Source: Allosaccharopolyspora coralli | GTDB lineage: Bacteria; Actinomycetota; Actinomycetes; Mycobacteriales; Pseudonocardiaceae | Assembly: GCF_009664835.1 (NCBI RefSeq) | Contig: NZ_CP045929.1 | Coordinates: 930,001 to 994,000 of the forward strand | DNA: 64,000 nt | Direction of reading: 5' to 3' | Part shown: positions 1 to 64,000 of the stretch, one piece after another | Position numbering within the stretch: position 1 is the stretch's first letter | Layout: every line of letters begins with the position of its first letter | Notes under the pieces: model-generated | Seen by the model: the letters and a program-made list of their open reading frames with translations, nothing else | Database searches by the model: none | Told to the model about the DNA's origin: nothing | Program-made: the position numbers and the translations under genes

Positions 1-761
1 CCGGCGGCCAGCGGCAGCGGGTCGCGATGGGGCGTGCGATCGTCCGGAGCCCCAAGGCGTTTCTCATGGACGAGCCCCTGTCCAACTTGGACGCCAAGCT
101 CCGGGTGCAGATGCGCACCTCGGTCTCGAAGCTGCAGAAGCAGCTCGGCACCACCACCGTGTACGTCACCCACGACCAGACCGAGGCCATGACGCTCGGC
201 GACCGGGTCGTCGTGATGCGCGGCGGTCTGGTGCAGCAGGTCGGCTCGCCGCAAGAGCTCTACAGCAACCCGCACAACCTGTTCGTCGCGGGCTTCATCG
301 GCTCGCCGGCCATGAACTTCCTGCCCGGTGAGGTCGACGACGGGACGCTGCGGTGCGCGTTCGGCGACGTGCCGCTGAGTGATCGCATCCGCCGCTCGCT
401 GGAAGCCGCCGACGCGCCGCGCGAACTCGTGCTCGGCATCCGGCCGGAGCACTTCGAGGACGCCGCGCTCGTCGACGACCGTCGCAGGGGCCACACCTTC
501 ACCGACGAGGTCGAGATCGTCGAGGAGATGGGTTCCGACAAGTACGTCTACTTCACCCTGCACAGCGCGCAGGCGGAGTCGGCGCAGCTGGACGAGCTCG
601 CCGTCGACACCGGCACGTCCGATCTGCCGAGCGACCAGGCGCACGTCGTCACCCGGCTGTCGGTGGAGTCGACGGCGCGAGAGAACCAGAACGTCGAGGT
701 GTGGTTCGACCCCGACAAACTGCACCTGTTCGACCCCTCGACGGGCAACGCCGTCACCTGA
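1..761 (+). CDS. Sugar-type ABC transporter ATP-binding protein (5' partial)
   Basis: C-terminal part of the ATPase subunit of a carbohydrate importer of the MalK/UgpC/MsiK family. It hydrolyses ATP at the inner face of the membrane to drive uptake. The reading frame is open to the window edge and begins inside the ABC signature ([14 protein letters not shown]). It continues with Walker B ([11 protein letters not shown]), the H-loop (VTHDQTEAM), the family-typical [10 protein letters not shown] stretch, and a TOBE-like tail with LGIRPEH. The Walker A half lies upstream of the window, so the ATG at 27 is internal and not the start. Partner permeases are not visible and the substrate cannot be told. 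A perfect hairpin at 981-1007 lies downstream. Confidence 0.95.
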
Positions 762-788
762 GGCATCGCACCCGACCTCGGACGATCC

Positions 789-849
789 GGCAAATTCGCG
801 CGAATTTGCCACCCCTCTGTCCACAGGGTGGCGAGTTGTCCACAGGGGC
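789..849. repeat. Palindrome plus two DnaA-box-like sites, copy 1
   Basis: A perfect 22-bp palindrome (GGCAAATTCGC followed by its reverse complement, 789-810) is followed by CTGTCCACA (817-825) and TTGTCCACA (836-844). The second equals the actinobacterial DnaA-box consensus; the first differs at one base. Their starts are 19 bp apart, about two helical turns. The same arrangement recurs in inverted orientation at 40192-40254. The sequence and duplication are seen directly; DnaA binding is inferred. Confidence 0.7.
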
Positions 850-980
850 GGGGCCGAAGGGTGGGGTGCAGCGCGATCGGGGGAGTGAGGGGCTGCGCGG
901 GTTGAGGCTGTGGCTCGCGAGGACGGCGTCGGGCGTGGTGTAGTTCGCTCCTTGATGTCGACGAGCCCGTAGCCAGCCTG

Positions 981-1007
981 TCGGCGGTTCCGCGACGGAA
1001 CCGCCGA
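981..1007. terminator. Perfect 12-bp hairpin between convergent genes
   Basis: TCGGCGGTTCCG, a CGA loop, then the exact reverse complement. It lies between the ABC gene (plus strand, ends 761) and the small membrane peptide gene (minus strand, ends 1031), so it could stop transcription from both sides. There is no T-tract, which is usual in high-GC actinobacteria. The GGTTCCG/CGGAACC core also occurs in the family C elements elsewhere in the window. Confidence 0.6.
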
Positions 1008-1030
1008 CCCGGACCAACCCGCGCGACCTC

Positions 1031-1129
1031 CTAGCCCTGCTGGGCGATGACGATGAACAGGGTGATGATCCAGCCCATGAGGGCGGCGGAGAGCAGGGTG
1101 AGCTTGCTGGTGACCAGACGGGTCAGCAT
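1031..1129 (-). CDS. Small membrane peptide, 32 residues
   Basis: A short gene that stands out by its signals. ATG is preceded at 5 nt by GGGAGG. The product starts with basic MLTRLVTSK and then carries one hydrophobic helix (about residues 10-29, LSAALMGWIITLFIVIAQQ). That is the shape of a single-pass membrane peptide with its N-terminus inside. No family is recognised and no partner is evident; corA begins its 3' end 380 bp upstream on the same strand. Alternatives are a chance ORF or the tail of the longer frame running to 1378, but that longer frame has no better start and a composition unlike a protein. Confidence 0.55.
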   Translation of the reverse strand: MLTRLVTSKLTLLSAALMGWIITLFIVIAQQG

Positions 1130-1509
1130 GAGTGCCTCCCGGGCGTGACAACGAAGTCCTACAGGGAAAGTCGCCTCACGATGTGGCCGACGGTTCCCGC
1201 GCGCGTTACGCGCGCAGCGCGGCGTGGCGCGGAACCGCAGTCCACACCGTGCCGGGTTTTCGCACCGCGGCACGACGTGCGACCGCGCTTCGTCGGGTGC
1301 GGCTCGCGGCGGTGGGATCGCCGGGACGGAACGGAACGGCAAGCACGGCGACCTCCCTCGCAGGCTCGTGCGGAACACGACTCACGGACTGTGGCTGGCG
1401 CGGCCACACCCGAACGACGGCCGGGTCGGGCGTCGGGACCGCAGGCGGGACGAACACGCGACTGCCCACCGGTGTGTCGGGTGAGTGGCTGCGCCCGTGA
1501 CACCGCATG
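1130..1509. other. Non-coding stretch upstream of the small peptide gene
   Basis: No convincing gene. The open frames on both strands have arginine/proline-rich, shadow-like composition. The clearest structure is an inverted repeat at 1199-1215, GCGCGCG-TTA-CGCGCGC, a candidate operator or hairpin about 70 bp upstream of the small membrane peptide start. Confidence 0.4.
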
Positions 1510-2589
1510 TCACAACCACCCGTTCTTCCGGAAGATCTTGAACAGGGCGATGCAACAGCCCAGCATCACCAGCAACGTCACCGGATATCCGAACACCGTG
1601 TTCGTCTCCGGCATGTTCTCGAAGTTCATCCCGTAGATCCCGGCGATCATCGTCGGTGTCGAGATGATCGCGACCCAAGCCGAGATCTTGCGCATGTCGG
1701 TGTTCTGCCGCAGCGTGATCTTCGCCAGCGTCGCGTCCACCAGGGTGGTCAGGAGCTCGTCGAACGAGACGACCCGCTCCGAGACCGTCGTCAGGTGGTC
1801 GTCGACGTCGCGGAAGTACGACCGCACCTGCTCGGGCACCATCGGCGTGTACCCCTCGGCGAGCCGCTTCAACGGCTTCGCCAACGGCATCACCGCGCGC
1901 CGCAGGTCCAGCACCTCGCGCTTCATCAGGTAGATCTGCTCGGCGTCGATCGTGGTACGGGGTGCGAACACCTCGGCCTCGATCGTGTCGATGTCGCCCT
2001 GGATCGCCTCGGTGACGTCGAGGTAACTGTCGACCACGTGGTCGGCGACGCCGTGCAGCACCGCTGCGGGCCCGAGCGCGAGCTGCTCGGGGTCGGACTC
2101 GAGCTGCCTGCGCACCACTCCCAGGCCCGCGTGCTTGCCGTGTCGCACCGTGATGACGAAGTCGTGGCCGACGAACGCCATCAGCTCGCCGCTCTCGACG
2201 ATCTCGCTGGTCGCGGTCAGCTTCTCGTTGGCGACGTAGCGGACCGTCTTGAGCACCATGAACACGCTGTCGTCGTAGCGGTCCAGCTTCGGCCGTTGAT
2301 GCGCGTGAACCGCGTCCTCGACGGCCAGCTCGTGCAGGCCGAACGTCTCGGCGATGCCGTTGATCTGCTGCTCGTCCGGCTCGTGCAGGCCGATCCAGAC
2401 GAACCCGGTGCCGCGGCCGCGCACTTCCTCGATCGCTTCGCCGTGCGACCAGTGGCCCGCCAGGCGATGCCCGTCGACGTACACCGCGCAGTCCACGACG
2501 GACAGCGGGCGCGACTGCGGCGGACGCGGCGCGGCGTTCTTCACGCGCGACGAGCGATGGCGCAGACCGAGCGAAGGCAGGCTGGGCAC
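1510..2589 (-). CDS. corA: CorA-type magnesium/cobalt transporter
   Basis: Inner-membrane Mg2+/Co2+ channel of the CorA family. The 359-residue product has a soluble N-terminal alpha/beta domain, a long helical stalk, and two C-terminal membrane helices. The first helix ends in the signature GIYGMNF (GMN selectivity loop, near residue 315), followed by acidic ENMPETN. The C-terminus is positively charged (IFRKNGWL). The GTG at 2589 is chosen because AGGAGG lies 5 nt upstream; the in-frame ATG at 2643 would add 18 residues without a site. The gene appears monocistronic. The neighbours give no hint of regulation, and no M-box-like RNA was noticed in the 5' region. Confidence 0.95.
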   Translation of the reverse strand: MPSLPSLGLRHRSSRVKNAAPRPPQSRPLSVVDCAVYVDGHRLAGHWSHGEAIEEVRGRGTGFVWIGLHEPDEQQINGIAETFGLHELAVEDAVHAHQRPKLDRYDDSVFMVLKTVRYVANEKLTATSEIVESGELMAFVGHDFVITVRHGKHAGLGVVRRQLESDPEQLALGPAAVLHGVADHVVDSYLDVTEAIQGDIDTIEAEVFAPRTTIDAEQIYLMKREVLDLRRAVMPLAKPLKRLAEGYTPMVPEQVRSYFRDVDDHLTTVSERVVSFDELLTTLVDATLAKITLRQNTDMRKISAWVAIISTPTMIAGIYGMNFENMPETNTVFGYPVTLLVMLGCCIALFKIFRKNGWL

Positions 2590-2943
2590 AGCGACCTCCT
2601 GGGGGGCAGACACTGGGGCGACGCGGGACTTCGGCGTTCGCATCCCGGCCGGCCTCTCGGCGGTGCCTACCGCGAGGGGATGACCTACTGGCGGAGGTCT
2701 CCGGCGGGGATGCGGCCGGTACTACACGGCAAAGCATTGTTCGAGCTGCTCACGATCCCTCACCTCCTTGTGTTGCCCACCGACCGGTGGAAAATCTCGT
2801 CAACCGAGGCGAAACGATACCTGCTCGACCGACGTGGCCGAGCAGCCCCCTTGACGCGGTGTCGCCGAAGACCGTGAACGGGTGAATTGTCGGCTTCCCG
2901 GGAGAGTGGCAATGGCGGCGCAGCTCGGGAATGCGGCAGAGGT
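2590..2943. other. Non-coding stretch between corA and the Nudix gene
   Basis: It lies upstream of corA and downstream of the Nudix gene (both minus strand), so it should hold the corA promoter. No clear hairpin, repeat or conserved box was recognised. Confidence 0.35.
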
Positions 2944-3372
2944 TCACTCCGCGGTCGGGAGGCAATTCCAGGAACGCAACAGGGCCGCGAGTCCCTCGGT
3001 CAGAGCATCCGCGGCGTCGAGTGTGGCGAAAGTCGCACTGCCCACCCACATTGCCGCGGCGGCGTCGTCGCCGGCACACGGCGTCTCCCCGCTGCTCCAA
3101 CAGGAGTAATCGGTAATCCCGTACGTCACCGACCCGGAGTGAACCGTGGTGCGTCCGACAATCGGCCCGACGGTCACCGACAGTCCCGTTTCCTCCAGGA
3201 CTTCCCGCGCCACCGCTGAACGGTCGGATTCCCCGGACTCCACTCGGCCCCCTGGCAACGACCACAAGCCGCGACGCGGCTCGTTCGCGCGGCGGACCAG
3301 CAGCAATCGTCCCTGGTCATCGTGTACCACGGCACCGACGCAGGGCAGCGGGTTCCGGTCCGATACGATCAT
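2944..3372 (-). CDS. Nudix hydrolase (MutT-like)
   Basis: Pyrophosphohydrolase of the Nudix superfamily, which cleaves nucleoside diphosphate-X substrates. The 142-residue product has the full Nudix box from about residue 47: G, five residues, E (SGE), seven residues, then REVLEETGL, so all metal-ligand glutamates are present. Upstream VGAVVHDDQGRLLLVRR and LPGG are typical of the small MutT/ADP-ribose group; the substrate cannot be read from sequence. The ATG at 3372 (MIVSDRN) fits the domain start best. An in-frame ATG at 3432 would add 20 residues of unlikely composition, and the ribosome site is weak for both. Confidence 0.88.
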   Translation of the reverse strand: MIVSDRNPLPCVGAVVHDDQGRLLLVRRANEPRRGLWSLPGGRVESGESDRSAVAREVLEETGLSVTVGPIVGRTTVHSGSVTYGITDYSCWSSGETPCAGDDAAAAMWVGSATFATLDAADALTEGLAALLRSWNCLPTAE

Positions 3373-3514
3373 CAACACGGAGCGTAGTGGGTTGGGGGCG
3401 ACTCGAAAACGACTGACCCGAGTGCGGTACAAAGCTGCCGTACAGCGCCGGAGTGCGGTACAACGGATCAGCAGCGGTATGCGTCAAAAGGTTTTTCGGA
3501 CGGGGTGCGTCACA

Positions 3515-3676
3515 GTGAACATGAAGAAAATCCTCACCTGGGCCGGGATCGCGTTTCTTCTCTTCTTCCTGATCTCCTCCCCAGCCCAGGCCAGCGATGT
3601 CGTCAACGGACTGCTCGGCAGCCTCCGGCAGGCGGCAGAGGCCGTCATCACTTTCATGCAGAACCTGTTCCAGTAA
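3515..3676 (+). CDS. Small secreted or membrane-anchored peptide
   Basis: A 53-residue product (51 from the ATG at 3521). It opens with KK and a hydrophobic segment, then SSPAQASD, which looks like a signal peptide with an AxA-type cleavage site. The mature part is only about 27 residues and forms an amphipathic helix (VVNGLLGSLRQAAEAVITFMQNLFQ region). The PH-domain membrane protein starts 18 nt downstream on the same strand, so the two are probably co-transcribed. No function is known to me. Either GTG 3515 or ATG 3521 may be the start. Confidence 0.75.
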   Translation: MNMKKILTWAGIAFLLFFLISSPAQASDVVNGLLGSLRQAAEAVITFMQNLFQ

Positions 3677-3694
3677 CCGGCGGAGGCGGGTGCC

Positions 3695-4264
3695 GTGTTC
3701 GCACCGAGGGATCCCGACGAATACCTTCTCGACACCGAGCGGCGAGTCATTCGTGTCCGCCGTCACTGGGCCCACCTGGTGTGGGACCTGTTCGAGGCGG
3801 TCGGGCTCCTGGTCGGAGTGGTCATGGTGTCCTACCTGCTGCCCGGCGGGGTCTGGTGGGCGCAGAACATCCTCTGGTACGCGGGGCTGTTCGTGCTCAT
3901 CAGGTTCGCCTACAGCGTCATCGAATGGTATGTCGAGCGCATCGTGGTCACCGACAAGCGCTTCATGATCATCACCGGCATCGTCACGTCGTCCGTGCAG
4001 ATGATGCCGATCAGCAAGGTCACCGACCTCACGTATCACCGCAGCGTCGCGGGCCGCGCGTTCGGCTACGGCACCATGGTCGTTGAATCCGCAGGTCAGA
4101 TCCAGGCGCTCAACAAGATCGAGTACCTGCCGAACCCCGAAGAGGTTTTCGACGCCATCTCGCACCTGGTGTTCGGGGACAAGAAGGTGCAGCAGGACCG
4201 CTTCTCCATGCTCAAGGCCCGGCGCGCCGCGGTCGGCGCACGCAAGTCCAAGCTCGCCAAGTAA
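3695..4264 (+). CDS. PH-domain membrane protein (bPH2/DUF304-like)
   Basis: A 189-residue protein. The N-terminus is soluble and charged, and two membrane helices follow at about residues 34-52 and 60-77. After these comes a bacterial PH-like domain whose strand pattern is recognisable from VERIVVTDKRFMIITGIVT and ISKVTDLTYHRSVAGRAFGYGTMVVESAG. The C-terminus is lysine/arginine-rich. Such proteins sit in the cytoplasmic membrane and their role is mostly unknown. The start is GTG with GGAGG about 9 nt upstream. It follows the small secreted peptide gene closely, and a hairpin repeat at 4322-4372 probably ends the transcript. Confidence 0.85.
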   Translation: MFAPRDPDEYLLDTERRVIRVRRHWAHLVWDLFEAVGLLVGVVMVSYLLPGGVWWAQNILWYAGLFVLIRFAYSVIEWYVERIVVTDKRFMIITGIVTSSVQMMPISKVTDLTYHRSVAGRAFGYGTMVVESAGQIQALNKIEYLPNPEEVFDAISHLVFGDKKVQQDRFSMLKARRAAVGARKSKLAK

Positions 4265-4321
4265 GTGGTGGTGCGGGGTTGACGTGCGTGGTTCCGTCGC
4301 GCAGCTCTCCTCACTCCGATG

Positions 4322-4372
4322 GGGCGAGCGGCACTCTCGCCTCGTGTGGTGAGGCGAGAGTGCCGTTCGCCC
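4322..4372 (+). terminator. Hairpin of the AGTGCCGTTCGCC repeat family
   Basis: Two 22-nt arms with one mismatch flank a 7-nt loop (GTGTGGT). The right arm starts GAGGCGAGAGTGCCGTTCGC. It lies 58 bp after the PH-domain gene and resembles the repeats at 11397-11515 and 30151-30338. The stem would act as a terminator; its recurrence after other genes suggests a mobile or duplicated terminator module. Confidence 0.6.
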
Positions 4373-4400
4373 GGCTTAGGGTTTCGGGTTGGGTCGGCCG

Positions 4401-5285
4401 ATGGGTGACACTGGGGGCGTGGCTATCGACCTGCACACGCACTCGACCGAGTCCGACGGCACCGACACGCCTACCGAACTCGTCGCCGCGGCCGCGGCGG
4501 CAGGGCTCGACGTCGTCGCCCTCACCGACCACGACACCACGGCCGGGTGGGCGGAAGCCGAACGCGCCGTGCGTGACCAGGCCGGCCACGTGCGGGTCGT
4601 CCCCGGCGCCGAACTCTCCTGCCAGTGCCCGGACGGGCAGGGCCGCCACATCACCGTCCACATGCTGGCCTACCTGTTCGATCCGCGGTCCGAGGCGCTC
4701 GTCGCCGAACAGGCCCGGCTCCGAGCCGAACGCCGCACGCGGCTGCGCGTCATGGCCACCCGGATGGCCGACGACGGCTTTCCTGTCGATCCGGACGCGC
4801 TGATGGACGCGCTCCCCGAGGATTCACCCGGCGGACGGCCGCACCTCGCCCGCATGCTCGTCCAGGCCGGTGCCGCCGAGGACGTCAACGACGCGTTCGC
4901 CCGCTACCTCGGCAACCACGGCCGCTACTATCTGCCGCGCACCGACACTCCGGTCTTCAAGGCCGTCGACATGATCGCCGAGGCGGGAGGGGTGACCGTT
5001 CTCGCGCATCCGTTCGCGACCGCGCGCGGCCGGACGGTCTCGGCACGGACCATCGCCGAACTCGCGGCGGCAGGACTCAGCGGTGTCGAGATCGACCATC
5101 CCGATCACGACAGCGACGCGCGGGAGCAGCTCCGCGAGATCGCCGGGACTCTCGACCTCGTGCCCACCGGCAGCAGCGATTACCACGGGACGAACAAGAC
5201 GATTCCGCTCGGAGCCGAGACCACCGATCCCGAATCGCTGGACCGGTTGGCGCAACGCGCCACCGGCAGCAAGATCTTCGGGTGA
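4401..5285 (+). CDS. PHP-domain phosphoesterase (RNase AM/YciV-like)
   Basis: Metal-dependent phosphoesterase of the PHP family. The closest characterised relatives hydrolyse 3',5'-nucleotide bisphosphates or trim the 5' ends of RNA. All PHP motifs are visible: DLHTHSTESDG at the N-terminus, LTDHDT near residue 40, a central helical insert, VTVLAHPF near residue 198, GVEIDHPDHD and TGSSDYHG near the C-terminus. Together they supply the His/Asp/Glu ligands of a trinuclear site. The start is uncertain between ATG 4401 and GTG 4419; the ATG at 4389 is less likely. A RecB-family nuclease gene follows at 50 bp, so a shared nucleic-acid role is possible but unproven. Confidence 0.9.
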   Translation: MGDTGGVAIDLHTHSTESDGTDTPTELVAAAAAAGLDVVALTDHDTTAGWAEAERAVRDQAGHVRVVPGAELSCQCPDGQGRHITVHMLAYLFDPRSEALVAEQARLRAERRTRLRVMATRMADDGFPVDPDALMDALPEDSPGGRPHLARMLVQAGAAEDVNDAFARYLGNHGRYYLPRTDTPVFKAVDMIAEAGGVTVLAHPFATARGRTVSARTIAELAAAGLSGVEIDHPDHDSDAREQLREIAGTLDLVPTGSSDYHGTNKTIPLGAETTDPESLDRLAQRATGSKIFG

Positions 5286-5334
5286 TCCTCGGGTCGCGTC
5301 CTGGGCGGCCCGTTCCCGTGCGTACTGTGGAAGG

Positions 5335-6180
5335 GTGCAGGGGCAACTCGGTCTTGAAGGCATCCCGGCCGAGCTGGTGCGGATCACGCCCGCTCGGCTG
5401 AACACCTGGGCCGCGTGTCCCCGCCGGTACCGGATGGCGTATGTCGATCGGCCGACGCCGCCCCGCGCCGGACCGCACGTCGAAGCCACCGTCGGCGCCG
5501 CGGTCCACAACGCGCTCAAGGCGGTGTCGGAACTTCCCGCCACGCAGCGCACGTCCGAGAAGGCCGTGTCCGAGCTCCGCCGCTGTTGGAAGCACGACGG
5601 TTTTCGCGACCGCACTCAGTCGGTGCGGCACCGTGATCGCGCCGCAGGGTGGCTCTCCGAGTACGTCGCGGGCCGGGACGGGGATCTCTCGCCGCTCGCC
5701 GTCGAGCGGTGGGTCTCCGCGCCGGCTGGCTCGATCATCGCCGAAGGCCGTGTCGACCGCGTCGACCAGCGCGGCGAGGAGATCGTGGTGGTCGACTACA
5801 AGACCGGCAGGCACGTGCCCGAGACCGACGACGCCCGCACGTCGCGAGCGCTCGCGCTGTACGCGATCGCGGCTCGCCGCACCTTCCGCAAGCCGTGTCG
5901 CCGGGTCGAGCTGCACCATGTGCCGAGCTCAACCGTAGCCTCGTGGGAGCACACCGAGGATTCCCTCGCCGAGCACCTCGCCGACGCGGGGCAGACTGCC
6001 GGGCGGATCGGCCGTGCCACCGAGGCACACGCGGCCGGCGAGGATCGCGACGTCTGGTTCCCGCCGCGCACCGGCGGGCACTGCTCGCGCTGCGACTTTC
6101 CGGCACACTGCCCGGAGGGCACACAGGCCGCACCGGACCTGGCGCCATGGGCGAAGGTGGAGCGCGACGATGCGACCTGA
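5335..6180 (+). CDS. Stand-alone RecB-family PD-(D/E)XK nuclease
   Basis: A 281-residue nuclease-like protein of the PDDEXK_1/Cas4-RecB group. The N-terminus carries RLNTWAACPRRYRMAYVD, the first cysteine-containing helix of such domains. The catalytic core is EGRVDRVDQRG followed by IVVVDYKTG (D..D-x-K). A C-terminal CSRCDFPAHC supplies three further cysteines for a possible iron-sulfur staple. The start is GTG 5335; a TACTGT box at 5323-5328 would put the transcript start at the GTG, so the message may be leaderless. Its stop overlaps the next start. It probably acts in DNA repair or end processing, but the partner is unknown. Confidence 0.88.
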   Translation: MQGQLGLEGIPAELVRITPARLNTWAACPRRYRMAYVDRPTPPRAGPHVEATVGAAVHNALKAVSELPATQRTSEKAVSELRRCWKHDGFRDRTQSVRHRDRAAGWLSEYVAGRDGDLSPLAVERWVSAPAGSIIAEGRVDRVDQRGEEIVVVDYKTGRHVPETDDARTSRALALYAIAARRTFRKPCRRVELHHVPSSTVASWEHTEDSLAEHLADAGQTAGRIGRATEAHAAGEDRDVWFPPRTGGHCSRCDFPAHCPEGTQAAPDLAPWAKVERDDAT

Positions 6181-6727
6181 CGAGCACCCGGGACGTGCCC
6201 ACGACGGGCGGCCGCGACGCCGGCCCACCGCGAGCCCGCCGCCGCAACAGCCACCGCCGTATCGGCAAGCCTCTCCGCACCAGTCACCGCACCGGCAGCC
6301 GGTGCGCCCTCCGAGGGCGACCCGGCCGGAGCGCACGCTGCACGAGCCGCAACCTCACCGGTGGGACGAGCAGCAACCGCGCGGGTGGGACGAGCAGGCT
6401 CACCGGCGCGACGAGCGAGAGCCCGTGGGGCGTCCCCTGCGGCGCGGCCCCAGTGCGGGTGGGCTCGCCGCACGCGGGTTCACGGGTTCACTCGCGGCGG
6501 GGTTCACGCTGCTGTCGGTCTTCCTCATCGCGGTACAGTTCTGGGCCACCGGCAATGGGCAGAGCGGCCCCGGCATCCCTGCGGTCGTGTCGCACTGCGT
6601 CGCGGCGGTTGCCGCGCTCGCACTGCAGGCGACCGCCGACCGCAGAACCGGAGCGGTGGCCGCGGGATACGCGCTCGGAGTGGTCGCAGTGGTGATCGGC
6701 TCGCTGTGGTTCTGGTGGTGGGCCTGA
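6170..6727 (+). CDS. Proline-rich two-helix membrane protein
   Basis: A 185-residue protein whose start overlaps the end of the RecB-like gene, with GGAG 8 nt upstream, so translation is probably coupled. The first half is disordered and rich in Pro, Arg, His and Gln, with three imperfect WDEQ-type repeats near residues 62-80. The second half has three hydrophobic stretches (about residues 104-123, 135-148 and 157-184, the last ending VIGSLWFWWWA). No family is recognised. It looks like a small membrane protein with a basic cytoplasmic tail. Confidence 0.75.
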   Translation: MRPDEHPGRAHDGRPRRRPTASPPPQQPPPYRQASPHQSPHRQPVRPPRATRPERTLHEPQPHRWDEQQPRGWDEQAHRRDEREPVGRPLRRGPSAGGLAARGFTGSLAAGFTLLSVFLIAVQFWATGNGQSGPGIPAVVSHCVAAVAALALQATADRRTGAVAAGYALGVVAVVIGSLWFWWWA

Positions 6728-6730
6728 GAA

Positions 6731-6830
6731 CGCATTGTGGAACTGGGGTGGGTGGTCCCGGTCCCAAGCCGCTCACCGTGCTCGGGCAGAGCGCGCGAGA
6801 CCATGCCCTGAACGGGCATCAGGACCAGAG
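6731..6830. repeat. Family A element, internally deleted copy
   Basis: Begins with the family A end GCATTGTGGAACTGGGGTGG and goes on to GCTCACCGTGCTCGG, which matches the right part of the full copies. The central CTTGAGTA region is missing. It ends with a hairpin ATGCCC-TGAAC-GGGCAT (6803-6819). It lies between convergent genes, so it may also serve as a terminator. Confidence 0.6.
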
Positions 6831-6849
6831 CAGAGACAGGCACTGATCC

Positions 6850-8049
6850 TCAGCGCAGAGCGACAAGCGTGTCGCCGCGCTGTTCCAGCACGGTGTCTCC
6901 GAGCACGGCGACCTCGACGGGACCGTCGAACCCACCGCGATCGACGGGGATCATCGTCTCGCGAGCTCCCGATCTCGGGTCGATCACCGCGAGCCCGTTC
7001 CGCACGGGCACCAGCAGCTTGCCCGCGAACAACGCCCCCGAGCCGAGCGTGTCGGGCACGGTCCACAGCGGGGTGAACGAGTTCGGTGCCAGGGCGACGG
7101 TGTCCCGGCCGGTGAACCAGGTGAGCGGCTCACCGGGTGTGGTCGCCTCCACGCGAACCTCGTCCGGCGGCAACGCCTCCGTCCGAGCCGGGAACGATTG
7201 TCGGCGGTTCCCGTCCGTGTCGTAGACCGCGACCTCGCCGCGGTCGCGGAGAACGGCCGCGACGAACTGCTGGGAGACCGCGACGATGCTCGCGTCTGCG
7301 CTGCCGAGAGCGACGGAGAGCACCTGCTCCGGTTGTTCGTCGTCCTCGGGGCGCGCCTTGATCACCGTGATTCGGTCACTCTGCTCGCCGGGACATGCCT
7401 CCACGAGCCCCACCCGGTCGTCACCGACTCCGACCGACACCGTCCGGCACCCCGGGCGCGGAAGGTTGTTGCCTGCGTTCTTCGGTGCCGCCGGAACGCC
7501 GTACTGCTGGGTACGCACCAGGTCCGAGCGCCAACTCTCCACGATGCCGGTTCCGGTGGCGGTCACGTACGTGCCGTCGCTGAGCAGCCGGGTTCCGAGT
7601 TCGGCGTCGGAGTTGCGCTGCGGACCGCGTGTGCCGGTCGCGCCCTCCAACGCCGTGACCTCGCTGCAGCCGTCGCCTTTCCGGTGCACGGCGATCGCAC
7701 CGCGCCACTCGGCGCCGACCGTGCACAGCGGGAGATCGCGCGCGTAGCGCCACTGCTCCTCGCCGGTTCGCGGATCGTGGCCGCGCACGGTGGAGCCGTC
7801 ACCGGTGATCACCCCCGGTCCTGCGGTCACCGGCTCGGGTGTCGCCCCGCTGGGGGCGCGCCATGCCTCGGTGAGTTCGGGCGGGACGGCGACGGGCTGT
7901 TCCGGTGCGGGGATCCGAGGCGAGATCTCGGAGAGGGTGGCGCGCGCGTCGCTGGTGACCCACACCACGGTCGTCGCGACGACAGCCGCCACGACCAGCA
8001 CCACGACCGCGACGAGATCCGCTCTGGTGCGCCGTTCCGGCCCTGCCAC
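6850..8049 (-). CDS. Membrane-anchored PQQ-like beta-propeller protein
   Basis: A 399-residue protein with a short basic cytoplasmic start, one membrane helix (LVAVVVLVVAAVVATTVVWV, about residues 11-30) and a large outside domain. That domain has repeated blade motifs such as GHDPRTGEEQWRY, VAVYDTDG and LAVIDPRSGARE, typical of PQQ/quinoprotein-like beta-propellers. Four cysteines (CTV, CSE, CRT, CPG) may form disulphides. It probably binds a ligand or partner in the cell wall; no enzymatic residues are evident. GTG 8049 is chosen for the GGGGGA 7 nt upstream; upstream in-frame GTGs at 8055 and 8067 are alternatives. As I recall, a similar gene neighbours the DEAD-box helicase gene in mycobacteria. 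Confidence 0.8.
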   Translation of the reverse strand: MAGPERRTRADLVAVVVLVVAAVVATTVVWVTSDARATLSEISPRIPAPEQPVAVPPELTEAWRAPSGATPEPVTAGPGVITGDGSTVRGHDPRTGEEQWRYARDLPLCTVGAEWRGAIAVHRKGDGCSEVTALEGATGTRGPQRNSDAELGTRLLSDGTYVTATGTGIVESWRSDLVRTQQYGVPAAPKNAGNNLPRPGCRTVSVGVGDDRVGLVEACPGEQSDRITVIKARPEDDEQPEQVLSVALGSADASIVAVSQQFVAAVLRDRGEVAVYDTDGNRRQSFPARTEALPPDEVRVEATTPGEPLTWFTGRDTVALAPNSFTPLWTVPDTLGSGALFAGKLLVPVRNGLAVIDPRSGARETMIPVDRGGFDGPVEVAVLGDTVLEQRGDTLVALR

Positions 8050-8168
8050 AGTCACGTCCCCCGGCACTTCCTCGTCCGCTATTCCTTCGCCGAGCTTAGA
8101 GGGTGCCCGGAGTGATCTGGGTCGGTGGTTCCGTGGCGGAACCATCCCGGATGTCCTCTCAGCTCAGA

Positions 8169-8365
8169 GGGCGTTTGGAACTGAGGTGGGTGCTCCGGTA
8201 CCGCCGTCCCAGTTCGTGCCTCGCGGCGTTGGGGTCCTCTTGAGTACCAGGCGTACGCGGCGAGAACCCCTGCCTTGCGAGGCACGAACTGGGACGCCGG
8301 AGCCCCTCACCGTGCCCCGGCTGATCACGTATGACCGTGCCCTACGGGCACACAAGCAAATGTCC
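8169..8365. repeat. Family A element, full copy 1
   Basis: About 197 bp. The left end is GGGCGTTTGGAACTG and the right end CAAATGTCC. The core contains CTCTTGAGTACCAGGCGTAC, CCTGCCTTGCGAGGC, and a GTGCCC-TAC-GGGCAC hairpin near the right end. It fills the gap upstream of the propeller gene and downstream of the helicase gene. A family C fragment (GGTTCCGTGGCGGAACC) adjoins at 8128. The full copies at 28021 and 35652 match along their length. Confidence 0.75.
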
Positions 8366-8470
8366 TCTCAGACCCGACTCGACGCCGCTGTGCCCCGGGG
8401 TGCGCGCACACAAGCGAACGCCCCGAGGCTGCGTGGGCCTCGAGGCGTTCGACCGGTCAAGCGGTGGTGG

Positions 8471-10180
8471 TCATTCCGCTGCGGGAGCGGAGTTGCCGCC
8501 CCGGCCGGAACCACCCCGGCGACGACGGCGACGCGGACGGTCCGAACCGGGCGCCTCCTGCTGGCCGGAGCCGTTCGAGGTCGCGGCCTCCGACGGCGCC
8601 TTGGCGTCCTCCGCGTTCGCGCCGCCGCGAGTGCGACGCCGCTTGCGTCGACCCGCCGGACGGCTCTCGCCTGCTTCGCCGTTCTGTTTGGACTCGCCAC
8701 CTCGGCCGCGTCCACGGCGGCGTGGCGCGCGTTTCGCGTCCTCGTCCGGCTCCGACGACAGTCCCGACCGGGTGCGCTGCGAGAGCGGCAGCCGACCACT
8801 GGCGTCCGAAGGGATGTCGAGGTCGGTGTAGAGGTGCGGCGACGTGGAGTAGGTCTCCACCGGCTGCGGCTTGCCGAGGTCGAGCGCGTCGCTGATGAGC
8901 TTCCAGCGGGGCTCCTCGTCCCAGTCGACGAGCGTGATCGCCACACCGGTCTTGCCCGCTCGGCCGGTGCGGCCGATGCGGTGCACGTAGGTCTTCTCGT
9001 CGTCCGGGCACTGCAGGTTGATCACGTGTGTGACGTCCTCGACGTCGATGCCGCGAGCCGCCACGTCGGTGGCCACCAGAATGTCGACCTTGCCGCCTCG
9101 GAACGCCCGGAGTGCCTGCTCGCGGGCGCCCTGGCCGAGGTCGCCGTGCACCGCGGCCGACGCGAACCCGCGCTCGGCGAGATCGTCGGCGAGGCGCTGC
9201 GCGGTCCGCTTCGTCCGGCTGAAGATCATCGTCAGTCCGCGGTCGGTGGCCTGCAGTGCCCGCGCGAGCAGTTCGGTCTTGTCCATCGCGTGCGCGCGGT
9301 AGACGAACTGCTCGGTGCGCTCGTGCACCGCGCCCGCGTCGGCCTGCTCGGCACGGATGTGGGTGGGCTGCTGCAGGAAAGTGCGGGCCAGGTTGATGAT
9401 CGGCCCCGGCATCGTCGCCGAGAACAGCATCGTCTGCCGCTGCTCGGGCACCATCCGCAGGATCCGCTCGATGTCCGGCAGGAAGCCGAGGTCGAGCATC
9501 TCGTCGGCCTCGTCGAGCACCAGCCCGTTGACCTTGCCGAGCACCAGGTGCTGCTGTTCGGCGAGGTCGAGCAGCCGACCCGGCGTGCCGATGACGACGT
9601 CGACGCCCTTCTGCAGCGCCTCGATCTGCGGTTCGTACGGCCTGCCGCCGTAGACCGCGAGGGTGCGCACACCCAGGTGCTTGCCCGCGTCCGTCAGGTC
9701 CCGGGTGACCTGCACACACAGCTCACGGGTCGGGACCACGACGAGTACCTGCGGCGTGCCGTCGCCCGGGTTCTGGACCCGCTGCAGCAGCGGCACACCG
9801 AAGCCCAGGGTCTTGCCGGTGCCGGTGCGCGCCTGCCCGATCAGGTCTTCGCCCCGCAACGCCAGCGGCAGCGTGAGTTCCTGGATGGCGAACGTGTGCT
9901 CGATGCCGGCCTGCGAGAGCGCCCGCACGATCTCGGACTTCACGCCCAGTTCTGCGAACGTCGGCGTCGCGGGTGCGGCGCCCTCGGCGTGCAGGTGCCG
10001 GACCTGATCGACGTCGACGTCCTCGCCGCCGGTCTCGGCGTGCTCGAGGGCGTGCTTGTCTGTCGTGTCGGGCTTCGCGGTCGGGCTGGTCTCGGGGGCC
10101 GGGGTGTCGTCTACGGAGCTCTCGGAGCCCCGGTTGTTCGTGATCGTCAGGGTGATCGCCTCTCTCGTACCTGCGCGCAC
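8471..10180 (-). CDS. DEAD-box RNA helicase (RhlE/CshA-like)
   Basis: ATP-dependent RNA helicase. Motifs in order: Q-motif (FAIQELTLPLALRG), Walker A ARTGTGKT, Ib TPGRLLDL, DEAD (VLDEADEMLDLGFL), SAT (LFSATMP), ARGIDVEDVTHVI, and HRIGRTGRAGKTG. An acidic N-terminal 70 residues precede the core. After about residue 445 comes a basic tail with GRGRGG, RRKRRRTRGG and RRRRRRGGSGRGG stretches, expected to bind RNA. Length is 569. The start (GTG at 10180) is uncertain, because the N-terminus is poorly conserved in this family. The adjacent MiaE-like gene is transcribed divergently, an order I recall from mycobacteria. Confidence 0.93.
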   Translation of the reverse strand: MRAGTREAITLTITNNRGSESSVDDTPAPETSPTAKPDTTDKHALEHAETGGEDVDVDQVRHLHAEGAAPATPTFAELGVKSEIVRALSQAGIEHTFAIQELTLPLALRGEDLIGQARTGTGKTLGFGVPLLQRVQNPGDGTPQVLVVVPTRELCVQVTRDLTDAGKHLGVRTLAVYGGRPYEPQIEALQKGVDVVIGTPGRLLDLAEQQHLVLGKVNGLVLDEADEMLDLGFLPDIERILRMVPEQRQTMLFSATMPGPIINLARTFLQQPTHIRAEQADAGAVHERTEQFVYRAHAMDKTELLARALQATDRGLTMIFSRTKRTAQRLADDLAERGFASAAVHGDLGQGAREQALRAFRGGKVDILVATDVAARGIDVEDVTHVINLQCPDDEKTYVHRIGRTGRAGKTGVAITLVDWDEEPRWKLISDALDLGKPQPVETYSTSPHLYTDLDIPSDASGRLPLSQRTRSGLSSEPDEDAKRAPRRRGRGRGGESKQNGEAGESRPAGRRKRRRTRGGANAEDAKAPSEAATSNGSGQQEAPGSDRPRRRRRRGGSGRGGNSAPAAE

Positions 10181-10652
10181 GGATCGGTGTCACCCATGAT
10201 CGGGACACTCGGGACGGGACGAACTCCGGCCATCGACCGCGTCGTACGGCGGTCGGGAACTATGCTCGAAGTCACCGTCGTAATGGTGCGCGCCCTTGTT
10301 CACGTCAGCGGCCCACGCCGCTGTCAGGTCTGTTCGTACCGGAGTCGTCGAGCGCGGGGACGGTTCCTCGTGCCGGCACCCACCGGGTCGGTGGACCGTG
10401 TCACGGGCTGCGTTCGCGCCGACGGTGTTCCCGGGTCCGCCCGATCGCGGGCGCCTCCTTCGACCTGCGACGATCCGTCGGAGACGGTGTCGCAGAGGAC
10501 CCTCGTGGATGATCCTCGACGGCCCGTTGCGCGGGCTCCGCGACGATCGCACCGCCTGACGCCGGTACTCCTCCACGTTCCAGGATACCTGCCGTCCGGA
10601 GGATCGTGCGCGACCCGACCCGGTGCGGGTGTCGAGCGATAGGCTCCGGGCC
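10181..10652. other. Divergent promoter region, no gene seen
   Basis: 472 bp between the divergent helicase and MiaE-like genes. Frames on both strands are arginine-rich and look like noise. A possible -10 hexamer TAGGCT (10642-10647) lies 5 nt before the ATG at 10653, which would give a nearly leaderless message. No repeat element was recognised. Confidence 0.4.
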
Positions 10653-11354
10653 ATGAACGAGGCTGAGCGAAGCGGTACGTCGACACCGGCCACGACGAGC
10701 ACGGACATGGGGGACAAGTACGAGGAAGGTGTCGTCGACCTGCTGGCCGCACTCGCCTACGGCGAGTTGTCCGCGTTCGACCGTTTGGCCGAGGACGCCC
10801 GCGCCGCACCCACCCTGACCGGGCGGGCGGCGCTGGCCAAGATGGCGGCCGCCGAGATGGGGCACTACCGGGTGCTCGAAGAACAACTCGCCCGGCGTGG
10901 CGCCACTGTCGAGACCAAGATGCAGCCGTTCGTGCAAGCCTTCGACGACTTCAACGAATCCACCGCCCCGCACTCCTGGCACGAATCGCTGGTCAAGGCT
11001 TACGTCGGTGACGGGCTCGCCGCCGATTTCTACCGCGAGATCGCCGAATGGCTCGATCCGGAGACCAAACGGATCGTGCTGTCGGTCGTCGACGACACCG
11101 GCCACTCCGCCTTCGCCGAACGCGAGGTCCTCGCCGCTTGCGCCGACGACCGGACCCTGCGCGACAAGCTCGCGCTCTGGGGTCGCAGGCTGCTGGGCGA
11201 GGCGGTCACCCAGGCGCAGCGGGTCGCGGCGGAACGGGACGCGCTCTCCGAGCTGATCATCCGCGGGTCCGGGGACCTCACCGGCATCGCGACGCTGTTC
11301 CGGAAGCTGCAGTCCAACCACACGAAACGCATGCAACGCCTCGGCCTGGCCTGA
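10653..11354 (+). CDS. Ferritin-fold MiaE-like diiron protein
   Basis: A 233-residue protein of the MiaE_2 (tRNA-hydroxylase-like) ferritin-like family. Candidate metal ligands lie on the expected four-helix bundle: E in YGELSAF, E..H in AAEMGHYRVLEEQ, E in FYREIAEW, and D..H in DDTGHSAFAE. The family is named after MiaE, which hydroxylates a modified adenosine of tRNA; the actinobacterial members have no proven substrate. ATG 10653 is chosen because the ten residues upstream in frame are not protein-like. The gene ends in a region of hairpin repeats (11397-11515). Confidence 0.85.
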   Translation: MNEAERSGTSTPATTSTDMGDKYEEGVVDLLAALAYGELSAFDRLAEDARAAPTLTGRAALAKMAAAEMGHYRVLEEQLARRGATVETKMQPFVQAFDDFNESTAPHSWHESLVKAYVGDGLAADFYREIAEWLDPETKRIVLSVVDDTGHSAFAEREVLAACADDRTLRDKLALWGRRLLGEAVTQAQRVAAERDALSELIIRGSGDLTGIATLFRKLQSNHTKRMQRLGLA

Positions 11355-11396
11355 GCCCGGGTTCGCGCCGGCGAGTGCTTCCCCCACCCGCCCACC

Positions 11397-11515
11397 GAGG
11401 CGAACGGCACGTTCGCCTCGTCTCATGGGGCGAAAGTGCCGTTCGCCTCGATGGGGCGTGTGGGGTGAGCGGCACGTTCGCCTCGTGTGGTGGGGCGAAA
11501 GTGCCGTTCGCCTCA
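11397..11515. repeat. Two hairpins of the AGTGCCGTTCGCC family
   Basis: Two related units, about 11397-11450 and 11464-11515. Each pairs a CGGCACGTTCGCCTC-type arm with a GGGCGAAAGTGCCGTTCGCC arm over a short loop. They lie between the convergent MiaE-like gene and the first minus-strand gene of the type VII cassette, so they may act as a two-way terminator. After them, 11521-11562 holds three tandem CCGGAGCC-type octamers. Confidence 0.6.
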
Positions 11516-11562
11516 AATTGAGCCCCCGGAGCCTCCGGAGCCCCCGGAGCCGCCGCGACGCC

Positions 11563-12096
11563 TCAGCCGCTGGGGCTGCTCGAGTCTCCGGGGGTGCCCG
11601 AGTCTCCGGAGCTGCCGGCCCGCACCGTCGAGACGAACTCCTGGAAGTCCGCGCGGACCGAATCGAACTGTTCGCTAGGCGCCGTCATCGCCAGCCGCAC
11701 GACCGCGCGCACGCCAGGATCCCGCTCATCGGGCATGGCCAGATACACCTGGCACTGCACCAGTTCCCGTGTCGTCTCGCCGATCACGGCGGAGACCGTC
11801 AACAGCTGCGTCAGGCCCGGAGCGTCCGCAGAGCCGATCTCCCGACGGTCGGACACCGCGACACCTCGCGACGCTTCCGCGAGATTCGTGACCGACTCCT
11901 CGGCCACCTCCACGAGCGAGATCTCGTCCGAGCGGACCTCGCCGTCGATCGTGATGTTCGTGGTGAAGCCGGGCACCTGGGACGTCGGGTGCAACGCGAC
12001 GAACGCCGCGCCGGGAGCACCTACCTCGTCCGGTTTCGCCGCCTGCCAGCCTTCGGGAAGGCGGAACTCGATCGGGACCGGCATCGATGTCGCCAC
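11563..12096 (-). CDS. Conserved protein at the end of the type VII cassette (LpqN/DcrB-like fold suspected)
   Basis: A 177-residue protein starting with GTG, with AGGAG 6 nt upstream. It opens PVPIEFRLPEGWQAAKPDEV and continues with alternating strands and a helix, the pattern of LpqN/PsbP/DcrB-like folds that bind small ligands or partner proteins. No signal peptide is seen. The C-terminus is a low-complexity tail of Gly, Ser, Asp and Pro. It is the last gene of the four-gene unit with the WXG100-like and EspC-like genes, so it could be a chaperone or an immunity-type partner. That role is inferred only from position. Confidence 0.7.
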   Translation of the reverse strand: MATSMPVPIEFRLPEGWQAAKPDEVGAPGAAFVALHPTSQVPGFTTNITIDGEVRSDEISLVEVAEESVTNLAEASRGVAVSDRREIGSADAPGLTQLLTVSAVIGETTRELVQCQVYLAMPDERDPGVRAVVRLAMTAPSEQFDSVRADFQEFVSTVRAGSSGDSGTPGDSSSPSG

Positions 12097-12123
12097 GTCA
12101 CACTCCTGTTCCTCCGGCCGCGT

Positions 12124-13392
12124 TCACTCCAGCCAGCCGGATATCGTCTTGCTGGCGTCCCCTGCGGCGTCCCCGAGCTCGCCGATCGCGCTTACAGCGT
12201 CGCCCGCGGTCTCCTGGACCTTGGCCGGGTCGATCGTCACCTCGAAGCCGAGCTTGCCGCCGAGACCTACCGCAGCGCCCGCGTCGGCACCGATCTCAAA
12301 CGTTCCGTTTTCAGAAGGACCGATGGTGATCCCCGCCTCAGCGCCGGCCCCTGCCCATCCTTCGGCTGTGGCGTTGATGCCGATTCCGCCAACGTCGCCA
12401 CCGCCTTTCGCTGTGCCCTTGGCGCCAGCGAAAGCATCTGCTCCGATTTTGAGCCCGTCAGACTTGTTCAAAGTCGCGCCCGCGCCCGCCTGTGCGCCCG
12501 CTTGGCCTTCGACTTTGCCGTACCCGCCGAACGGGCCTAGTTCAGAACGGCCCTCGGCGGACGCTTTTGCCATTGCAGCGACTTGGGCCTTCGCATTCAG
12601 TCCTTCATCGGTAAGCGAAGCGGCGACCGTGGCCTCGGCACCTACGCTTGCTTCGGCTTTGCCGGAGAGGCTGTAAAGATCGTTGCCGACGGTTCCTTCG
12701 GCGCTCGCCTTGCCGAGCTGCGCGAACGCTTTGAGTTCGCCAAGCTTGCCGCCGCCCGGTCCTTTCGCCTCGAAGCCGGCACCGGGACCGCTCGCCTCGG
12801 CTTTGCCTTTTGCCGACCATCCGCCGGTGACCGCGTCGACGAGTCCGCCGAGCACTCCGGTCCCGTCGGTGTGCTGACCGCCGATCGTCCGAGCGTGCTG
12901 GTCGCCGGTCGAACGTAACTTGCCGCGCGCGTGTTCGAGCAGGTCACGGGCTTCCTGCCGCATCGCTTCGCCCGGGTCCGTGAACGGTCCGACTGTCGTG
13001 GGCGTGTTCTGGGTGTTGGCGTTCGCGACGGCCGCGTTGTGTTCGGCTGTCGCTCGCTCCGTGGCTGCCTCCCCGCGTTCCCAGATCTCGACGGCCTGAG
13101 CAGCTTGGGCCTGCGCCCACCGGAGGGTCTCGGCATGCTCGGTGAGCACCCCGGAGACGGTCTCCAGGGCCTCACAGGCTTTGATCCACTTCGGTGGCTC
13201 GAGGGAGAACATCTCCTGGAAGCTGGTGCTCGCCTGGCCTTGCCATCCGCCGACATCCACCTTGCGCAAGTCCCGCGCGACGATGTCGAACTTCTCGCCC
13301 TGCTTGCCCAGCATTTCCGCCGCGTCATCGACGTGAGCGGGCTGCCCCGGCACGAGTTCCTTGGGGTTGGTCGTCTCTCCCAACTCAGCCAT
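12124..13392 (-). CDS. Large WXG100-like T7SS-associated protein with Ala/Gly-rich C-domain
   Basis: A 422-residue protein. The first about 100 residues form a helical hairpin with GGWQGQASTSFQEMF near residue 49, matching the WxG turn of ESX-type secreted proteins. A second helical stretch (GEAMRQEARDLLEHARGKL) follows. From about residue 190 the sequence is a long Ala/Gly-rich region with alternating small and charged residues (AKGKAEASGPGAGFEAKG; AEASVGAEATVAA), reminiscent of repetitive beta or pore-forming segments in polymorphic toxins. It was probably exported by a type VII system. The ESX core genes are not in the window. Its start overlaps the stop of the EspC-like gene. Confidence 0.75.
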   Translation of the reverse strand: MAELGETTNPKELVPGQPAHVDDAAEMLGKQGEKFDIVARDLRKVDVGGWQGQASTSFQEMFSLEPPKWIKACEALETVSGVLTEHAETLRWAQAQAAQAVEIWERGEAATERATAEHNAAVANANTQNTPTTVGPFTDPGEAMRQEARDLLEHARGKLRSTGDQHARTIGGQHTDGTGVLGGLVDAVTGGWSAKGKAEASGPGAGFEAKGPGGGKLGELKAFAQLGKASAEGTVGNDLYSLSGKAEASVGAEATVAASLTDEGLNAKAQVAAMAKASAEGRSELGPFGGYGKVEGQAGAQAGAGATLNKSDGLKIGADAFAGAKGTAKGGGDVGGIGINATAEGWAGAGAEAGITIGPSENGTFEIGADAGAAVGLGGKLGFEVTIDPAKVQETAGDAVSAIGELGDAAGDASKTISGWLE

Positions 13393-13714
13393 GCGACCCC
13401 CCGGGCGGTGGGACCTCGGCGGCGAGCTGTTGCATGCGTCGACGTTCCGCGTCGTCGTCGCTCTCGTAGGTGCGTGCCACCGCGTGCAGACCGGTACTCG
13501 CGGACTCGGCGCTCTGCATCAGCACATCCGTGGCCAGCTTGGTCGCCTCGCAGAACTCCGTGAGCGCACGGTGAAGGCCGTCGTGACCGAATGCTGCAGC
13601 ATTGGTCGCGACATCGGCCGTGGCCGCGGGCTCGATCGGTCGGACGATGCCCGTGATTTCAGCGGCGATACCTCGTACTTGTTCAGGATCAGCGCCGAAG
13701 CCGGCAGCTGTCAT
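13385..13714 (-). CDS. EspC-like ESX secretion-associated protein
   Basis: A 109-residue helical protein of the EspC/DUF2580 type. It starts MTAAGFGADPEQVRGIAAEI and has two predicted helices (to about residue 30, and 45-90), followed by YESDDDAERRRM. The Y-x3-D element of the C-terminal ESX export signal fits this stretch. The length is typical. ATG has AGGAAAGGGA upstream. It overlaps the following WXG100-like gene by 8 bp, so the two are translationally coupled and may form a secreted heterodimer, the rule for ESX substrates. Confidence 0.8.
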   Translation of the reverse strand: MTAAGFGADPEQVRGIAAEITGIVRPIEPAATADVATNAAAFGHDGLHRALTEFCEATKLATDVLMQSAESASTGLHAVARTYESDDDAERRRMQQLAAEVPPPGGSHG

Positions 13715-13753
13715 CCGTTCGTCCCTTTCCTGAGTCGCCGATGGTGGAGCGGT

Positions 13754-14266
13754 TCAGAGCTTGCCGAAGGCGAGGCCGCGCCACGTCCAGCCCGCGCTCG
13801 TCACAGCTTCTTTCAGCGGAGTTTTCAGCTCACTGCTAGAGAACTTGTAGCTGTAGACTTCGCCGTACTGGCCTTCTTCTGTGAAGGCATACCCGGTGCC
13901 GAACGAGACCTTATTGCTCTGGCCCCTGGAGAATTCCGCAGTGAGGGACAAGGTCGGTACACCGACATTCCACGAGACCGACCACTCCTGGTCGATCGAC
14001 CTGACCTCGTTTTTCGCCGGATCGAATCGCATCAACACCCTGAAGACCTTCTTCAAGCCTGCTTTGGAGAAGATCGCGTACCAGGATGCGTCGACGATCT
14101 TCCACTCCGCGACCAGGTCGACGCCCTCCTGGTGTGCCGGACGCACCACGTACGGCGCCGTCGGACGGTTGACGGCGAGCAGGGCTTGGTAGACCTCGTG
14201 GGGTGATCTCGGCGGGACACCGTCGGCGGGCCGCTTGGTGCCGGTCAGCCAGTCGAACATGCCCAT
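13754..14266 (-). CDS. Conserved protein heading the type VII cassette
   Basis: A 170-residue protein with no signal peptide, starting MGMFDWLTG with GGAGG 6 nt upstream of the ATG. Aromatic-rich alternating strands (VRSIDQEWSVSWNVG; YGEVYSYKFSSSELK) suggest a beta-rich fold. It precedes the EspC-like gene by 39 bp on the same strand, so it is probably the first gene of the operon. The family is not recognised. From its place it could be a cytoplasmic chaperone (EspG-like role) for the exported pair, but no EspG sequence signature is visible. Confidence 0.65.
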   Translation of the reverse strand: MGMFDWLTGTKRPADGVPPRSPHEVYQALLAVNRPTAPYVVRPAHQEGVDLVAEWKIVDASWYAIFSKAGLKKVFRVLMRFDPAKNEVRSIDQEWSVSWNVGVPTLSLTAEFSRGQSNKVSFGTGYAFTEEGQYGEVYSYKFSSSELKTPLKEAVTSAGWTWRGLAFGKL

Positions 14267-14350
14267 CGTGCGCCTCCGTCAGCTCGCGTCGAGCCGCACG
14301 CTAACAGGGCGCCGCACGCCACCAGGGCACCGCTCGTGAACCCGCCTCGA

Positions 14351-15079
14351 TCAGTACGGGTCGTAGCGGCTGTCGTGGCCCAAGCGGCGGGCCACCGGGT
14401 ACAGGCGCAGGCGCAGCAGGATCTTGAAGAACGCGTTCCGCAGGAACCACGGCAGCTGGGCGAGGATCCGGAGCCGGTCGCGGGCAGTGGGGCGTTGCAG
14501 GCGGAAGCGTGCCAGCGAGGACGCCCGGTCGACGTAGACGTAGCGCCTGCCGCAGAGCATCTTCGCCAGCGTGCCGAGGGTGACACCCAGCGACGAGAAG
14601 CAGTCGTGCACGAGGACCTCACCGCCGGGCGGCAGATTCCGCGACCAGCGGAGATCGTCGGTGTAGGTCCAGTAGTCGTGTTTGCCGTCGATGTAGAGCA
14701 AGTCGATCGGACGGGTCCACTCGGGGCGAAGCGCGGTGCTGTGTCGTTCCACGAGCTCGACCACGTCGTCGAGGCCCGCGGTGGCGATGTTCTTCTCGAA
14801 CAGGTCTTTGGTCGCCGCGCCCCCGAACATCGGGCCGCCGACGAACGGATCGACGGCCACGACCGACGCACCTACGGTTCGAGCCGCCGCTCCGAGAATC
14901 AGCGTGGAACGTCCGTGGTGACTTCCGATCTCGACGACGACCGCGCCCGTTCCGAGTCGTCGCACGGCCTGCCACAACTGACGGGCCTGCCCGCGCGTCA
15001 TCCACCCTTTGACCTGGGCCGCGTGTGCCCAGGCGCGCTCGAACTCGGGCTCGCTCGACGGCCTCGACGGCTGTGCCAT
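14351..15079 (-). CDS. Class I SAM-dependent methyltransferase (Methyltransf_24 type)
   Basis: A 242-residue enzyme. The SAM-binding motif I is VVVEIGSHHGRSTLILG near residue 50, VVAVDPF is motif II, and DLLYIDGKHDYWTYTDDL is the acidic/His segment typical of the Methyltransf_24 group, which often modifies sugars or cell-surface glycans. The C-terminal 50 residues are basic and aromatic (LPWFLRNAFFKILLRLRLY), suggesting membrane contact. ATG 15079 is chosen for the GGAGAGGTGG site; the frame is open to 15172. It is divergent from aftD with only 66 bp between, so it probably serves the same envelope polysaccharide pathway. Confidence 0.85.
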   Translation of the reverse strand: MAQPSRPSSEPEFERAWAHAAQVKGWMTRGQARQLWQAVRRLGTGAVVVEIGSHHGRSTLILGAAARTVGASVVAVDPFVGGPMFGGAATKDLFEKNIATAGLDDVVELVERHSTALRPEWTRPIDLLYIDGKHDYWTYTDDLRWSRNLPPGGEVLVHDCFSSLGVTLGTLAKMLCGRRYVYVDRASSLARFRLQRPTARDRLRILAQLPWFLRNAFFKILLRLRLYPVARRLGHDSRYDPY

Positions 15080-15132
15080 GTCCACCTCTCCGTTGGGGGC
15101 CATGCCACCAGCCACCCAGGTTCCCCAGCACC

Positions 15133-15138
15133 TAGTAT
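15133..15138 (+). promoter_or_regulatory. Candidate -10 hexamer for a leaderless aftD message
   Basis: TAGTAT ends 7 nt before the ATG at 15146, which would place the transcript start at the start codon. No convincing -35 element was seen. Leaderless messages are common in actinobacteria. Confidence 0.35.
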
Positions 15139-15145
15139 CTACCCG

Positions 15146-18100
15146 ATGGTAACCACGGGCGGCGGCGAGCACGACAGGTTGCCGCAGCGTGGTGGTGTCG
15201 ACTCGACGCGCACCTGGCCGCGGCGGCCCACGCCCGCGCTGTGGGTCGGCGCCGTGCTGGTCCTAGTGTCCTTCCTACAGGCGCCGGGAAAGATCACCTC
15301 GGAGACCAAGCTCGACCTCGCGATGGACCCCGCCGGGTTCCTCGGCCGCGCCCTGCACATGTGGAACCCACAGGCGACCAGTGGTGAGCTGCAGAATCAG
15401 GCCTACGGCTACCTGTTCCCGATGGGCCCGTACTTCGTCGCGCTCGACGCGATCGGGGTGCCCACGTGGATCGCGCAGCGGCTGTGGTGCGCGATCCTGC
15501 TGTGTCTGGCGTTCGGCGGTGCGCTGCTGCTCGCGCGGAGTCTGCGGATCGGCACCGAGCCCTCGCGGCTCGTCGGAGCCGTGGCGTACGCGCTCGCACC
15601 GCGCATGATCACCGAGATCGGGGTCGTCTCGGCGGAGATGATGCCCGCAGCGATGCTGCCGTGGGTGATGTTGCCGCTCGTGCGTGCGGAACGGATCGGG
15701 TCACCCCGCCGGGCAGCGGGCCTGTCCGCGCTGGCCGTTCTCGGCATGGGCGGCGTCAACGGGGCGATGGTCGTCATGGCCCTCGTGCTGCCCGGCCTGT
15801 GGCTACTCACCCGCAGGTGGACGCGCGGGCACGTGAAGCTCGTGGCGTGGTGGTGCGTGTTCGTCCCGGTGGTCTCGCTGTGGTGGATCCTGCCGCTGTT
15901 GCTGCTCGGCAGGTACAGCCTGCCGTTCCTCGACTACATCGAGTCCGCGGCCACCACCACCGGTCCGCTGTCGCTGTTTCAGGTGTTGCGCGGCACCGAC
16001 CAGTGGGTCGCCTACATCGTCCAGGACGGTCCGTGGTGGCCCGCCGGATGGGCGATGATCAACAATCCGGTCCTCATCGTCGCCACCGGTGTCGTCGCGG
16101 CGCTCGCCTTGTGGGGCCTCGCGGACTCGCGGCTGCCCGAACGCCGTTTCCTCGTGCTCGCCGCGATCACCGGGCTGACGTTCCTCGCGGTCGGGTTCGT
16201 CGGGGAGCTCGGCAGTCCCTTCGCCGAGACGGCCCGGGAGTTGCTCGACGGCCCACTGGCGCCGCTGCGCAACGTGCACAAGTTCGACCCGGTGCTGCGG
16301 CTCGCGTTGGCGCTGGCGTTCATGCACGCGGTGACGGTTCTGGGGATCGAACGAGCACCACGGACGCGCTGGAGCGGTGCATTGTGGACGGCGGGCGCGG
16401 CAGCGCTCGTCGTGGTCGCCGCCGCGCCCGCGTTCCTGTTCATGCTGCGCCTGGAACCGGGGTGGGACGAGACACCGCGACACTGGCAAGAGGCGATGTC
16501 CTGGGTCGCCGAACGCGACGAGCACGCCCGCACGCTGCTGGTCCCGTCCACCGGCTTCGGCCTCTACGACTGGGGCCGCACGATCGACGAGCCCGCGCAG
16601 CCGCTCGCGTCGAGCCCGTGGGCGGTGCGCAACCAGATCCCGTTGGGCTCGGAGGGCAACACCAGGATGATGGACGCCGTCGACGAAGTCCTCGCACACG
16701 GCCGCGGCGATCCGCACCTCGCCGACATGCTGGCGCGCTCAGGGTTCCGGTTCCTGTTGCTGCGCAACGACATCCCGCGCGAGAAGACCGAGGCGCCACC
16801 ACTGTCCCGGATGCACGAGGGACTGGCGGCCTCGCCCGGCCTGCGCAAGGTCGCCGACTTCGGCCCGACGGTGCAGCCGGGTACCGGTGAGTCGGCCAGC
16901 GTGGTCGACACCACCGCGCCCCCGGTCGCCTCGGTGCAGATCTACGAGGTCGAAAGTGAGGTGCCGAGAGCCACCGCCACCCCGTTAGACGAGGTCACCA
17001 CCGTCAGTGGCGGGCCAGAGTCGCTGCTGCCCCTGATGCGGTCCGGGCAGCTCGACCCGAGGACACCCGTGGTGCTCACCGGCGACGGAGGTGCGGGCGG
17101 CGAACGCGTCGTCACGGACGGGCTGCGAGATCGGGAACGAGACATGGGCCGGGTGCGTGAGAACCTCAGCGCCACCCGCACCTCTGAGCAACCGACCCGA
17201 TTCGACCGTGGTGCGCAGGACCTGCTGCCGGTGCGCGGGGAACAGCACCGGACGTTCGCCGAACTGCGCGGGATCACGTCGGTCTCGGCGTCCACTGCGG
17301 CCTCCTACGCGGACTCTGCCGGGCGGGTCGACCCGACGCATCAGCCGTTCGCCGCCGTCGACGGGGACCCGACGACGGCGTGGCACTCGTCGAGCTTCTC
17401 CGGGCCCGACGGACAGTGGCTCGAAGTGGATCTGCCCGGACCGCGCGACGTCGACTCCGTCGATCTGTCCTTTGTGGAGGACCTGCGGGTGGGGTGGCCC
17501 GCGAGCCGCATCCGGATCACGACCGACCAGGGCTCGATCGAACACTCGGTCCAGCGCGGTGGGGGCACGCACAGCTATCCGACCCGAGCCGGGCCGACGT
17601 CGAAGGTGCGGGTCACGGTTCTGTCCCTGGTCGTGGGCAGGCAGGACGGCAACGTCGGGATTTCGGAGCTGGCGGTGCCCGGCGTCGAAGCCGAACGGTT
17701 GCTGCGCGTTCCGTCGGACACCGGCGCGCTCGCGGCGGGACCTCGGCCGGGATTCACCTTCAGCCGAGGGCCGGCTCCCGAGTTCGCGTGCCAGCGGGAC
17801 GCCTCGGGAGCAACGCGCTGCGACGCCGGTCTTGCGCAGGAAGGGGAGGAACCACGCGGCCCGCAGCGGCTGTTCAGCACCGACACCGACGGCACGTACC
17901 AGGTCGGGGGCACGGTCCTGCCAGCTCCGGGAGGGGTGGTTCCGTTCGCCCCACAAGGTCTCGACGTCACCGCTTCGTCGCAGCTCGGAGGCGACCCTGC
18001 CGCCGGGCCGTTCGCCGCGATCGACGGTGACGCCGCGACCGCGTGGGTTCCGGACGTCACGGACCTGGACCGTTCGCTGCGGCTTTCGTGGGACGGTCCC

Positions 18101-19258
18101 AGGGAAATCAGCGGCATGCGCCTGTTCGTGGACAACGCGCACACCGCGATCCGGCCGAACAGCGTCGAGATCGTCACGCCCGAAGCGACGTATCGCTCCG
18201 ATGTGGACGCTGCGGGGAGAGTGGAGTTCCCGCCGGTGACCACCGACGTCATGGAGATCCGGATCACCGGATTCGACGGCCAGGACCCGGTGACCGGCCA
18301 ACCCACGAACCGGCACGCAGGAATCGGTACGCTCGAACTCACCGGCGCCGAAGACCTGCTCACCCCGGCCGACCCGGAGACCCCGTTCACGGTGCCGTGC
18401 GGCCAAGGCCCACCGGTGACCATCGACGGTGTCGAACACCCCACCTCCGTCCGCGGCACCATCGCCGACGTCACCGGCCACCGCACGCTCCCGCTGATCC
18501 CTTGCGACGACCTCGCCGAGGACGTGCCGATCCCGGCGGGCGAACACGAAATCCGCACGGCTCCCTCCGACGCGTTCGTCGTCCAGGGCCTGTGGCTGCG
18601 GCCCGCCGAAGACGGCCCCCGCGCGGAGCCCGCACCGTCGCGTCCCGTCGAGGTGACCGACTGGAACGAGACGAGCCGCAGTCTCGACCTCGCGCCCGGG
18701 CCACGGTCGGTGTTGTCGGTTCCGGAGAACGCCAACCAGGGGTGGGTGGCGCGACTCGACGGCGAGCGGCTCGAGCCGACCCGGGTGGACGGCTGGCAGC
18801 AGGCGTGGGTCGTGCCCGAGGGCGCGGGAGGCGAGGTCACGCTGGACTTCGAACCGAACAGCCGTTACCGAGGCGGTCTGCTGGCGGGCGGGTTCGCCGC
18901 GCTCGCAGTAGTCGGGGCGACGTTCCTGCCGGTACGGCGGCGACAGCAGGTCTCGACCGCTCCGAGTGGCGGCCGGATGACGTTCGCGGCGGTGGCCGGG
19001 CTCCTGGCGGTCCTCGGTGGGATCCCCGGGGTGGTGGCCCTGGCCGCCGGGCTCGGCCTGCGGTGGTGGCGGCCGTCGTTGTCGCCGTGGTTCGCGCTCG
19101 GCGGGATGGCGGTCGCGACGACGATCGCGTTCGCCGGTCAGGTGCTCGGCTTCGGCCAGGAGTGGGCGAACGCCGGGCCGAGTCAGGCGGCGGCGCTGCT
19201 CGCAGTAGGCGCAGTCATCGGGACATGCCTCGACTTCTCCCGGAGAGGGAGTGGTTGA
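15146..19258 (+). CDS. aftD: Alpha-(1->3)-arabinofuranosyltransferase AftD (DUF3367)
   Basis: Large GT-C glycosyltransferase of cell-wall arabinan synthesis; it uses decaprenyl-phospho-arabinose and adds branching arabinose outside the membrane. The 1370-residue product begins with a multi-helix membrane part (residues about 30-450). The GT-C acidic loop follows the first helix (ITSETKLDLAMDPAGFLGR). Long extracytoplasmic beta domains then include two discoidin-like carbohydrate-binding modules, each with a DGDPTTAWHSS or DGDAATAWVPD signature. The last membrane helices are at about residues 1245-1365. Length and layout match mycobacterial AftD (about 1400 residues). ATG 15146 is chosen; the frame is open well upstream but those residues are shadow sequence of the opposite methyltransferase gene. 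Confidence 0.93.
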   Translation: MVTTGGGEHDRLPQRGGVDSTRTWPRRPTPALWVGAVLVLVSFLQAPGKITSETKLDLAMDPAGFLGRALHMWNPQATSGELQNQAYGYLFPMGPYFVALDAIGVPTWIAQRLWCAILLCLAFGGALLLARSLRIGTEPSRLVGAVAYALAPRMITEIGVVSAEMMPAAMLPWVMLPLVRAERIGSPRRAAGLSALAVLGMGGVNGAMVVMALVLPGLWLLTRRWTRGHVKLVAWWCVFVPVVSLWWILPLLLLGRYSLPFLDYIESAATTTGPLSLFQVLRGTDQWVAYIVQDGPWWPAGWAMINNPVLIVATGVVAALALWGLADSRLPERRFLVLAAITGLTFLAVGFVGELGSPFAETARELLDGPLAPLRNVHKFDPVLRLALALAFMHAVTVLGIERAPRTRWSGALWTAGAAALVVVAAAPAFLFMLRLEPGWDETPRHWQEAMSWVAERDEHARTLLVPSTGFGLYDWGRTIDEPAQPLASSPWAVRNQIPLGSEGNTRMMDAVDEVLAHGRGDPHLADMLARSGFRFLLLRNDIPREKTEAPPLSRMHEGLAASPGLRKVADFGPTVQPGTGESASVVDTTAPPVASVQIYEVESEVPRATATPLDEVTTVSGGPESLLPLMRSGQLDPRTPVVLTGDGGAGGERVVTDGLRDRERDMGRVRENLSATRTSEQPTRFDRGAQDLLPVRGEQHRTFAELRGITSVSASTAASYADSAGRVDPTHQPFAAVDGDPTTAWHSSSFSGPDGQWLEVDLPGPRDVDSVDLSFVEDLRVGWPASRIRITTDQGSIEHSVQRGGGTHSYPTRAGPTSKVRVTVLSLVVGRQDGNVGISELAVPGVEAERLLRVPSDTGALAAGPRPGFTFSRGPAPEFACQRDASGATRCDAGLAQEGEEPRGPQRLFSTDTDGTYQVGGTVLPAPGGVVPFAPQGLDVTASSQLGGDPAAGPFAAIDGDAATAWVPDVTDLDRSLRLSWDGPREISGMRLFVDNAHTAIRPNSVEIVTPEATYRSDVDAAGRVEFPPVTTDVMEIRITGFDGQDPVTGQPTNRHAGIGTLELTGAEDLLTPADPETPFTVPCGQGPPVTIDGVEHPTSVRGTIADVTGHRTLPLIPCDDLAEDVPIPAGEHEIRTAPSDAFVVQGLWLRPAEDGPRAEPAPSRPVEVTDWNETSRSLDLAPGPRSVLSVPENANQGWVARLDGERLEPTRVDGWQQAWVVPEGAGGEVTLDFEPNSRYRGGLLAGGFAALAVVGATFLPVRRRQQVSTAPSGGRMTFAAVAGLLAVLGGIPGVVALAAGLGLRWWRPSLSPWFALGGMAVATTIAFAGQVLGFGQEWANAGPSQAAALLAVGAVIGTCLDFSRRGSG

Positions 19259-19288
19259 TCTGCGTGGACGTGCCTCGACTTCCGCCGT

Positions 19289-19478
19289 GAGAACTCCTTG
19301 CAGAAAGGAGCTGTCACCCCAGTACGCAGCCGGACCACCGGCGGGTTCTCAGCGCCCTCCTCGCGAGGACAGCGGTTTCGCCGCGTAGGTCGCTACTCAA
19401 GAAATCGATCCCGCAGCGAGGAGGGCGGGAGAGGTTCCGCTACCCGACCCACCGAGAAACCGTCTGACAAAAGTTCTC
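19289..19478. repeat. Family B element, copy 1
   Basis: About 190 bp with imperfect terminal inverted repeats: GAGAACTCCTTGCAG at the left and CTGACAAAAGTTCTC at the right. The core reads GCGGGTTCTCAGCGCCCTCC, CTCGCGAG, then CTACTCAAGAAATCGATCCC and GCAGCGAGGAGGGCG. It fills the gap between the convergent aftD and flippase genes and ends 5 bp before the flippase stop. Related copies are at 35441 and 42365 (inverted). Confidence 0.7.
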
Positions 19479-19482
19479 AGCT

Positions 19483-20712
19483 TCAGTTCGGGCGGCGGGC
19501 GCGATGCAGGTCTAGGGCGGCGCTGCCGACGGTGAGAGCTCCGGCGGTGAGTGCGGCGGCAGTGATCACCTCGAGTGGTCCGTCGTGCAACCAGATGAGC
19601 ACCAGTACGACCTCCAGCGCGACCGCCGACCACATCAGAACCGTGACCCGCCGGTCGGCGTCCGCCAGCCGCGAGAACAGCAACACCTGCACCATCGACA
19701 GCAGCGCGCCGACGAGCGCGAACGGCCACAGTGACAACGTGCTCGACGCGTACTCGCCACCGCCGATGATCGACACGAGCTCGCTCCCGGAGAACGCGCA
19801 GAACCCGATCACCGACGCCCCGAGCCCGGCACAGACCACGAGTGCGGCAGGGACCGTCCGCTTCCGGGCGGCACGATGCGCGAGCCGAGGCAGGACGACC
19901 ACGGCGACCGCTTGCGGGAGCCAGTAGGCGATCTTCGTGACGATGGAGCCGACCGCGTATTCCCCGGCGTCGGGGCCGGGAAGCACGAACCGCGCCAGGA
20001 CGAGGTCGAGGTTGAGCAGCAGGACCAGCGCGAACATCGCCTGGATGGCGTGCACGATCTCGCCGAGTCGTTCGCCGCGGAACGCGTGCGGCAGCGGCGC
20101 GCCGCACTGCCACCATCCGACAGCCGCCACCACCAGCGACCCGAGCGCGGCACCGGCCATGGTCGCCGCGGAGGTGCCGAAGGTGAGCAGGCCGAGCAGT
20201 GCCCCGCCGACCTTGCCGACACCTTCGAGCGCGACGAGCCCGGCGAGCGCGACGAACCGCTTCGACCCCTGCAGGATTCCGTGGAAGAGCCCGAGCATCG
20301 TCAGCGGCGCGAGCGCGACGACCAGGAACATCGCGGGCAGCGGGCCGTCGAGGTGCAGCAGCAGGGTCAGTGGCAGGACGACGAGCGCACCGATCCCCAG
20401 CACCGCCGTCGTGGTCACGAGCCCGCTGGCGAGCAACCGCGCGGTGAATTCCCGGCGGGGAGCCGGGTCGTCGCCGCCCGCGACGCGCAAGGCGACCACT
20501 GTCTGCAGGCCCATCGCCGGTACGACCCCGATGACCAGAACCGCGAGCAACGCGCTCAGCTCCCCGAAGTGCGCGGGTGCGAGCACGCGGGCTGCGACGA
20601 CGTTGAGGACGTAGCTGGCGGCGTTGCTGCCCGCGAGTGCCGCGGCGACGAGCAGCGGTTCGAGCCGCGCGAGCCACCGGTACCGGGGCGGTGCGGCTTC
20701 TCGGGTCGTCAC
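19483..20712 (-). CDS. Polysaccharide/lipid flippase-like membrane protein (MOP superfamily)
   Basis: A 409-residue polytopic protein with about 12 hydrophobic helices, resembling Wzx/MATE-type lipid-linked oligosaccharide flippases. The first helix pair (LLVAAALAGSNAASYVLNVVAARVLAPAHFGELSAL) has the N-R-GxxxFG-like pattern of the polysacc_synt group. GTG 20712 is chosen for GGGGAGAG upstream; an open frame to 20862 would add 50 arginine-rich residues that look spurious. It is convergent with aftD and divergent from the large membrane protein gene at 20840. It is likely to move a lipid-linked sugar for envelope polysaccharide assembly; the substrate is unknown. Confidence 0.8.
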   Translation of the reverse strand: MTTREAAPPRYRWLARLEPLLVAAALAGSNAASYVLNVVAARVLAPAHFGELSALLAVLVIGVVPAMGLQTVVALRVAGGDDPAPRREFTARLLASGLVTTTAVLGIGALVVLPLTLLLHLDGPLPAMFLVVALAPLTMLGLFHGILQGSKRFVALAGLVALEGVGKVGGALLGLLTFGTSAATMAGAALGSLVVAAVGWWQCGAPLPHAFRGERLGEIVHAIQAMFALVLLLNLDLVLARFVLPGPDAGEYAVGSIVTKIAYWLPQAVAVVVLPRLAHRAARKRTVPAALVVCAGLGASVIGFCAFSGSELVSIIGGGEYASSTLSLWPFALVGALLSMVQVLLFSRLADADRRVTVLMWSAVALEVVLVLIWLHDGPLEVITAAALTAGALTVGSAALDLHRARRPN

Positions 20713-20839
20713 CGACTCTCCCCTCACCGGTCGAGCCGGGGTCGGTCGCGGGCGGCTTCGGCGACGCACCCGACGATGCCGCTTACCCGCGAGTAACCTC
20801 CGACTGTAGCCTGACCGAGCACCGACGAGGGAGACCCGG

Positions 20840-22543
20840 TTGGACGCCGACGACTCGACCACTCCGCCGCACGGCAGGCGGGTCCTTCTGGCGGTGTCCG
20901 CGGCGTTGACCGTGCTGGTGCTCGGACCGTTGCTCGGGCCGGGGTTCGCGCTCTCCTACGACATGGTCTTCGCGCCGCGTCAGTACCTGCTGCCCGAGTC
21001 CTTCGGGCTGGGCGAGGTCCTCCCTCGGTCCGTTCCGGCCGACGCGGTGGTCGCCGCGGCGACGTCGGTGCTCCCCGGCGACCTCGTACAGACGCTGGTG
21101 CTGGCGGCCGCGGTGTTCTCGGCCGCTTACGGTGCGGGACGACTGGTGCCGACGGCCTCGGTACCGACGCGAGTGGTCGCGGCGGTGGCCTACGTGTGGT
21201 CGGCCTACTTCGCGGAGCGGTTGTTCCTCGGCCACTGGCCGCTGCTGCTCACCTATGCCTGCCTGCCGTGGATCGCGCTCGCGGCCTTGCGGCTGCGACG
21301 CGGGCAGGCGCGAGCGGGAGCGCGCCTCGTCCTCGCGACCGCACCGGCGGTGCTGACCGCGCCCGGTGGTGTGCTCGCGGCCGGGGTGGCGTTGGCGTGC
21401 GCCGGGCGCCGCAAGGTCGGCATCGTGCTCGGCGTGTCGGCGGTGCTCAATGCCCCGTGGTGGGTGCCGTCGTTGCTGCGGGGCGCGGAGACCCTGTCCG
21501 ACCCGGCAGGCGTCGCCGCGTTCAGCGCCCGCGCCGAGAGTTGGGGACCGGCATGGCTCAGCGTGCTCGGCCTGGGTGGAGTGTGGAACGCCGAGGTCGT
21601 GCCGGACAGTCGCACCGGACCACTCGCTCCGATCTTCGTGCTGGTCACCGTCGCTGTCGCGCTCGTCGGCCTGCGACGGCTCGCGTGCAGGTGGGGTCGA
21701 CCCGCCTGGGCGTTGTGCGTGCTCGGTGCGATCGGTTTCGCGCTCGCCGTCCTGGCCACGATGCCGATGGGGGAGCCGTTGCTGGCGTGGGCGATGCAGC
21801 ACGTTCCCGGCGCGGGTCTGCTCCGGGACGGACAGCGGTGGGTGGCGTGGTGGGCGTTGCCGTGGGCGCTCGGGTTCGCTCTGGGCGCGGAGCTGCTCGC
21901 GGAGTACGTGCGGTCGCGCGGACGGACCGCGGTCCTGCTCGGCGCGGCACTGCTTCCGGTGGTCGTGATGCCGGATCTGGCGTGGGCGGGATGGGGGCGG
22001 ATGGAACCGGTCGACTATCCGGCGGACTGGTACCGCGTCCGGGAGATACTCGCCGACGATCCGGCGCCCGGCGCGGTGGTGACGCTCCCGCTGTCGAGTT
22101 TTCGCAGCTTCGCGTGGAACGAGCACCGCACACAGCTCGATCCCGCGCCACGGGTGCTGCCGCGCAGCACGGTGATCGACGACCGGCTCCGCGTCGGCGA
22201 TGCCGTCGTGGCGGGCGAGGACCCTCGGGCGCGGCACGTGCGCTCCGCGAGCTCGGCCGAGAACCTCACGGAGGCCGGAATCGGCTGGATCCTCGTCGAG
22301 CACGGCACGCCGGGCCGGGCGGACCCCGCGTTGCTCGAGGACGCCGCAGAGGTGTGGAGCGGGCCGTGGCTGAGCCTGTACCGCGTGCCCGGTGACGTCA
22401 CGCCCACCGAGATCCCCCGAACACAGGTCGTCGCGGTGGCGGCGGCCAACGGTCTCGCGGGCGGGCTGATGATCGGAACGCTGTTGTGGCTGGGGTTACC
22501 GTCCGGTAGATTGTCCCGAATCACGCGTCGGACGAAGGAGTGA
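20840..22543 (+). CDS. Large GT-C-like membrane protein
   Basis: A 567-residue protein with about ten hydrophobic helices followed by a soluble C-terminal part and a last helix (AAANGLAGGLMIGTLLWLGL). The loop after the first helix carries FALSYDMVFAPRQYLLPES with an acidic residue, as GT-C glycosyltransferases have. It probably transfers sugars from a lipid carrier, but the motif is weak. The start is TTG at 20840, with GGGAG upstream. A similar conserved transmembrane gene lies in the mycobacterial aftD-GT4 region as I recall. The DUF2613 gene follows 4 bp downstream, so they form an operon. Confidence 0.75.
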   Translation: MDADDSTTPPHGRRVLLAVSAALTVLVLGPLLGPGFALSYDMVFAPRQYLLPESFGLGEVLPRSVPADAVVAAATSVLPGDLVQTLVLAAAVFSAAYGAGRLVPTASVPTRVVAAVAYVWSAYFAERLFLGHWPLLLTYACLPWIALAALRLRRGQARAGARLVLATAPAVLTAPGGVLAAGVALACAGRRKVGIVLGVSAVLNAPWWVPSLLRGAETLSDPAGVAAFSARAESWGPAWLSVLGLGGVWNAEVVPDSRTGPLAPIFVLVTVAVALVGLRRLACRWGRPAWALCVLGAIGFALAVLATMPMGEPLLAWAMQHVPGAGLLRDGQRWVAWWALPWALGFALGAELLAEYVRSRGRTAVLLGAALLPVVVMPDLAWAGWGRMEPVDYPADWYRVREILADDPAPGAVVTLPLSSFRSFAWNEHRTQLDPAPRVLPRSTVIDDRLRVGDAVVAGEDPRARHVRSASSAENLTEAGIGWILVEHGTPGRADPALLEDAAEVWSGPWLSLYRVPGDVTPTEIPRTQVVAVAAANGLAGGLMIGTLLWLGLPSGRLSRITRRTKE

Positions 22544-22547
22544 CACG

Positions 22548-22724
22548 GTGGGCAACGTCATCGGAGCAGCTGTGGCTCTGGTTCTCGGACTCGGGCTCGC
22601 CGCTGGCGCGGGTCAAGGCATGATCGCGCTCGCGGATCCGGACGGCTCCGACGAGGTCACGAACGCGGTGAACTCCTCCGTCAACCCGATGAGCGACCCG
22701 GACACCCTCTACGGCAGTCGCTGA
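22548..22724 (+). CDS. DUF2613 small membrane protein
   Basis: A 58-residue protein starting with GTG, with GGAG upstream. It opens GNVIGAAVALVLGLGLAAGAGQ, a single glycine-rich hydrophobic helix, followed by a polar tail (NAVNSSVNPMSDPDTLYG). This matches the DUF2613 family, which is found next to aftD in mycobacteria. Its role is unknown; tight linkage to the arabinan and GT-C genes suggests an accessory subunit. The start lies 4 bp after the preceding stop. It overlooks no better reading frame. Confidence 0.85.
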   Translation: MGNVIGAAVALVLGLGLAAGAGQGMIALADPDGSDEVTNAVNSSVNPMSDPDTLYGSR

Positions 22725-22734
22725 CCTCTGCACC

Positions 22735-23853
22735 GTGGGCTCAACTCCGCGCCGGCGGCGCGCCGAGGCCGCTTCCGAGAGCGCGCACGCGGCGGTGGGA
22801 CTCTACGGCGATCCGACGGTGTCGTGGAGCATCGTGCTGCACGCCCGGCTGCACGCTCCGATTCGAGCGGACGACGTCGCCGCGCGACTCGCCGAAACCA
22901 CCGTCGCCCATCCGCATCTGGGCTCGCCGCCTGCCGTCCGGGAGGTATCGGCCGCCGAGCTGCCCGCCCTGCGTGACCGATTCGCCTCCGAGTCCTACGA
23001 GCGAGGTGATCCGCTCGTCCGCGCGGCCGTCTGTGCCGAGGAGCCCGGGCTGGTCATCGCCGCCCACCACGGAGTCGTCGACGGCCTCGGCTTGCTGAGC
23101 CTGCTCGGCACGGCGTTGGATACGCGCGTCACCTCCCAGGCCGCCGGACTCGGCGATCGCGAGCCCGAGGGGTCCTTTCTGATGTCGGCGGTGCGGCGTG
23201 GGACGGAGGCCGTGCTGGCCCCGCCCTCGCGCATCACCCCGCTCCCGGCCGGAACGCGATCGGATGGCGGCGACGTGTTCGTCCGGCGCGATCACGATCG
23301 GATGCGAGCGGGCACCGCCGTTCTCGCCGTCGCCGCGACGCGGGCCACCGAACGCTGGAACCGGGGCAGTGGCCGTGCCGCCTCGCGGATCGTCGCGGCC
23401 GTCGGGGCGTCCCGCCGCAGCGGCGCCACCACGCGCCCGGTCCAGGAAAGCGCCTTCTTCCGGCTGCGTCTGCAGCCGGATGCCCGAGTCGAAGACGTGG
23501 CACGGATGCTGCGCGACCACACCCCCGAACCCGAGTTCCCCGCACGCTCCAGCGGCCTGTTCCGGTTCGGGACGAGACTGCTGGCCCGCCGGCTCGGCTC
23601 GACCTTCCTGGTCTCCAACCTCGGAGTGGTCGACACGGGTGGCGAAGTCGCCGCGCTGGCGTTCTACCCCGCCGCCAGCGGCCGCTCAGGCGTGGCCTTC
23701 GGCGCGGTCACCGTCGACGGCACCACCACGCTCACCGTGCGGGCGCGTCGCCGGGACTTCGACGAGCGGGCGGCCGCCGCGCTCGCCGACGGGCTCGTCG
23801 ACCGGCTCGACGCGTTGGTCGGGTCCGTCGACGGTCAGCTCGCGCACGAGTGA
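22735..23853 (+). CDS. Condensation/acyltransferase-like protein
   Basis: A 372-residue protein of the CoA-dependent acyltransferase superfamily (PapA/WES/condensation-like). The catalytic motif HHGVVDG (HHxxxDG) lies near residue 106. The N-terminal half has the expected small subdomain (WSIVLHARLHAPIRADDVAARL), and the C-terminal half contains a floor-loop-like SNLGVVDTGG. Start GTG 22735, 10 bp after the DUF2613 stop. Such enzymes acylate sugars or lipids, so acylation of an envelope glycolipid is plausible given the neighbours. Its last 168 bp overlap the convergent glycosyltransferase gene in antisense. Confidence 0.82.
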   Translation: MGSTPRRRRAEAASESAHAAVGLYGDPTVSWSIVLHARLHAPIRADDVAARLAETTVAHPHLGSPPAVREVSAAELPALRDRFASESYERGDPLVRAAVCAEEPGLVIAAHHGVVDGLGLLSLLGTALDTRVTSQAAGLGDREPEGSFLMSAVRRGTEAVLAPPSRITPLPAGTRSDGGDVFVRRDHDRMRAGTAVLAVAATRATERWNRGSGRAASRIVAAVGASRRSGATTRPVQESAFFRLRLQPDARVEDVARMLRDHTPEPEFPARSSGLFRFGTRLLARRLGSTFLVSNLGVVDTGGEVAALAFYPAASGRSGVAFGAVTVDGTTTLTVRARRRDFDERAAAALADGLVDRLDALVGSVDGQLAHE

Positions 23854-24933
23854 CTCGAACGCCGCGACACTGTCCTCCCACCGGTAGCGGCCCGCGTGCG
23901 TCGTCGCCGCCTCGCCCATCACGCGCCGCAGGTGCGCGTCCGCGAGAAGCCGCTCGACGCCGTCAGCGAACTCGTCGAAGTCGTCGGCCAACAGGCCCGT
24001 CCGGTCCTCGACGATCGACTCGGTGACCCCACCCGCAGACCGGTAAGCCAGCGACGGGACGCCGTGCGCGGCGGCCTCCATGATCACGATGCCCCAGCCT
24101 TCCTTCACCGACGGGCACAGGTGCAGCCACGAGCGCGCGAGGATCTCGTGCTTTGTGTGTTCCTCCACCCAGCCGTGGAACGTGACGCGCCGCTCGACGC
24201 CGCGCGTGCGCGCGTACTCGCGCAGCTCGTTCTCCCAGGGGCCTTGGCCCACCACGTCGAGCCGCAGAGTCGGCCACCGCTGTCCGAGCAGGGCGAGCAC
24301 GTCGATCGCGTGCTCGACGCGCTTGTGCGGGACCAGTCGGCTCACAACCGCGAGCGTCGGCTCCGGCGCACGGCGACCGCTGTGCGCCGGCACCGGGTCG
24401 AGGCCGTTCGGCACCACCTCGACACGCGCGGGATCGACGCCCAGCTCCGCCAGCTCCGACCGGGTCACCTCGGAGACGGTGACGTACCGGCACTTGCGGT
24501 ACACCTTGGGCGCCAGCCACGACTCGATCCACCAGCCCACTCGTCCAAACACCGAACCCAACGCGCTGGCCCACTGTTCGCGATGCACGTGGTGCACCAG
24601 GACCACGACGGGACAGCGTGCGACCAGTTTGGACAGGAACGGCATGCCGTTCTGTACGTCGATGACGACGTCCGCGCGGGTGCGGGCACTGGCCAGCAGG
24701 GCGTGCGCGTACACGCTGAACGTGCTGCCACGCCTGCGGTAGCGGACGCCGTCGCGCCACTCGCCGACCCCGGCGTGCGGATACGCCGCGCACTGGATGT
24801 CGACACGGTAGCCGCGCCGCGCCAGCCCGTGCGCCATCTGTTCGACGTATCGTTCGGAACCGCCGCCTGCCGGGTGTCCGGTGTCGCGCCAGTTGAGCAG
24901 GAGCACCCGCGGGCGGGAATCGGCGTCGCGCAC
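23686..24933 (-). CDS. GT4-family glycosyltransferase
   Basis: A 415-residue enzyme with the GT-B two-domain layout. The N-terminal nucleotide-fold domain begins PRVLLLNWRDTGHPAGGGSERYVEQMA. The sugar-nucleotide domain has VVSRLVPHKRVEHAIDVL and the E-x7-E motif region CPSVKEGWGIVIMEAAAHGVP. GTG 24933 is chosen for GGGGAGAA 4 nt upstream. After the usual end of the fold (near VRELTVDG) come about 45 polar residues that overlap the acyltransferase gene in antisense; an extended reading frame rather than a domain is likely. It is divergent from the methyltransferase at 25022. This pairing recalls the mycobacterial methyltransferase-GT4 pair; its acceptor is unknown. Confidence 0.9.
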   Translation of the reverse strand: MRDADSRPRVLLLNWRDTGHPAGGGSERYVEQMAHGLARRGYRVDIQCAAYPHAGVGEWRDGVRYRRRGSTFSVYAHALLASARTRADVVIDVQNGMPFLSKLVARCPVVVLVHHVHREQWASALGSVFGRVGWWIESWLAPKVYRKCRYVTVSEVTRSELAELGVDPARVEVVPNGLDPVPAHSGRRAPEPTLAVVSRLVPHKRVEHAIDVLALLGQRWPTLRLDVVGQGPWENELREYARTRGVERRVTFHGWVEEHTKHEILARSWLHLCPSVKEGWGIVIMEAAAHGVPSLAYRSAGGVTESIVEDRTGLLADDFDEFADGVERLLADAHLRRVMGEAATTHAGRYRWEDSVAAFESLVRELTVDGPDQRVEPVDEPVGERGGRPLVEVPATRPHGERGGAVDGDRAEGHA

Positions 24934-25021
24934 GAAATTCTCCCCACTCCGGCACGTGATGCTAAGTTGACGGTGCTGACAGGATAATCGACGGTCGATC
25001 CGAAAGCGAGATGCGAGAACG

Positions 25022-25795
25022 ATGAAACCTTCCCGTGTGCGATTCGGTTCAGATCGTTCTCGAGATCCGGGACACCGGCCGGATCTCGCTCGGTCCGTGC
25101 GATTGTTCACGGCGTTCCTGCACGAGCAGACGGATCCCGACAGATTCTACGGCGAGCTCGCGAAGGACTCCGTCGAGCAATTGGCGCGCTACACGCCGTT
25201 GTCCGGGCGAACGGTGGTCGACGTCGGCGGCGGGCCCGGTTATTTCTGTGACGCGTTCCGGGCGGCGGGCGCAGGCTACCTGGGCGTGGACCCGGATGTC
25301 GGCGAGCTGTCCGCACGCGGAACACCTGGTCAGAACATGGTTCGGGCCAGCGGGACCGAGCTGCCCGTCCGGGACGGCGCGGTCGACGTGTGCTACTCGT
25401 CCAACGTTCTCGAACACGTCTCCGCGCCCCGGACGATGTTGGAGGAAATGTGTCGCGTGACGAGACCGGGCGGCATCGTGTTCGTCTCGTACACGCCGTG
25501 GCTGTCTCCGTGGGGCGGACACGAAACAGCCCCGTGGCATTTCGCAGGCGGCGATTTCGCACGCGATCGCTACATCCGGAAAAACGGCCACGAGCCCAAG
25601 AACAGGTTCGGCGAGACGCTGTTTCCGATCAGTATCTCCGCCGTGCTCGACTGGGCCCGTGGCACCCCGTCCGCAGAATTGCTGCACGCGTTTCCCCGGT
25701 ATCACCCGTGGTGGGCGACATGGATCGTCCGGATCCCCGGAATCCGGGAGGTCGCGTCGTGGAATCTGGCGATGGTGTTGCGTAAGAAACCGTGA
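25022..25795 (+). CDS. Class I SAM-dependent methyltransferase
   Basis: A 257-residue enzyme. Motif I is VVDVGGGPGYFCDAF near residue 66, motif II YLGVDPD, and SSNVLEHVSAP with RVTRPGGIVFVSYTPWLSPWGGHE forms motifs IV-VI of the Methyltransf_11 group. The aromatic C-terminus (HPWWATWIVRIPG) may touch the membrane. It is divergent from the GT4 gene with 88 bp between. It probably methylates a sugar or lipid of the envelope. A strong hairpin (25815-25850) and a family A remnant follow. Confidence 0.87.
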   Translation: MKPSRVRFGSDRSRDPGHRPDLARSVRLFTAFLHEQTDPDRFYGELAKDSVEQLARYTPLSGRTVVDVGGGPGYFCDAFRAAGAGYLGVDPDVGELSARGTPGQNMVRASGTELPVRDGAVDVCYSSNVLEHVSAPRTMLEEMCRVTRPGGIVFVSYTPWLSPWGGHETAPWHFAGGDFARDRYIRKNGHEPKNRFGETLFPISISAVLDWARGTPSAELLHAFPRYHPWWATWIVRIPGIREVASWNLAMVLRKKP

Positions 25796-25814
25796 GCGCG
25801 ACCGAAGGGTGGAA

Positions 25815-25850
25815 GAGTCCCGCCGCACTCCGGTGAGCACGGCGGGACTC
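25815..25850 (+). terminator. Terminator hairpin after the methyltransferase gene
   Basis: GAGTCCCGCCG pairs perfectly with CGGCGGGACTC over a 14-nt loop, 20 bp after the stop codon at 25795. No T-tract follows. Confidence 0.65.
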
Positions 25851-25859
25851 GGTCTCAAA

Positions 25860-25922
25860 GGGCATTGTGGAACTCGGGTGGGATGCCGGTACCGGACCAG
25901 CCACCAAGTTCCAACAATGCCC
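25860..25922. repeat. Family A minimal element (terminal repeats only)
   Basis: Two near-perfect 22-nt arms (GGGCATTGTGGAACT... and ...AAGTTCCAACAATGCCC) are separated by about 19 bp centred on GGTACC. These are the ends of the family A elements without the core. It lies between convergent genes and 8 bp from the DUF3068 stop, so it probably also terminates transcription. Confidence 0.65.
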
Positions 25923-25930
25923 TCTCGCAC

Positions 25931-27001
25931 TCAGCGATCGCTCATCGCGTGCTGCGGATGAGTCGGAGCGTCGAACTCTCGATCCGGGGTCGTGCGGTTG
26001 CGCCGCGGCAGCAGCAGGAGGCCGGCGACCACGAGCAGCGCGCCGACCGGGCCCAGCACCCACGGTGCTGCGGAGAGCATCTTCAACCCGCCCATGCTCT
26101 CTTCGGCCTGGGCGACCTTCGCGGCGATCGTGTCCGGCGAATACTCCAGGTCGCCGTCGAGCACCACGGTGCCCTCGTCCTGACCAGGCAGGCGGAGTTC
26201 CTGCCGTTGCTGCTGCTCCTGCTTGACGATCAGACCGGTCGTGGGCTCGACGTAGTCGGTGATCGTGTTGGTGTAGTAGCGGCCGACGTCCACCGAGGGC
26301 TCCGGACCCGCGCCGACGAGCTCACCGGCGACCTGCTGCTCGCTGAACTGCGTGGCCGGGATCGGCTGCACGAACTTGAGGACCGGCAGGCCGTTCACCT
26401 CGTCGGTGCCTTCGAACGAGGAGGTCACGGGCTTGCCGATGGTGTTGTCGTAGATCTCGTAGGACTTCCGCTGCGTGTCGAACGGGTACTTGAAGTGCAA
26501 ACCGGGCTGGCCGCCGTACTCGGCGTACTCCTGCGGCTTCTGCCCCGGAGCGTCGGGGTCCTGCTGGAGTTTCGCGACGAACGTGCTCTCCGGTGCGCAG
26601 CGGTTCTCGTCGGTGCCGGTGTAGCCCTCGGCGGTGCGACGGTCGAAGCACACCTGCCGCTTGCTCGCGCTGACGACCTTGTCGTCGGCGTTGTCGGTGA
26701 CCCGCAGGGTCTGGGCCCAGACCGCGACGTCGCTGCCCTCGGTCATCTCCGGGCGGGAGAAGTTGGCCTGCACCTTCGCGACGGCCGTGAGGTCGACGTC
26801 CTCACGAATGGTCGGTTCGGGACCCTCCGGCGTTTCCTCGACCGCCAGTACGCGCTCCGCCGTTCCGTCGAGGACCGTCGTCGAGTTCTGGTTCAGCGGT
26901 GTCTTCGCCAACGAGTGGTACACGTGCGTCGGCAGCAGAACCGCCATGGCGATCGCGAACACGCCAACGACGAGCAGAGCGAGACTGAGTGCGCGACGCA
27001 C
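25931..27001 (-). CDS. DUF3068 (PorA-like) envelope protein
   Basis: A 356-residue protein anchored at both ends. The N-terminal helix is ALSLALLVVGVFAIAMAVLLP and the C-terminal helix is MLSAAPWVLGPVGALLVVAGLLLLP. A large outside domain between them has KVQANFSRPE, CFDRRTAEGYTG and KYPFDTQRKSYEIYD, typical of DUF3068. The family is conserved in mycolata and relatives and sits near GT4/methyltransferase genes in mycobacteria. Its function is unresolved, though an envelope role is likely. GTG 27001 is chosen for GGGGAGGA 3 nt upstream; 26 further in-frame residues upstream look spurious. Two cysteines (CFD, CAP) may pair. Confidence 0.87.
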   Translation of the reverse strand: MRRALSLALLVVGVFAIAMAVLLPTHVYHSLAKTPLNQNSTTVLDGTAERVLAVEETPEGPEPTIREDVDLTAVAKVQANFSRPEMTEGSDVAVWAQTLRVTDNADDKVVSASKRQVCFDRRTAEGYTGTDENRCAPESTFVAKLQQDPDAPGQKPQEYAEYGGQPGLHFKYPFDTQRKSYEIYDNTIGKPVTSSFEGTDEVNGLPVLKFVQPIPATQFSEQQVAGELVGAGPEPSVDVGRYYTNTITDYVEPTTGLIVKQEQQQRQELRLPGQDEGTVVLDGDLEYSPDTIAAKVAQAEESMGGLKMLSAAPWVLGPVGALLVVAGLLLLPRRNRTTPDREFDAPTHPQHAMSDR

Positions 27002-27253
27002 CGGTCCTCCCCAGGGTGTGGGTTCCGAATCACAAGCTACTGGACAGTAAGCCAGCTTTGATCCTGATGGCCGGATCACACACCGTCAACGGCGAGTTTC
27101 GCCGTGCTCCCCCGAACGGGCGAGAGAGCTGGGGTGTGAACGAAGCCGCACAACCATCTCTGTTCCCCGTCACAACGTGTCCGGTGCCACGATCGAGCTG
27201 ACCGGAGCGCGCCCCCGACGTGCTCCGGCTCCCCAACGAAAGGGCGGAGAGCG

Positions 27254-28018
27254 GTGCGGAACATCGGCGAGCGAGCGGTCGGTACCCCGGCACGGCCGGC
27301 TCGGGACACGGGACTCGAGAGAGTCACGATCAGTGACTGCGCCGGCGCGAACGGGCGAGCGTTCGAGTGGGGCGGGCCGGGAGTCGCGCTGACCCGGGGT
27401 CTCGCCGAACCCATCCGCGCCGGTGTCCGCGCCGCCACGCACGCCGTCGACGCCGACACCCGCACCGACGCGGTCCGCCTCGTGGAACTCGGTGTCTGTG
27501 CGTCCGCGGTCGTGCAGGAAGACAGCCGCGGTCTTGCCGCGCCGCCCGACCGTGGGCGGGTGCAGTGGCACGCGCGCGGACTGACCGTGATCGCCCGCGA
27601 CCTCGCCGATCTCGTGGCGACGGTCCCGCTCGTCGGTCAGGTCGAGCGCGCAGGCACGCACACCGAGCCGATCCGGGTCGGCGCGCACAGCGATTCCATC
27701 GCCGACACGAGGATGCGCGACCGCATCGGAGACGTCGCCGCGCGCCTGTCTCTCGGTGGCGTTCCCGTCGTCGACTTGGACGCGGAACGATCCCCACTGT
27801 TCGGCGGGCTGCTGCGGCGGGTCAACCGGGCGTCACGAGCCGACATCGACGTCGTGGTCACCTCGGTGCCGCCGCCCGACACGCACCCGGCCGCAGGGAC
27901 CGTGGTGAGCTTCCCGTCCACTCCGGACGGCGCAGGCGACCACGTGCAGGTGCGGGCGCGGGAGGGTGTCGCGGGCACGTCCGTGCTGGACCTGCTCCGG
28001 TCCCTGGCCACCCCGTAA
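27254..28018 (+). CDS. Hypothetical protein, no family recognised
   Basis: A 254-residue soluble protein starting with GTG, with GGAGA upstream. It has no signal peptide or membrane helix. The C-terminal half has alternating hydrophobic strands (VPVVDLDAERSPL; IDVVVTSVPPPDTHPAAG; VVSFPSTPDGAGDHVQVRA), suggesting an alpha/beta fold. Frame composition and codon use are those of a real gene. It is divergent from DUF3068 with 252 bp between, and family A and C elements follow its stop. I can offer no function. Confidence 0.6.
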   Translation: MRNIGERAVGTPARPARDTGLERVTISDCAGANGRAFEWGGPGVALTRGLAEPIRAGVRAATHAVDADTRTDAVRLVELGVCASAVVQEDSRGLAAPPDRGRVQWHARGLTVIARDLADLVATVPLVGQVERAGTHTEPIRVGAHSDSIADTRMRDRIGDVAARLSLGGVPVVDLDAERSPLFGGLLRRVNRASRADIDVVVTSVPPPDTHPAAGTVVSFPSTPDGAGDHVQVRAREGVAGTSVLDLLRSLATP

Positions 28019-28020
28019 GA

Positions 28021-28227
28021 AGGCGTTTTTGGAACTTGGGTGGGTGGTCCGGTACCGCCGCCCCGGTTCGTGCCTCGCGGTGTTGGGGTCCTCTTGAGTA
28101 CCAGGCGTACGCGGCGAGAACTCCTGCCTTGCGAGGCACGAACTCCGAACGACGGAGCCCCTCACCGTGCCGCGGCTGATCACGTGTGAGGCGTGCCCTA
28201 CGGGCACAAAGCCAGTTCCCCAATGCT
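28021..28227. repeat. Family A element, full copy 2
   Basis: About 207 bp starting 3 bp after the preceding stop codon. Left end AGGCGTTTTTGGAACTTGG, right end CCAGTTCCCCAATGCTC. The core has GGTCCTCTTGAGTACCAGGC, CCTGCCTTGCGAGGC and the GTGCCC-TAC-GGGCAC hairpin. A family C element follows directly. Confidence 0.75.
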
Positions 28228-28243
28228 CTCTCAGAGGGTGTGC

Positions 28244-28366
28244 GGGTCGGTCTGCGTGGGTGGTTCCGTGGCGGAACCTCACCTCGCGGCCGACTGCGGG
28301 ATGGTCGACCCCAGGTCGAGACGTACATCACGTCGACGCTGTCCAGTCAGCCACGAGGTGAGAACC
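28244..28366. repeat. Family C element, copy 1
   Basis: Starts GGTCGGTCTGCGTGGGTGG and carries the hairpin GGTTCCGTGGCGGAACC, then CTCACCTCGCGGC and CATCACGTCGACGCTGT. The copy at 42581 shares this order. The remaining stretch 28367-28482 up to the DUF3107 stop shows nothing further. Confidence 0.55.
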
Positions 28367-28482
28367 CGCCGGTGACCGGCCTGCGTAGGCGGTGAGAAGA
28401 ATGCGGCGCACTGTGGCTGACCACAGCCTCAACGCTATCGGGGACCTTCCGTGACCGGAGGGTGCCCCGACCGCGCACCCTC

Positions 28483-28710
28483 TCAGCCGACGCCGAAGCC
28501 CACGCGCTGCGACTCGACCGCGCCGATCTCGACGTACGCGAGCCGAGCCGACGGCACGATGAAGCGACGGCCCTTGTCGTCGGTCAGGGCCAGCACACCG
28601 TCGGCCGTCTTCAGCGCGTCGGCGACCAGCGACTCGACCTCGTCGGGGGACTGGTTGCTCGCGACCGTCAGCTCGCGCGAGCTGTCCACCACGCCGATCT
28701 TGACCTCCAC
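28483..28710 (-). CDS. DUF3107 small protein
   Basis: A 75-residue protein of the actinobacterial DUF3107 family. It begins EVKIGVVDSSRELTVAS and has SPDEVESLVADAL and GRRFIVPSARLAYVEIG, giving a short alpha/beta fold. GTG 28710 is chosen for GGAGG 6 nt upstream, and the family length fits. In mycobacteria the family member lies beside a TetR gene; here its TetR relative may be the gene at 35853, separated by inserted genes. The function is unknown to me. Confidence 0.85.
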   Translation of the reverse strand: MEVKIGVVDSSRELTVASNQSPDEVESLVADALKTADGVLALTDDKGRRFIVPSARLAYVEIGAVESQRVGFGVG

Positions 28711-28896
28711 GCCGAACCTCCGTTGAGTACTCGTGTCCATTCGGGCTACGGCCAGGCTATCCCAGCGAGGGCGACGCCCGAGGGACGGACGCCCCACGGA
28801 CCGGACGTCCGAGGGACAGGGCACCTCCGGACGGCCCAGGTGGACACCCCAAGACAGACGTCGTCGCCGGATCGCGGCGCGGGCTAGAGTCGCAAC

Positions 28897-30138
28897 ATGG
28901 TTTCGCCCAGCACGCACTCGATCGCTCCCGCTCACCGGGCGATCGGACGAACCATGCTGAACAAGGTGCCCGAACTCGCCGACCGGTTCGCGCGGCTGCT
29001 CAGTGAGCAAGACGACTTTTACCGTGAGGTCTACCGCGTCGCCCCGGACGAGCTGCGGAAGGTGTGCGAGGCGAACTTCACGCGTGCGCTGCGCGCGTTC
29101 ATCGACGGGGAGGAACCGGCCCTGGACGCGGCTCGCAAGACCGGGCGCGCACAGGCCCTCAAAGGGATCCCGCTCTCGGCGGTCCTGCGCGCATTCCGGC
29201 TCGCAGGCAGTTTCGTCTACCAGGACCTGCTGGAGCAGGCCGACCTGTCGTCGATGCCCGCCGACCAGATCCTGCAGATCAGCAGCCAGGTGTGGCAGAC
29301 CATCGACGTGTACTCCGCGTCGCTGGCCAGCGCCTACAACGAGGTCGCGACCGAGTCGGAGCAACACGACGAGTGGACGCGACGCAGCGCGTGGCTGGAG
29401 CTGCTCGCGGGTCACCGACTGGAGCCCTCGGCGGTGCACAACGCGGCACAGGTCCTCGGGTTGCCGATGACCGGCAGGTTCGTCGTGGTCGCCGGTGCCG
29501 CGGCGGCCGACGATCGGGCGCCGGAGGCCGACGGGACGGACACGAACGTGACGGTCTCCGAAGCGGGCGAGGCGGCGCCGGTTCAGGTGTCCAGACTGCT
29601 GCGCAGCACCGGCTATCAGTCGGCATGGCGTACCGGCCCGGGCTCGGAGATCGGCATCGTCGTCGTGGAACGTGACCTGCGCACGTTGCGCGAGGCGTTG
29701 GAAAGCACGCCGGTCGCGGTCGGGGTGAGCACTCCGTTCGGTTCGCTCCGCGACGTTCCGGCGGCCGTCGAGCGCGCGCGGCTCGCGCAGCAGTGCGTGC
29801 CACCCGGCGTCAGCGGCGTCGCGGTCTACGGCGACACCCCGGTGACGACGCTGGTCGCGGGGGCGCCGACACTGGCGCGGGAGGTCGCGCTCGCGCCGCT
29901 CGCCGGGGTGCTGGAACTCCCCGAGGCGGAGCGCACTCCGCTGCTCGACACGCTGCGGGTCTGGTACGAGACCGCCGGTTCGGCGAAGGTCGCGGCGGGC
30001 GAACTGTTCGTCCACCCGAACACCGTGCGGTACCGGATGCGCCGCGTGCAGGAGCTCACGTCGTTGGACGTCTCGAATCCGGTGGCGGTCGCGGAACTCT
30101 ACGTGGCCCTCGAAGCCCACCGCTTCGCTCCCAGCTGA
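28897..30138 (+). CDS. PucR-type transcriptional regulator
   Basis: A 413-residue regulator. The N-terminal about 180 residues form a helical sensor-like domain (PELADRFARLLSEQDDFYREVYRV). A middle GGDEF-like/CdaR region follows, and a C-terminal PucR helix-turn-helix has the typical LLDTLRVWYETAGSAKVAAGELFVHPNTVRYRMRRVQEL. Such proteins bind DNA as activators of catabolic or secondary genes. A TAGAGT hexamer at 28885-28890, 6 nt before the ATG, suggests a leaderless message. The target genes are unknown. Tandem 66-bp hairpin repeats follow the gene. Confidence 0.88.
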   Translation: MVSPSTHSIAPAHRAIGRTMLNKVPELADRFARLLSEQDDFYREVYRVAPDELRKVCEANFTRALRAFIDGEEPALDAARKTGRAQALKGIPLSAVLRAFRLAGSFVYQDLLEQADLSSMPADQILQISSQVWQTIDVYSASLASAYNEVATESEQHDEWTRRSAWLELLAGHRLEPSAVHNAAQVLGLPMTGRFVVVAGAAAADDRAPEADGTDTNVTVSEAGEAAPVQVSRLLRSTGYQSAWRTGPGSEIGIVVVERDLRTLREALESTPVAVGVSTPFGSLRDVPAAVERARLAQQCVPPGVSGVAVYGDTPVTTLVAGAPTLAREVALAPLAGVLELPEAERTPLLDTLRVWYETAGSAKVAAGELFVHPNTVRYRMRRVQELTSLDVSNPVAVAELYVALEAHRFAPS

Positions 30139-30150
30139 CCCCCGCGAAGA

Positions 30151-30338
30151 CGAGGCGAACGGCACTCTCGCCCCGCCCCGGTGAGGCGAAAGTGCCGTTC
30201 GCCTCACCGGGGCGTTGTGGTGCGAAGGGCACGTTCGCCTCGTCTGGTGAGGCGAAAGTGCCGTTCGCTTCACCGGGGCGTTGTGGTGCGAGAGTGCCGT
30301 TCGCCTCGTCTGGTGAGGCGAGAGTGCCGTTCGCCTCA
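30151..30338. repeat. Tandem 66-bp repeat of the AGTGCCGTTCGCC family
   Basis: Two full 66-bp units begin at 30180 and 30246, with a partial third at 30312, each opening GGTGAGGCGAAAGTGCCGTT (third: GAGAGT). A related arm precedes at 30151. Units contain internal inverted repeats. The array lies between convergent genes and its last bases form the stop codon of the DUF4873 gene. The units abut without unique spacers, so it is not a CRISPR. Confidence 0.75.
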
Positions 30339-30662
30339 GGCTGGGTCGGTGGGTTCGAGGTCGCTGAGCGACGTGGGGACGGCGAACGGGGGCCGTCCGA
30401 CGCCGGTGATGCGGTGACGTGACCACGGGTCGGGGTCGGAGAGGGTGCCGAGTGCGTCGCCGTCGTCCGTGCTGAGCACGACACGCGCCGAGCGGCCCCC
30501 GGTCAGCGCGTCGACCTCCGGGTTCGCCGCGATCCGTCCGTACCAGTGGAACCGCCCGTCGATCGGCTGGAAGTGGCCGCGCAGCACGACCTCGACCGCG
30601 ATCGCGGCGTCTTCGGTCCGCAGCATCGCGGGGCCGGTGTAGTCGTCGTCTTCGTCTTCCAC
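30336..30662 (-). CDS. DUF4873 domain protein
   Basis: A 108-residue protein beginning with an acidic tail (EDEDDDYTGPAML). The rest shows GHFQPIDGRFHWYGRI and PWSRHRITGVGRPPF, a beta-rich pattern typical of DUF4873, which often accompanies flavin monooxygenases or diiron oxygenases. GTG 30662 has GGGAGGA 5 nt upstream. It follows the TetR gene by 17 bp on the same strand, so they are co-transcribed and divergent from the AurF-like gene. Its stop codon lies inside the hairpin repeat array. Confidence 0.8.
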   Translation of the reverse strand: MEDEDDDYTGPAMLRTEDAAIAVEVVLRGHFQPIDGRFHWYGRIAANPEVDALTGGRSARVVLSTDDGDALGTLSDPDPWSRHRITGVGRPPFAVPTSLSDLEPTDPA

Positions 30663-30679
30663 GTGTCCTCCCGGTCGAG

Positions 30680-31423
30680 TCAGGACCCGGACTCGCCCGA
30701 CTCCCCGTCGGCGATGTCCGGCACGACGTGCAGTTCGGGTGCGAGCGGCTCGTCCGGGTCGAGCACGATGCCGCCGTTGCGCAGCACGCCGTCGATGGCG
30801 TGCCAGATGATCTGGGTGAGGTACCTGGCCAGGTCCTCGCGACTCATCGACCGTCGCTCGAGCCACCATTCACCGCTGGCTTGGACCATGCCGACGAGCC
30901 CGTGGCTCCACGCTTCCACCCCGCCGGAGTCGAGTTCGAGGACGCGCATGAACTCGCCGAGCATGCGGGAGAGCGTTTTCGCGATCTCGGCCTTCTCCAT
31001 CCCGACCGGGTCGTCGTGGGCGGGCCGGTCCGCGTAGGCCCGGTGCACCACGAACCGGTAGAGGTCCGGGTATTCCTCGATCAACGTCAGATAAGTGTCG
31101 ATGATCCGGTGGATGCGCTCTCGCGGTGAGCCACCTTCGTTGATGGTCGGGGCGAGGCGCTGCATGAGCAGTTGCGTTCCCCACGAGCCGACGCCGGCGA
31201 ACAGGTCGGACTTGTCGTGGAAGTGCCGGTAGAGCACCGGTTTGCTGACGCCGGCCTCGGCTGCGATCTCGTCCATGCCGACTTCGGGGCCGTGCTCGCC
31301 GATCGCGCGCACCGTCGCCTCGACGAACTCGGCACGTCGTGCCGCCCGGTGGTGGCGCCACCGTTCGCGGCGGGCATCACCGCCCGATCGGGTGCTCTTG
31401 ACACTGCGGTGTGGGTCACTCAC
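30680..31423 (-). CDS. TetR-family regulator
   Basis: A 247-residue repressor-like protein. The helix-turn-helix is IGEHGPEVGMDEIAAEAGVSKPVLYRHFHDKSDLF, near residues 40-75. The rest is the helical ligand-binding domain. GTG 31423 is taken as start; the frame is open for about 1.9 kb upstream, but that part is antisense to the oxygenase and hydrolase genes. A perfect inverted repeat at 31437-31457 lies between this gene and the divergent AurF-like gene, a likely operator for both. The ligand is probably a substrate of the adjacent enzymes (inference). Confidence 0.9.
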   Translation of the reverse strand: MSDPHRSVKSTRSGGDARRERWRHHRAARRAEFVEATVRAIGEHGPEVGMDEIAAEAGVSKPVLYRHFHDKSDLFAGVGSWGTQLLMQRLAPTINEGGSPRERIHRIIDTYLTLIEEYPDLYRFVVHRAYADRPAHDDPVGMEKAEIAKTLSRMLGEFMRVLELDSGGVEAWSHGLVGMVQASGEWWLERRSMSREDLARYLTQIIWHAIDGVLRNGGIVLDPDEPLAPELHVVPDIADGESGESGS

Positions 31424-31436
31424 GCTACCGACGGTA

Positions 31437-31457
31437 CGTGTTACTCGAAGTAACACG
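31437..31457. promoter_or_regulatory. TetR-type operator candidate
   Basis: Inverted repeat CGTGTTACT-CGA-AGTAACACG with 9-bp perfect arms. It sits 14 bp before the TetR start and 39 bp before the AurF-like start, so bound protein would block both promoters. Confidence 0.7.
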
Positions 31458-31495
31458 CAATGCTGCGACCGCCGCATCGAGAAGGTGATCGACCG

Positions 31496-32395
31496 ATGTC
31501 CAGTGCTGCCTCGCTCAACGACCGGGAGAAAACCGCGGCACGACTGCTCAAGTCGACCGCGAAGAACAGCTACGACCCCGAGGTCGACATCGACTGGGAC
31601 GCGCCGCTGTCCGACGACAGCCCTTACATTCCGTTCCACCGCAGTTCGCTCTACGGAACGCACCTGTGGGATCGGCTCAGCGACGAGCAGCGCGTCGAAC
31701 TCACCAAACACGAGTTCGCCAGCATCGCCTCGAACGGGCTCTGGTTCGAGATCCTGCTGATGCAGCTGCTGCTCAAGGAGGTCTACGACCGGGACCCGCG
31801 GAGCAACCACGTGCAGTACGCGCTCGCCGAGATCGCCGACGAGTGCCGCCACTCGACGATGTTCGCCCGCGCCGTCGAGCGTGTGGGGGCACCCGCCTAC
31901 GGGCCGCTGCCGTGGGTGCACCGGTTCGCCAAGATTCTGCCGTGGCTCGTGCACGGCCCGTCGCTGTACGCGAGCGTGCTCGTCGCCGAGGAAGTCCTCG
32001 ACCGTTTCCAGCGTGACCAGATGAACGACGAGCAGGTGCAGCCGCTGGTGCGCATGGTCAACCGGATCCACGTCCTCGAAGAGGCCCGCCATGTCACGTT
32101 CGCCCGCGAAGAGGTGCTGCGGGGCATGGCCGAAGCCGGACCGCTCGCACGTCGGTATCACCAGTACGTGACCGCGCTCGTGGGCTATTTTATCCTCTTC
32201 TCGCTGATCAACCCGCACGTGTACAAGGCGGTCGGGATCTCTCCGCGAGAAGGGCACGCGGCAGCGTGGTCGAATCCGCACTTCCGCGAGACGCGGCGCT
32301 GGGCCGGGGAGAAGATCATGTCGTTCCTCGACGGCGCCGGACTCGTGGGAAGGCCCGGCGCGCGCTGGTGGAAGAAGGCGCATCTGCTTCGATGA
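31496..32395 (+). CDS. AurF-like diiron N-oxygenase
   Basis: A 299-residue non-heme diiron oxygenase of the AurF family, which oxidises arylamines to nitro compounds; other members have unknown substrates. Metal-ligand motifs are visible: E in KHEFASIASNGLWFE, E..H in IADECRHSTMF, E in VAEEVLDRFQ, and EEARHVTFAREE. ATG 31496 is chosen with GAAGGTG upstream; an ATG at 31460 lies next to the operator and has no site. A short ORF and a hydrolase gene follow with overlapping ATGA junctions, so it leads an operon controlled by the divergent TetR gene. Confidence 0.88.
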   Translation: MSSAASLNDREKTAARLLKSTAKNSYDPEVDIDWDAPLSDDSPYIPFHRSSLYGTHLWDRLSDEQRVELTKHEFASIASNGLWFEILLMQLLLKEVYDRDPRSNHVQYALAEIADECRHSTMFARAVERVGAPAYGPLPWVHRFAKILPWLVHGPSLYASVLVAEEVLDRFQRDQMNDEQVQPLVRMVNRIHVLEEARHVTFAREEVLRGMAEAGPLARRYHQYVTALVGYFILFSLINPHVYKAVGISPREGHAAAWSNPHFRETRRWAGEKIMSFLDGAGLVGRPGARWWKKAHLLR

Positions 32396-32448
32396 GCAGC
32401 ACCACGACGAGCTCAGCGCAGACGACGAACACGAGGCATCCCGCATGA
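32392..32448 (+). CDS. 18-codon linking ORF
   Basis: ATG overlaps the stop of the AurF-like gene (ATGA), and its own TGA overlaps the next ATG in the same way. The peptide is Ser/Thr-rich (SSTTTSSAQTTNT) without known function. It may only carry ribosomes from the oxygenase gene to the hydrolase gene by termination-reinitiation, or be a chance frame if the hydrolase starts at 32520. Confidence 0.35.
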   Translation: MSSTTTSSAQTTNTRHPA

Positions 32449-33464
32449 CAGGTCCCGTCCGGAATCTCGAATGGACCGTGACCGACCCTCGGCACCACAC
32501 GACAGGGGAGAGCCAAGGCATGGCAGTACGCACCCTCGACCGCAGCAGCGTGTTCACCACCAGCGACGGTGTCCGGTTGCACGTGAGCGACACCGGGCCG
32601 GACGCCGCGCCGGTCACGGTGGTGTTCCTGCACGGCTGGACGCTCGACCTGGCCACATGGGACACGGTGTGCGGGCAGCTCGACGAGGGTCTGCGGCTGC
32701 TGCGGTTCGACCTGCGCGGGCACGGTCGCTCGCAGCCCGCACCGCCGGAGACGGCGACCATCGAGCGTTGCGCGCTGGACCTTGCCGAGCTGATCGACGA
32801 GCGGGTGCCGACCGGGCCGATCGTGCTCGCCGGGCACTCCATGGGTGCGATGACGATCATGGCACTCGCCGAGGGGCGCGCCGACCTGTTCGCCGAGCGC
32901 ATTGCGGGTGTCGCGCTCGTCGCGACCTCCGGAGGCGGTCTCGGGCTCTCGCGGGCGACGTTCGGGCTACCGGGGCCACTCGGCAAGGCGAGCACCTCGG
33001 TGCAGCGCGGTCTGCAGCGATGGCTCGCGGGCAATGAGCACAGCCGTTTGCTGCGGGACTCCCGCACGATGCGCCCGGGAGTGCGCTGGCTGCTGTTCGG
33101 GAAACGGGCCCGTCGCGCAGACGTGGCCGCCACCGCCGAATCGCTCGCCTGCTGCCATCCGCGCAGCATGGGGCAGTTCCGGGAGTCGCTCGCCACGCAC
33201 GAGCGGCTCGAACGGATCGAGGCACTGCGCTCGGTTCCGACGGTCGTCCTCGCCGGACTCTCCGACCGGCTCACCCCGTACCCGCACGCCCGGCGGCTCG
33301 CACGTGCGCTCCCGGAAGCGGAACTGCTGGTCCACGCCGACGCCGGGCACATGCTTCCGCTGGAACGCGGCGACGCGGTGGCGGCCCGGATCAGCGACCT
33401 CGTGCGTCGGGTGTGGCCGGATGAGTCCGCGCGTGCGGGAACGGACTTGAACGATCCGACATAG
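32445..33464 (+). CDS. Alpha/beta hydrolase
   Basis: A 339-residue hydrolase. The oxyanion segment is VVFLHGWTLDLATWD, the nucleophile elbow GHSMGAM near residue 132, the acid likely in LAGLSDRLTP and the catalytic His in HADAGHMLPLERGD. An internal lid region (residues about 170-245) suggests esterase, lipase or thioesterase activity. ATG 32445 is coupled to the short ORF before it; ATG 32520 is an alternative that starts just before the fold. In mycobacteria a LipV-type hydrolase lies in the corresponding region (recall). The substrate is unknown. Confidence 0.85.
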   Translation: MTGPVRNLEWTVTDPRHHTTGESQGMAVRTLDRSSVFTTSDGVRLHVSDTGPDAAPVTVVFLHGWTLDLATWDTVCGQLDEGLRLLRFDLRGHGRSQPAPPETATIERCALDLAELIDERVPTGPIVLAGHSMGAMTIMALAEGRADLFAERIAGVALVATSGGGLGLSRATFGLPGPLGKASTSVQRGLQRWLAGNEHSRLLRDSRTMRPGVRWLLFGKRARRADVAATAESLACCHPRSMGQFRESLATHERLERIEALRSVPTVVLAGLSDRLTPYPHARRLARALPEAELLVHADAGHMLPLERGDAVAARISDLVRRVWPDESARAGTDLNDPT

Positions 33465-33547
33465 TTGTCTTCCCACGACCGGGTTGTCCGATACGGTGCT
33501 TCGTCGGGATTCTGCTGTCGAAGGAAAGGAGCGGGCGCCCGGACCGG

Positions 33548-35353
33548 GTGCCCGATGCTGTGTTAACTGAGCCATCACAACAAGAAACTTCCCGGTCGGA
33601 CGACGCGTCGCCGGGTGAGGGCGGCGAAGAGAAGCTGGTCGATCGGCCCGGTCGCACCGACTGGGGCGTGTTCGGTATCGCGGCGGTGCTGGCCACCGCC
33701 TTCATCGCATGGGGTCTGCTCGCGACCGAATCCCTACAGGCGTTCTCCGAGACGGCGCTGCAGGTGCTCGTCCGCAACGGCGGATGGGTGTTCGTCACCG
33801 CCGGAACCGGGTTCGTTGTGTTCGGTCTGATCCTGGCGTTCACCCGGTTCGGCCGGATTCGTCTCGGCGACGACGACGAGAAGCCGGAGTTCCGGACGTC
33901 CTCCTGGATCGCGATGATGTTCGCCGCCGGTATGGGCATCGGTCTGATGTTCTACGGCGTGGCCGAGCCGCTCCAGCACTTCACGACTCCGCCACCGGGC
34001 ACCAATGTCGCACCGGGCAGCCAGGAAGCACTCGGGGCGGCGATGGCCACCTCGTTGTTCCACTGGACGCTGCACCCGTGGGCGATCTACGCCACCGTCG
34101 GCCTGGCGTTGGCCTACAGCAGCTACCGGCGCGGTCGTAAACAGCTGTTGAGTTCTGCGTTCGTGCCGCTGTTCGGCGAGCGCACCGCGAACGGCACCGT
34201 TGGCAAGATCATCGACATTCTCGCGGTGTTCGCCACCGTCTTCGGCACCGCCGCCTCGCTGGGCATCGGCGCCACCCAGATCGCGGCCGGACTGCAGCAG
34301 GTCGGCTGGGTCGGTTCGATGAGCAACACGCTGCTGGTCGCGATCATCACCGTGCTCATCGCGGCGTTCGTGATCTCGGCTGTCTCCGGAGTGTCCAAGG
34401 GCATCCAGTGGCTGTCGAACAGCAACATGGTGCTGGCCATCGTGCTGGCCGCGTTCCTGTTCGTCGTCGGCCCGACCGTGTTCATCCTCGACCTCATCCC
34501 GAACGCCGTGGGCTCCTACGTCAGCGACTTCGGCATGATGATCTCGCGCACCGGCTCGGTCGGCGGCGAGGACACCACCGAGTGGCTGTCCACCTGGACG
34601 ATCTTCTACTGGGCGTGGTGGATCTCCTGGGCGCCCTTCGTCGGGATGTTCATCGCCCGCATCAGCCGCGGCCGGACCGTGCGCCAGTTCGTGGGCGGCG
34701 TGCTGATGGTTCCCAGCGCCATCAGCCTCGTGTGGTTCGCGATCCTCGGCGGCACGGCCCTGTTCGAGCAGCGCAACGGGGTCGGTCTCGCGGACGCGAG
34801 CGGCGAGGAGGAGCAGCTGTTCGGCATGTTCGACCAGCTCCCGTTCTCCGGGGTGCTCAGCGTGCTGGCGATGCTGCTGATCATCAACTTCTTCGTCACC
34901 AGTGCCGACTCGGCCTCGGTCGTCGTGGGCTCGCTCTCGCAGCAGGGCAGTGCACGGCCCCGGATGTGGGTCGTGGTGTTCTGGGGCGTGGTGATCGGCG
35001 GTGTGGCGATCTCGATGCTGCTCGCCGGCGGTGACGAGGCGCTGACCGGACTGAACAACACGACGATCATCGCGGCGTCGCCGTTCGTGATCGTGGTGAT
35101 CCTGCTCTGCTTCTCGCTGATGAAGGACCTGCGGCAGGACCGGGTGATGCTCGTCGAGTCCCGCAGCGCCGAGGTGCTGGAAGAAGCGGTGATCTACGGC
35201 ACTGAGGAGCACGACGGCAACTTCCATCTCGAAGTCACGCCGAGCGAGCCGTCCGATGACTCCGACGACTCCGGGGACTCCGGGGACTCCGGGGACTCCG
35301 GGGACTCCGGCAAGGAGGAGAGTCGCAGCAGCTCGTCCAGCGACGAGAGCTGA
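33548..35353 (+). CDS. BCCT-family betaine/choline transporter
   Basis: A 601-residue secondary transporter for compatible solutes (betaine, carnitine, choline) in the cytoplasmic membrane, usually coupled to Na+ or H+. It has about twelve membrane helices. The glycine-rich MFAAGMGIGLMFYGVAEPLQ and the tryptophan-rich WTIFYWAWWISWAPFVGMF are family hallmarks. The acidic C-terminus ends with perfect GDS tandem repeats (GDSGDSGDSGDSGDS) encoded by a 9-bp repeat at about 35270-35311; such tails may sense osmotic state. GTG 33548 is the likely start, with GTG 33560 as alternative. AGGAG lies about 18 nt upstream, farther than usual. Confidence 0.93.
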   Translation: MPDAVLTEPSQQETSRSDDASPGEGGEEKLVDRPGRTDWGVFGIAAVLATAFIAWGLLATESLQAFSETALQVLVRNGGWVFVTAGTGFVVFGLILAFTRFGRIRLGDDDEKPEFRTSSWIAMMFAAGMGIGLMFYGVAEPLQHFTTPPPGTNVAPGSQEALGAAMATSLFHWTLHPWAIYATVGLALAYSSYRRGRKQLLSSAFVPLFGERTANGTVGKIIDILAVFATVFGTAASLGIGATQIAAGLQQVGWVGSMSNTLLVAIITVLIAAFVISAVSGVSKGIQWLSNSNMVLAIVLAAFLFVVGPTVFILDLIPNAVGSYVSDFGMMISRTGSVGGEDTTEWLSTWTIFYWAWWISWAPFVGMFIARISRGRTVRQFVGGVLMVPSAISLVWFAILGGTALFEQRNGVGLADASGEEEQLFGMFDQLPFSGVLSVLAMLLIINFFVTSADSASVVVGSLSQQGSARPRMWVVVFWGVVIGGVAISMLLAGGDEALTGLNNTTIIAASPFVIVVILLCFSLMKDLRQDRVMLVESRSAEVLEEAVIYGTEEHDGNFHLEVTPSEPSDDSDDSGDSGDSGDSGDSGKEESRSSSSSDES

Positions 35354-35440
35354 TCCCTGCGACGGGCGTGGTGTCCTGCCAACCGGGCACCTCGCCCGTC
35401 CCACGGGTCCGGTGCTGAGAGGGCGTGCCGGTGGAGCTGC

Positions 35441-35621
35441 GTGTCGTCGTGTCGTGTCAGCGGCGGAGCCGCTGCGCGGTCACCCCGTTCGCAGCCGGAC
35501 CACCGGCGGGTTCTCAGCGCGCTCCTCGTGAGGACAGCGGTTTCGCTGCGTAGGCCGCTACTCAAGAAATCGATCCCGCAGCGAGGAGGGCGCTGAGGTT
35601 CCGCCACCCGACCACCCACCC
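35441..35621. repeat. Family B element, copy 2
   Basis: Begins CGTGTCGTCGTGTCGTGTCA, followed by a GCGGC-GGA-GCCGC hairpin, then the B core (GCGGGTTCTCAGCGCGCTCC, CTACTCAAGAAATCGATCCC, GCAGCGAGGAGGGCGCTGAG). The full-length family A copy 3 lies 30 bp further on. Together they fill the 499-bp gap between the convergent BCCT and TetR genes. Confidence 0.7.
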
Positions 35622-35651
35622 AGATCAACCCGCACGCGGTCTCAGTCTCAG

Positions 35652-35850
35652 GGGCGTTGTGGAACTGAGGTCCGGTACCGCCGCCCCAGTTCGCGCCTCG
35701 CGGCGTTGGGGTCCTCTTGAGTACCACGCGTACGCGGCGAGAACCCCTGCCTTGCGAGGCGCGAACTGGAACGCCGGAGCCCCTCGCCGTGCCCCGGCTG
35801 ATCACGTGTGACCGTGCCCTACGGGCACCAAGGACAGTTCCCAAATGCCC
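35652..35850. repeat. Family A element, full copy 3
   Basis: 199 bp with the clearest terminal inverted repeats: GGGCGTTGTGGAACTG (35652-35667) and CAGTTCCCAAATGCCC (35835-35850), 13 of 16 positions pairing. The core has TCCTCTTGAGTACCACGCG and CCTGCCTTGCGAGGC, and a GTGCCC-TAC-GGGCAC hairpin. It stops 2 bp before the TetR stop codon. Confidence 0.75.
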
Positions 35851-35852
35851 TC

Positions 35853-36488
35853 TCAGCCCTGTTGCAGGGGGAAGCCTGCCAGGCCCTTCCACGCCAGCGT
35901 CGACATGAGCGAGACCGCCTCGTCCCGCGAGACCGAGCCCTCGGTGCCCAGCCAGTACCGCGCGGTGACCTGGCTGAGGCCGACGAGGCCCACCGCCAGC
36001 AGGCGGGCCCGTTCGTGGTCGATGCCCGCGTCGGCCGCCACGACGTCTGTGACCGCGTCGATGCAGCTGGACATCGCGTCGTCCACGGCCTTCTCCACCG
36101 CGGGTTCACCGCGCAGGTCCGACTCGAACAGCAGCCGGAACGCCTGGCCCTCACCGTCGACGAACTCGTACAGCGCCTGCACGGCCTGCTTGACGCGCTG
36201 CTTGTTGTCCGGGGTGGACGAGATCGCCTCGCGGACTCGCTGCACCAGGGCGTCGCCGTGTTTGTCCACCAACGCCATGTACAGCTCGAGCTTGCCGGGG
36301 AAGTGTTGGTAGAGCACGGGCTTGCTGACGCCGGCCCGCTCGGCGATGTCGTCCATCGCCGCAGCGTGGTAGCCGTTCGTGACGAACACGTGCTGTGCCG
36401 CGTCGAGGAGTTGAGCTCTGCGTGCGGTCCGTGGGAGGCGGACGCCTCGGGCCGACTGGTCAACACCTTGCGCTGCAGCTTCCGTCAT
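35853..36488 (-). CDS. TetR-family regulator (beside conserved housekeeping genes)
   Basis: A 211-residue regulator with the helix-turn-helix FVTNGYHAAAMDDIAERAGVSKPVLYQHFPGKLELY near residues 35-70. The ligand domain includes LFESDLRGEPAVEKAVDDAMSSC. ATG 36488 has GGAGG at 6 nt, so it is preferred to the GTG at 36500. In mycobacteria a TetR gene sits next to DUF3107, DUF3152 and MoeZ; this one occupies the same relative place. The target may be the divergent hydrolase gene. A TTACTCGCCGGTA stretch in the gap (36554 onward) is only roughly symmetric. Confidence 0.88.
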   Translation of the reverse strand: MTEAAAQGVDQSARGVRLPRTARRAQLLDAAQHVFVTNGYHAAAMDDIAERAGVSKPVLYQHFPGKLELYMALVDKHGDALVQRVREAISSTPDNKQRVKQAVQALYEFVDGEGQAFRLLFESDLRGEPAVEKAVDDAMSSCIDAVTDVVAADAGIDHERARLLAVGLVGLSQVTARYWLGTEGSVSRDEAVSLMSTLAWKGLAGFPLQQG

Positions 36489-36636
36489 GCTCGCCTCCAC
36501 CCGGTTCTCGACGCGAAGCCGGCAAGGGTGGCCGACTTCGAGCGCCCCTCACCTTACTCGCCGGTAGAGCCGATGCAGCGGGGACGGTTCCGATCGTCGG
36601 CATCGTCTCGCGGCCGATTTCCGGCATGCTGTCGGG

Positions 36637-37659
36637 GTGAGCACGAGACCACATCCCGATGTCCTTCCGGTGAACGGCGGCGGTCGAAATCTGACCCGGG
36701 TTCCGCTGCGCTGGGAGGACGTGCCGTCCGCGGTGGAGGCGGTCGCGCCCGCTCCGTTGCGCACGGTCGAACTCGACACGACCGTCGGACCGGTTCACCT
36801 CGGCATCCGGGACACGGCGGGCGATTCGGGGGCCGACGCGGTCGCGGTGCACCTGCACGGGCTGGCCGCCTCGTCGACGCACTGGACCGACCTCACTCGC
36901 ATGCTCACCTCGCGGACGCGCTCGATCGCCGTGGATCTGCCCGGGTTCGGCTGGTCCGAGCCCCCGAACGGATTCGACTACCGGCGGCGGTCGCACGCCG
37001 ACGTCGTGATCGCGCTGCTCGAGTCGCTCGGTGTGGGTGCGGTACACCTGTTCGGCAATTCCTTCGGCGGCGCGGTGGCGATCGAGGTCGCCGCACGCAG
37101 ACCCGACCTCGTCCGCAGTCTGACCCTCGTCTCGCCCGCGGTGCCCGATCTCCGTCCGGACCCGCGCCGCGTGTCGGACCGGCGCATGCTGTTCACCTCG
37201 GTGCCGGTCCTCGGCAGGCGGATGCGGCGGCAACTCGCGGCCGCGTCGGCCAGGGAGCGGGCCGACAAGCTGATCCGGCTCTGCGTCTCCGACTCGTCGC
37301 TATTATCACCCGATCGTGTTGGCGACGTGGTGCGCGAACTCGAAGATCGCGCAGCGTTGCCTTGGGCCGCGACCGCGCTGGCGACCACCACGCGCGAGCT
37401 CGTCCGCTCCTGGATGGTGCGGCCGTCCGAGTCCCTCTGGTCCCTGCTGCACCAGGTCCAGGCGCCCGCGCTCGTCGTGTGGGGCACCGATGATCGCCTG
37501 GTCAGCGTCCGGAAAGCACCCCGAACGGCACGCCAGTTGCGTCGCGGCAGGTTGCTCGTGCTGCCTCGCACCGGGCACGTCGCGCAGATGGAGCGGCCCC
37601 GCCTGCTGGCGGCCGCCGCACTCGGCATGGTCGACGAGGTCGCGGCCGGCCGGTGGTGA
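36637..37659 (+). CDS. Alpha/beta hydrolase
   Basis: A 340-residue hydrolase. HLHGLAASSTHWTDL precedes the nucleophile motif GNSFGGA (near residue 146). WGTDDRLV supplies the acid and TGHVAQME the catalytic His. This order fits the epoxide hydrolase/haloalkane-like fold without identifying the substrate. GTG 36637 is the start. The gene is divergent from TetR 35853 and may be controlled by it. Confidence 0.87.
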   Translation: MSTRPHPDVLPVNGGGRNLTRVPLRWEDVPSAVEAVAPAPLRTVELDTTVGPVHLGIRDTAGDSGADAVAVHLHGLAASSTHWTDLTRMLTSRTRSIAVDLPGFGWSEPPNGFDYRRRSHADVVIALLESLGVGAVHLFGNSFGGAVAIEVAARRPDLVRSLTLVSPAVPDLRPDPRRVSDRRMLFTSVPVLGRRMRRQLAAASARERADKLIRLCVSDSSLLSPDRVGDVVRELEDRAALPWAATALATTTRELVRSWMVRPSESLWSLLHQVQAPALVVWGTDDRLVSVRKAPRTARQLRRGRLLVLPRTGHVAQMERPRLLAAAALGMVDEVAAGRW

Positions 37660-37716
37660 CTCGCGCGGACGTCGCCACGAGGGCATGATCACACCGGGTG
37701 TTCAGCCTGTCCGGGC

Positions 37717-38775
37717 GTGAATATCGGTTGTGGCACCCTGGGGCGCGTGCAACGGCCGACGTCCGGATCCCCCGACTCCAACGCGCGCCGCCGGGAGGCG
37801 GCGTCCGGAGGCGACCCCGGGTCCCGTGGCACCACCGCCGTTCGGGACGGCCGCGACCAAGCCGAGCCGCTCGCGGCCGCCCGCAACCCCGAGCCCGAGC
37901 GGCCGGCGCCGCCCCGCCGCCGCGGCCTGGCGTCGCGCTACGGGTGGCGCCTCTACGCGGTGCCGATGCTCGTCGTGGCCACCGCGCTCGCCGTTTTCCA
38001 GGTGGTCGAACCCGCCTCCGAGAGCCCGGGCGGCGCAGGCGCCGGAGGCGACCAGGCCGCCGACGTCCCGGAAGCGCCGGTGCTCGACGAGGCGCCGCCC
38101 GGTCAGCGCTACTCACCCGAGATGTTCTCGGCCGACCTGCCTCCGGGAGCGCCCATTCCCGAAAGCGGAGCCGGGACCTTCGACGTATTGCCCGGCAACT
38201 CGCCACAGGTCGGTCAGGGTGACATGTACCGCTACACGATCGAGGTCGAGACCGGGATCGAACTCACCGAGGGCAGGGACGCTTTCGGCAACCTCGTCGA
38301 ACAAACCCTCTCCGACCCGCGCAGCTGGACGCACCCGGAAGCGGGCGGCATCGCCCTGCAGCGCGTCGACGACCAGGGACCGCCGCCGGACTTCCGGGTC
38401 ACGCTGGTGAGTCAGAACACGGCACGCCAGGTGTGTGGCTACGGGCAGGGCCTACCCTTCGACACCTCGTGCCGGATCGACGACCGCGTCTACATCAACG
38501 CCGCTCGCTGGGTGCGTGGTGCCATCTCGTTCGAGGGCGACAGCGGGACCTACCGGCGCTACGCGATCAACCACGAGGTCGGGCACGTCTTCGGCAACCC
38601 GCACGTGCCGTGCGGCCAGGACGGGGCGCTCGCGCCGGTGATGATGCAGCAGACGTTCAGCGTCGCCAACGACGAGCTGCACGAGCTCAACAAGGCCGTT
38701 CCGCAGGGCGCCGACATTCCCAGGGACGGCAAGGTCTGCAAGTACAGCGCTTGGCCGTTCCCCGTCGCCGGGTGA
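37717..38775 (+). CDS. DUF3152 membrane-anchored metalloprotease-like protein
   Basis: A 352-residue protein with a long basic, proline-rich cytoplasmic start, one membrane helix (LYAVPMLVVATALAVFQVV, about residues 79-97) and an outside domain. The zinc-protease motif is INHEVGHVFGNPHVPC (HExxH plus a third His), and CGYGQ, CRID and CGQ may form disulphides. This matches DUF3152 of actinobacteria. Peptidase activity is inferred. GTG 37717 is used, though GTG 37747 after GGGG may be the true start. The moeZ gene follows, as in mycobacteria. Confidence 0.87.
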   Translation: MNIGCGTLGRVQRPTSGSPDSNARRREAASGGDPGSRGTTAVRDGRDQAEPLAAARNPEPERPAPPRRRGLASRYGWRLYAVPMLVVATALAVFQVVEPASESPGGAGAGGDQAADVPEAPVLDEAPPGQRYSPEMFSADLPPGAPIPESGAGTFDVLPGNSPQVGQGDMYRYTIEVETGIELTEGRDAFGNLVEQTLSDPRSWTHPEAGGIALQRVDDQGPPPDFRVTLVSQNTARQVCGYGQGLPFDTSCRIDDRVYINAARWVRGAISFEGDSGTYRRYAINHEVGHVFGNPHVPCGQDGALAPVMMQQTFSVANDELHELNKAVPQGADIPRDGKVCKYSAWPFPVAG

Positions 38776-38777
38776 AT

Positions 38778-38810
38778 CTCCCGCATGGTGGGAGCACTTT
38801 CGGTGCGGGA
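38778..38810 (+). terminator. Weak hairpin after the DUF3152 gene
   Basis: TCCCGCA (38780-38786) pairs with TGCGGGA (38804-38810), with an alternative inner CTCCC/GGGAG pairing, directly after the stop codon. It is short and lacks a T-tract. Confidence 0.35.
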
Positions 38811-38971
38811 AGACGGTCGGCCACGCTGACGTTGAGGGGTGTGGGTCGATCCGGTGTCCGGATCGACCGGACCAAGGGGATGCGCACGTGGGCCCGTGCG
38901 CCCGCGAACACACAGGGTGTGTGCACCCGCATGGCGGATAACGCGCGCACCGAGCACGAGGAGGAGCTGGG

Positions 38972-40150
38972 ATGTCCGGCGACACAGCCATCACGCTTCC
39001 GCCGCTCGTCGAGCCTGCGGCGGAGCTGACCAAGGAAGAGGTCGCGCGCTACAGCCGCCACCTGATCATTCCCGACGTCGGGATGGACGGGCAGAAGCGG
39101 CTGAAGAACGCGAAGGTGCTGGTCGTCGGTGCCGGCGGGCTCGGCAGCCCTGCGTTGCTGTACCTGGCCGCCGCCGGTGTCGGCACCCTCGGCATCGTCG
39201 AGTTCGACGAGGTCGACGAGTCGAACCTGCACCGCCAGATCATTCACGGCCAGTCCGACCTCGGCCGGTCGAAGGGCGAGTCGGCGCGGGACTCCATCGC
39301 CGAGGTGAACCCGTACGTCCGAGTCAACCTGCACGAGACGCACCTGACCTCGGAGAACGCGCTCGACGTCTTCCGCGACTACGACCTCATCCTCGACGGC
39401 ACCGACAACTTCGCGACCCGTTACCTCGTCAACGACGCGGCGGTGCTGCAGGGCAAGCCGTACGTGTGGGGTTCGATCTTCCGTTTCGAGGGCCAGGCCA
39501 GCGTGTTCTGGGACGAACACGGCCCGAACTACCGCGACCTGTACCCCGAGCCGCCGCCGCCCGGGATGGTGCCGTCCTGCGCCGAGGGTGGCGTGCTGGG
39601 CGTGTTGTGCGCCTCGATCGGCTCGATCATGGTCAACGAGGCGATCAAGCTCATCACCGGCATCGGTGAGACGCTGCTCGGGCGCCTGATGATCTACGAC
39701 GCGCTCGAGATGAGCTACAAGACGGTCAAGATCCGCAAGGACCCGGACGCCGATCCGATCACCGAGCTGATCGACTACGAGGCGTTCTGCGGTGTCGTCT
39801 CCGACGACGCGCAGCAGGCCGCGGTGAACAGCACGATCACACCGCAGGAGCTCAAGGACAAGTTCGACCGGGACGAGAAGTTCGAGTTGGTCGACGTCCG
39901 CGAGCCGCACGAGTACGAGATCGTCAAGATCGACGGCTCGACGCTGATCCCGAAGGACCGCATCCTCTCCGGTGAGGCGCTCGCGGAGCTGCCGCAGGAC
40001 CGGCAGATCGTGCTGCACTGCAAGTCCGGCGGTCGTTCTGCGGAGGCGCTCGCGGCGCTGCACAAGGCCGGGTTCTCGGACGCCGTGCACGTCGGCGGAG
40101 GCGTTCTCGGCTGGGCCAACCAGGTCGACACCTCCCTCCCCACGTACTGA
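38972..40150 (+). CDS. moeZ: MoeZ: sulfur-carrier adenylyltransferase/sulfurtransferase
   Basis: A 392-residue two-domain enzyme that adenylates and then thiolates ubiquitin-like sulfur carriers (MoaD, CysO, ThiS type) for molybdopterin, cysteine and thio-cofactor synthesis. The ThiF/MoeB domain has the nucleotide motif VVGAGGLGSPALLYLAAAG near residue 40, and DGTDNFATRYLVNDA. The C-terminal rhodanese domain has the active-site loop HCKSGGRSAEAL. The ATG at 38972 has AGGAGG upstream. The zinc-type CxxC pairs of some MoeB proteins are absent, as is usual for actinobacterial MoeZ. A DnaA-box/palindrome element follows the gene. Confidence 0.95.
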   Translation: MSGDTAITLPPLVEPAAELTKEEVARYSRHLIIPDVGMDGQKRLKNAKVLVVGAGGLGSPALLYLAAAGVGTLGIVEFDEVDESNLHRQIIHGQSDLGRSKGESARDSIAEVNPYVRVNLHETHLTSENALDVFRDYDLILDGTDNFATRYLVNDAAVLQGKPYVWGSIFRFEGQASVFWDEHGPNYRDLYPEPPPPGMVPSCAEGGVLGVLCASIGSIMVNEAIKLITGIGETLLGRLMIYDALEMSYKTVKIRKDPDADPITELIDYEAFCGVVSDDAQQAAVNSTITPQELKDKFDRDEKFELVDVREPHEYEIVKIDGSTLIPKDRILSGEALAELPQDRQIVLHCKSGGRSAEALAALHKAGFSDAVHVGGGVLGWANQVDTSLPTY

Positions 40151-40190
40151 CCGCCCCGTCCCGTCCCGTCCCGCCGAGTTCCGTTCACCC

Positions 40191-40254
40191 CTGTGGACAA
40201 CTCCCTCCCCCTGTGGACAGCGGGGTGGCAAATTCGCGCGAATTTGCCACCCCG
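40191..40254. repeat. Palindrome plus two DnaA-box-like sites, copy 2
   Basis: TGTGGACAA (40192-40200; reverse complement of the DnaA box TTGTCCACA) and TGTGGACAG (40212-40220) are followed by a perfect 34-bp palindrome at 40221-40254, centred on TTCGCGCGAA. The order is the reverse of the copy at 789-849. It lies between moeZ and the TIGR02569 gene. Confidence 0.75.
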
Positions 40255-40327
40255 GCTGGGCGGGGATGGGGGCTGACGGAGCGTCGGTGCCACGGAAACG
40301 GGTAGCAGCGCGGTAGCGTTCCGGCCC

Positions 40328-41128
40328 GTGAGTGCTACACCTGAGCCACCCCCGACGCATGTGCGTGCCGCCTTCGGCGCGCGTGGCGAGGAGGAGCCCG
40401 AACTCCTCGAGGGCGGGATCGCCTGGCGGTGCGGCGAAGTCGTGCTCCGTCCCGCATCGCACACCGCCGAGGCCGCCTGGGTGGCGCAGACGCTGGACCT
40501 GCTGGAACCGGAGGACGTGCGACTGGCCCGCCCGCTGCGGTCGACCGACGGGCGCTGGGTGGTCTCGGGCTGGTCGGCCAACCGCAACATCGACGGGAAA
40601 CCGGAACCCCGTCACGACGAGGTGGTCGCCGCGTCGTTGCGGCTGCACGCGGCCAGTAGTTTCCTCGCCAAGCCTCGCTTTCTCGACTCGCGCCAGGATC
40701 TCTACTCGCTCGCGGACCGCATGGCCTGGGGCGAACAGGAGCACCCGCTGGTGCCGGAGAAGGGCGGCCGGCTCTACGACGTTCTCGAGGGCTCCCGCCG
40801 CAAGGTCCAGCTGCGTCAGCAGGTCGTGCACGGTGACCTGTTCGGCAACGTGCTGTTCGCGGGCAACGCGCCGCCCGGGATTCTCGAGTTCGCGCCGTAC
40901 TGGCGGCCCGCCGAGTGGGCCGCGGCGGTCGCCGTGATCGACTCGTTGGCCTGGGGCGGTGCGGACCCGGCGATCGTGGAGCGCTGGTCGCATCTCGCCG
41001 AGTGGCCGCAGTCGTTGCTGCGGGCGTTGCTGTTCCGGCTCGCGGTGCACGCGCTGCATCCGGCCTCCACGACACAGTCGCTGGGCGGGCTGGAGTACGC
41101 CTCGCAGATGGTGCTCGAGGTCCTCTGA
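40328..41128 (+). CDS. TIGR02569 family protein
   Basis: A 266-residue protein of an actinobacterial family with a kinase-like fold. VVHGDLFGNVLFAG, near residue 162, resembles the HGDLHxGN catalytic loop of aminoglycoside phosphotransferases, and LEFAPYWRPAEWAAAV stands where the metal-binding D would be. The D is replaced by E, so kinase activity is uncertain. GTG 40328 is the start. It lies between moeZ and the genes leading to adnAB, an order conserved in mycobacteria. Function unknown. Confidence 0.85.
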   Translation: MSATPEPPPTHVRAAFGARGEEEPELLEGGIAWRCGEVVLRPASHTAEAAWVAQTLDLLEPEDVRLARPLRSTDGRWVVSGWSANRNIDGKPEPRHDEVVAASLRLHAASSFLAKPRFLDSRQDLYSLADRMAWGEQEHPLVPEKGGRLYDVLEGSRRKVQLRQQVVHGDLFGNVLFAGNAPPGILEFAPYWRPAEWAAAVAVIDSLAWGGADPAIVERWSHLAEWPQSLLRALLFRLAVHALHPASTTQSLGGLEYASQMVLEVL

Positions 41129-41230
41129 TTCCCGTCCGGTGCTGGTACTCGGCAAGCTGCGACGCCGGTGAGCCACCACCACCGCAGATCAAGACGGCTT
41201 CTGATTCCTGCCGCGTGTGAGGATGGGGCC

Positions 41231-42052
41231 ATGAGCGAGAACCTCCCGTTGAGCGGAGTCACCGTCGGGCTCACGGCCGAGCGCAAGGCGGACGAGTTCG
41301 CCGCCTTGTTGACCCGCCGGGGCGCACACGTCGTGCTCGGGCCGTCGATGCACACCGTGCCGCTGCCCGAGGACGGCGAGTTGGCGGCGGCCACGACCGA
41401 CGTCCTGTCCGGGCCGGTCGATGTCGTCGTGGCGGTCACGGGCGTCGGATTCCGCGGCTGGGTCGAGGCCGCGGACCACAACGGGGTCGGCGACCGGCTC
41501 AGGGAGTCGCTGGGTTCGGCGACGCTGCTCGCTCGGGGTGCGAAGGCGCGCGGCGCCGTCCGTGGGGTGGGGCTCGCCGATCCGTGGACCGCGCCGACGG
41601 AGGAGTCGTCGGAGATCCTGGAGTACCTGCTCGCGGGCGGGGTCTCCGGCAAGCGGGTCGTCGTGCAGGTGCACGGTGATCCGATGACCGAGTTCCGCGA
41701 ACGGCTCACGCAGGCCGGGGCGGAGGTTGTCGCCGTTCCGGTGTACCGCTGGACGGACCCGGTTGATCTGGCTCCGCTGGACGCGTTGATCGACGCGGTG
41801 ATCGCCGGTGAGGTCGACGCGTTGCCGTTCACCAGTGCTCCGGCGGCGGCGAACCTGTTCGGCCGCGCGGACCGCACCGAGCGCGGTGCGGCGTTACGCC
41901 AGGCCATGCGCGAGCGGGTGTTGGTGGCGAGCGTCGGCCCGGTGACGGCGAAGCCGCTGGAGGCCGAGGGTGTCCCGTACTCGATGTCCGAACGCGCCCG
42001 GACCGCTTCGCTCGTGACACTCCTGGAGACCCGGCTGCCGTCCCCCGGGTGA
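41231..42052 (+). CDS. Uroporphyrinogen-III synthase family protein
   Basis: A 273-residue protein of the HemD superfamily, which closes and inverts ring D of the tetrapyrrole. The two-domain layout is readable: VGLTAERKADEFAALLTRRGA at the start, VVAVTGVGFRGWVEAA, then VVVQVHGDPMTEFRERLTQAG and ALPFTSAPAAANLFGRA, and VASVGPVTAKPLEAEGV near the end. The family has few invariant residues, so activity is inferred; the gene is not beside other heme genes. ATG 41231 is preferred to the in-frame ATG 41168. The next gene starts within its stop codon. Confidence 0.8.
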   Translation: MSENLPLSGVTVGLTAERKADEFAALLTRRGAHVVLGPSMHTVPLPEDGELAAATTDVLSGPVDVVVAVTGVGFRGWVEAADHNGVGDRLRESLGSATLLARGAKARGAVRGVGLADPWTAPTEESSEILEYLLAGGVSGKRVVVQVHGDPMTEFRERLTQAGAEVVAVPVYRWTDPVDLAPLDALIDAVIAGEVDALPFTSAPAAANLFGRADRTERGAALRQAMRERVLVASVGPVTAKPLEAEGVPYSMSERARTASLVTLLETRLPSPG

Positions 42053-42366
42053 CGGCGCGCGAGACTCCGGGGGTGGATGAGGAGACGTTCGAGCGGGTGC
42101 GCGCCGTCGTGGAGTCGATTCCGAACGGGCGGGTGTTGTCCTACGGGGACGTCGCCGCGCTCGCGGGGTTGCGGTCGGCGAGGCTGGTCGGGCGCATCCT
42201 CTCGGAGGACGGTGCGGACGTGCCGTGGCACCGCGTGTTGCGTTCGGACGGCACCGTCGCGACGCATCTGCGCGAGCAGCAGCTCACCCGCCTTCGAGCC
42301 GAAGGTGTCCTGGCCGACCGCGACCGAGTGCCCATGCGCCGCTACCGCTGGTCCCCGGCACCTTAG
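42049..42366 (+). CDS. Alkyltransferase-like protein (MGMT family)
   Basis: A 105-residue protein of the alkyltransferase-like (ATL) group. It has the Ada/Ogt DNA-binding fold (VESIPNGRVLSYGDVAALAGL, RLVGRILSE). The active-site PCHRV is replaced by PWHRVL (near residue 59), so it binds alkylated guanine without repairing it and hands the lesion to excision repair. GTG 42049 overlaps the TGA of the preceding gene. The position just before adnAB fits a DNA-repair neighbourhood. Confidence 0.9.
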   Translation: MTARETPGVDEETFERVRAVVESIPNGRVLSYGDVAALAGLRSARLVGRILSEDGADVPWHRVLRSDGTVATHLREQQLTRLRAEGVLADRDRVPMRRYRWSPAP

Positions 42367-42566
42367 AATTCCTTGCAGGGGGTTTGTTCGGTGGTCGGGT
42401 GGCGGAACCTCTCCCGCCCTCCTCGCTGCGGGATCGATTTCTTGAGTAGCGGCCTACGCTGCGAACTCGCTGTCCTCGCGAGGACGGTGCTGAGAACCCG
42501 CGGGTGGTCGGGCTGGGTTCGTGGTGACTGCTCAGCGGCTTCGCCGCTGACACGACACGACGACAG
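42365..42566. repeat. Family B element, copy 3 (inverted)
   Basis: Inverted relative to copies 1 and 2. The left end AGAATTCCTTGCAG matches the end of copy 1. The core reads CCTCCTCGCTGCGGGATCGA, TTTCTTGAGTAGCGGCCTAC and TGCTGAGAACCCGCGGGTGG, and the far end TCGCCGCTGACACGACACGA matches copy 2. It fills most of the gap before adnA. Confidence 0.7.
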
Positions 42567-42580
42567 CTCAGGGGTCGCGG

Positions 42581-42690
42581 GCCGATCCGCGATGGGTGGT
42601 TCCTTGGCGGAACCTCACCTCGCGGCTGGCTGTGGGGTCGTCGTAGCGCCCTCCATCACGTCGACGCTGTTCTCGCGAGCCACCCTCGTG
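42581..42690. repeat. Family C element, copy 2
   Basis: Shares with copy 1 the hairpin GGTTCCTTGGCGGAACC (one base different), CTCACCTCGCGGC and CATCACGTCGACGCTGT. It adjoins family B copy 3. Nothing else was recognised up to the adnA start at 42747. Confidence 0.55.
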
Positions 42691-42746
42691 TACGTCGCGG
42701 CACACAGGGGGACCGGAGTGTCGGGGTGGCGTGATTCCATCGGGTC

Positions 42747-45700
42747 GTGCCGATCTCACCGCAGCTGGTCCGACGCGGCGTCCGCGCGCGTCCGGAACGC
42801 GAGTGGGAGCTGTCGGCTCGCCGGGCGTTCGACCACGACTCCGGGCTGTTGCGGGTGCTCGGCGGGCCGGGCACGGGAAAGACGACGTTGCTCGCAGAGG
42901 TCGCCGCCGACCGGATCCTGCGTCGTGATGCCTCGCCGGAGAACGTGCTTGTGCTGACCGCAGGCCGGAGGGCCGCGGCGACGGTGCGAACCGAGATCAC
43001 CCGCCTGCTCACCGACGACGCCGCCCGGGCGGGTTCGGTGCACACGGCCTCGGAACCGATGGTGCGGACGGTGCACTCGTACGCGTTCGCGGTGCTGCGG
43101 CTGCAAGCGATGCGCGCTGAGCACCCGCCGCCGCGCCTGCTCAGCGGACCGGAGCAGGACACTGTGGTGCGCGAACTGCTCGCGGGCGACGTCGAATCCG
43201 GCGCGGGTTCGTGGCCCGCGTCGCTGCGTCCGGCGCTGACCGTGCCGGGGTTCGCCGAGGAACTGAGGGACCTGCTCATGCGCGCGGCCGAACGCGGGCT
43301 CGGTCCGGGCGATCTCGCCGATCTCGGCAAGCGGCACGAACGCCCGGAATGGGTGGCGGCCGGCGCGTTCTACGAGCAGTACGAGCAGGTCACGCTACTC
43401 AGCGGAGCGGGGGAGTCCGGCGCCGCACCGGCGCTGGACGCGGCCGAGTTGGTCGGATCGGCACTGCTGGCGTTCGACGCGGACCCGGGGTTGCTGGCCG
43501 CCGAACGCGAACGGGTGCGCTACGTCGTGGTCGACGACGCGCAGCAGCTCGATCCGCAGCAGTTCCGTCTCGTCGAGTCGTTGGGCTCGACCGCCACGGA
43601 GTTCGTCGTGGCGGGCGATCCGGACCAGACGGTGTTCTCGTTCCGCGGTGCCGAGCCGCGCGGGCTGGTCGAGGCCGACCCGACCGGGGAGCACACCGAG
43701 GTCCTCACGCTGGACCGACGCATGGCCACGCCCGTCCGGGCGGCCGTGCGCAGGCTGATCTCGCGGCTGCCGGGTGCGGGTGTGCAGCGTGAGCTGGATG
43801 GTCCGGAGCGCGACGGTTCCGTCCGGGTGCGGCTGCTCGCCTCGCCGGCCCAGGAGGCCGCGTGGGTCGCCGACCAGCTGCGTCGTGCGCATCTGCTCGA
43901 GGGTGTGCCCTGGTCGGAGATGGCGGTGATCGTGCGGTCGAGTGCGCTGTCGGTTCCGGTGTTGCGCCGGGCGTTGCTGGCTGCGGGCGTGCCGGTCGAG
44001 TTGCCGTCCGACGACGTTCCGTTGGCGAAACGCACCGCCATTCGTCCACTGTTGACACTCCTGCGGTGTGCCGCGCGCCCGGAGGAACTCGACGGTGCGG
44101 CCGCGGACGCGCTGCTGTCGTCGTCCCTCGGTGGTGCGGACCCGCTCGCGTTGCGGAGGCTGCGTCGCGGGTTGCGCCGTTTGGAGGTCGCGGCGGGAAC
44201 GGATCGGCCGAGCAGCGAGCTGCTGGTCGAGGCGCTGCACTCGGGGGACCGGCTCACCGCGTTGGAGGCGTCTGCCGCGACTCCGGCGCTCAGGGTGTCG
44301 TCCTTGTTGCGCACCGTGCGGGAGTCGATCGAGGCCGGGGGCAGCGTGGAGGAAACCCTGTGGCAGGCGTGGGTTTCCAGCGGCCTTCAGGAACGGTGGG
44401 TGAGCCTCGCCGAGCGCGGGGGAGTGCAGGGTCGGCAGGCCGATCGCGACCTCGACGCCGTGATGGCGTTGTTCGACGCGGCTGCGCGGTTCGGGGACCG
44501 GCTACCCGGTGCCGACGTCGGTGGTTTCGCCGAACACTTGGAGAGCCAGCAGATCGCGGGCAGCTCACTCGCGCCGTCGGCGCCGCGTGGCGACGCGGTC
44601 TCGGTGCTCACCGCACATGCCTCCACGGGCCGCGAGTGGGAGGTCGTCGCGATCCCCGGGGTGCAGGAGGGAGTGTGGCCGGATCTTCGGCTGCGCGGGT
44701 CGCTGTTGGGCGTCGAGCGACTGATCGACGCCGTCTCGGGTGTCGAGGGCGGCGTCTCCGCGACCGCACCGCTGCTGGCCGAGGAACGCAGGCTGTTGCT
44801 CGTCGCCGCGAGTCGTGCCCGGCGGTCGCTGCTGGTCAGCGCGGTTCGGGGCGAGGACGAACAACCGTCGCGCTTCCTGGACGAGCTCGAGGGCGTCGTC
44901 ACCGAGGCCGACGCGGCGGAGCGTCCGCTGGAGCGGCCCGAGCGTGGGTTGGTGTTGGCCGACCTCGTCGGCGAGTTGCGACAGGTGGTCTGCGACGCGA
45001 AGGAGGACGAGTCGCGCCGGAAACGTGCCGGACGCCAGCTCGCCCGGCTGGCCGAGGCCGGAATCCCTGGCGCACACCCGAACTCCTGGTACGGACTTGC
45101 GGAGCCGTCGACCGAGGCGTCGCTGGTGAGCGAGGGCGATCCGGTCCGCATTACTCCATCCACAGTGGACACTCTGAGTACGTGCCCGTTGCGGTGGATG
45201 ATCGAACGTCACGGTGGCCAGGACGCGGCGGAACTGGCGTCGGTCACCGGCACCCTGGTGCACGCGCTCGTCCAGGCCGCGGCGGACGGCGCCGACACCG
45301 ACGCGCTCCGGCGAGCACTCGACACCGCGTGGGAGACGGTCGACGCAGGCGCACCCTGGTTCTCCCGCAGAGAGAAGGCGCGCGTCGAGTCCATGATGGA
45401 CTCGTTCCTGTCGTGGTTGACGCAGTCCCGGCACGAGTTGACCCAGCGCGGTGTGGAGCACGACCTCGATGTGGAGGTTCCCGCGCGCGAAGGTGGTCCG
45501 TGGCTGCGTCTGCGCGGCCGGGTCGACCGCCTCGAATCCGACGCGCAGGACAGGCCGGTCGTCGTGGACGTCAAGACGTCCAAGACGCCCGTGAGCAAGA
45601 ACGACGCCGAGGAACACCCGCAACTCGCGGTGTACCAGCTCGCCGCCGCGCTCGGTGCGTTCGGTGAGTCCCGCGAGCCGGGTGGCGCGCGGCTGCTCTA

Positions 45701-45914
45701 CGTCGCCAAGCCGGACGCGAAGACGGGAGCGGCCGAGCGCGGGCAGGGCGGCCTGGACGAGGAACGCATCGCGGTGTGGCTCGACGTCGTGCACGACGCG
45801 GCGGCGTCCAGCCTCGGACCGGCGTTCGTGGCCAGGGAGAACGCCGACTGCGACCGGTGCCCGGCACGGACGTGCTGCCCGGTGCATCCGGCGGGACGGC
45901 AGGTGGGATCGTGA
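42747..45914 (+). CDS. adnA: AdnA: helicase-nuclease subunit of AdnAB
   Basis: A 1055-residue subunit of the AdnAB double-strand-break resection machine, which replaces RecBCD in actinobacteria. UvrD-like motor motifs: Walker A VLGGPGTGKTTLL (near residue 36), motif II VVVDDAQQLD with DDAQ instead of the usual DE-x-Q, GDPDQTVFSFRGA, HASTGREWEVVAI, and LVAASRARRSLL. The C-terminal RecB-type nuclease has RLRGRVDRLE and VVVDVKTSK. Cysteines STCPLRW and DCDRCPARTCCP could hold an iron-sulfur cluster, as in AddB nucleases. Start GTG 42747. adnB overlaps the stop by 4 bp, so the subunits are co-translated. Confidence 0.93.
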   Translation: MPISPQLVRRGVRARPEREWELSARRAFDHDSGLLRVLGGPGTGKTTLLAEVAADRILRRDASPENVLVLTAGRRAAATVRTEITRLLTDDAARAGSVHTASEPMVRTVHSYAFAVLRLQAMRAEHPPPRLLSGPEQDTVVRELLAGDVESGAGSWPASLRPALTVPGFAEELRDLLMRAAERGLGPGDLADLGKRHERPEWVAAGAFYEQYEQVTLLSGAGESGAAPALDAAELVGSALLAFDADPGLLAAERERVRYVVVDDAQQLDPQQFRLVESLGSTATEFVVAGDPDQTVFSFRGAEPRGLVEADPTGEHTEVLTLDRRMATPVRAAVRRLISRLPGAGVQRELDGPERDGSVRVRLLASPAQEAAWVADQLRRAHLLEGVPWSEMAVIVRSSALSVPVLRRALLAAGVPVELPSDDVPLAKRTAIRPLLTLLRCAARPEELDGAAADALLSSSLGGADPLALRRLRRGLRRLEVAAGTDRPSSELLVEALHSGDRLTALEASAATPALRVSSLLRTVRESIEAGGSVEETLWQAWVSSGLQERWVSLAERGGVQGRQADRDLDAVMALFDAAARFGDRLPGADVGGFAEHLESQQIAGSSLAPSAPRGDAVSVLTAHASTGREWEVVAIPGVQEGVWPDLRLRGSLLGVERLIDAVSGVEGGVSATAPLLAEERRLLLVAASRARRSLLVSAVRGEDEQPSRFLDELEGVVTEADAAERPLERPERGLVLADLVGELRQVVCDAKEDESRRKRAGRQLARLAEAGIPGAHPNSWYGLAEPSTEASLVSEGDPVRITPSTVDTLSTCPLRWMIERHGGQDAAELASVTGTLVHALVQAAADGADTDALRRALDTAWETVDAGAPWFSRREKARVESMMDSFLSWLTQSRHELTQRGVEHDLDVEVPAREGGPWLRLRGRVDRLESDAQDRPVVVDVKTSKTPVSKNDAEEHPQLAVYQLAAALGAFGESREPGGARLLYVAKPDAKTGAAERGQGGLDEERIAVWLDVVHDAAASSLGPAFVARENADCDRCPARTCCPVHPAGRQVGS

Positions 45915-48900
45915 CGGGCCCCTCTCCGCACCGCATCGCACAGGCTCTCGGTCTGCATCCGCCCACCGAGGAGCAGGCAGCGGTGATCGCAGCGCCGCCG
46001 GAGCCGGCGCTGGTCGTCGCGGGCGCGGGCGCGGGCAAGACGGAGACGATGGCCGCGCGCGTGGTGTGGCTGGTGGCGAACCGGTTCGTCACCCCGGATC
46101 GCGTGCTGGGTCTGACCTTCACGCGTAAGGCAGCCCGGCAGCTCTCGGACCGGGTGCGTGCCCGGCTCCGCAGGCTCGCGGGCTCCGGGCTGCTCGACGA
46201 GGTGGATCCGTCCGGCGCGCTGCGCACCGAGGTACTCGCGGCGGAGCCGACGGTACTGACGTATCACGCCTATGCGGGGCGGCTGGTCGGTGAGCACGGT
46301 TTGCGCGTGCCGGTGGAACCGGGTGCCCGGCTGCTCACCGAGACGGCGGCATGGCAGCTCGCGCATCGCGTGGTGTCGGGGTGGACGCAGGACCTCGACA
46401 CCGACAAGGTGCCCGCGACGATCACCCAGCACGTGTTGTCGCTGGCCGGAGAACTCGGTGAGCACCTCGTGGACCCGGAGCAGCTGAACGCACACGCCGA
46501 CCGGTTGTGCGCCCAGATCGAGAACGCGCCCCGCGCCAAGGGGCAGCAGGCCGCCCTCTCGCAAGACATGCGGAAAATCGTTGCCGCACAACGTCTTCGG
46601 GTGGCGTTGCTGCCGTTGTTGGAGGACTACCAGCGCCGGAAGCGACGCGAGGGCGCGATGGACTTCGCCGACCAGATGTCGCTGGCCGCCCGGCTCGCCG
46701 CCGAGCATCCGGAGGTGGTGGCGGGGGAGCGGGAGCGCTTCGGTGCGGTGCTGCTCGACGAGTACCAGGACACCGGGCACGCCCAGCGAATCCTGCTGCG
46801 GTCGTTGTTCGGCCGGGTCGACGGCGACGACGCGCCGTTGCCGGTGACGGCGGTGGGCGACCCGGCGCAGGCGATCTACGGGTGGCGCGGGGCCAGCGCG
46901 GCGAACCTGCCGCGCTTCACGCAGGACTTCCCTCGCCGTTGTGGAAACGGAGCGCTCGCGCCCGCGGAGAAGTACGGGTTGTTGACGAGTTTCCGGAATC
47001 CGGCCGAGGTGCTCGACCTCGCGAACGCGGCCTCGGCCCCGCTTCGCCAGAACGGCCTCGACGTCGAGGAGCTCCGGCCCCGGGACGGAGCAGGGTCGGC
47101 GGACCTGCGGTGTGCGCTGCTCGACGACGTGCGCGCCGAGCGTGACTGGACGGCGGACCGTGTCGCCGCGATGTGGCGGGACACTGTGGACTCCACCGGT
47201 GCGCCGCCGACGGCGGCCGTACTCGTGCGGCGACGCGCCGACATGGCCGACCTCGCCGCCGCGTTGCGGGATCGCGGCCTGCCGGTGGAGGTCGTCGGTC
47301 TCGGCGGGCTGTTGGACGAGCCCGAGGTGCGGGACCTCGTCAGCGCGTTGCGGATCCTGGTCGACCCGCTCGCGGGTACCGGGGCGATGCGGCTGCTCAC
47401 GGGTGCCCGGTGGCGGTTGGGCGCGGCCGATCTGGCGGCGTTGTGGGAACGTGCGCGGGAGCTCGGCACCGCGCCCGAGGCCGAGGGCGACGACGAGGAC
47501 GGCACGTCGCTCGTCGCGAGTGCGCTGCCTGGTGAGCATTCCGAGCAGGCCGGTCTCGTGGACGCCTTGGACGATCCCGGCGACGCGCGCCGGTATTCCC
47601 GCCTCGGGTATCAGCGGATCCGCAAGCTGGGTACGGAACTGCTGGCGCTGCGCCGGAGGTTGGAGCAGCCGCTGCCGGAACTCGTCGCCGATGTCGAGCG
47701 GACGCTGCTGCTCGACATCGAGACCTCCGCGCGTCCGGCGGGGAGCAGTCGAGTCCACCTCGACGCGTTCGCGGACGTGGTCACCGACTTCGCCGCCGCC
47801 AGCCCGTCGGCGACGTTGCCTGCGCTGCTGGACTACCTCGCCGCGGCCGAACGAGCCGAGGACGGTTTGGAACCCGGCGAGGTCGAGGTCGCCGATGATC
47901 GCGTGCAGATCCTGACGGTGCACGCCGCGAAGGGACTCGAGTGGGAGGTCGTCGCCGTCCCGCACCTGTCGAAGGACGTGTTTCCCGGCAAGCGCAAGAC
48001 GTCGTGCTGGCTGCGGTCGGTGACCGAGCTTCCGGCGGAACTCCGCGGCGATGCGCGGGATCTGCCGCACCTCGATCTCGACCGGCTCGACGGCATGGAC
48101 CGCAAAGAGGTCAACGAGGTGCTCACGGCGCACGACGAGGCGTTCGAGCGGCGGCGGCTCACCGAGGAACGGCGGCTGCTCTACGTCGCGGTCACCCGTG
48201 CGGAGCGGGCGTTGCTGCTGTCCGGCCACTGGTGGGGTGAGTCGGGGACGAAGCCGAAAGGACCGTCGGAGTTCCTCACGGAGCTGGCGGAGGTGCTCGG
48301 TGACGGCGTCGAGGCCTGGGCACCCGAACCCGAGGCGGACACGGCGAACCCGCTCGCCGATTCGGTGCGCGACGAGCAGTGGCCTGCCGACCCACTCGTC
48401 CGTCGCCGCGAGGCGGTCGTACACGGAGCGGAGCTCGTGCTCGACGCCTTGGAGCCGCAGGACAGCGGCGACGGCGGCCTGTTCACCCTGCCGGACGGAC
48501 ATGCGGATGCCGGCTCCTCCGATGGTGAGTACAGGGAGGACGAGCCGGTCGCGGAGGACACCGAGACGGAGCCGGACGACGAATGGGCTCGCGACGTCGA
48601 CGTGTTGCTGGCCGAACGTGCCGCAGCACAACGCCGTCGCGACCAGGTCGAACTCCCGGAGCATCTGTCGGTGAGCCAACTGGTCGAGCTGGCCTCGGAT
48701 CCTGCCGGGCTGGCCCGCAAACTGCGTCGCCCGCTGCCGTTCCCGCCGAACCCGACGGCACGACGCGGCACGGCTTTCCACGCGTGGCTGGAGCATCGGT
48801 TCACGTCGAACGCACTGCTCGACTTCGACGAGCTTCCCGGCGCAGCCGACGATTCCGCCGCCGTGCAAGAGGACCTCGCCGCGCTGCAACGAGCCTTCCT

Positions 48901-49249
48901 CGCGAGCGAGTGGGCGGATCGGACACCGCACCGGGTGGAGGTGCCGTTCGAGACGCAGATCGACGGGGTCGTGCTACGAGGACGGATGGACGCGGTCTTC
49001 GGCGACGAGGACGGCGCCTGGACGGTCGTCGACTGGAAGACCGGTGCGGTCCCCGCCGCCGACGCGGTCCCTGCGGTCTCGGTGCAACTCGCCGCATACC
49101 GGCTCGCGTGGGCGGCACTGTCCGGAACCCCGCTGGATCAGGTCCGCGCCGCCTTCCACTACGTGCGCCACGACGAGACACTGCGCCCGGCGGACCTCCA
49201 CGACGCCGACGGCCTCAAGTCCCTCATCGCCACCGTCCCCAAGGCATGA
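45911..49249 (+). CDS. adnB: AdnB: helicase-nuclease subunit of AdnAB
   Basis: A 1112-residue partner of AdnA. Motor motifs are canonical: VVAGAGAGKTETM, LLDEYQDTGHAQ (motif II with catalytic E), VGDPAQAIYGWRGA, TVHAAKGLEWEVV, and LYVAVTRAERALL. This fits the known division of labour, with AdnB as the leading motor. The C-terminal nuclease domain has RGRMDAVFG and TVVDWKTGAVPA, then QLAAYRLAW. GTG 45911 overlaps the adnA stop; an open upstream frame is only the overlap. A defence island begins 40 bp after its stop, where mycobacteria carry other housekeeping genes. Confidence 0.93.
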   Translation: MTGPSPHRIAQALGLHPPTEEQAAVIAAPPEPALVVAGAGAGKTETMAARVVWLVANRFVTPDRVLGLTFTRKAARQLSDRVRARLRRLAGSGLLDEVDPSGALRTEVLAAEPTVLTYHAYAGRLVGEHGLRVPVEPGARLLTETAAWQLAHRVVSGWTQDLDTDKVPATITQHVLSLAGELGEHLVDPEQLNAHADRLCAQIENAPRAKGQQAALSQDMRKIVAAQRLRVALLPLLEDYQRRKRREGAMDFADQMSLAARLAAEHPEVVAGERERFGAVLLDEYQDTGHAQRILLRSLFGRVDGDDAPLPVTAVGDPAQAIYGWRGASAANLPRFTQDFPRRCGNGALAPAEKYGLLTSFRNPAEVLDLANAASAPLRQNGLDVEELRPRDGAGSADLRCALLDDVRAERDWTADRVAAMWRDTVDSTGAPPTAAVLVRRRADMADLAAALRDRGLPVEVVGLGGLLDEPEVRDLVSALRILVDPLAGTGAMRLLTGARWRLGAADLAALWERARELGTAPEAEGDDEDGTSLVASALPGEHSEQAGLVDALDDPGDARRYSRLGYQRIRKLGTELLALRRRLEQPLPELVADVERTLLLDIETSARPAGSSRVHLDAFADVVTDFAAASPSATLPALLDYLAAAERAEDGLEPGEVEVADDRVQILTVHAAKGLEWEVVAVPHLSKDVFPGKRKTSCWLRSVTELPAELRGDARDLPHLDLDRLDGMDRKEVNEVLTAHDEAFERRRLTEERRLLYVAVTRAERALLLSGHWWGESGTKPKGPSEFLTELAEVLGDGVEAWAPEPEADTANPLADSVRDEQWPADPLVRRREAVVHGAELVLDALEPQDSGDGGLFTLPDGHADAGSSDGEYREDEPVAEDTETEPDDEWARDVDVLLAERAAAQRRRDQVELPEHLSVSQLVELASDPAGLARKLRRPLPFPPNPTARRGTAFHAWLEHRFTSNALLDFDELPGAADDSAAVQEDLAALQRAFLASEWADRTPHRVEVPFETQIDGVVLRGRMDAVFGDEDGAWTVVDWKTGAVPAADAVPAVSVQLAAYRLAWAALSGTPLDQVRAAFHYVRHDETLRPADLHDADGLKSLIATVPKA

Positions 49250-49277
49250 CGGCGCTGGGAGCCCGTCGGCGACGGTG

Positions 49278-49289
49278 TACGATAGATGT
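49278..49289 (+). promoter_or_regulatory. Candidate -10 box of the toxin-antitoxin pair
   Basis: TACGAT (49278-49283) ends 6 nt before the antitoxin ATG, so the message may be leaderless. No clear -35 element was found. The imperfect GTACGATAGATGTATGAC stretch may bind the antitoxin. Confidence 0.35.
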
Positions 49290-49559
49290 ATGACAGAGCG
49301 TGTGACAGTCGTGCAGGCTCGGTTGACCGAGGACGATGCTCGTCAGGTTGACCACGACGCTGCCGTGCTCGGGCTTCGAAACCGTTCCGAAGCTCTCCGG
49401 GAAGGGCTACGACTGCTCCACCAGCGCGCTGGTCACGCGGACCTGGCACGCGAGTACGACGCCTTCTACGGCACGTCAGAAGCGCCGATCAGTGACATCA
49501 CCGCTGCCGGTGACCAAGTAGCGGCAGAAGTCATGAGCACCGATGACGACGGCCGCTGA
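49290..49559 (+). CDS. Ribbon-helix-helix antitoxin (MazE-like)
   Basis: An 89-residue protein. The N-terminus VTVVQARLTEDDARQVDHDA and LRNRSEALREGLRLLHQRA is a ribbon-helix-helix DNA-binding domain. The acidic C-terminus (YDAFYGTSEAPISDITAA) would wrap and neutralise the toxin. The MazF-type gene starts 6 bp downstream, so the two are one operon that the antitoxin probably represses. Confidence 0.87.
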   Translation: MTERVTVVQARLTEDDARQVDHDAAVLGLRNRSEALREGLRLLHQRAGHADLAREYDAFYGTSEAPISDITAAGDQVAAEVMSTDDDGR

Positions 49560-49565
49560 ACCCAC

Positions 49566-49889
49566 ATGTTCAGAGGTGACGTATGGGACGTGCAGTTTCC
49601 CTCACCGATAGGAGCACGACCCTGCGTCGTGCTGACCGTCAACGTGCTGATCCCACGCCTCGGAGCTGTCACGGTCGCTGAGGTCACCGGCACCGAGGGG
49701 CCCAGTTCGACCCACATTCCGGTAGGCCCGGAAGCGGGATTGACCGGCCGGGGTCAGTCGTACATCAACGCCACGGCCCTGCACACGATTTCGAAGGGGA
49801 AACTGCGGCGACAACGCGGACGTCTCGCCGTTCCTGAACTCCAGCAACTCACCAAGGCGCTCGCGCTCTACCTCGACCTCGAAACCTAG
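49566..49889 (+). CDS. MazF/PemK-type endoribonuclease toxin
   Basis: A 107-residue toxin. The opening FRGDVWDVQFPSPIGARPCVVLTVN is the MazF hallmark, with the loop of basic and catalytic residues, and VAEVTGTEGPSSTHIPVG carries the conserved Ser/Thr strand. QSYINATALHTISKGKL is the usual third strand and basic patch. It would cut single-stranded mRNA at short motifs. It sits between adnB and the restriction genes, possibly stabilising the island. Confidence 0.9.
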   Translation: MFRGDVWDVQFPSPIGARPCVVLTVNVLIPRLGAVTVAEVTGTEGPSSTHIPVGPEAGLTGRGQSYINATALHTISKGKLRRQRGRLAVPELQQLTKALALYLDLET

Positions 49890-50053
49890 CTCGTCCTTTT
49901 GTTTTTTTTTCGGGGACTCATTCTGGGTCCGACATCGCCCATCATGAAAGCTGAGTGTTCGAACGCCATGGCGTGGCGTGCTCGCCGGGCCTCTGCACTC
50001 GAACGATCAAGAGTTTCTCATCGCGACGGTTCTCGAGGTCTGACGTGCGATCG

Positions 50054-51436
50054 CTACCGCGACCTCTTCTTGCCTTTGCGACGAGGAGGTTTTCCGCGTG
50101 CGCGCGACCGATTTTGACGGCTGCGAGCATTCTCATTCGAATGCTCGATTCCCACGACAACCGAGTGTCCTTGTTGTGCCCTCGATTCTACAATCGATCG
50201 TAGCTCTTCTATTGTTGTACCGACTGTGCCGCAAAGGCCGTGTTGAACGAGATTCGTGAACTGCGTTGTCACCATATAGCGGTCGATGGTGTCGTAACCC
50301 AGGATTTTCCCACCGTTTCTTCCGGTGATCCTATCGTCTTCTAGTAACAGTCGCACATAAGACAGGGGAAGGTACATGCCGTCTGCTGGTTGCCGCGGAT
50401 CGTTCGGTCGATGAGTTGGCCAGTGAGCGAGTTTGACGAAGCACGGGTCCGTACCGAGCCGCCAGTCATCCGGGGTCCTGGGTTCGCTACTCAGGTTCGC
50501 GATTTCGCCCAGTCGGTCTAGTTGGCTGCGGAACTGTTTGTCAACATATAGATTCCTGTCGGTGCGGAGACGCTTGTACTGTACGAGAACGAAGCTGTTT
50601 GTTTGTTTGTGATAGTAGACCATGTCGGCACCGAGGCGACTCTCCACTGGCGTCGCGTTGACATTCGCGACCTCAAGGGTGCGACCATCCGAGGCTGCAA
50701 AGACATGTAAATCACAGCGGAATTTCGGATCATCCCGGATGCCCAGGAATTGGTAAGGATCAGATACTGTAGTCCGGGCGTCATGCTCGATCAGCGAACT
50801 TTCGGAGGGCTCGGGAATGAGTCCGGAGAGATACGGGGCATTTGGATTATCGGGACGGTTCCACGCGGCGACTGCGGAGACGGGAAAGTCAGCGGTTCGA
50901 ACGAGTGTTCCGAGCGCGTCCTGTTGCTCTTGCCACGCTCTGTCTTCGGCAGTCCCGGGATCGAGTTTGCTCGGCGAACCTAAGGCGATCAGCCAATCCA
51001 ACATGTAACTCATCGAGGGAGCATGGGCACGTAAAGCCTTGATTAATTCGTCCGTGGAGGCGCGGCTTATCGTGGTATCTTCCGCTGAATTTAATGCTTG
51101 GTGAACATCTTTTTGAGTTTGACTGGAAAGATGCCGAAGGATTCCTTGTTCTGATGTGAGGTCGATGGGCTCGTTGCAGCTCCGCAGGGGATCTATTGTT
51201 ATGGTCTTGTCTACGGCGCCGACTTGATTTCCGCTGGGTCTTATCACCATCCCTATCCGGGCGAGATGGTAAATTTTTGGGGTGGTGTCGGACGCTGAGC
51301 ATACCAGCGCCAACTGAGGCGAGCTGTCCACCGGGCGCAGAGAATAGCGAAGAGCCTTGGTGAGCTTTTGCTCGGCGTCGAGCTTCTTCTCGATACTCTC
51401 TAGTTCGGACTTAGATAAGACAACTACATAGGTCAC
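50054..51436 (-). CDS. Putative PD-(D/E)XK-like nuclease, unknown family
   Basis: A 460-residue protein I cannot place in a named family. Near residue 275 it has ESRLGADMVYYHKQ followed by SFVLVQYKRL, which fits an E..D-(x)n-QxK active site of PD-(D/E)XK nucleases (compare VQAKRY of Mrr). The C-terminal 30 residues are strongly basic (RSRARGKPPRRKGKKRSR), fit for binding nucleic acid. Base and codon use are clearly more AT-rich than the neighbours, a sign of transfer. GTG 51436 is the start. It follows the UvrD-like gene by 62 bp on the same strand, so they probably act together. Confidence 0.65.
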   Translation of the reverse strand: MTYVVVLSKSELESIEKKLDAEQKLTKALRYSLRPVDSSPQLALVCSASDTTPKIYHLARIGMVIRPSGNQVGAVDKTITIDPLRSCNEPIDLTSEQGILRHLSSQTQKDVHQALNSAEDTTISRASTDELIKALRAHAPSMSYMLDWLIALGSPSKLDPGTAEDRAWQEQQDALGTLVRTADFPVSAVAAWNRPDNPNAPYLSGLIPEPSESSLIEHDARTTVSDPYQFLGIRDDPKFRCDLHVFAASDGRTLEVANVNATPVESRLGADMVYYHKQTNSFVLVQYKRLRTDRNLYVDKQFRSQLDRLGEIANLSSEPRTPDDWRLGTDPCFVKLAHWPTHRPNDPRQPADGMYLPLSYVRLLLEDDRITGRNGGKILGYDTIDRYMVTTQFTNLVQHGLCGTVGTTIEELRSIVESRAQQGHSVVVGIEHSNENARSRQNRSRARGKPPRRKGKKRSR

Positions 51437-51498
51437 AGGGGTACACTACATCTTGTTCGCGCTTGGTGTGACGATTTTGGCGAGTTCGTTTTCGACGC

Positions 51499-53616
51499 CT
51501 ACGCAGGATTCAGCACGGGGCTGAGGAACCGGCTCGGTTCGCCGTGCCAGGACACCCACAGGTGTTCTCGCGCTCGCGTGCAGGCGACGAACAGCAAGTT
51601 GCGCTCGGACTGCAGGTCCTGTTGGTGTTGTTGCGGATCCCGCTCCGCGTCGGTGAGCGCGTTCGGTTGAGGAACGCTGCCGTCGGACACGTCCGCCACC
51701 GCCACGCAACGGAATTCGAGTCCTTTCATCTTGTGCATCGTGCCGATCCGAACTCCTGAGCCGTCGGAGTCGTCGAGGGGACTGTGCTCGATGCCTGCTT
51801 CGGTCAGCGCCGCACCCACGGCTTTGCCGAATTGGACGGTCCGGGCGGTAACGCCGATGGTGTCGGCGGGGAACTCCTGGTCGAGCCAGTTCCGGACCTG
51901 AGCGACTACGGCGGCGATCTCGCTCTGCTTGTCGGGGAATCCCTGCGATTCGGGTGGGTCGCCCCGGAACGAGGACCGGTAGCCGACGAGGTGCGCCTCG
52001 CCCTCGTCCATGTCGTCCACACGTTCACCGAGCAACAAGGCGGTGCTCCACAGCAGAATTTCCCGTGAGGTGCGGTAGTTGATCCGCAGCGTTGACGAGC
52101 GTCCGGTGACGTGAATACCGAGTTGGCGCAACGACACCTTGCTGTCGTAGATGCGTTGGTGGGTGTCCCCGGCGATGAACAGATCGTCAGGACGGGGCGG
52201 GACGAGCGCTCGAAGAAGTCGCCATCGAGACGGGTGCAGGTCTTGGGCTTCGTCGATGATGACGTGCTGGTACGGCGATTCCGCCCCGTCTCGCAGGGCG
52301 TCGGCCGCCCCGTCGGCGATCATGTCGAAAGTGCAGCGGTCCTCCTCCTGCAGCACATGCTGGAAGCTCTCGATGACTGCCCATACTTGGTCTTTGGCGG
52401 CTGGCCGGATCGCGAGACCTCGACCGCGGCGGTCGGCTGCACGATATTCCTCGGCGGTGGTGATTCGTTGCGCGAGGACTACTTGCCGCCACTCTTGGTC
52501 GAGGAACGTGTCGGGCTGGTCGAGACCGTGCTCGACGGCGAGGTTGCGCCAGTGTGCTCGACGGTCGCTGTCGTCGATGATGGTGGGCTGTCCGTGCACG
52601 GAGCGGTAATACCGGTGGGCGATCACGTCGACGTGCTGCACATCGATTCGTGCACGGATGACGGCATCGGTGACGAGCATGTCGAGGTTGCGAGCGAGTT
52701 CCTTCGCGAGGTTCTTGGTGAAGGTCGTGAGCAAGATCGACTTCTCGGGAAGTTCCGGGTTCCGGGCGAGGTGGTGCGCCCGGTGCAGCGCCACGACCGT
52801 CTTTCCGGTTCCGGCGCCGCCGGTGACGCGCGCGGGGCCTTTGTACGGCGCATGTGCGGCGATCCGGCGTTGCGTGGGGTGCAGGAATACGCGCCACAGG
52901 TCGAACGGACGCTCCAGCACTTCGGCGAGTTCGTCCGAGTCGTGCACCACGACGATGTGGCCCTGCGATCGCAACATCGCGTCGGTGAAGCTGGCGTCGT
53001 CGTCCTCGGTGGCGTGCGGGAAGTTCTGGGCGAGTTCCTGCCACACCGCTTCGGGGGTCATTCCTGCCGCGAGGCCGGTGAGCACGTCGTACTGCAACTC
53101 GGGGATGAGCGCCCGGAGTGCGTCGAGCTGGTCGACGTCGTGCAGGAGACGGCACAGCGTGCGGATCTCGTCGTCGATGCCGAGCCGCGTGAGATCCGCG
53201 TCGGAGATGTCGTCGAAGAGTTTTGTCGTGGGCGCGGAGGGTGCGGAGTCGAGCCGGCGGAAGCTGTTGGTGGCGGTGGCGAGTGCGACGTCGTTGCGTA
53301 CCTCGATGCCTTTGCTGACTTTGTTCCGGGTGACCCTGCGATTGCGTGCCCACTCGATCGCTTTGTCGTGGGGGAGCACGGCGAGCAGCAGGTAGCCCCC
53401 GTCCCCGTCGTTCCTGACCACGACGCCGCGCCAGAACTTGGTGATCCGGATGGTGCGGATGTCGGGGTCGTGCGCACCGGTGATCTTTTCCAGGTGCAGC
53501 CCCGCGTGGGTGTGGTGCTCGAACTTGTCGAAGACTTCGTCGACGCGATCACGTACCGGCTTCTCCAGTTTGGCGTATTGAGGGAAGAAGTCGCGATGCA
53601 CTCCCAGAGCGGTCAC
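51499..53616 (-). CDS. UvrD-type helicase with apparent RelE-like N-terminal domain
   Basis: A 705-residue protein. Residues 1-105 (YAKLEKPVRDRVDEVFDKF, IRTIRITKFWRGVVVR, YLLLAVLPHDKAIEWA) follow the strand-helix order of RelE/ParE-family ribonuclease toxins. A linker of about 140 residues follows. The superfamily 1 helicase has Walker A GGAGTGKTVVAL, VIIDEAQDLHP, GDTHQRIY, INYRTSREI, MHKMKGLEFRCV, and LFVACTRAREHL. GTG 53616 has AAGGAG 7 nt upstream. It may couple DNA translocation to nucleic acid cleavage in defence. The RelE assignment rests on pattern only and needs a structure comparison. Confidence 0.8.
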   Translation of the reverse strand: MTALGVHRDFFPQYAKLEKPVRDRVDEVFDKFEHHTHAGLHLEKITGAHDPDIRTIRITKFWRGVVVRNDGDGGYLLLAVLPHDKAIEWARNRRVTRNKVSKGIEVRNDVALATATNSFRRLDSAPSAPTTKLFDDISDADLTRLGIDDEIRTLCRLLHDVDQLDALRALIPELQYDVLTGLAAGMTPEAVWQELAQNFPHATEDDDASFTDAMLRSQGHIVVVHDSDELAEVLERPFDLWRVFLHPTQRRIAAHAPYKGPARVTGGAGTGKTVVALHRAHHLARNPELPEKSILLTTFTKNLAKELARNLDMLVTDAVIRARIDVQHVDVIAHRYYRSVHGQPTIIDDSDRRAHWRNLAVEHGLDQPDTFLDQEWRQVVLAQRITTAEEYRAADRRGRGLAIRPAAKDQVWAVIESFQHVLQEEDRCTFDMIADGAADALRDGAESPYQHVIIDEAQDLHPSRWRLLRALVPPRPDDLFIAGDTHQRIYDSKVSLRQLGIHVTGRSSTLRINYRTSREILLWSTALLLGERVDDMDEGEAHLVGYRSSFRGDPPESQGFPDKQSEIAAVVAQVRNWLDQEFPADTIGVTARTVQFGKAVGAALTEAGIEHSPLDDSDGSGVRIGTMHKMKGLEFRCVAVADVSDGSVPQPNALTDAERDPQQHQQDLQSERNLLFVACTRAREHLWVSWHGEPSRFLSPVLNPA

Positions 53617-53708
53617 GGACGAGCTCCTTCACGTCGATCGGTCGGTGGATCCACCGTGCCACACCATGATCACGAGTTGGGTGCGAAATCGCTGAATCCG
53701 ATCAGTGC

Positions 53709-53751
53709 GTTGACTTTGTCAACAGTGCGATCTCGCAGTAGTGTTGTCAAC
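53709..53751 (+). promoter_or_regulatory. Promoter and operator of the restriction operon
   Basis: A TTGTCA -35 (53716-53721), 17-bp spacer and TAGTGT -10 (53739-53744) end 7 nt before the ATG, suggesting a leaderless message. Palindrome GTTGAC-TTT-GTCAAC (53709-53723) covers the -35 and GTTG-T-CAAC (53743-53751) covers the start. The encoded protein begins with a helix-turn-helix, so autorepression is likely (inference). The 135-bp gap also carries the divergent promoter of the UvrD-like gene. Confidence 0.55.
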
Positions 53752-55605
53752 ATGACAGAGGCGCTGAGTGCGGCGGAGATCGCGAGGCTGGCCGGTGTCG
53801 GTCGCGCGGCCGTCACCAACTGGCGCAAGCGCCATGAGGACTTCCCGCGGCCGCTCCCTGGGTCGACCGGTGCCGCGCGGTTCGACGCTGAGCTGACCCG
53901 CCAATGGTTGCGTGCGCACGGCAAGCTCGGTGAGCAACCGCTCGCCGACATCCTGCGGGACGCGGCGGAGCGTCTGGGAGATGACCTCGCCGTAGGCGAC
54001 GCGATCATCGGTGCGACTCGCGCGCGGGAGTTGGAATCGACCGGGGCAACTGGCCGCGAGGATGATGTAGTGCGGCTGCTCGCTGACTCGGATGTTTCGA
54101 CGATCGAGGAGTTCGTCGCGGACTGGGCGGCGCGGAGGGGCGTCGGGCCTTCGCCCGCGCCGGAGCTTGCCGATCTGATGTACCGACTCAGCGGCGGTGG
54201 TCGCGTGCTCGACCCCTTCTGTCGTGGTGGTGAGCTGTTGCGCCCGGCCGCTGCGCAGAAGTATCCGGTGCGAGGTCAATGCCTGGACGAGGTGTCAGCC
54301 CGGGTGACATCAGCGGTGCTGCGTTTGCATGCGGACGCGGCCAGGATCGACACGGGCCATGCGCTGCGCGCGGACGCGACCGAAGACGAGGTGTTTCCGG
54401 CGGTGCTCACGGTGCCGCCGTGGGGCGAGAAGGATTGGAGTGGCGAGGACGTACAGTTCGATGCTCGCTGGGAGTTCGGCTTGCCGCCTCGAACGAGCAG
54501 CGAGCTGGCATGGGTGCAGCACGCCGTGGCACACCTCGATGAGCAAGGCACGGCAGTCGTCGCGTTGCCTGCCGGGGTGGGCGTGCACCGGGCGGGTCGC
54601 CGCGTGCGTGCCGAGCTGGTGCGTCGCGGCGCGCTGAGAGCGGTCGTGGGGTTGCCGACGGGTGCCTTCCGGTCTTCCGCCGCGCCGTCGGTGCTCTGGG
54701 TGCTCCGTCGGCCGAGTGAGGCATCGGGTGTGCTCATGGTCGACGGAGCACACGCGCGAGCCAACGGCGCTCTGGACTGGGACGAGTTGCTCGAGACAGC
54801 CCTGCCCGCGTGGGAAGAGTTCGACGCGTCCGCTGACTGCCCCGAACAGCAGGGAGTGTGCGGCGTGGTGTCGGCGATCGACCTTCTCGACGAGGCCGTA
54901 GATCTCAGCCCGGCCCGCCACCTCGCCGCGACTGTCCAGACGGATGTTCCCGGCCTTCGAACGCTTCGCGGTCAGGTTGCCGACGTGGTGGGCCAGCTCC
55001 CGGAATTGATCCCAGCGATCGAGCCGTCATCCTCACCGCGCGGGCCCACGACCTCTGTCGGCGAACTGGGCAGCACGCCCGCTTTGACGGTGCATCGCCA
55101 GTCCGCATCGGTCCCTGACGGCAAGGAACTGCCCGCGTTGACGGCCCGCGATGTCGTGAGCGCCAGGGCGCCGTCCGGGCAATGGGGTGGGCGCGACCCG
55201 ATCTGGCTGCGGCCGGACGACGTGGTGCTGCCGATGATGGGCGGGCGACTGACGAGTCGCGTGATCGACGACGAGAAGGGCGTGCTGGGGCCGCAGGTGT
55301 GGTTGCTGCGGGTTGATCCGGAGCTGGTCGACCCGTGGTTTCTGGCGGGCTTCCTGCGCTGTTCGGCGAACCTGGCGTTGACGTCGGGTTCGGTGACGGC
55401 GCGGCTCGACGTGCGCCGGGTGGAGCTGCCGCGGTTGCCGATCGACGAGCAGCGGGTGTACGGGGAAGCGTTTCGCAGCGCGATGCGATTGGACGAGGTC
55501 CTCGACGAGGCGCGACGGGTTGGCACGGACTTGGTCACCGGGGTAATCGACGGTCTGGCCGGTGGTGCGTTGAGGCCGGTCAGCGACAGCGGTGACACAG
55601 GATGA
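53752..55605 (+). CDS. HTH-methylase-TRD fusion protein with degenerate N6-methylase motifs
   Basis: A 617-residue protein in three parts. Residues 1-60 are a MerR-like helix-turn-helix (SAAEIARLAGVGRAAVTNWR). Residues about 120-390 are an N6-adenine methylase fold like HsdM. From about 450 comes a specificity-like domain (LRPDDVVLPMMGGRLTSRV; LDVRRVELPRLPIDEQRVYG), as in HsdS. Motif I is VLDPFCRGGELL rather than DPxCGxGG, and motif IV is TVPPWGEKDW, where the catalytic D/N/S before PP is V. The methylase is thus probably inactive or unusual. It is the first gene of the restriction operon, 67 bp before hsdM. Confidence 0.8.
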   Translation: MTEALSAAEIARLAGVGRAAVTNWRKRHEDFPRPLPGSTGAARFDAELTRQWLRAHGKLGEQPLADILRDAAERLGDDLAVGDAIIGATRARELESTGATGREDDVVRLLADSDVSTIEEFVADWAARRGVGPSPAPELADLMYRLSGGGRVLDPFCRGGELLRPAAAQKYPVRGQCLDEVSARVTSAVLRLHADAARIDTGHALRADATEDEVFPAVLTVPPWGEKDWSGEDVQFDARWEFGLPPRTSSELAWVQHAVAHLDEQGTAVVALPAGVGVHRAGRRVRAELVRRGALRAVVGLPTGAFRSSAAPSVLWVLRRPSEASGVLMVDGAHARANGALDWDELLETALPAWEEFDASADCPEQQGVCGVVSAIDLLDEAVDLSPARHLAATVQTDVPGLRTLRGQVADVVGQLPELIPAIEPSSSPRGPTTSVGELGSTPALTVHRQSASVPDGKELPALTARDVVSARAPSGQWGGRDPIWLRPDDVVLPMMGGRLTSRVIDDEKGVLGPQVWLLRVDPELVDPWFLAGFLRCSANLALTSGSVTARLDVRRVELPRLPIDEQRVYGEAFRSAMRLDEVLDEARRVGTDLVTGVIDGLAGGALRPVSDSGDTG

Positions 55606-55672
55606 AACGTTCCTGACATGGTGTGCGACACGAGCAGTGATCGGGCAGTTGTCCGGTGGTGAGAGGTGGAAC

Positions 55673-57679
55673 GTGAGTAGCAAGCATCAGGAGCTGGCGG
55701 GCTTCATCTGGTCCGTCGCGGACCTCCTGCGTGGTGACTTCAAGCAGTCCGAGTACGGCAAGGTGATCCTGCCGTTGACGGTGCTGCGCAGGCTCGACTG
55801 TGTTCTGGAGCCGACGCGGGCTGCGGTGCTGGAACGCTGGGAGAAGGCGAAGAAGGACGGGACCGGCAACCCGGAACGGTTGTTGACCCGGCTCTCGGGC
55901 TACAGCTTCTACAACACCAGCAAGTTCACCTTCCAACGTGGAGTGCCGGGGTTGACCTCGCTGCTGGCCGACCAGGACAAGGTCGGGAAGAACCTGAAGT
56001 CCTTCATCGGCAGCTTCTCGGATGAGGCGCAGGACATCCTGGACAAGTACGACTTCGAGACGCAGATCAATCGGCTTCAGAGCGCCGGGATCCTGTATCA
56101 GGTCGTCGGCAAGTTCGCCGAGGCGGACCTGCATCCGGAGGTCGTGTCGAACCACCAGATGGGGTACCTGTTCGAGGAACTGATCCGGCGGTTCTCCGAA
56201 ATCTCCAACGAGACCGCCGGTGAGCACTTCACCCCACGTGAGGTCATCAAGCTCATGGTGAACCTGCTGCTCGCGCCTGACCAGGCGAAGGTCACGGCCC
56301 CCGGCGCGATGCTGCGGGTGCTCGACCCGGCGTGCGGAACGGGCGGGATGCTCTCCGCGGCCGAGGAGTTCATCACCTCGCACAACTCGAACGCGCACGT
56401 GACGGTGTTCGGGCAGGAACTCAACGCCGAGTCGTACGCGATCTGCAAGTCCGACCTCCTGATCAAGAACCAGGAGGCGCAGAACATCCACCACGGCAAC
56501 TCGTTCAGCCACGACCGGCACTACGGCACGAAGTTCGACTACATGCTGGCGAATCCGCCGTTCGGTGTGGAGTGGAAGAAGGTCCGCGACGACGTGGAGC
56601 GGGAGGCCCAGCTCGGTCACGCGGGACGCTTCGGCGCAGGGTTGCCGCGGATCAACGACGGGTCGTTGCTGTTCCTGCAGCACATGATCGCGCACATGAG
56701 GTCGCCGGAGGACGGCGGTTCGCGGGTCGCGATCGTGTTCAACGGTTCGCCACTTTTCACCGGCTCGGCAGGGTCGGGGGAGTCGGAGATTCGGCGCTGG
56801 ATCCTGGAGAACGACCTGCTGGAGGGCATCGTCGCGCTGCCGGACCAGTTGTTCTACAACACCGGGATCTCCACGTACTTCTGGATCCTGACGAACCGGA
56901 AGGCCCCGCAGCACAAGGGCAAAGTCACCCTGCTCGACGCGCGCGAGTACTGGGCGAAGATGCGCAAGAGTCTCGGCGACAAGCGAAAGTACGTCACCGA
57001 CGAGCAGATCCACCAGCTCACCGAGCTCTACGAGCAGGCGTCGTCGGCGGCGACCGACGAGTCGCACCCGTTGCACGAGAAGGTGAAGGTCTTCGACACC
57101 ACCGACTTCGGGTACCAGCGCATCACCGTGGAACGCCCGCTGCGGCAACGGTTCGAGCTCACCGAGGACACCGTCACCCAGGTCGAGGCGGCCAAGCCGC
57201 TCGCGAAGTTCGATGGCAGCGAGGCGTTGCTAGCAGCGCTGCGGACGCTGACCGGACAGACGTGGTGGAAGAAGGTAGACTTCGAGTCGGCGCTGCGCGG
57301 CGCACTCGCCGAGTCCGGTGCTGTCGCGAAGCTGCCCGCACCGGTGAGCAAGGCCGTCCTCGGCGCGGTCGCGGTCTCCGACGAGGACGGTGAGCTGCAG
57401 ACCGACCCGAAGACCGGCGACGCGTTGCCCGACCCGGACCTGCGGGACAACGAGAACGTGCCCCTCGACGAGGACATCGACGTCTACGTCGCCCGCGAGG
57501 TGCACCCGCACGTCCCCGACGCCTGGGTGGACCACACCAAGACGAAGATCGGCTACGAGATCCCCTTCACACGGCACTTCTACAAATACGTGCCGCCCAG
57601 ACCACTGGAGGAGATCGACGCCGAGCTGAAGCAGCTGGAGGGCGAGATCCAGCGCCTCCTGACGGAGGTGACGGAGTGA
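55673..57679 (+). CDS. hsdM: Type I restriction system methylase subunit HsdM
   Basis: A 668-residue N6-adenine methylase. The N-terminal helical domain starts KHQELAGFIWSVADLLRG. Motif I is RVLDPACGTGGMLSAA near residue 220 and motif IV is YMLANPPFGVEW, both canonical, so this subunit can methylate. GRFGAGLPRINDGSLLFLQH and LEGIVALPDQLFYNTGIST are further family motifs. GTG 55673 follows GAGAGGTGG and fits the usual N-terminus; an upstream GTG at 55592 overlaps the preceding gene. The hsdS gene overlaps the stop by 4 bp. Confidence 0.95.
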   Translation: MSSKHQELAGFIWSVADLLRGDFKQSEYGKVILPLTVLRRLDCVLEPTRAAVLERWEKAKKDGTGNPERLLTRLSGYSFYNTSKFTFQRGVPGLTSLLADQDKVGKNLKSFIGSFSDEAQDILDKYDFETQINRLQSAGILYQVVGKFAEADLHPEVVSNHQMGYLFEELIRRFSEISNETAGEHFTPREVIKLMVNLLLAPDQAKVTAPGAMLRVLDPACGTGGMLSAAEEFITSHNSNAHVTVFGQELNAESYAICKSDLLIKNQEAQNIHHGNSFSHDRHYGTKFDYMLANPPFGVEWKKVRDDVEREAQLGHAGRFGAGLPRINDGSLLFLQHMIAHMRSPEDGGSRVAIVFNGSPLFTGSAGSGESEIRRWILENDLLEGIVALPDQLFYNTGISTYFWILTNRKAPQHKGKVTLLDAREYWAKMRKSLGDKRKYVTDEQIHQLTELYEQASSAATDESHPLHEKVKVFDTTDFGYQRITVERPLRQRFELTEDTVTQVEAAKPLAKFDGSEALLAALRTLTGQTWWKKVDFESALRGALAESGAVAKLPAPVSKAVLGAVAVSDEDGELQTDPKTGDALPDPDLRDNENVPLDEDIDVYVAREVHPHVPDAWVDHTKTKIGYEIPFTRHFYKYVPPRPLEEIDAELKQLEGEIQRLLTEVTE

Positions 57680-58905
57680 ACGAGGTGCGGCTCAAGAACT
57701 TGGTGACCCACATCGTTGAAAAGAACGACGGTACCCTTCGTGAGTTCGTTGCGCTTGAGAACCTGCATTCGGGCAGTGGATCATTGAATTCCGGCGAGCT
57801 GGAATTTAAGGCGGCTGAGGACAGTCTTCAACATAAGAAGGGTGACGTTCTTTTTAGTAAGTTGCGTCCGTATCTGGCGAAGTCGCACCTTGCTAAAGTT
57901 GCTCGCACTGGGACAAGCGAGCTCATGGTGTTGCGTGCCGGTCGCGATCTTGACAGTCGTTACCTTTTTTACACCTCCTTGTCGCGTCCGTGGATCGACT
58001 GGGCTGTCGCGACTTCGTACGGATCCAAGATGCCGCGCACCTCCTGGGAGGGAATGGCGGATTACCGGCTCCACGTGCCGCCGCTGGAGGAGCAGCGCCG
58101 CATCGCCGACTTCCTCGACGCCGAAACCTCCCGCATCGATGAGCTTGTTGCCTTAACCCGAGTTCAGTTGACCGTCCTGGCAGAGCGGAGGATTGTGCAA
58201 GTTCGTCAGATGACCACACGTGGAGCGGCGAGAGTCGCCAGCCCGACCGGCGTTCCCTGGATGCCGAGGATGGCTAGCGGATGGACGCTTCGCAAGATCG
58301 GACGGACGTTCAAGACAGGAAGCGGAACGACGCCCCGTTTGGACGACGAACGGTACTGCGGAGACGACGTCCCATGGATTAACACGTCCGATCTGAGGGA
58401 TGGGCTCGTTGACGTTGTAAAAAACAGCCTGAGTAATGAAGCGTTGCGGGATCACTCGGCTTTGCGCGTCTATGAACCGGGAGTACTTGTCGTCGCAATG
58501 TACGGAGCAACCGTCGGGCGGGTTGGAATAACGGGAACTTCCTGCTGCGTGAATCAAGCTTGTTGTGTCTTGTATAGCCCGGCAAGTTTGACGACCGAGT
58601 ATGCATATTTTTGGCTATTGGGGTTCCGGGGGGACATTCTTAAAATGGCGACTGGTGGTGGTCAGCCAAACATTAGTCAAGATACGGTGCGTTCGCTCCG
58701 AATTCCGGCCCCGGATGTGAGTACTCAACGAGAAATTGTGCGGTTCCTTGAGCGTGAAGAAGGACTCTATCGGTCCAAGACCGAGCTACTGAACAAGAGG
58801 CTCGAACTCCTCGCGGAGCGGAAGCAGGCCCTCATCACCGCGGCTGTGACCGGGCAGATCGACGTGACGTCGGCGGGCCGGGCGACGGCGGATCTGCGGG
58901 CGTAG
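57676..58905 (+). CDS. hsdS: Type I restriction system specificity subunit HsdS
   Basis: A 409-residue subunit that reads the target sequence. It has two target-recognition domains (about residues 1-130 and 195-350), each closed by the family pattern PPLEEQRRIADFLDAETSRIDELV or ISTQREIVRFLEREE-like and a helical spacer. Two TRDs suggest a bipartite asymmetric target. Base composition drops in both TRDs (for example 57780-57980 and 58390-58700), a usual sign of domain exchange. GTG 57676 overlaps the hsdM stop (coupled translation). The SNF2 gene starts 80 bp on. Confidence 0.93.
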   Translation: MNEVRLKNLVTHIVEKNDGTLREFVALENLHSGSGSLNSGELEFKAAEDSLQHKKGDVLFSKLRPYLAKSHLAKVARTGTSELMVLRAGRDLDSRYLFYTSLSRPWIDWAVATSYGSKMPRTSWEGMADYRLHVPPLEEQRRIADFLDAETSRIDELVALTRVQLTVLAERRIVQVRQMTTRGAARVASPTGVPWMPRMASGWTLRKIGRTFKTGSGTTPRLDDERYCGDDVPWINTSDLRDGLVDVVKNSLSNEALRDHSALRVYEPGVLVVAMYGATVGRVGITGTSCCVNQACCVLYSPASLTTEYAYFWLLGFRGDILKMATGGGQPNISQDTVRSLRIPAPDVSTQREIVRFLEREEGLYRSKTELLNKRLELLAERKQALITAAVTGQIDVTSAGRATADLRA

Positions 58906-58985
58906 CCGGTCACTCGGATGGTGGATGTTGGTGTGCGGGTGTCGCGAGACGGTGACGGCACCACCGGCAGGACAGAGAGGCAGTG

Positions 58986-61199
58986 ATGGGCGAACCACCG
59001 CAGGACACACCCCGCGCTGCCGCGACCGTGCAGCCGTCGCAGGCCGCGTCGGTGCTCGCCGCCGCGCGGTCCTTCCGGGACGCCGCCACCTGGTTCCTGG
59101 CCGAACCCGCACGCCTGCGCGAGCGCGCGCAAGAACAGTACCGAGCGCTGCGCCACTGGGCGGTCCACCAACGGCTGTCTGCCATGCCGGTTGAAAAGCT
59201 TCGGGACGCGGGAACCGGTGGCTTGCGTATCGGAAACCTGCGAAAGGCGGGCTACGACTCGGTTGGCGCCGTCGCCGCCGCTCGCCCCGAGCACTTGCTG
59301 GCGGTTCCGGGCGTGGGGCAGGCCACCGCACAACACGCGCAGCAGGCCGCGTGGAATCTCGCGGAGGCGGCCGAGCGCGAGATGGTCGTGCGTCTCGACC
59401 CCGACGCGCGTCCCTCCGCACAGACCGAGCTGATCGGGACGCTGCGAGCGCTGCAGGTCGCCGAGCACGAAGTGTCCGAACAAGGCCACACCACGCGTGC
59501 TGCACTCGACGAGGTCGAAGCCCTCGGCCCGCTCGCCCGGCGTGCCACTCACAAGGCGCGCATGTTCTTCGCCCGCAGACGGAAAAAGGACGAAGCGCTC
59601 AGCGCACTCGGTCGTCTCGATACCTTGCTCGCCGAACCACGTGTCGCGGACATCAACGCGGCGTTCCGTCGGGTCGCGGCGAGTACCGAGACGCGTGACC
59701 CGAACTCGCTGTGGCTGGACTACGAACATCGGGCCGCCGCCTACAACACCAAGCTCGCCGAACTCGCCGGCAGCAGCGCCGAGCCGGGAGGGTCCGCCAC
59801 CGGCCACATCCCGACCGAACTCGAACGCGAGATCCGTGCCGTCCCGCTGGACACCTCGCTGCTGACTGTGACGCTGCGCGGTTACCAGGACTTCGGGGCG
59901 AAGTACGCGATCTCGCGGGAGAAATCGATCCTCGGTGACGAGATGGGGCTCGGCAAGACGATCCAAGCGCTCGCCACCATGGCCCACATCGCCGCCCACG
60001 GTCGCAGACACTTCCTCGTCGTCTGCCCCGCCAGCGTGGTCATGAACTGGGCCGACGAAACGGCCCGGCACAGCAAGCTGAAACCGTACACACTGCATGG
60101 AACGATGCGTCAGCACGTCATCCGAACTTGGCTCCGGGAAGGTGGCGTCGCCGTCACCACCTTCGAGACCCTGCAACGGCTGCGGGGTCTCGACGAGGTG
60201 CGCGTCGGACTCCTGGTGGTAGACGAGGCGCACTACGTCAAGAACCCCGACGCCAAGCGGTCCCGGGCGGTGGCGGACGCGGGCAGCCGGGCCGAGCGCA
60301 CCCTGTTCCTCACCGGGACACCGATGGAGAACAAGGTCGAGGAGTTCCGGAACCTCGTCGACTACTTGCAACCCGCCGTCGCCGCGAAGGTCAGTGTCCA
60401 GGACACCCTCGCGGGCGCGACGGCGTTCCGCCGTGCGGTTGCGCCGGTGTACCTGCGCCGCAATCAGGACGACGTGCTGACCGAACTACCGGACAAGCTC
60501 GAACTCGAGGACTGGGTGGAACTCGGCCCCGCCGACCACGCCGCGTACCGGTCGGCGGTGCAGCGCAGCAACTTCATGGCGATGCGTCAGGCCGCTTACC
60601 AGACCGGACTCCAATCGGCGAAGATCGAACGGCTCCGGGAGATCGTGGAGGAATCAAGGGAGAACGGCTGGAAAGTCATCGTGTTCTCCTACTTCCTCGA
60701 CGTGCTTCAGACGGTGCAGCAGGCGGTAGGCGAGGCAGCGATGTCCCAGCCGTTGACCGGAGCGCTCGGCCCGAACGAGAAACAAGCGCTGGTTGCCGAA
60801 TTCGGCAATCGGGACGGCCATGCCGTGCTTGCCAGCCAGATCACCGCAGGCGGAGTCGGTCTCAACATTCAGGCCGCGAGCGTGGTCATCCTCGCCGAAC
60901 CGCAGCTCAAACCCAGCACCGAAAACCAAGCCATCGCCCGTGCCCATCGCATGGGGCAGACCCGCAAGGTGCACGTCCATCGACTGCTCGCCAAGGACAC
61001 CGTCGATCAACGGCTGATGGAGGTCCTCGAAGGCAAAGCCAGACTCTTCGACGCCTACGCACGCGAGAGCGCCGCGAAGCTCGCCGACCCCGCGGCCGTC
61101 GACAGGAGCTACCTCAACGCCGACCTGTTGCACGACGCCGACGTGCCCGTGGACCGGCGCATCGTCCAGGTCGAACGGCAACGACTCGGCCTGGACTGA
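58986..61199 (+). CDS. SNF2-family helicase with N-terminal helix-hairpin-helix
   Basis: A 737-residue DNA translocase. Residues about 85-125 include LLAVPGVGQATAQHAQQAAW, a helix-hairpin-helix for non-specific DNA binding. A helical middle part follows. The SWI2/SNF2 motor has SILGDEMGLGKTIQAL, VVDEAHYVKN, LFLTGTPMENKVEE, ITAGGVGLNIQAA and QAIARAHRMGQTRKV. ATG 58986 has GAGAGG upstream; GTG 58983 is next to it. Lying between hsdS and the Mrr gene, it is probably an accessory translocase of the restriction system, comparable to SNF2 proteins in defence systems such as DISARM. That parallel is inferred. Confidence 0.9.
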   Translation: MGEPPQDTPRAAATVQPSQAASVLAAARSFRDAATWFLAEPARLRERAQEQYRALRHWAVHQRLSAMPVEKLRDAGTGGLRIGNLRKAGYDSVGAVAAARPEHLLAVPGVGQATAQHAQQAAWNLAEAAEREMVVRLDPDARPSAQTELIGTLRALQVAEHEVSEQGHTTRAALDEVEALGPLARRATHKARMFFARRRKKDEALSALGRLDTLLAEPRVADINAAFRRVAASTETRDPNSLWLDYEHRAAAYNTKLAELAGSSAEPGGSATGHIPTELEREIRAVPLDTSLLTVTLRGYQDFGAKYAISREKSILGDEMGLGKTIQALATMAHIAAHGRRHFLVVCPASVVMNWADETARHSKLKPYTLHGTMRQHVIRTWLREGGVAVTTFETLQRLRGLDEVRVGLLVVDEAHYVKNPDAKRSRAVADAGSRAERTLFLTGTPMENKVEEFRNLVDYLQPAVAAKVSVQDTLAGATAFRRAVAPVYLRRNQDDVLTELPDKLELEDWVELGPADHAAYRSAVQRSNFMAMRQAAYQTGLQSAKIERLREIVEESRENGWKVIVFSYFLDVLQTVQQAVGEAAMSQPLTGALGPNEKQALVAEFGNRDGHAVLASQITAGGVGLNIQAASVVILAEPQLKPSTENQAIARAHRMGQTRKVHVHRLLAKDTVDQRLMEVLEGKARLFDAYARESAAKLADPAAVDRSYLNADLLHDADVPVDRRIVQVERQRLGLD

Positions 61200-61223
61200 A
61201 CAACCCCGAGGGAAAGCGACACC

Positions 61224-62123
61224 ATGGCTGTACCCGAGTTCCGGAGCATGATGCTCCCGCTGCTGAGTTTCCTCGGCGACGGCGAAGCGCGGCACTGGCG
61301 CGACCAACGTGACAGCTGCATCCGTGAGTTCGAGCTCACCGACGACGACCTTGCCGAAACCATCGCAAGCGGCGGATACCGGCTGGACGGTCGTGTGCAA
61401 TGGGTGCACACCCATCTGTTCCAAGCTGGCCTCGTGGATCGACCGCGCCGAGGCACGGTGCAAATCACCGAACGAGGGCGAAAGGTTCTCGCCGACCCTC
61501 CGGATCAGATCGACGCGACCTACCTGTCCCAGTTCGAGGAATACCGGGAGTTCCGCAGTCGTACCAGGAAGACTCCTGACGATGCGAACGCCGACGAATC
61601 GACCGAGACGGCCACGCCCTGGGAGACGGTGGCAGCAGCTGTCCGGGAGAACGACGAAGCGCTCACCAGCGAACTCTTGCGCCGCGTCACGACGCAGGAT
61701 CCGGCGTTCCTGGAAAAGCTCGTGCTCCGCTTGCTCACCGCGATGGGCTACGGCGGACGCACCGGCGCCACCGAACACTGGGGCCGTTCCGGCGACGGCG
61801 GGATCGACGGCACCATCCGCCAGGATGAGCTCGGGCTCGACCGCGTGTACGTGCAAGCCAAGCGCTACACCGACCACAGCGTCGGACGCCCCGACATCCA
61901 GGCCTTCGTCGGAGCCCTGCACGGGGTACAGGCCGATCGTGGCGTGTTCATCACGACGAGCCGCTTCACGCAGGACGCCACCTCCTACGTGGAGCGCATC
62001 GCGAACCGGATCATCCTCATCGACGGACATCGGCTCGCCGAGCTGATGCTGCTCTACAACGTCGGGGTCCAGGACGAACGAACCTTCGTCCTCAAACGCG
62101 TCGACGAGGACTTCTTCGAGTGA
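61224..62123 (+). CDS. Mrr-family restriction endonuclease
   Basis: A 299-residue nuclease with an N-terminal winged-helix domain (VWVHTHLFQAGLVDRPRRGTVQITERGRKVL-like, about residues 40-90) and a C-terminal PD-(D/E)XK Mrr domain. Catalytic residues are visible in GRSGDGGIDG followed by VYVQAKRY (D..QxK), then VGRPDIQAFVGAL. Mrr proteins cut modified or foreign DNA (type IV). The gene is 24 bp after SNF2 and 30 bp before hsdR, so it belongs to the operon. It would seem at odds with methylation by HsdM unless it ignores the host pattern. Confidence 0.92.
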   Translation: MAVPEFRSMMLPLLSFLGDGEARHWRDQRDSCIREFELTDDDLAETIASGGYRLDGRVQWVHTHLFQAGLVDRPRRGTVQITERGRKVLADPPDQIDATYLSQFEEYREFRSRTRKTPDDANADESTETATPWETVAAAVRENDEALTSELLRRVTTQDPAFLEKLVLRLLTAMGYGGRTGATEHWGRSGDGGIDGTIRQDELGLDRVYVQAKRYTDHSVGRPDIQAFVGALHGVQADRGVFITTSRFTQDATSYVERIANRIILIDGHRLAELMLLYNVGVQDERTFVLKRVDEDFFE

Positions 62124-62153
62124 CAACCACTCAACACGAACATGGGGAACAAC

Positions 62154-64000
62154 ATGAGCGCCGTGCACAGTGAAGCCGCTTTCGAGGCCGCGATCGAAAA
62201 CCATCTGCTCGCCAACGGGTGGCGACAGGGAAGCCGGGACCACTACGAACCCGACGTCGCCATCGACACCGCCGAACTCACCGCGTTCCTCGGCGCCACC
62301 CAGCCGCGGGAATGGGACCGCATCCGCGACTACTACAGCGACGCCGACGAAGCACAGCGTGCTTTCGCGCGCCTGGTCGCCGCACAGATCGACGAGCGCG
62401 GCACGTTGGACGTACTGCGCAACGGTGTGAAAGACCGCGGCGTGCAGATCCAGATCGCGTTCTTCCGGCCCGCCCACACCGTCGCGGCCGATGCGCTCGT
62501 GGAGTACGAGGCCAACCGCCTGACCGTGACACGACAACTGCACCACTCCGCGAAGAACCCGCGCGACTCGCTGGACCTCGTGCTGTTCCTCAACGGGATT
62601 CCCGTCGCCACCGCGGAACTCAAGAACCACCTCACCGGCCAGACCGTCGAAAACGCCAAGCAGCAGTACCGTTCCGACCGCGACCCGACCGACCTACTGT
62701 TGTCGCGGCGCGCCCTCGTGCACTTCGCCGTGGACCCCGAGCTGGTGTTTCTCACAACCAAGCTGGAAGGCGAGAGCACCCGGTTCCTGCCGTTCAACAC
62801 CGGATCCAACGGACCCAGTGTGTCCGGCGCAGGTGGCAACCCGCCCGCAGCTGACGGGGACTACCGCACCGCATACCTGTGGAAGCAGATCTGGCAGCGG
62901 GACAACTGGCTCGACCTGTTGCGTCGCTTCGTGCACGTGCAGGCACCTCAAGGCGGACGGGCCCGGAGTCGAGGTCGCAAACGCGCCGAACTCACCACGA
63001 TCTTCCCGCGCTACCACCAATGGGACGCGGTGCTGAGGCTCACCGATCACGTCGCTCGCCACGGCTCCGGGGACAACTACCTCGTCATGCACTCGGCGGG
63101 ATCGGGCAAGTCCAACACGATCGCCTGGCTCGCACACCGACTGTCCAGCCTGCACACACCCGGTGAGGCTGCGGAACTGGACCCGCAGGCGGGCCTGGGG
63201 CCCAACGAGCAGGTTTTCGACAAGGTCATCGTCATCACCGACCGCACCATCCTCGATCGCCAGCTTCAGGAAACGATCTACCAGTTCGATCACGTACCAG
63301 GTGTGGTCGAACGGATCACCGGGACCCGAGGCGGGTCCAAGTCAGCGCACGTCGCGTGGGCGCTGCAGGACTCGGGGGTGAAGGTACTCATCGCGACGAT
63401 CCAGACCTTTCCGTTCGTCCTCGACCAGGTGCAAGCCGTCGGTCAACAACGGTTCGCGCTCATCGTCGACGAGGCGCACTCCTCCCAGTCCGGGGACGCT
63501 GCCAGCGATCTCAAGAAGGTGTTGCTCAAACTCGGCAGCGACGACATCGACGAAGACCTCGATCTGCTGACCGCCTCCGCCCTTGCGCGCAAGCAGCACC
63601 CCAACATGTCCTGGTTCGCGTTCACTGCCACGCCCAAGCCCAAGACACTGGAACTGTTCGGACGACGGAACGCGATGGGCAACCACGAGCCGTTCCACGT
63701 GTACTCGATGCGCCAAGCCATCGACGAAGGATTCATCCTCGACGTGCTGCGCAACTACATCACGTACAAGACGTACTACCGCCTCGCGACCGACCCTGCG
63801 AACGAATCGAAAGAAGTCGATGAACGCAAGGCCAAGGCGGCGCTCGCACGCTACGCCGAGCTGCACCCGACCAGCATGGAGCAGCGCGCCGAGATCATCG
63901 TCGAACATTTCCGTCACCACACGGCCAACCAGCTCGGAGGACGTGCCAAGGCGATGGTGGTGACCCGATCCCGCGAACACGCAGTGCGATTGTTCTGGGC
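62154..64000 (+). CDS. hsdR: Type I restriction endonuclease HsdR (3' partial)
   Basis: At least 615 residues; the frame runs off the window. The N-terminal nuclease domain has SLDLVLFLNGIPVATAELKN (D..ExK). The superfamily 2 translocase begins with HSAGSGKSNTIAWLAH (Walker A), LIVDEAHSSQSG (DEAH) and FAFTATPKPKTLELFG. HsdR translocates DNA and cuts it away from the target when bound to HsdM and HsdS. ATG 62154 lies 30 bp after the Mrr gene. The stop and the helical C-domain are beyond the window. Confidence 0.95.
   Translation, partial: MSAVHSEAAFEAAIENHLLANGWRQGSRDHYEPDVAIDTAELTAFLGATQPREWDRIRDYYSDADEAQRAFARLVAAQIDERGTLDVLRNGVKDRGVQIQIAFFRPAHTVAADALVEYEANRLTVTRQLHHSAKNPRDSLDLVLFLNGIPVATAELKNHLTGQTVENAKQQYRSDRDPTDLLLSRRALVHFAVDPELVFLTTKLEGESTRFLPFNTGSNGPSVSGAGGNPPAADGDYRTAYLWKQIWQRDNWLDLLRRFVHVQAPQGGRARSRGRKRAELTTIFPRYHQWDAVLRLTDHVARHGSGDNYLVMHSAGSGKSNTIAWLAHRLSSLHTPGEAAELDPQAGLGPNEQVFDKVIVITDRTILDRQLQETIYQFDHVPGVVERITGTRGGSKSAHVAWALQDSGVKVLIATIQTFPFVLDQVQAVGQQRFALIVDEAHSSQSGDAASDLKKVLLKLGSDDIDEDLDLLTASALARKQHPNMSWFAFTATPKPKTLELFGRRNAMGNHEPFHVYSMRQAIDEGFILDVLRNYITYKTYYRLATDPANESKEVDERKAKAALARYAELHPTSMEQRAEIIVEHFRHHTANQLGGRAKAMVVTRSREHAVRLFW

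Follow-up and report, generated by a model that had tools for sequence, protein, structure and literature searches.

Little is known about how type I restriction operons are controlled. RptR, a small dedicated repressor from Gammaproteobacteria, was described in 2025; it is encoded next to hsdM, and the promoter of the operon carries conserved sites for it (PMC12255303). Regulation can also be carried out by a methylase: the N-terminal domain of M.SsoII binds a 15-bp palindrome and represses the enzyme's own gene, and its methylase domain contacts DNA next to the operator (PMC6100179). Both kinds of control, by a moonlighting methylase and by a repressor dedicated to type I systems, have precedents.

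Here I describe P0001, the product of the first gene of a type I restriction-modification (RM) operon from Allosaccharopolyspora coralli, in a stretch of 64,000 nucleotides that was analysed as a whole and is called the window below. P0001 is probably a transcriptional autoregulator, and probably a repressor, of the operon that it heads, a reading to which I would give a probability of about 0.72. Like M.SsoII and M.Ecl18kI, it combines a methylase with an N-terminal DNA-binding domain and a palindrome of roughly 15 bp at its own promoter, an arrangement that serves RM autoregulation in those enzymes (PMC6100179) and is predicted to do so in P0001. However, M.SsoII and M.Ecl18kI are active type II C5-cytosine methylases, whereas P0001 has an N6-type fold, an S-like domain and a degenerate active site, and belongs to a type I operon. 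With RptR it would share the position of a DNA-binding regulator encoded beside hsdM, with conserved promoter sites (PMC12255303), but RptR is small and gammaproteobacterial, uses TAGCTA direct repeats, and contains neither a methylase nor an S domain. By analogy, a function like that of M.SsoII or RptR is the best explanation of P0001. As far as the literature searched shows, no type I M-half-S fusion with a helix-turn-helix (HTH), an operator and the dead active site of this clade has been described before; the searches found no paper on an HTH-methylase-S family, which does not prove that there is none. The protein is built as follows:

53752..55605, + strand: P0001 (HTH-pseudo-methylase-half-HsdS), an ORF of 617 aa whose existence was confirmed
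53764..53931, + strand: winged HTH, residues 5-60, with recognition helix V21, N23, W24, R25, R27
54157..54951, + strand: methylase-like domain, residues 136-400, Pfam PF02384, Z 33 to PacII M1
54952..55602, + strand: HsdS-like half, one TRD and a long C-terminal helix, residues 401-617, from the profile match to HsdS and the model

A Pfam search finds an N6_Mtase match in P0001 (E 5e-23), and in a confident AlphaFold model (mean pLDDT 91.7) residues 61-396 superpose on the HsdM1 subunit of PacII (Z 33, rmsd 3.3, 335 residues), which identifies a class I MTase / type I M fold. The HsdM subunits of PacII M1M2S (7vru) are the best match to this part by fold and by profile; PacII M1 differs in that it has NPPF, is active, lacks an HTH and leaves the S subunit separate. 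The 'intact MTase' of Vibrio vulnificus YJ016 (7eew) gives the one type I M match that spans residues 65-615, nearly everything beyond the HTH, but the HTH itself lies outside the match and the full-length rmsd is large, reflecting another domain arrangement. Residues 1-60 of the model run strand-helix-helix-wing-helix, the order of a winged HTH, and 4 of 73 homologues match Pfam HTH_17. At the other end, the family profile matches the solved HsdS chains 5ybb_D and 3okg_A (E about 2e-12), indicating a TRD and long helix of the HsdS type, one half only, which Pfam alone does not pick up. Thus the HTH at the front and the HsdS-like recognition domain at the back, both proposed in a preliminary description made from the letters alone, reappear in model and profile.

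The P0001 gene is present as a single copy in the 4.83-Mb chromosome, where its sole other match is the adjoining hsdM, and it comes first in a co-directional operon of the order P0001-hsdM-hsdS-SNF2-mrr-hsdR:

55676..57679, + strand: HsdM, with intact LDPACGTG and NPPF
57676..58905, + strand: HsdS, Pfam Methylase_S
58983..61199, + strand: SNF2-type helicase, accessory, PADLOC DrmD model, E 1.5e-249
61224..62123, + strand: Mrr-type nuclease, accessory
62142..64000, + strand: HsdR, 1033 aa, running past the window end (L057:1143-4244), named without a family search from operon position and the sequence as read; HsdR homologues occupy the same operon position in relatives

The SNF2 helicase and Mrr nuclease (58983-62123) lie between hsdS and hsdR; both are present in L059 and L063 but missing between HsdM and HsdR in L060 and L061, and so look like an optional cassette.

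Among 390 genomes of the family, an HTH-methylase lies directly upstream of 34 of the 44 best HsdM matches, and the matches without one are nearly all more distant HsdMs. Such tight linkage would suit a P0001 that pairs with HsdM as a non-catalytic partner subunit and shapes a hetero-oligomeric methylase, in the manner of M1M2S or METTL3-METTL14, and the nearest fold, PacII M1 (Z 33), does come from a natural M1M2S enzyme (PMC9613975). I nevertheless consider a partner subunit unlikely. P0001 has an S-like half of its own, many homologues stand alone, the orphan relative in L058, which lacks an adjacent hsdM, has lost the same motifs and retains a perfect operator, and pairing with HsdM would not account for the conservation of the HTH and of the operator. 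The pseudo-methylases METTL14 and MTA9 also reuse the methylase fold without catalysis but, unlike P0001, they are eukaryotic heterodimer partners that are not known to have an HTH or an operator.

The damage to the active site of P0001 is distributed over four motifs:

54211..54234, + strand: degenerate motif I, DPFCRGGE (family DPACGxGx), G158 replaced by R, from the homologue alignment
54280..54282, + strand: motif II acid lost, residue 177 is C (GQE/D to GQC)
54358..54360, + strand: motif III acid lost, residue 203 is H (GDS to GHA)
54412..54414, + strand: motif IV catalytic position, residue 221 is V (VPPW)

The translation contains ...VLTVPPWGEKDW (V221, codon GTG, 54412-54414) and RVLDPFCRGGELL, and its VPPW departs from the D/N/S-PP-Y/F/W motif IV of active HsdM-type N6-adenine methylases. 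The SAM-binding motifs I-III (G-rich loop, E/D, D) are likewise altered to R158, C177 and H203, at positions where the family has G in 96%, E/D in 92% and D in 95%, respectively, and SAM binding has presumably been lost. The valine at the catalytic position and the altered motif I had both been reported in the preliminary description; alignment confirms them and adds the losses in motifs II and III.

The four nearest homologues of P0001 (49-54% identical) belong to two further genera of its family; they read CVPPW, CAPPW, CVPPW and CVPPW at motif IV, and DPHCH, DPHCG, DPWCG or DPYCG at motif I, with H or Y for the motif II acid; D203 of motif III is retained in these relatives, as against H203 in the window protein. 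Together with P0001 they form one clade (support 100) in a tree from which the motif columns were excluded, and D/N at motif IV is restricted to other clades. Since all four carry V or A, the clade is one of pseudo-methylases conserved under selection, the product neither of chance nor of a lone mutation, and the objection that the valine might be a single change fails. In the two close pairs within the clade, no domain reaches a dN/dS of 0.45, and the HTH has a value of about 0.1; the genes are therefore maintained rather than decaying. Because all five members have V or A at motif IV and have lost residues of motifs I and II besides, the sequences support the view that the clade consists of non-methylating DNA-binding proteins and not of modification enzymes. 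That P0001 still methylates, perhaps a different base, despite its VPPW is very unlikely: it does keep the PP-aromatic and an intact predicted fold, and H, E and V variants are frequent in the family, but motifs I, II and III are damaged too, and motif IV mutants of PacII M1 (N276/F279) had impaired m6A methylation (PMC9613975).

Comparison of the wider family contrasts the HTH with the catalytic residue. The 73 aligned homologues all have V21, N23, W24, R25, R27, F31 and P32 in the HTH, whereas catalytic position 221 is only the 362nd best conserved of 617 (N.46, D.20, H.10, V.08; S, A and E also occur), and the state of motif IV has changed at least 19 times on the homologue tree. With the HTH invariant and the catalytic residue variable, the function common to the family looks like DNA binding by the HTH rather than catalysis. 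Many homologues retain D or N, and these may both methylate and regulate.

Other members of the family have their own departures at motif IV. A second, independent hsdM-linked pseudo-methylase lineage (L082, L087-L094, L185), also positioned before hsdM, lost motifs I and IV separately (motif I DPACRDA/DPAGVDG, motif IV scrambled). The orphan L058 member of the P0001 clade, at L058:8001-10133, has CVPPW and a perfect operator and no hsd genes nearby. Many stand-alone copies from other families of the class have H at motif IV (CHPPFNERNWG; L111, L115, L118-L128, L132 and similar loci), an unusual, clade-wide substitution accompanied by a mostly intact motif I. The idea that the catalytic acid disappears next to hsdM and persists in stand-alone copies was rejected: 29 of the 48 linked copies still have D/N, and motif IV of many solo copies has H, E, G or A.

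The preliminary description had suggested a non-methylating DNA sensor or a competitor of HsdM-HsdS. An HsdS-like domain joined to a broken catalytic site could indeed allow P0001 to compete for, or to sense, HsdM-HsdS target sites. However, the recognition domain of such a sensor would be expected to diverge along with HsdS, and the TRD does not: between clade A operons HsdS is 32-41% identical as against 57-96% for the pseudo-methylase TRD, and in L060/L061 the TRD is 96% and HsdS 39% identical, so target recognition does not track the neighbouring HsdS. Clade member L058, moreover, persists without an adjacent hsdM. Of that suggestion the non-methylating DNA-binding protein survives, as V or A in all five clade members indicates, and competition with HsdM-HsdS, or sensing of its target sites, which these comparisons argue against, is very unlikely. 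Since the TRD stays constant while HsdS diverges, the S-like part seems to read a constant sequence, perhaps, by analogy with M.SsoII, the DNA beside the operator.

The predicted operator upstream of the P0001 gene, which the preliminary description did not mention, points to transcriptional control:

53709..53723, no strand: predicted operator, perfect 6-3-6 palindrome GTTGAC-TTT-GTCAAC, the local form of the family element TGTGAACnnnGTCAACA
53716..53721, + strand: putative -35 box TTGTCA, formed by the right half of the operator, by consensus, 17 nt before TAGTGT
53739..53744, + strand: putative -10 box TAGTGT, by sequence and spacing, with the ATG about 8 nt further on
53744..53752, + strand: second half-site TTGTCAACA, overlapping the start codon

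The window version of the family pseudo-palindrome, GTTGACTTTGTCAAC, covers the -35 box, and GTTGACNNNGTCAAC has one perfect copy in the whole window, at 53709..53723; the 9-mer TTGTCAACA has 3 copies against 0.12 expected. A leaderless transcript starting near the ATG is predicted. TANNNT spacing is weakly enriched over the whole homologue set (9 against 3.4 expected), and the intergenic region gave no signal for structured single-strand DNA (z -0.3).

Allowing at most 2 mismatches, the 15-bp core GTGAACNNNGTCAAC lies upstream of 56 of 107 homologues, where shuffling predicts about 1.7. For the RAA-helix class the 17-bp element is found in 30 of 84 upstreams as against 7 of 403 upstreams of other genes at the same loci. 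The RAT-helix class carries a variant operator, CTGAAAGCnnTGTCAAA, in 15 of 22 upstreams and 0 of 403 controls, of which the controls alone are independent, the pattern having been derived from the sequences later scored. Elements of the own type outnumber those of the other type by 48 to 0 in RAA copies and 16 to 3 in RAT copies, a covariation with few independent changes because the RAT class is essentially one clade. In 3 genomes with both HTH classes, the upstream of each copy matches the element of its own class more closely than that of the other. At least a third of homologue upstreams, many belonging to stand-alone copies, have no clear site. Sites with 1 mismatch occur elsewhere in the genome (e.g. 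G000:C1:2698303); the four inspected showed no convincing promoter of a related gene, and I claim no second target. Another reading, an ordinary promoter for a host factor with the HTH acting elsewhere, draws on the overlap with the -35 box and is very unlikely, since the type of element changes with HTH class, within single genomes too, and 10 of 10 hsdM genes without the HTH protein do not carry the element.

Autoregulation by P0001 would start from a fused methylase/half-specificity protein with an N-terminal winged HTH, a DNA-binding domain encoded in an RM operon and linked to hsdM, as is the trait of RM autoregulators. Two HTH heads would occupy the palindrome at 53709-53723, which covers the -35 box, and possibly the start-codon half-site too; bound P0001 would block RNA polymerase, so that expression of hsdM, hsdS, SNF2, mrr and hsdR would be held low or timed. 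The methylase-like core would act as scaffold and dimerisation body, its ability to methylate presumably gone in the P0001 clade, and the S-like domain may grip DNA flanking the operator. Operator binding, the sign of regulation and the oligomeric state are all predicted from sequence; repression is favoured because the site overlaps the -35 box and a half-site covers the start, with activation as a possible alternative. A more speculative extension, which I regard as doubtful, is that the dead methylase and half-S body are themselves the sensor, which would recognise foreign DNA or the state of methylation at a fixed sequence and switch the type I defence operon through the HTH. In that case the whole HTH-methylase-S family, stand-alone copies included, would form a novel class of transcription factors that derive from methylases and control defence genes.

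If autoregulation is correct, P0001 would be an actinobacterial counterpart of RptR on a methylase-specificity scaffold. Annotated homologues in public plasmid records are named 'N-6 DNA methylase' or 'class I SAM-dependent DNA methyltransferase', and hsdM-adjacent genes called 'N-6 DNA methylase' should not be counted as modification enzymes before their motifs are inspected.

A UvrD-like helicase gene (51499-53616, - strand) diverges from the pseudo-methylase gene. The palindrome lies between it and the operon, so the predicted operator could control both. UvrD-like homologues (44-49% identical) also occur near stand-alone HTH-methylases of other genomes (L159, L163, L167, L169, L171, L172, L173). 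Beyond the helicase, a 460-aa ORF (50054-51436, - strand) without a match in Pfam, PADLOC or NCBIfam occupies a low-G+C stretch (57%) and contains the third TTGTCAACA, at 50538. At the island edge, judged by eye, a ribbon-helix-helix antitoxin-like ORF is followed by a MazF/PemK-like toxin (49300-49889, + strand).
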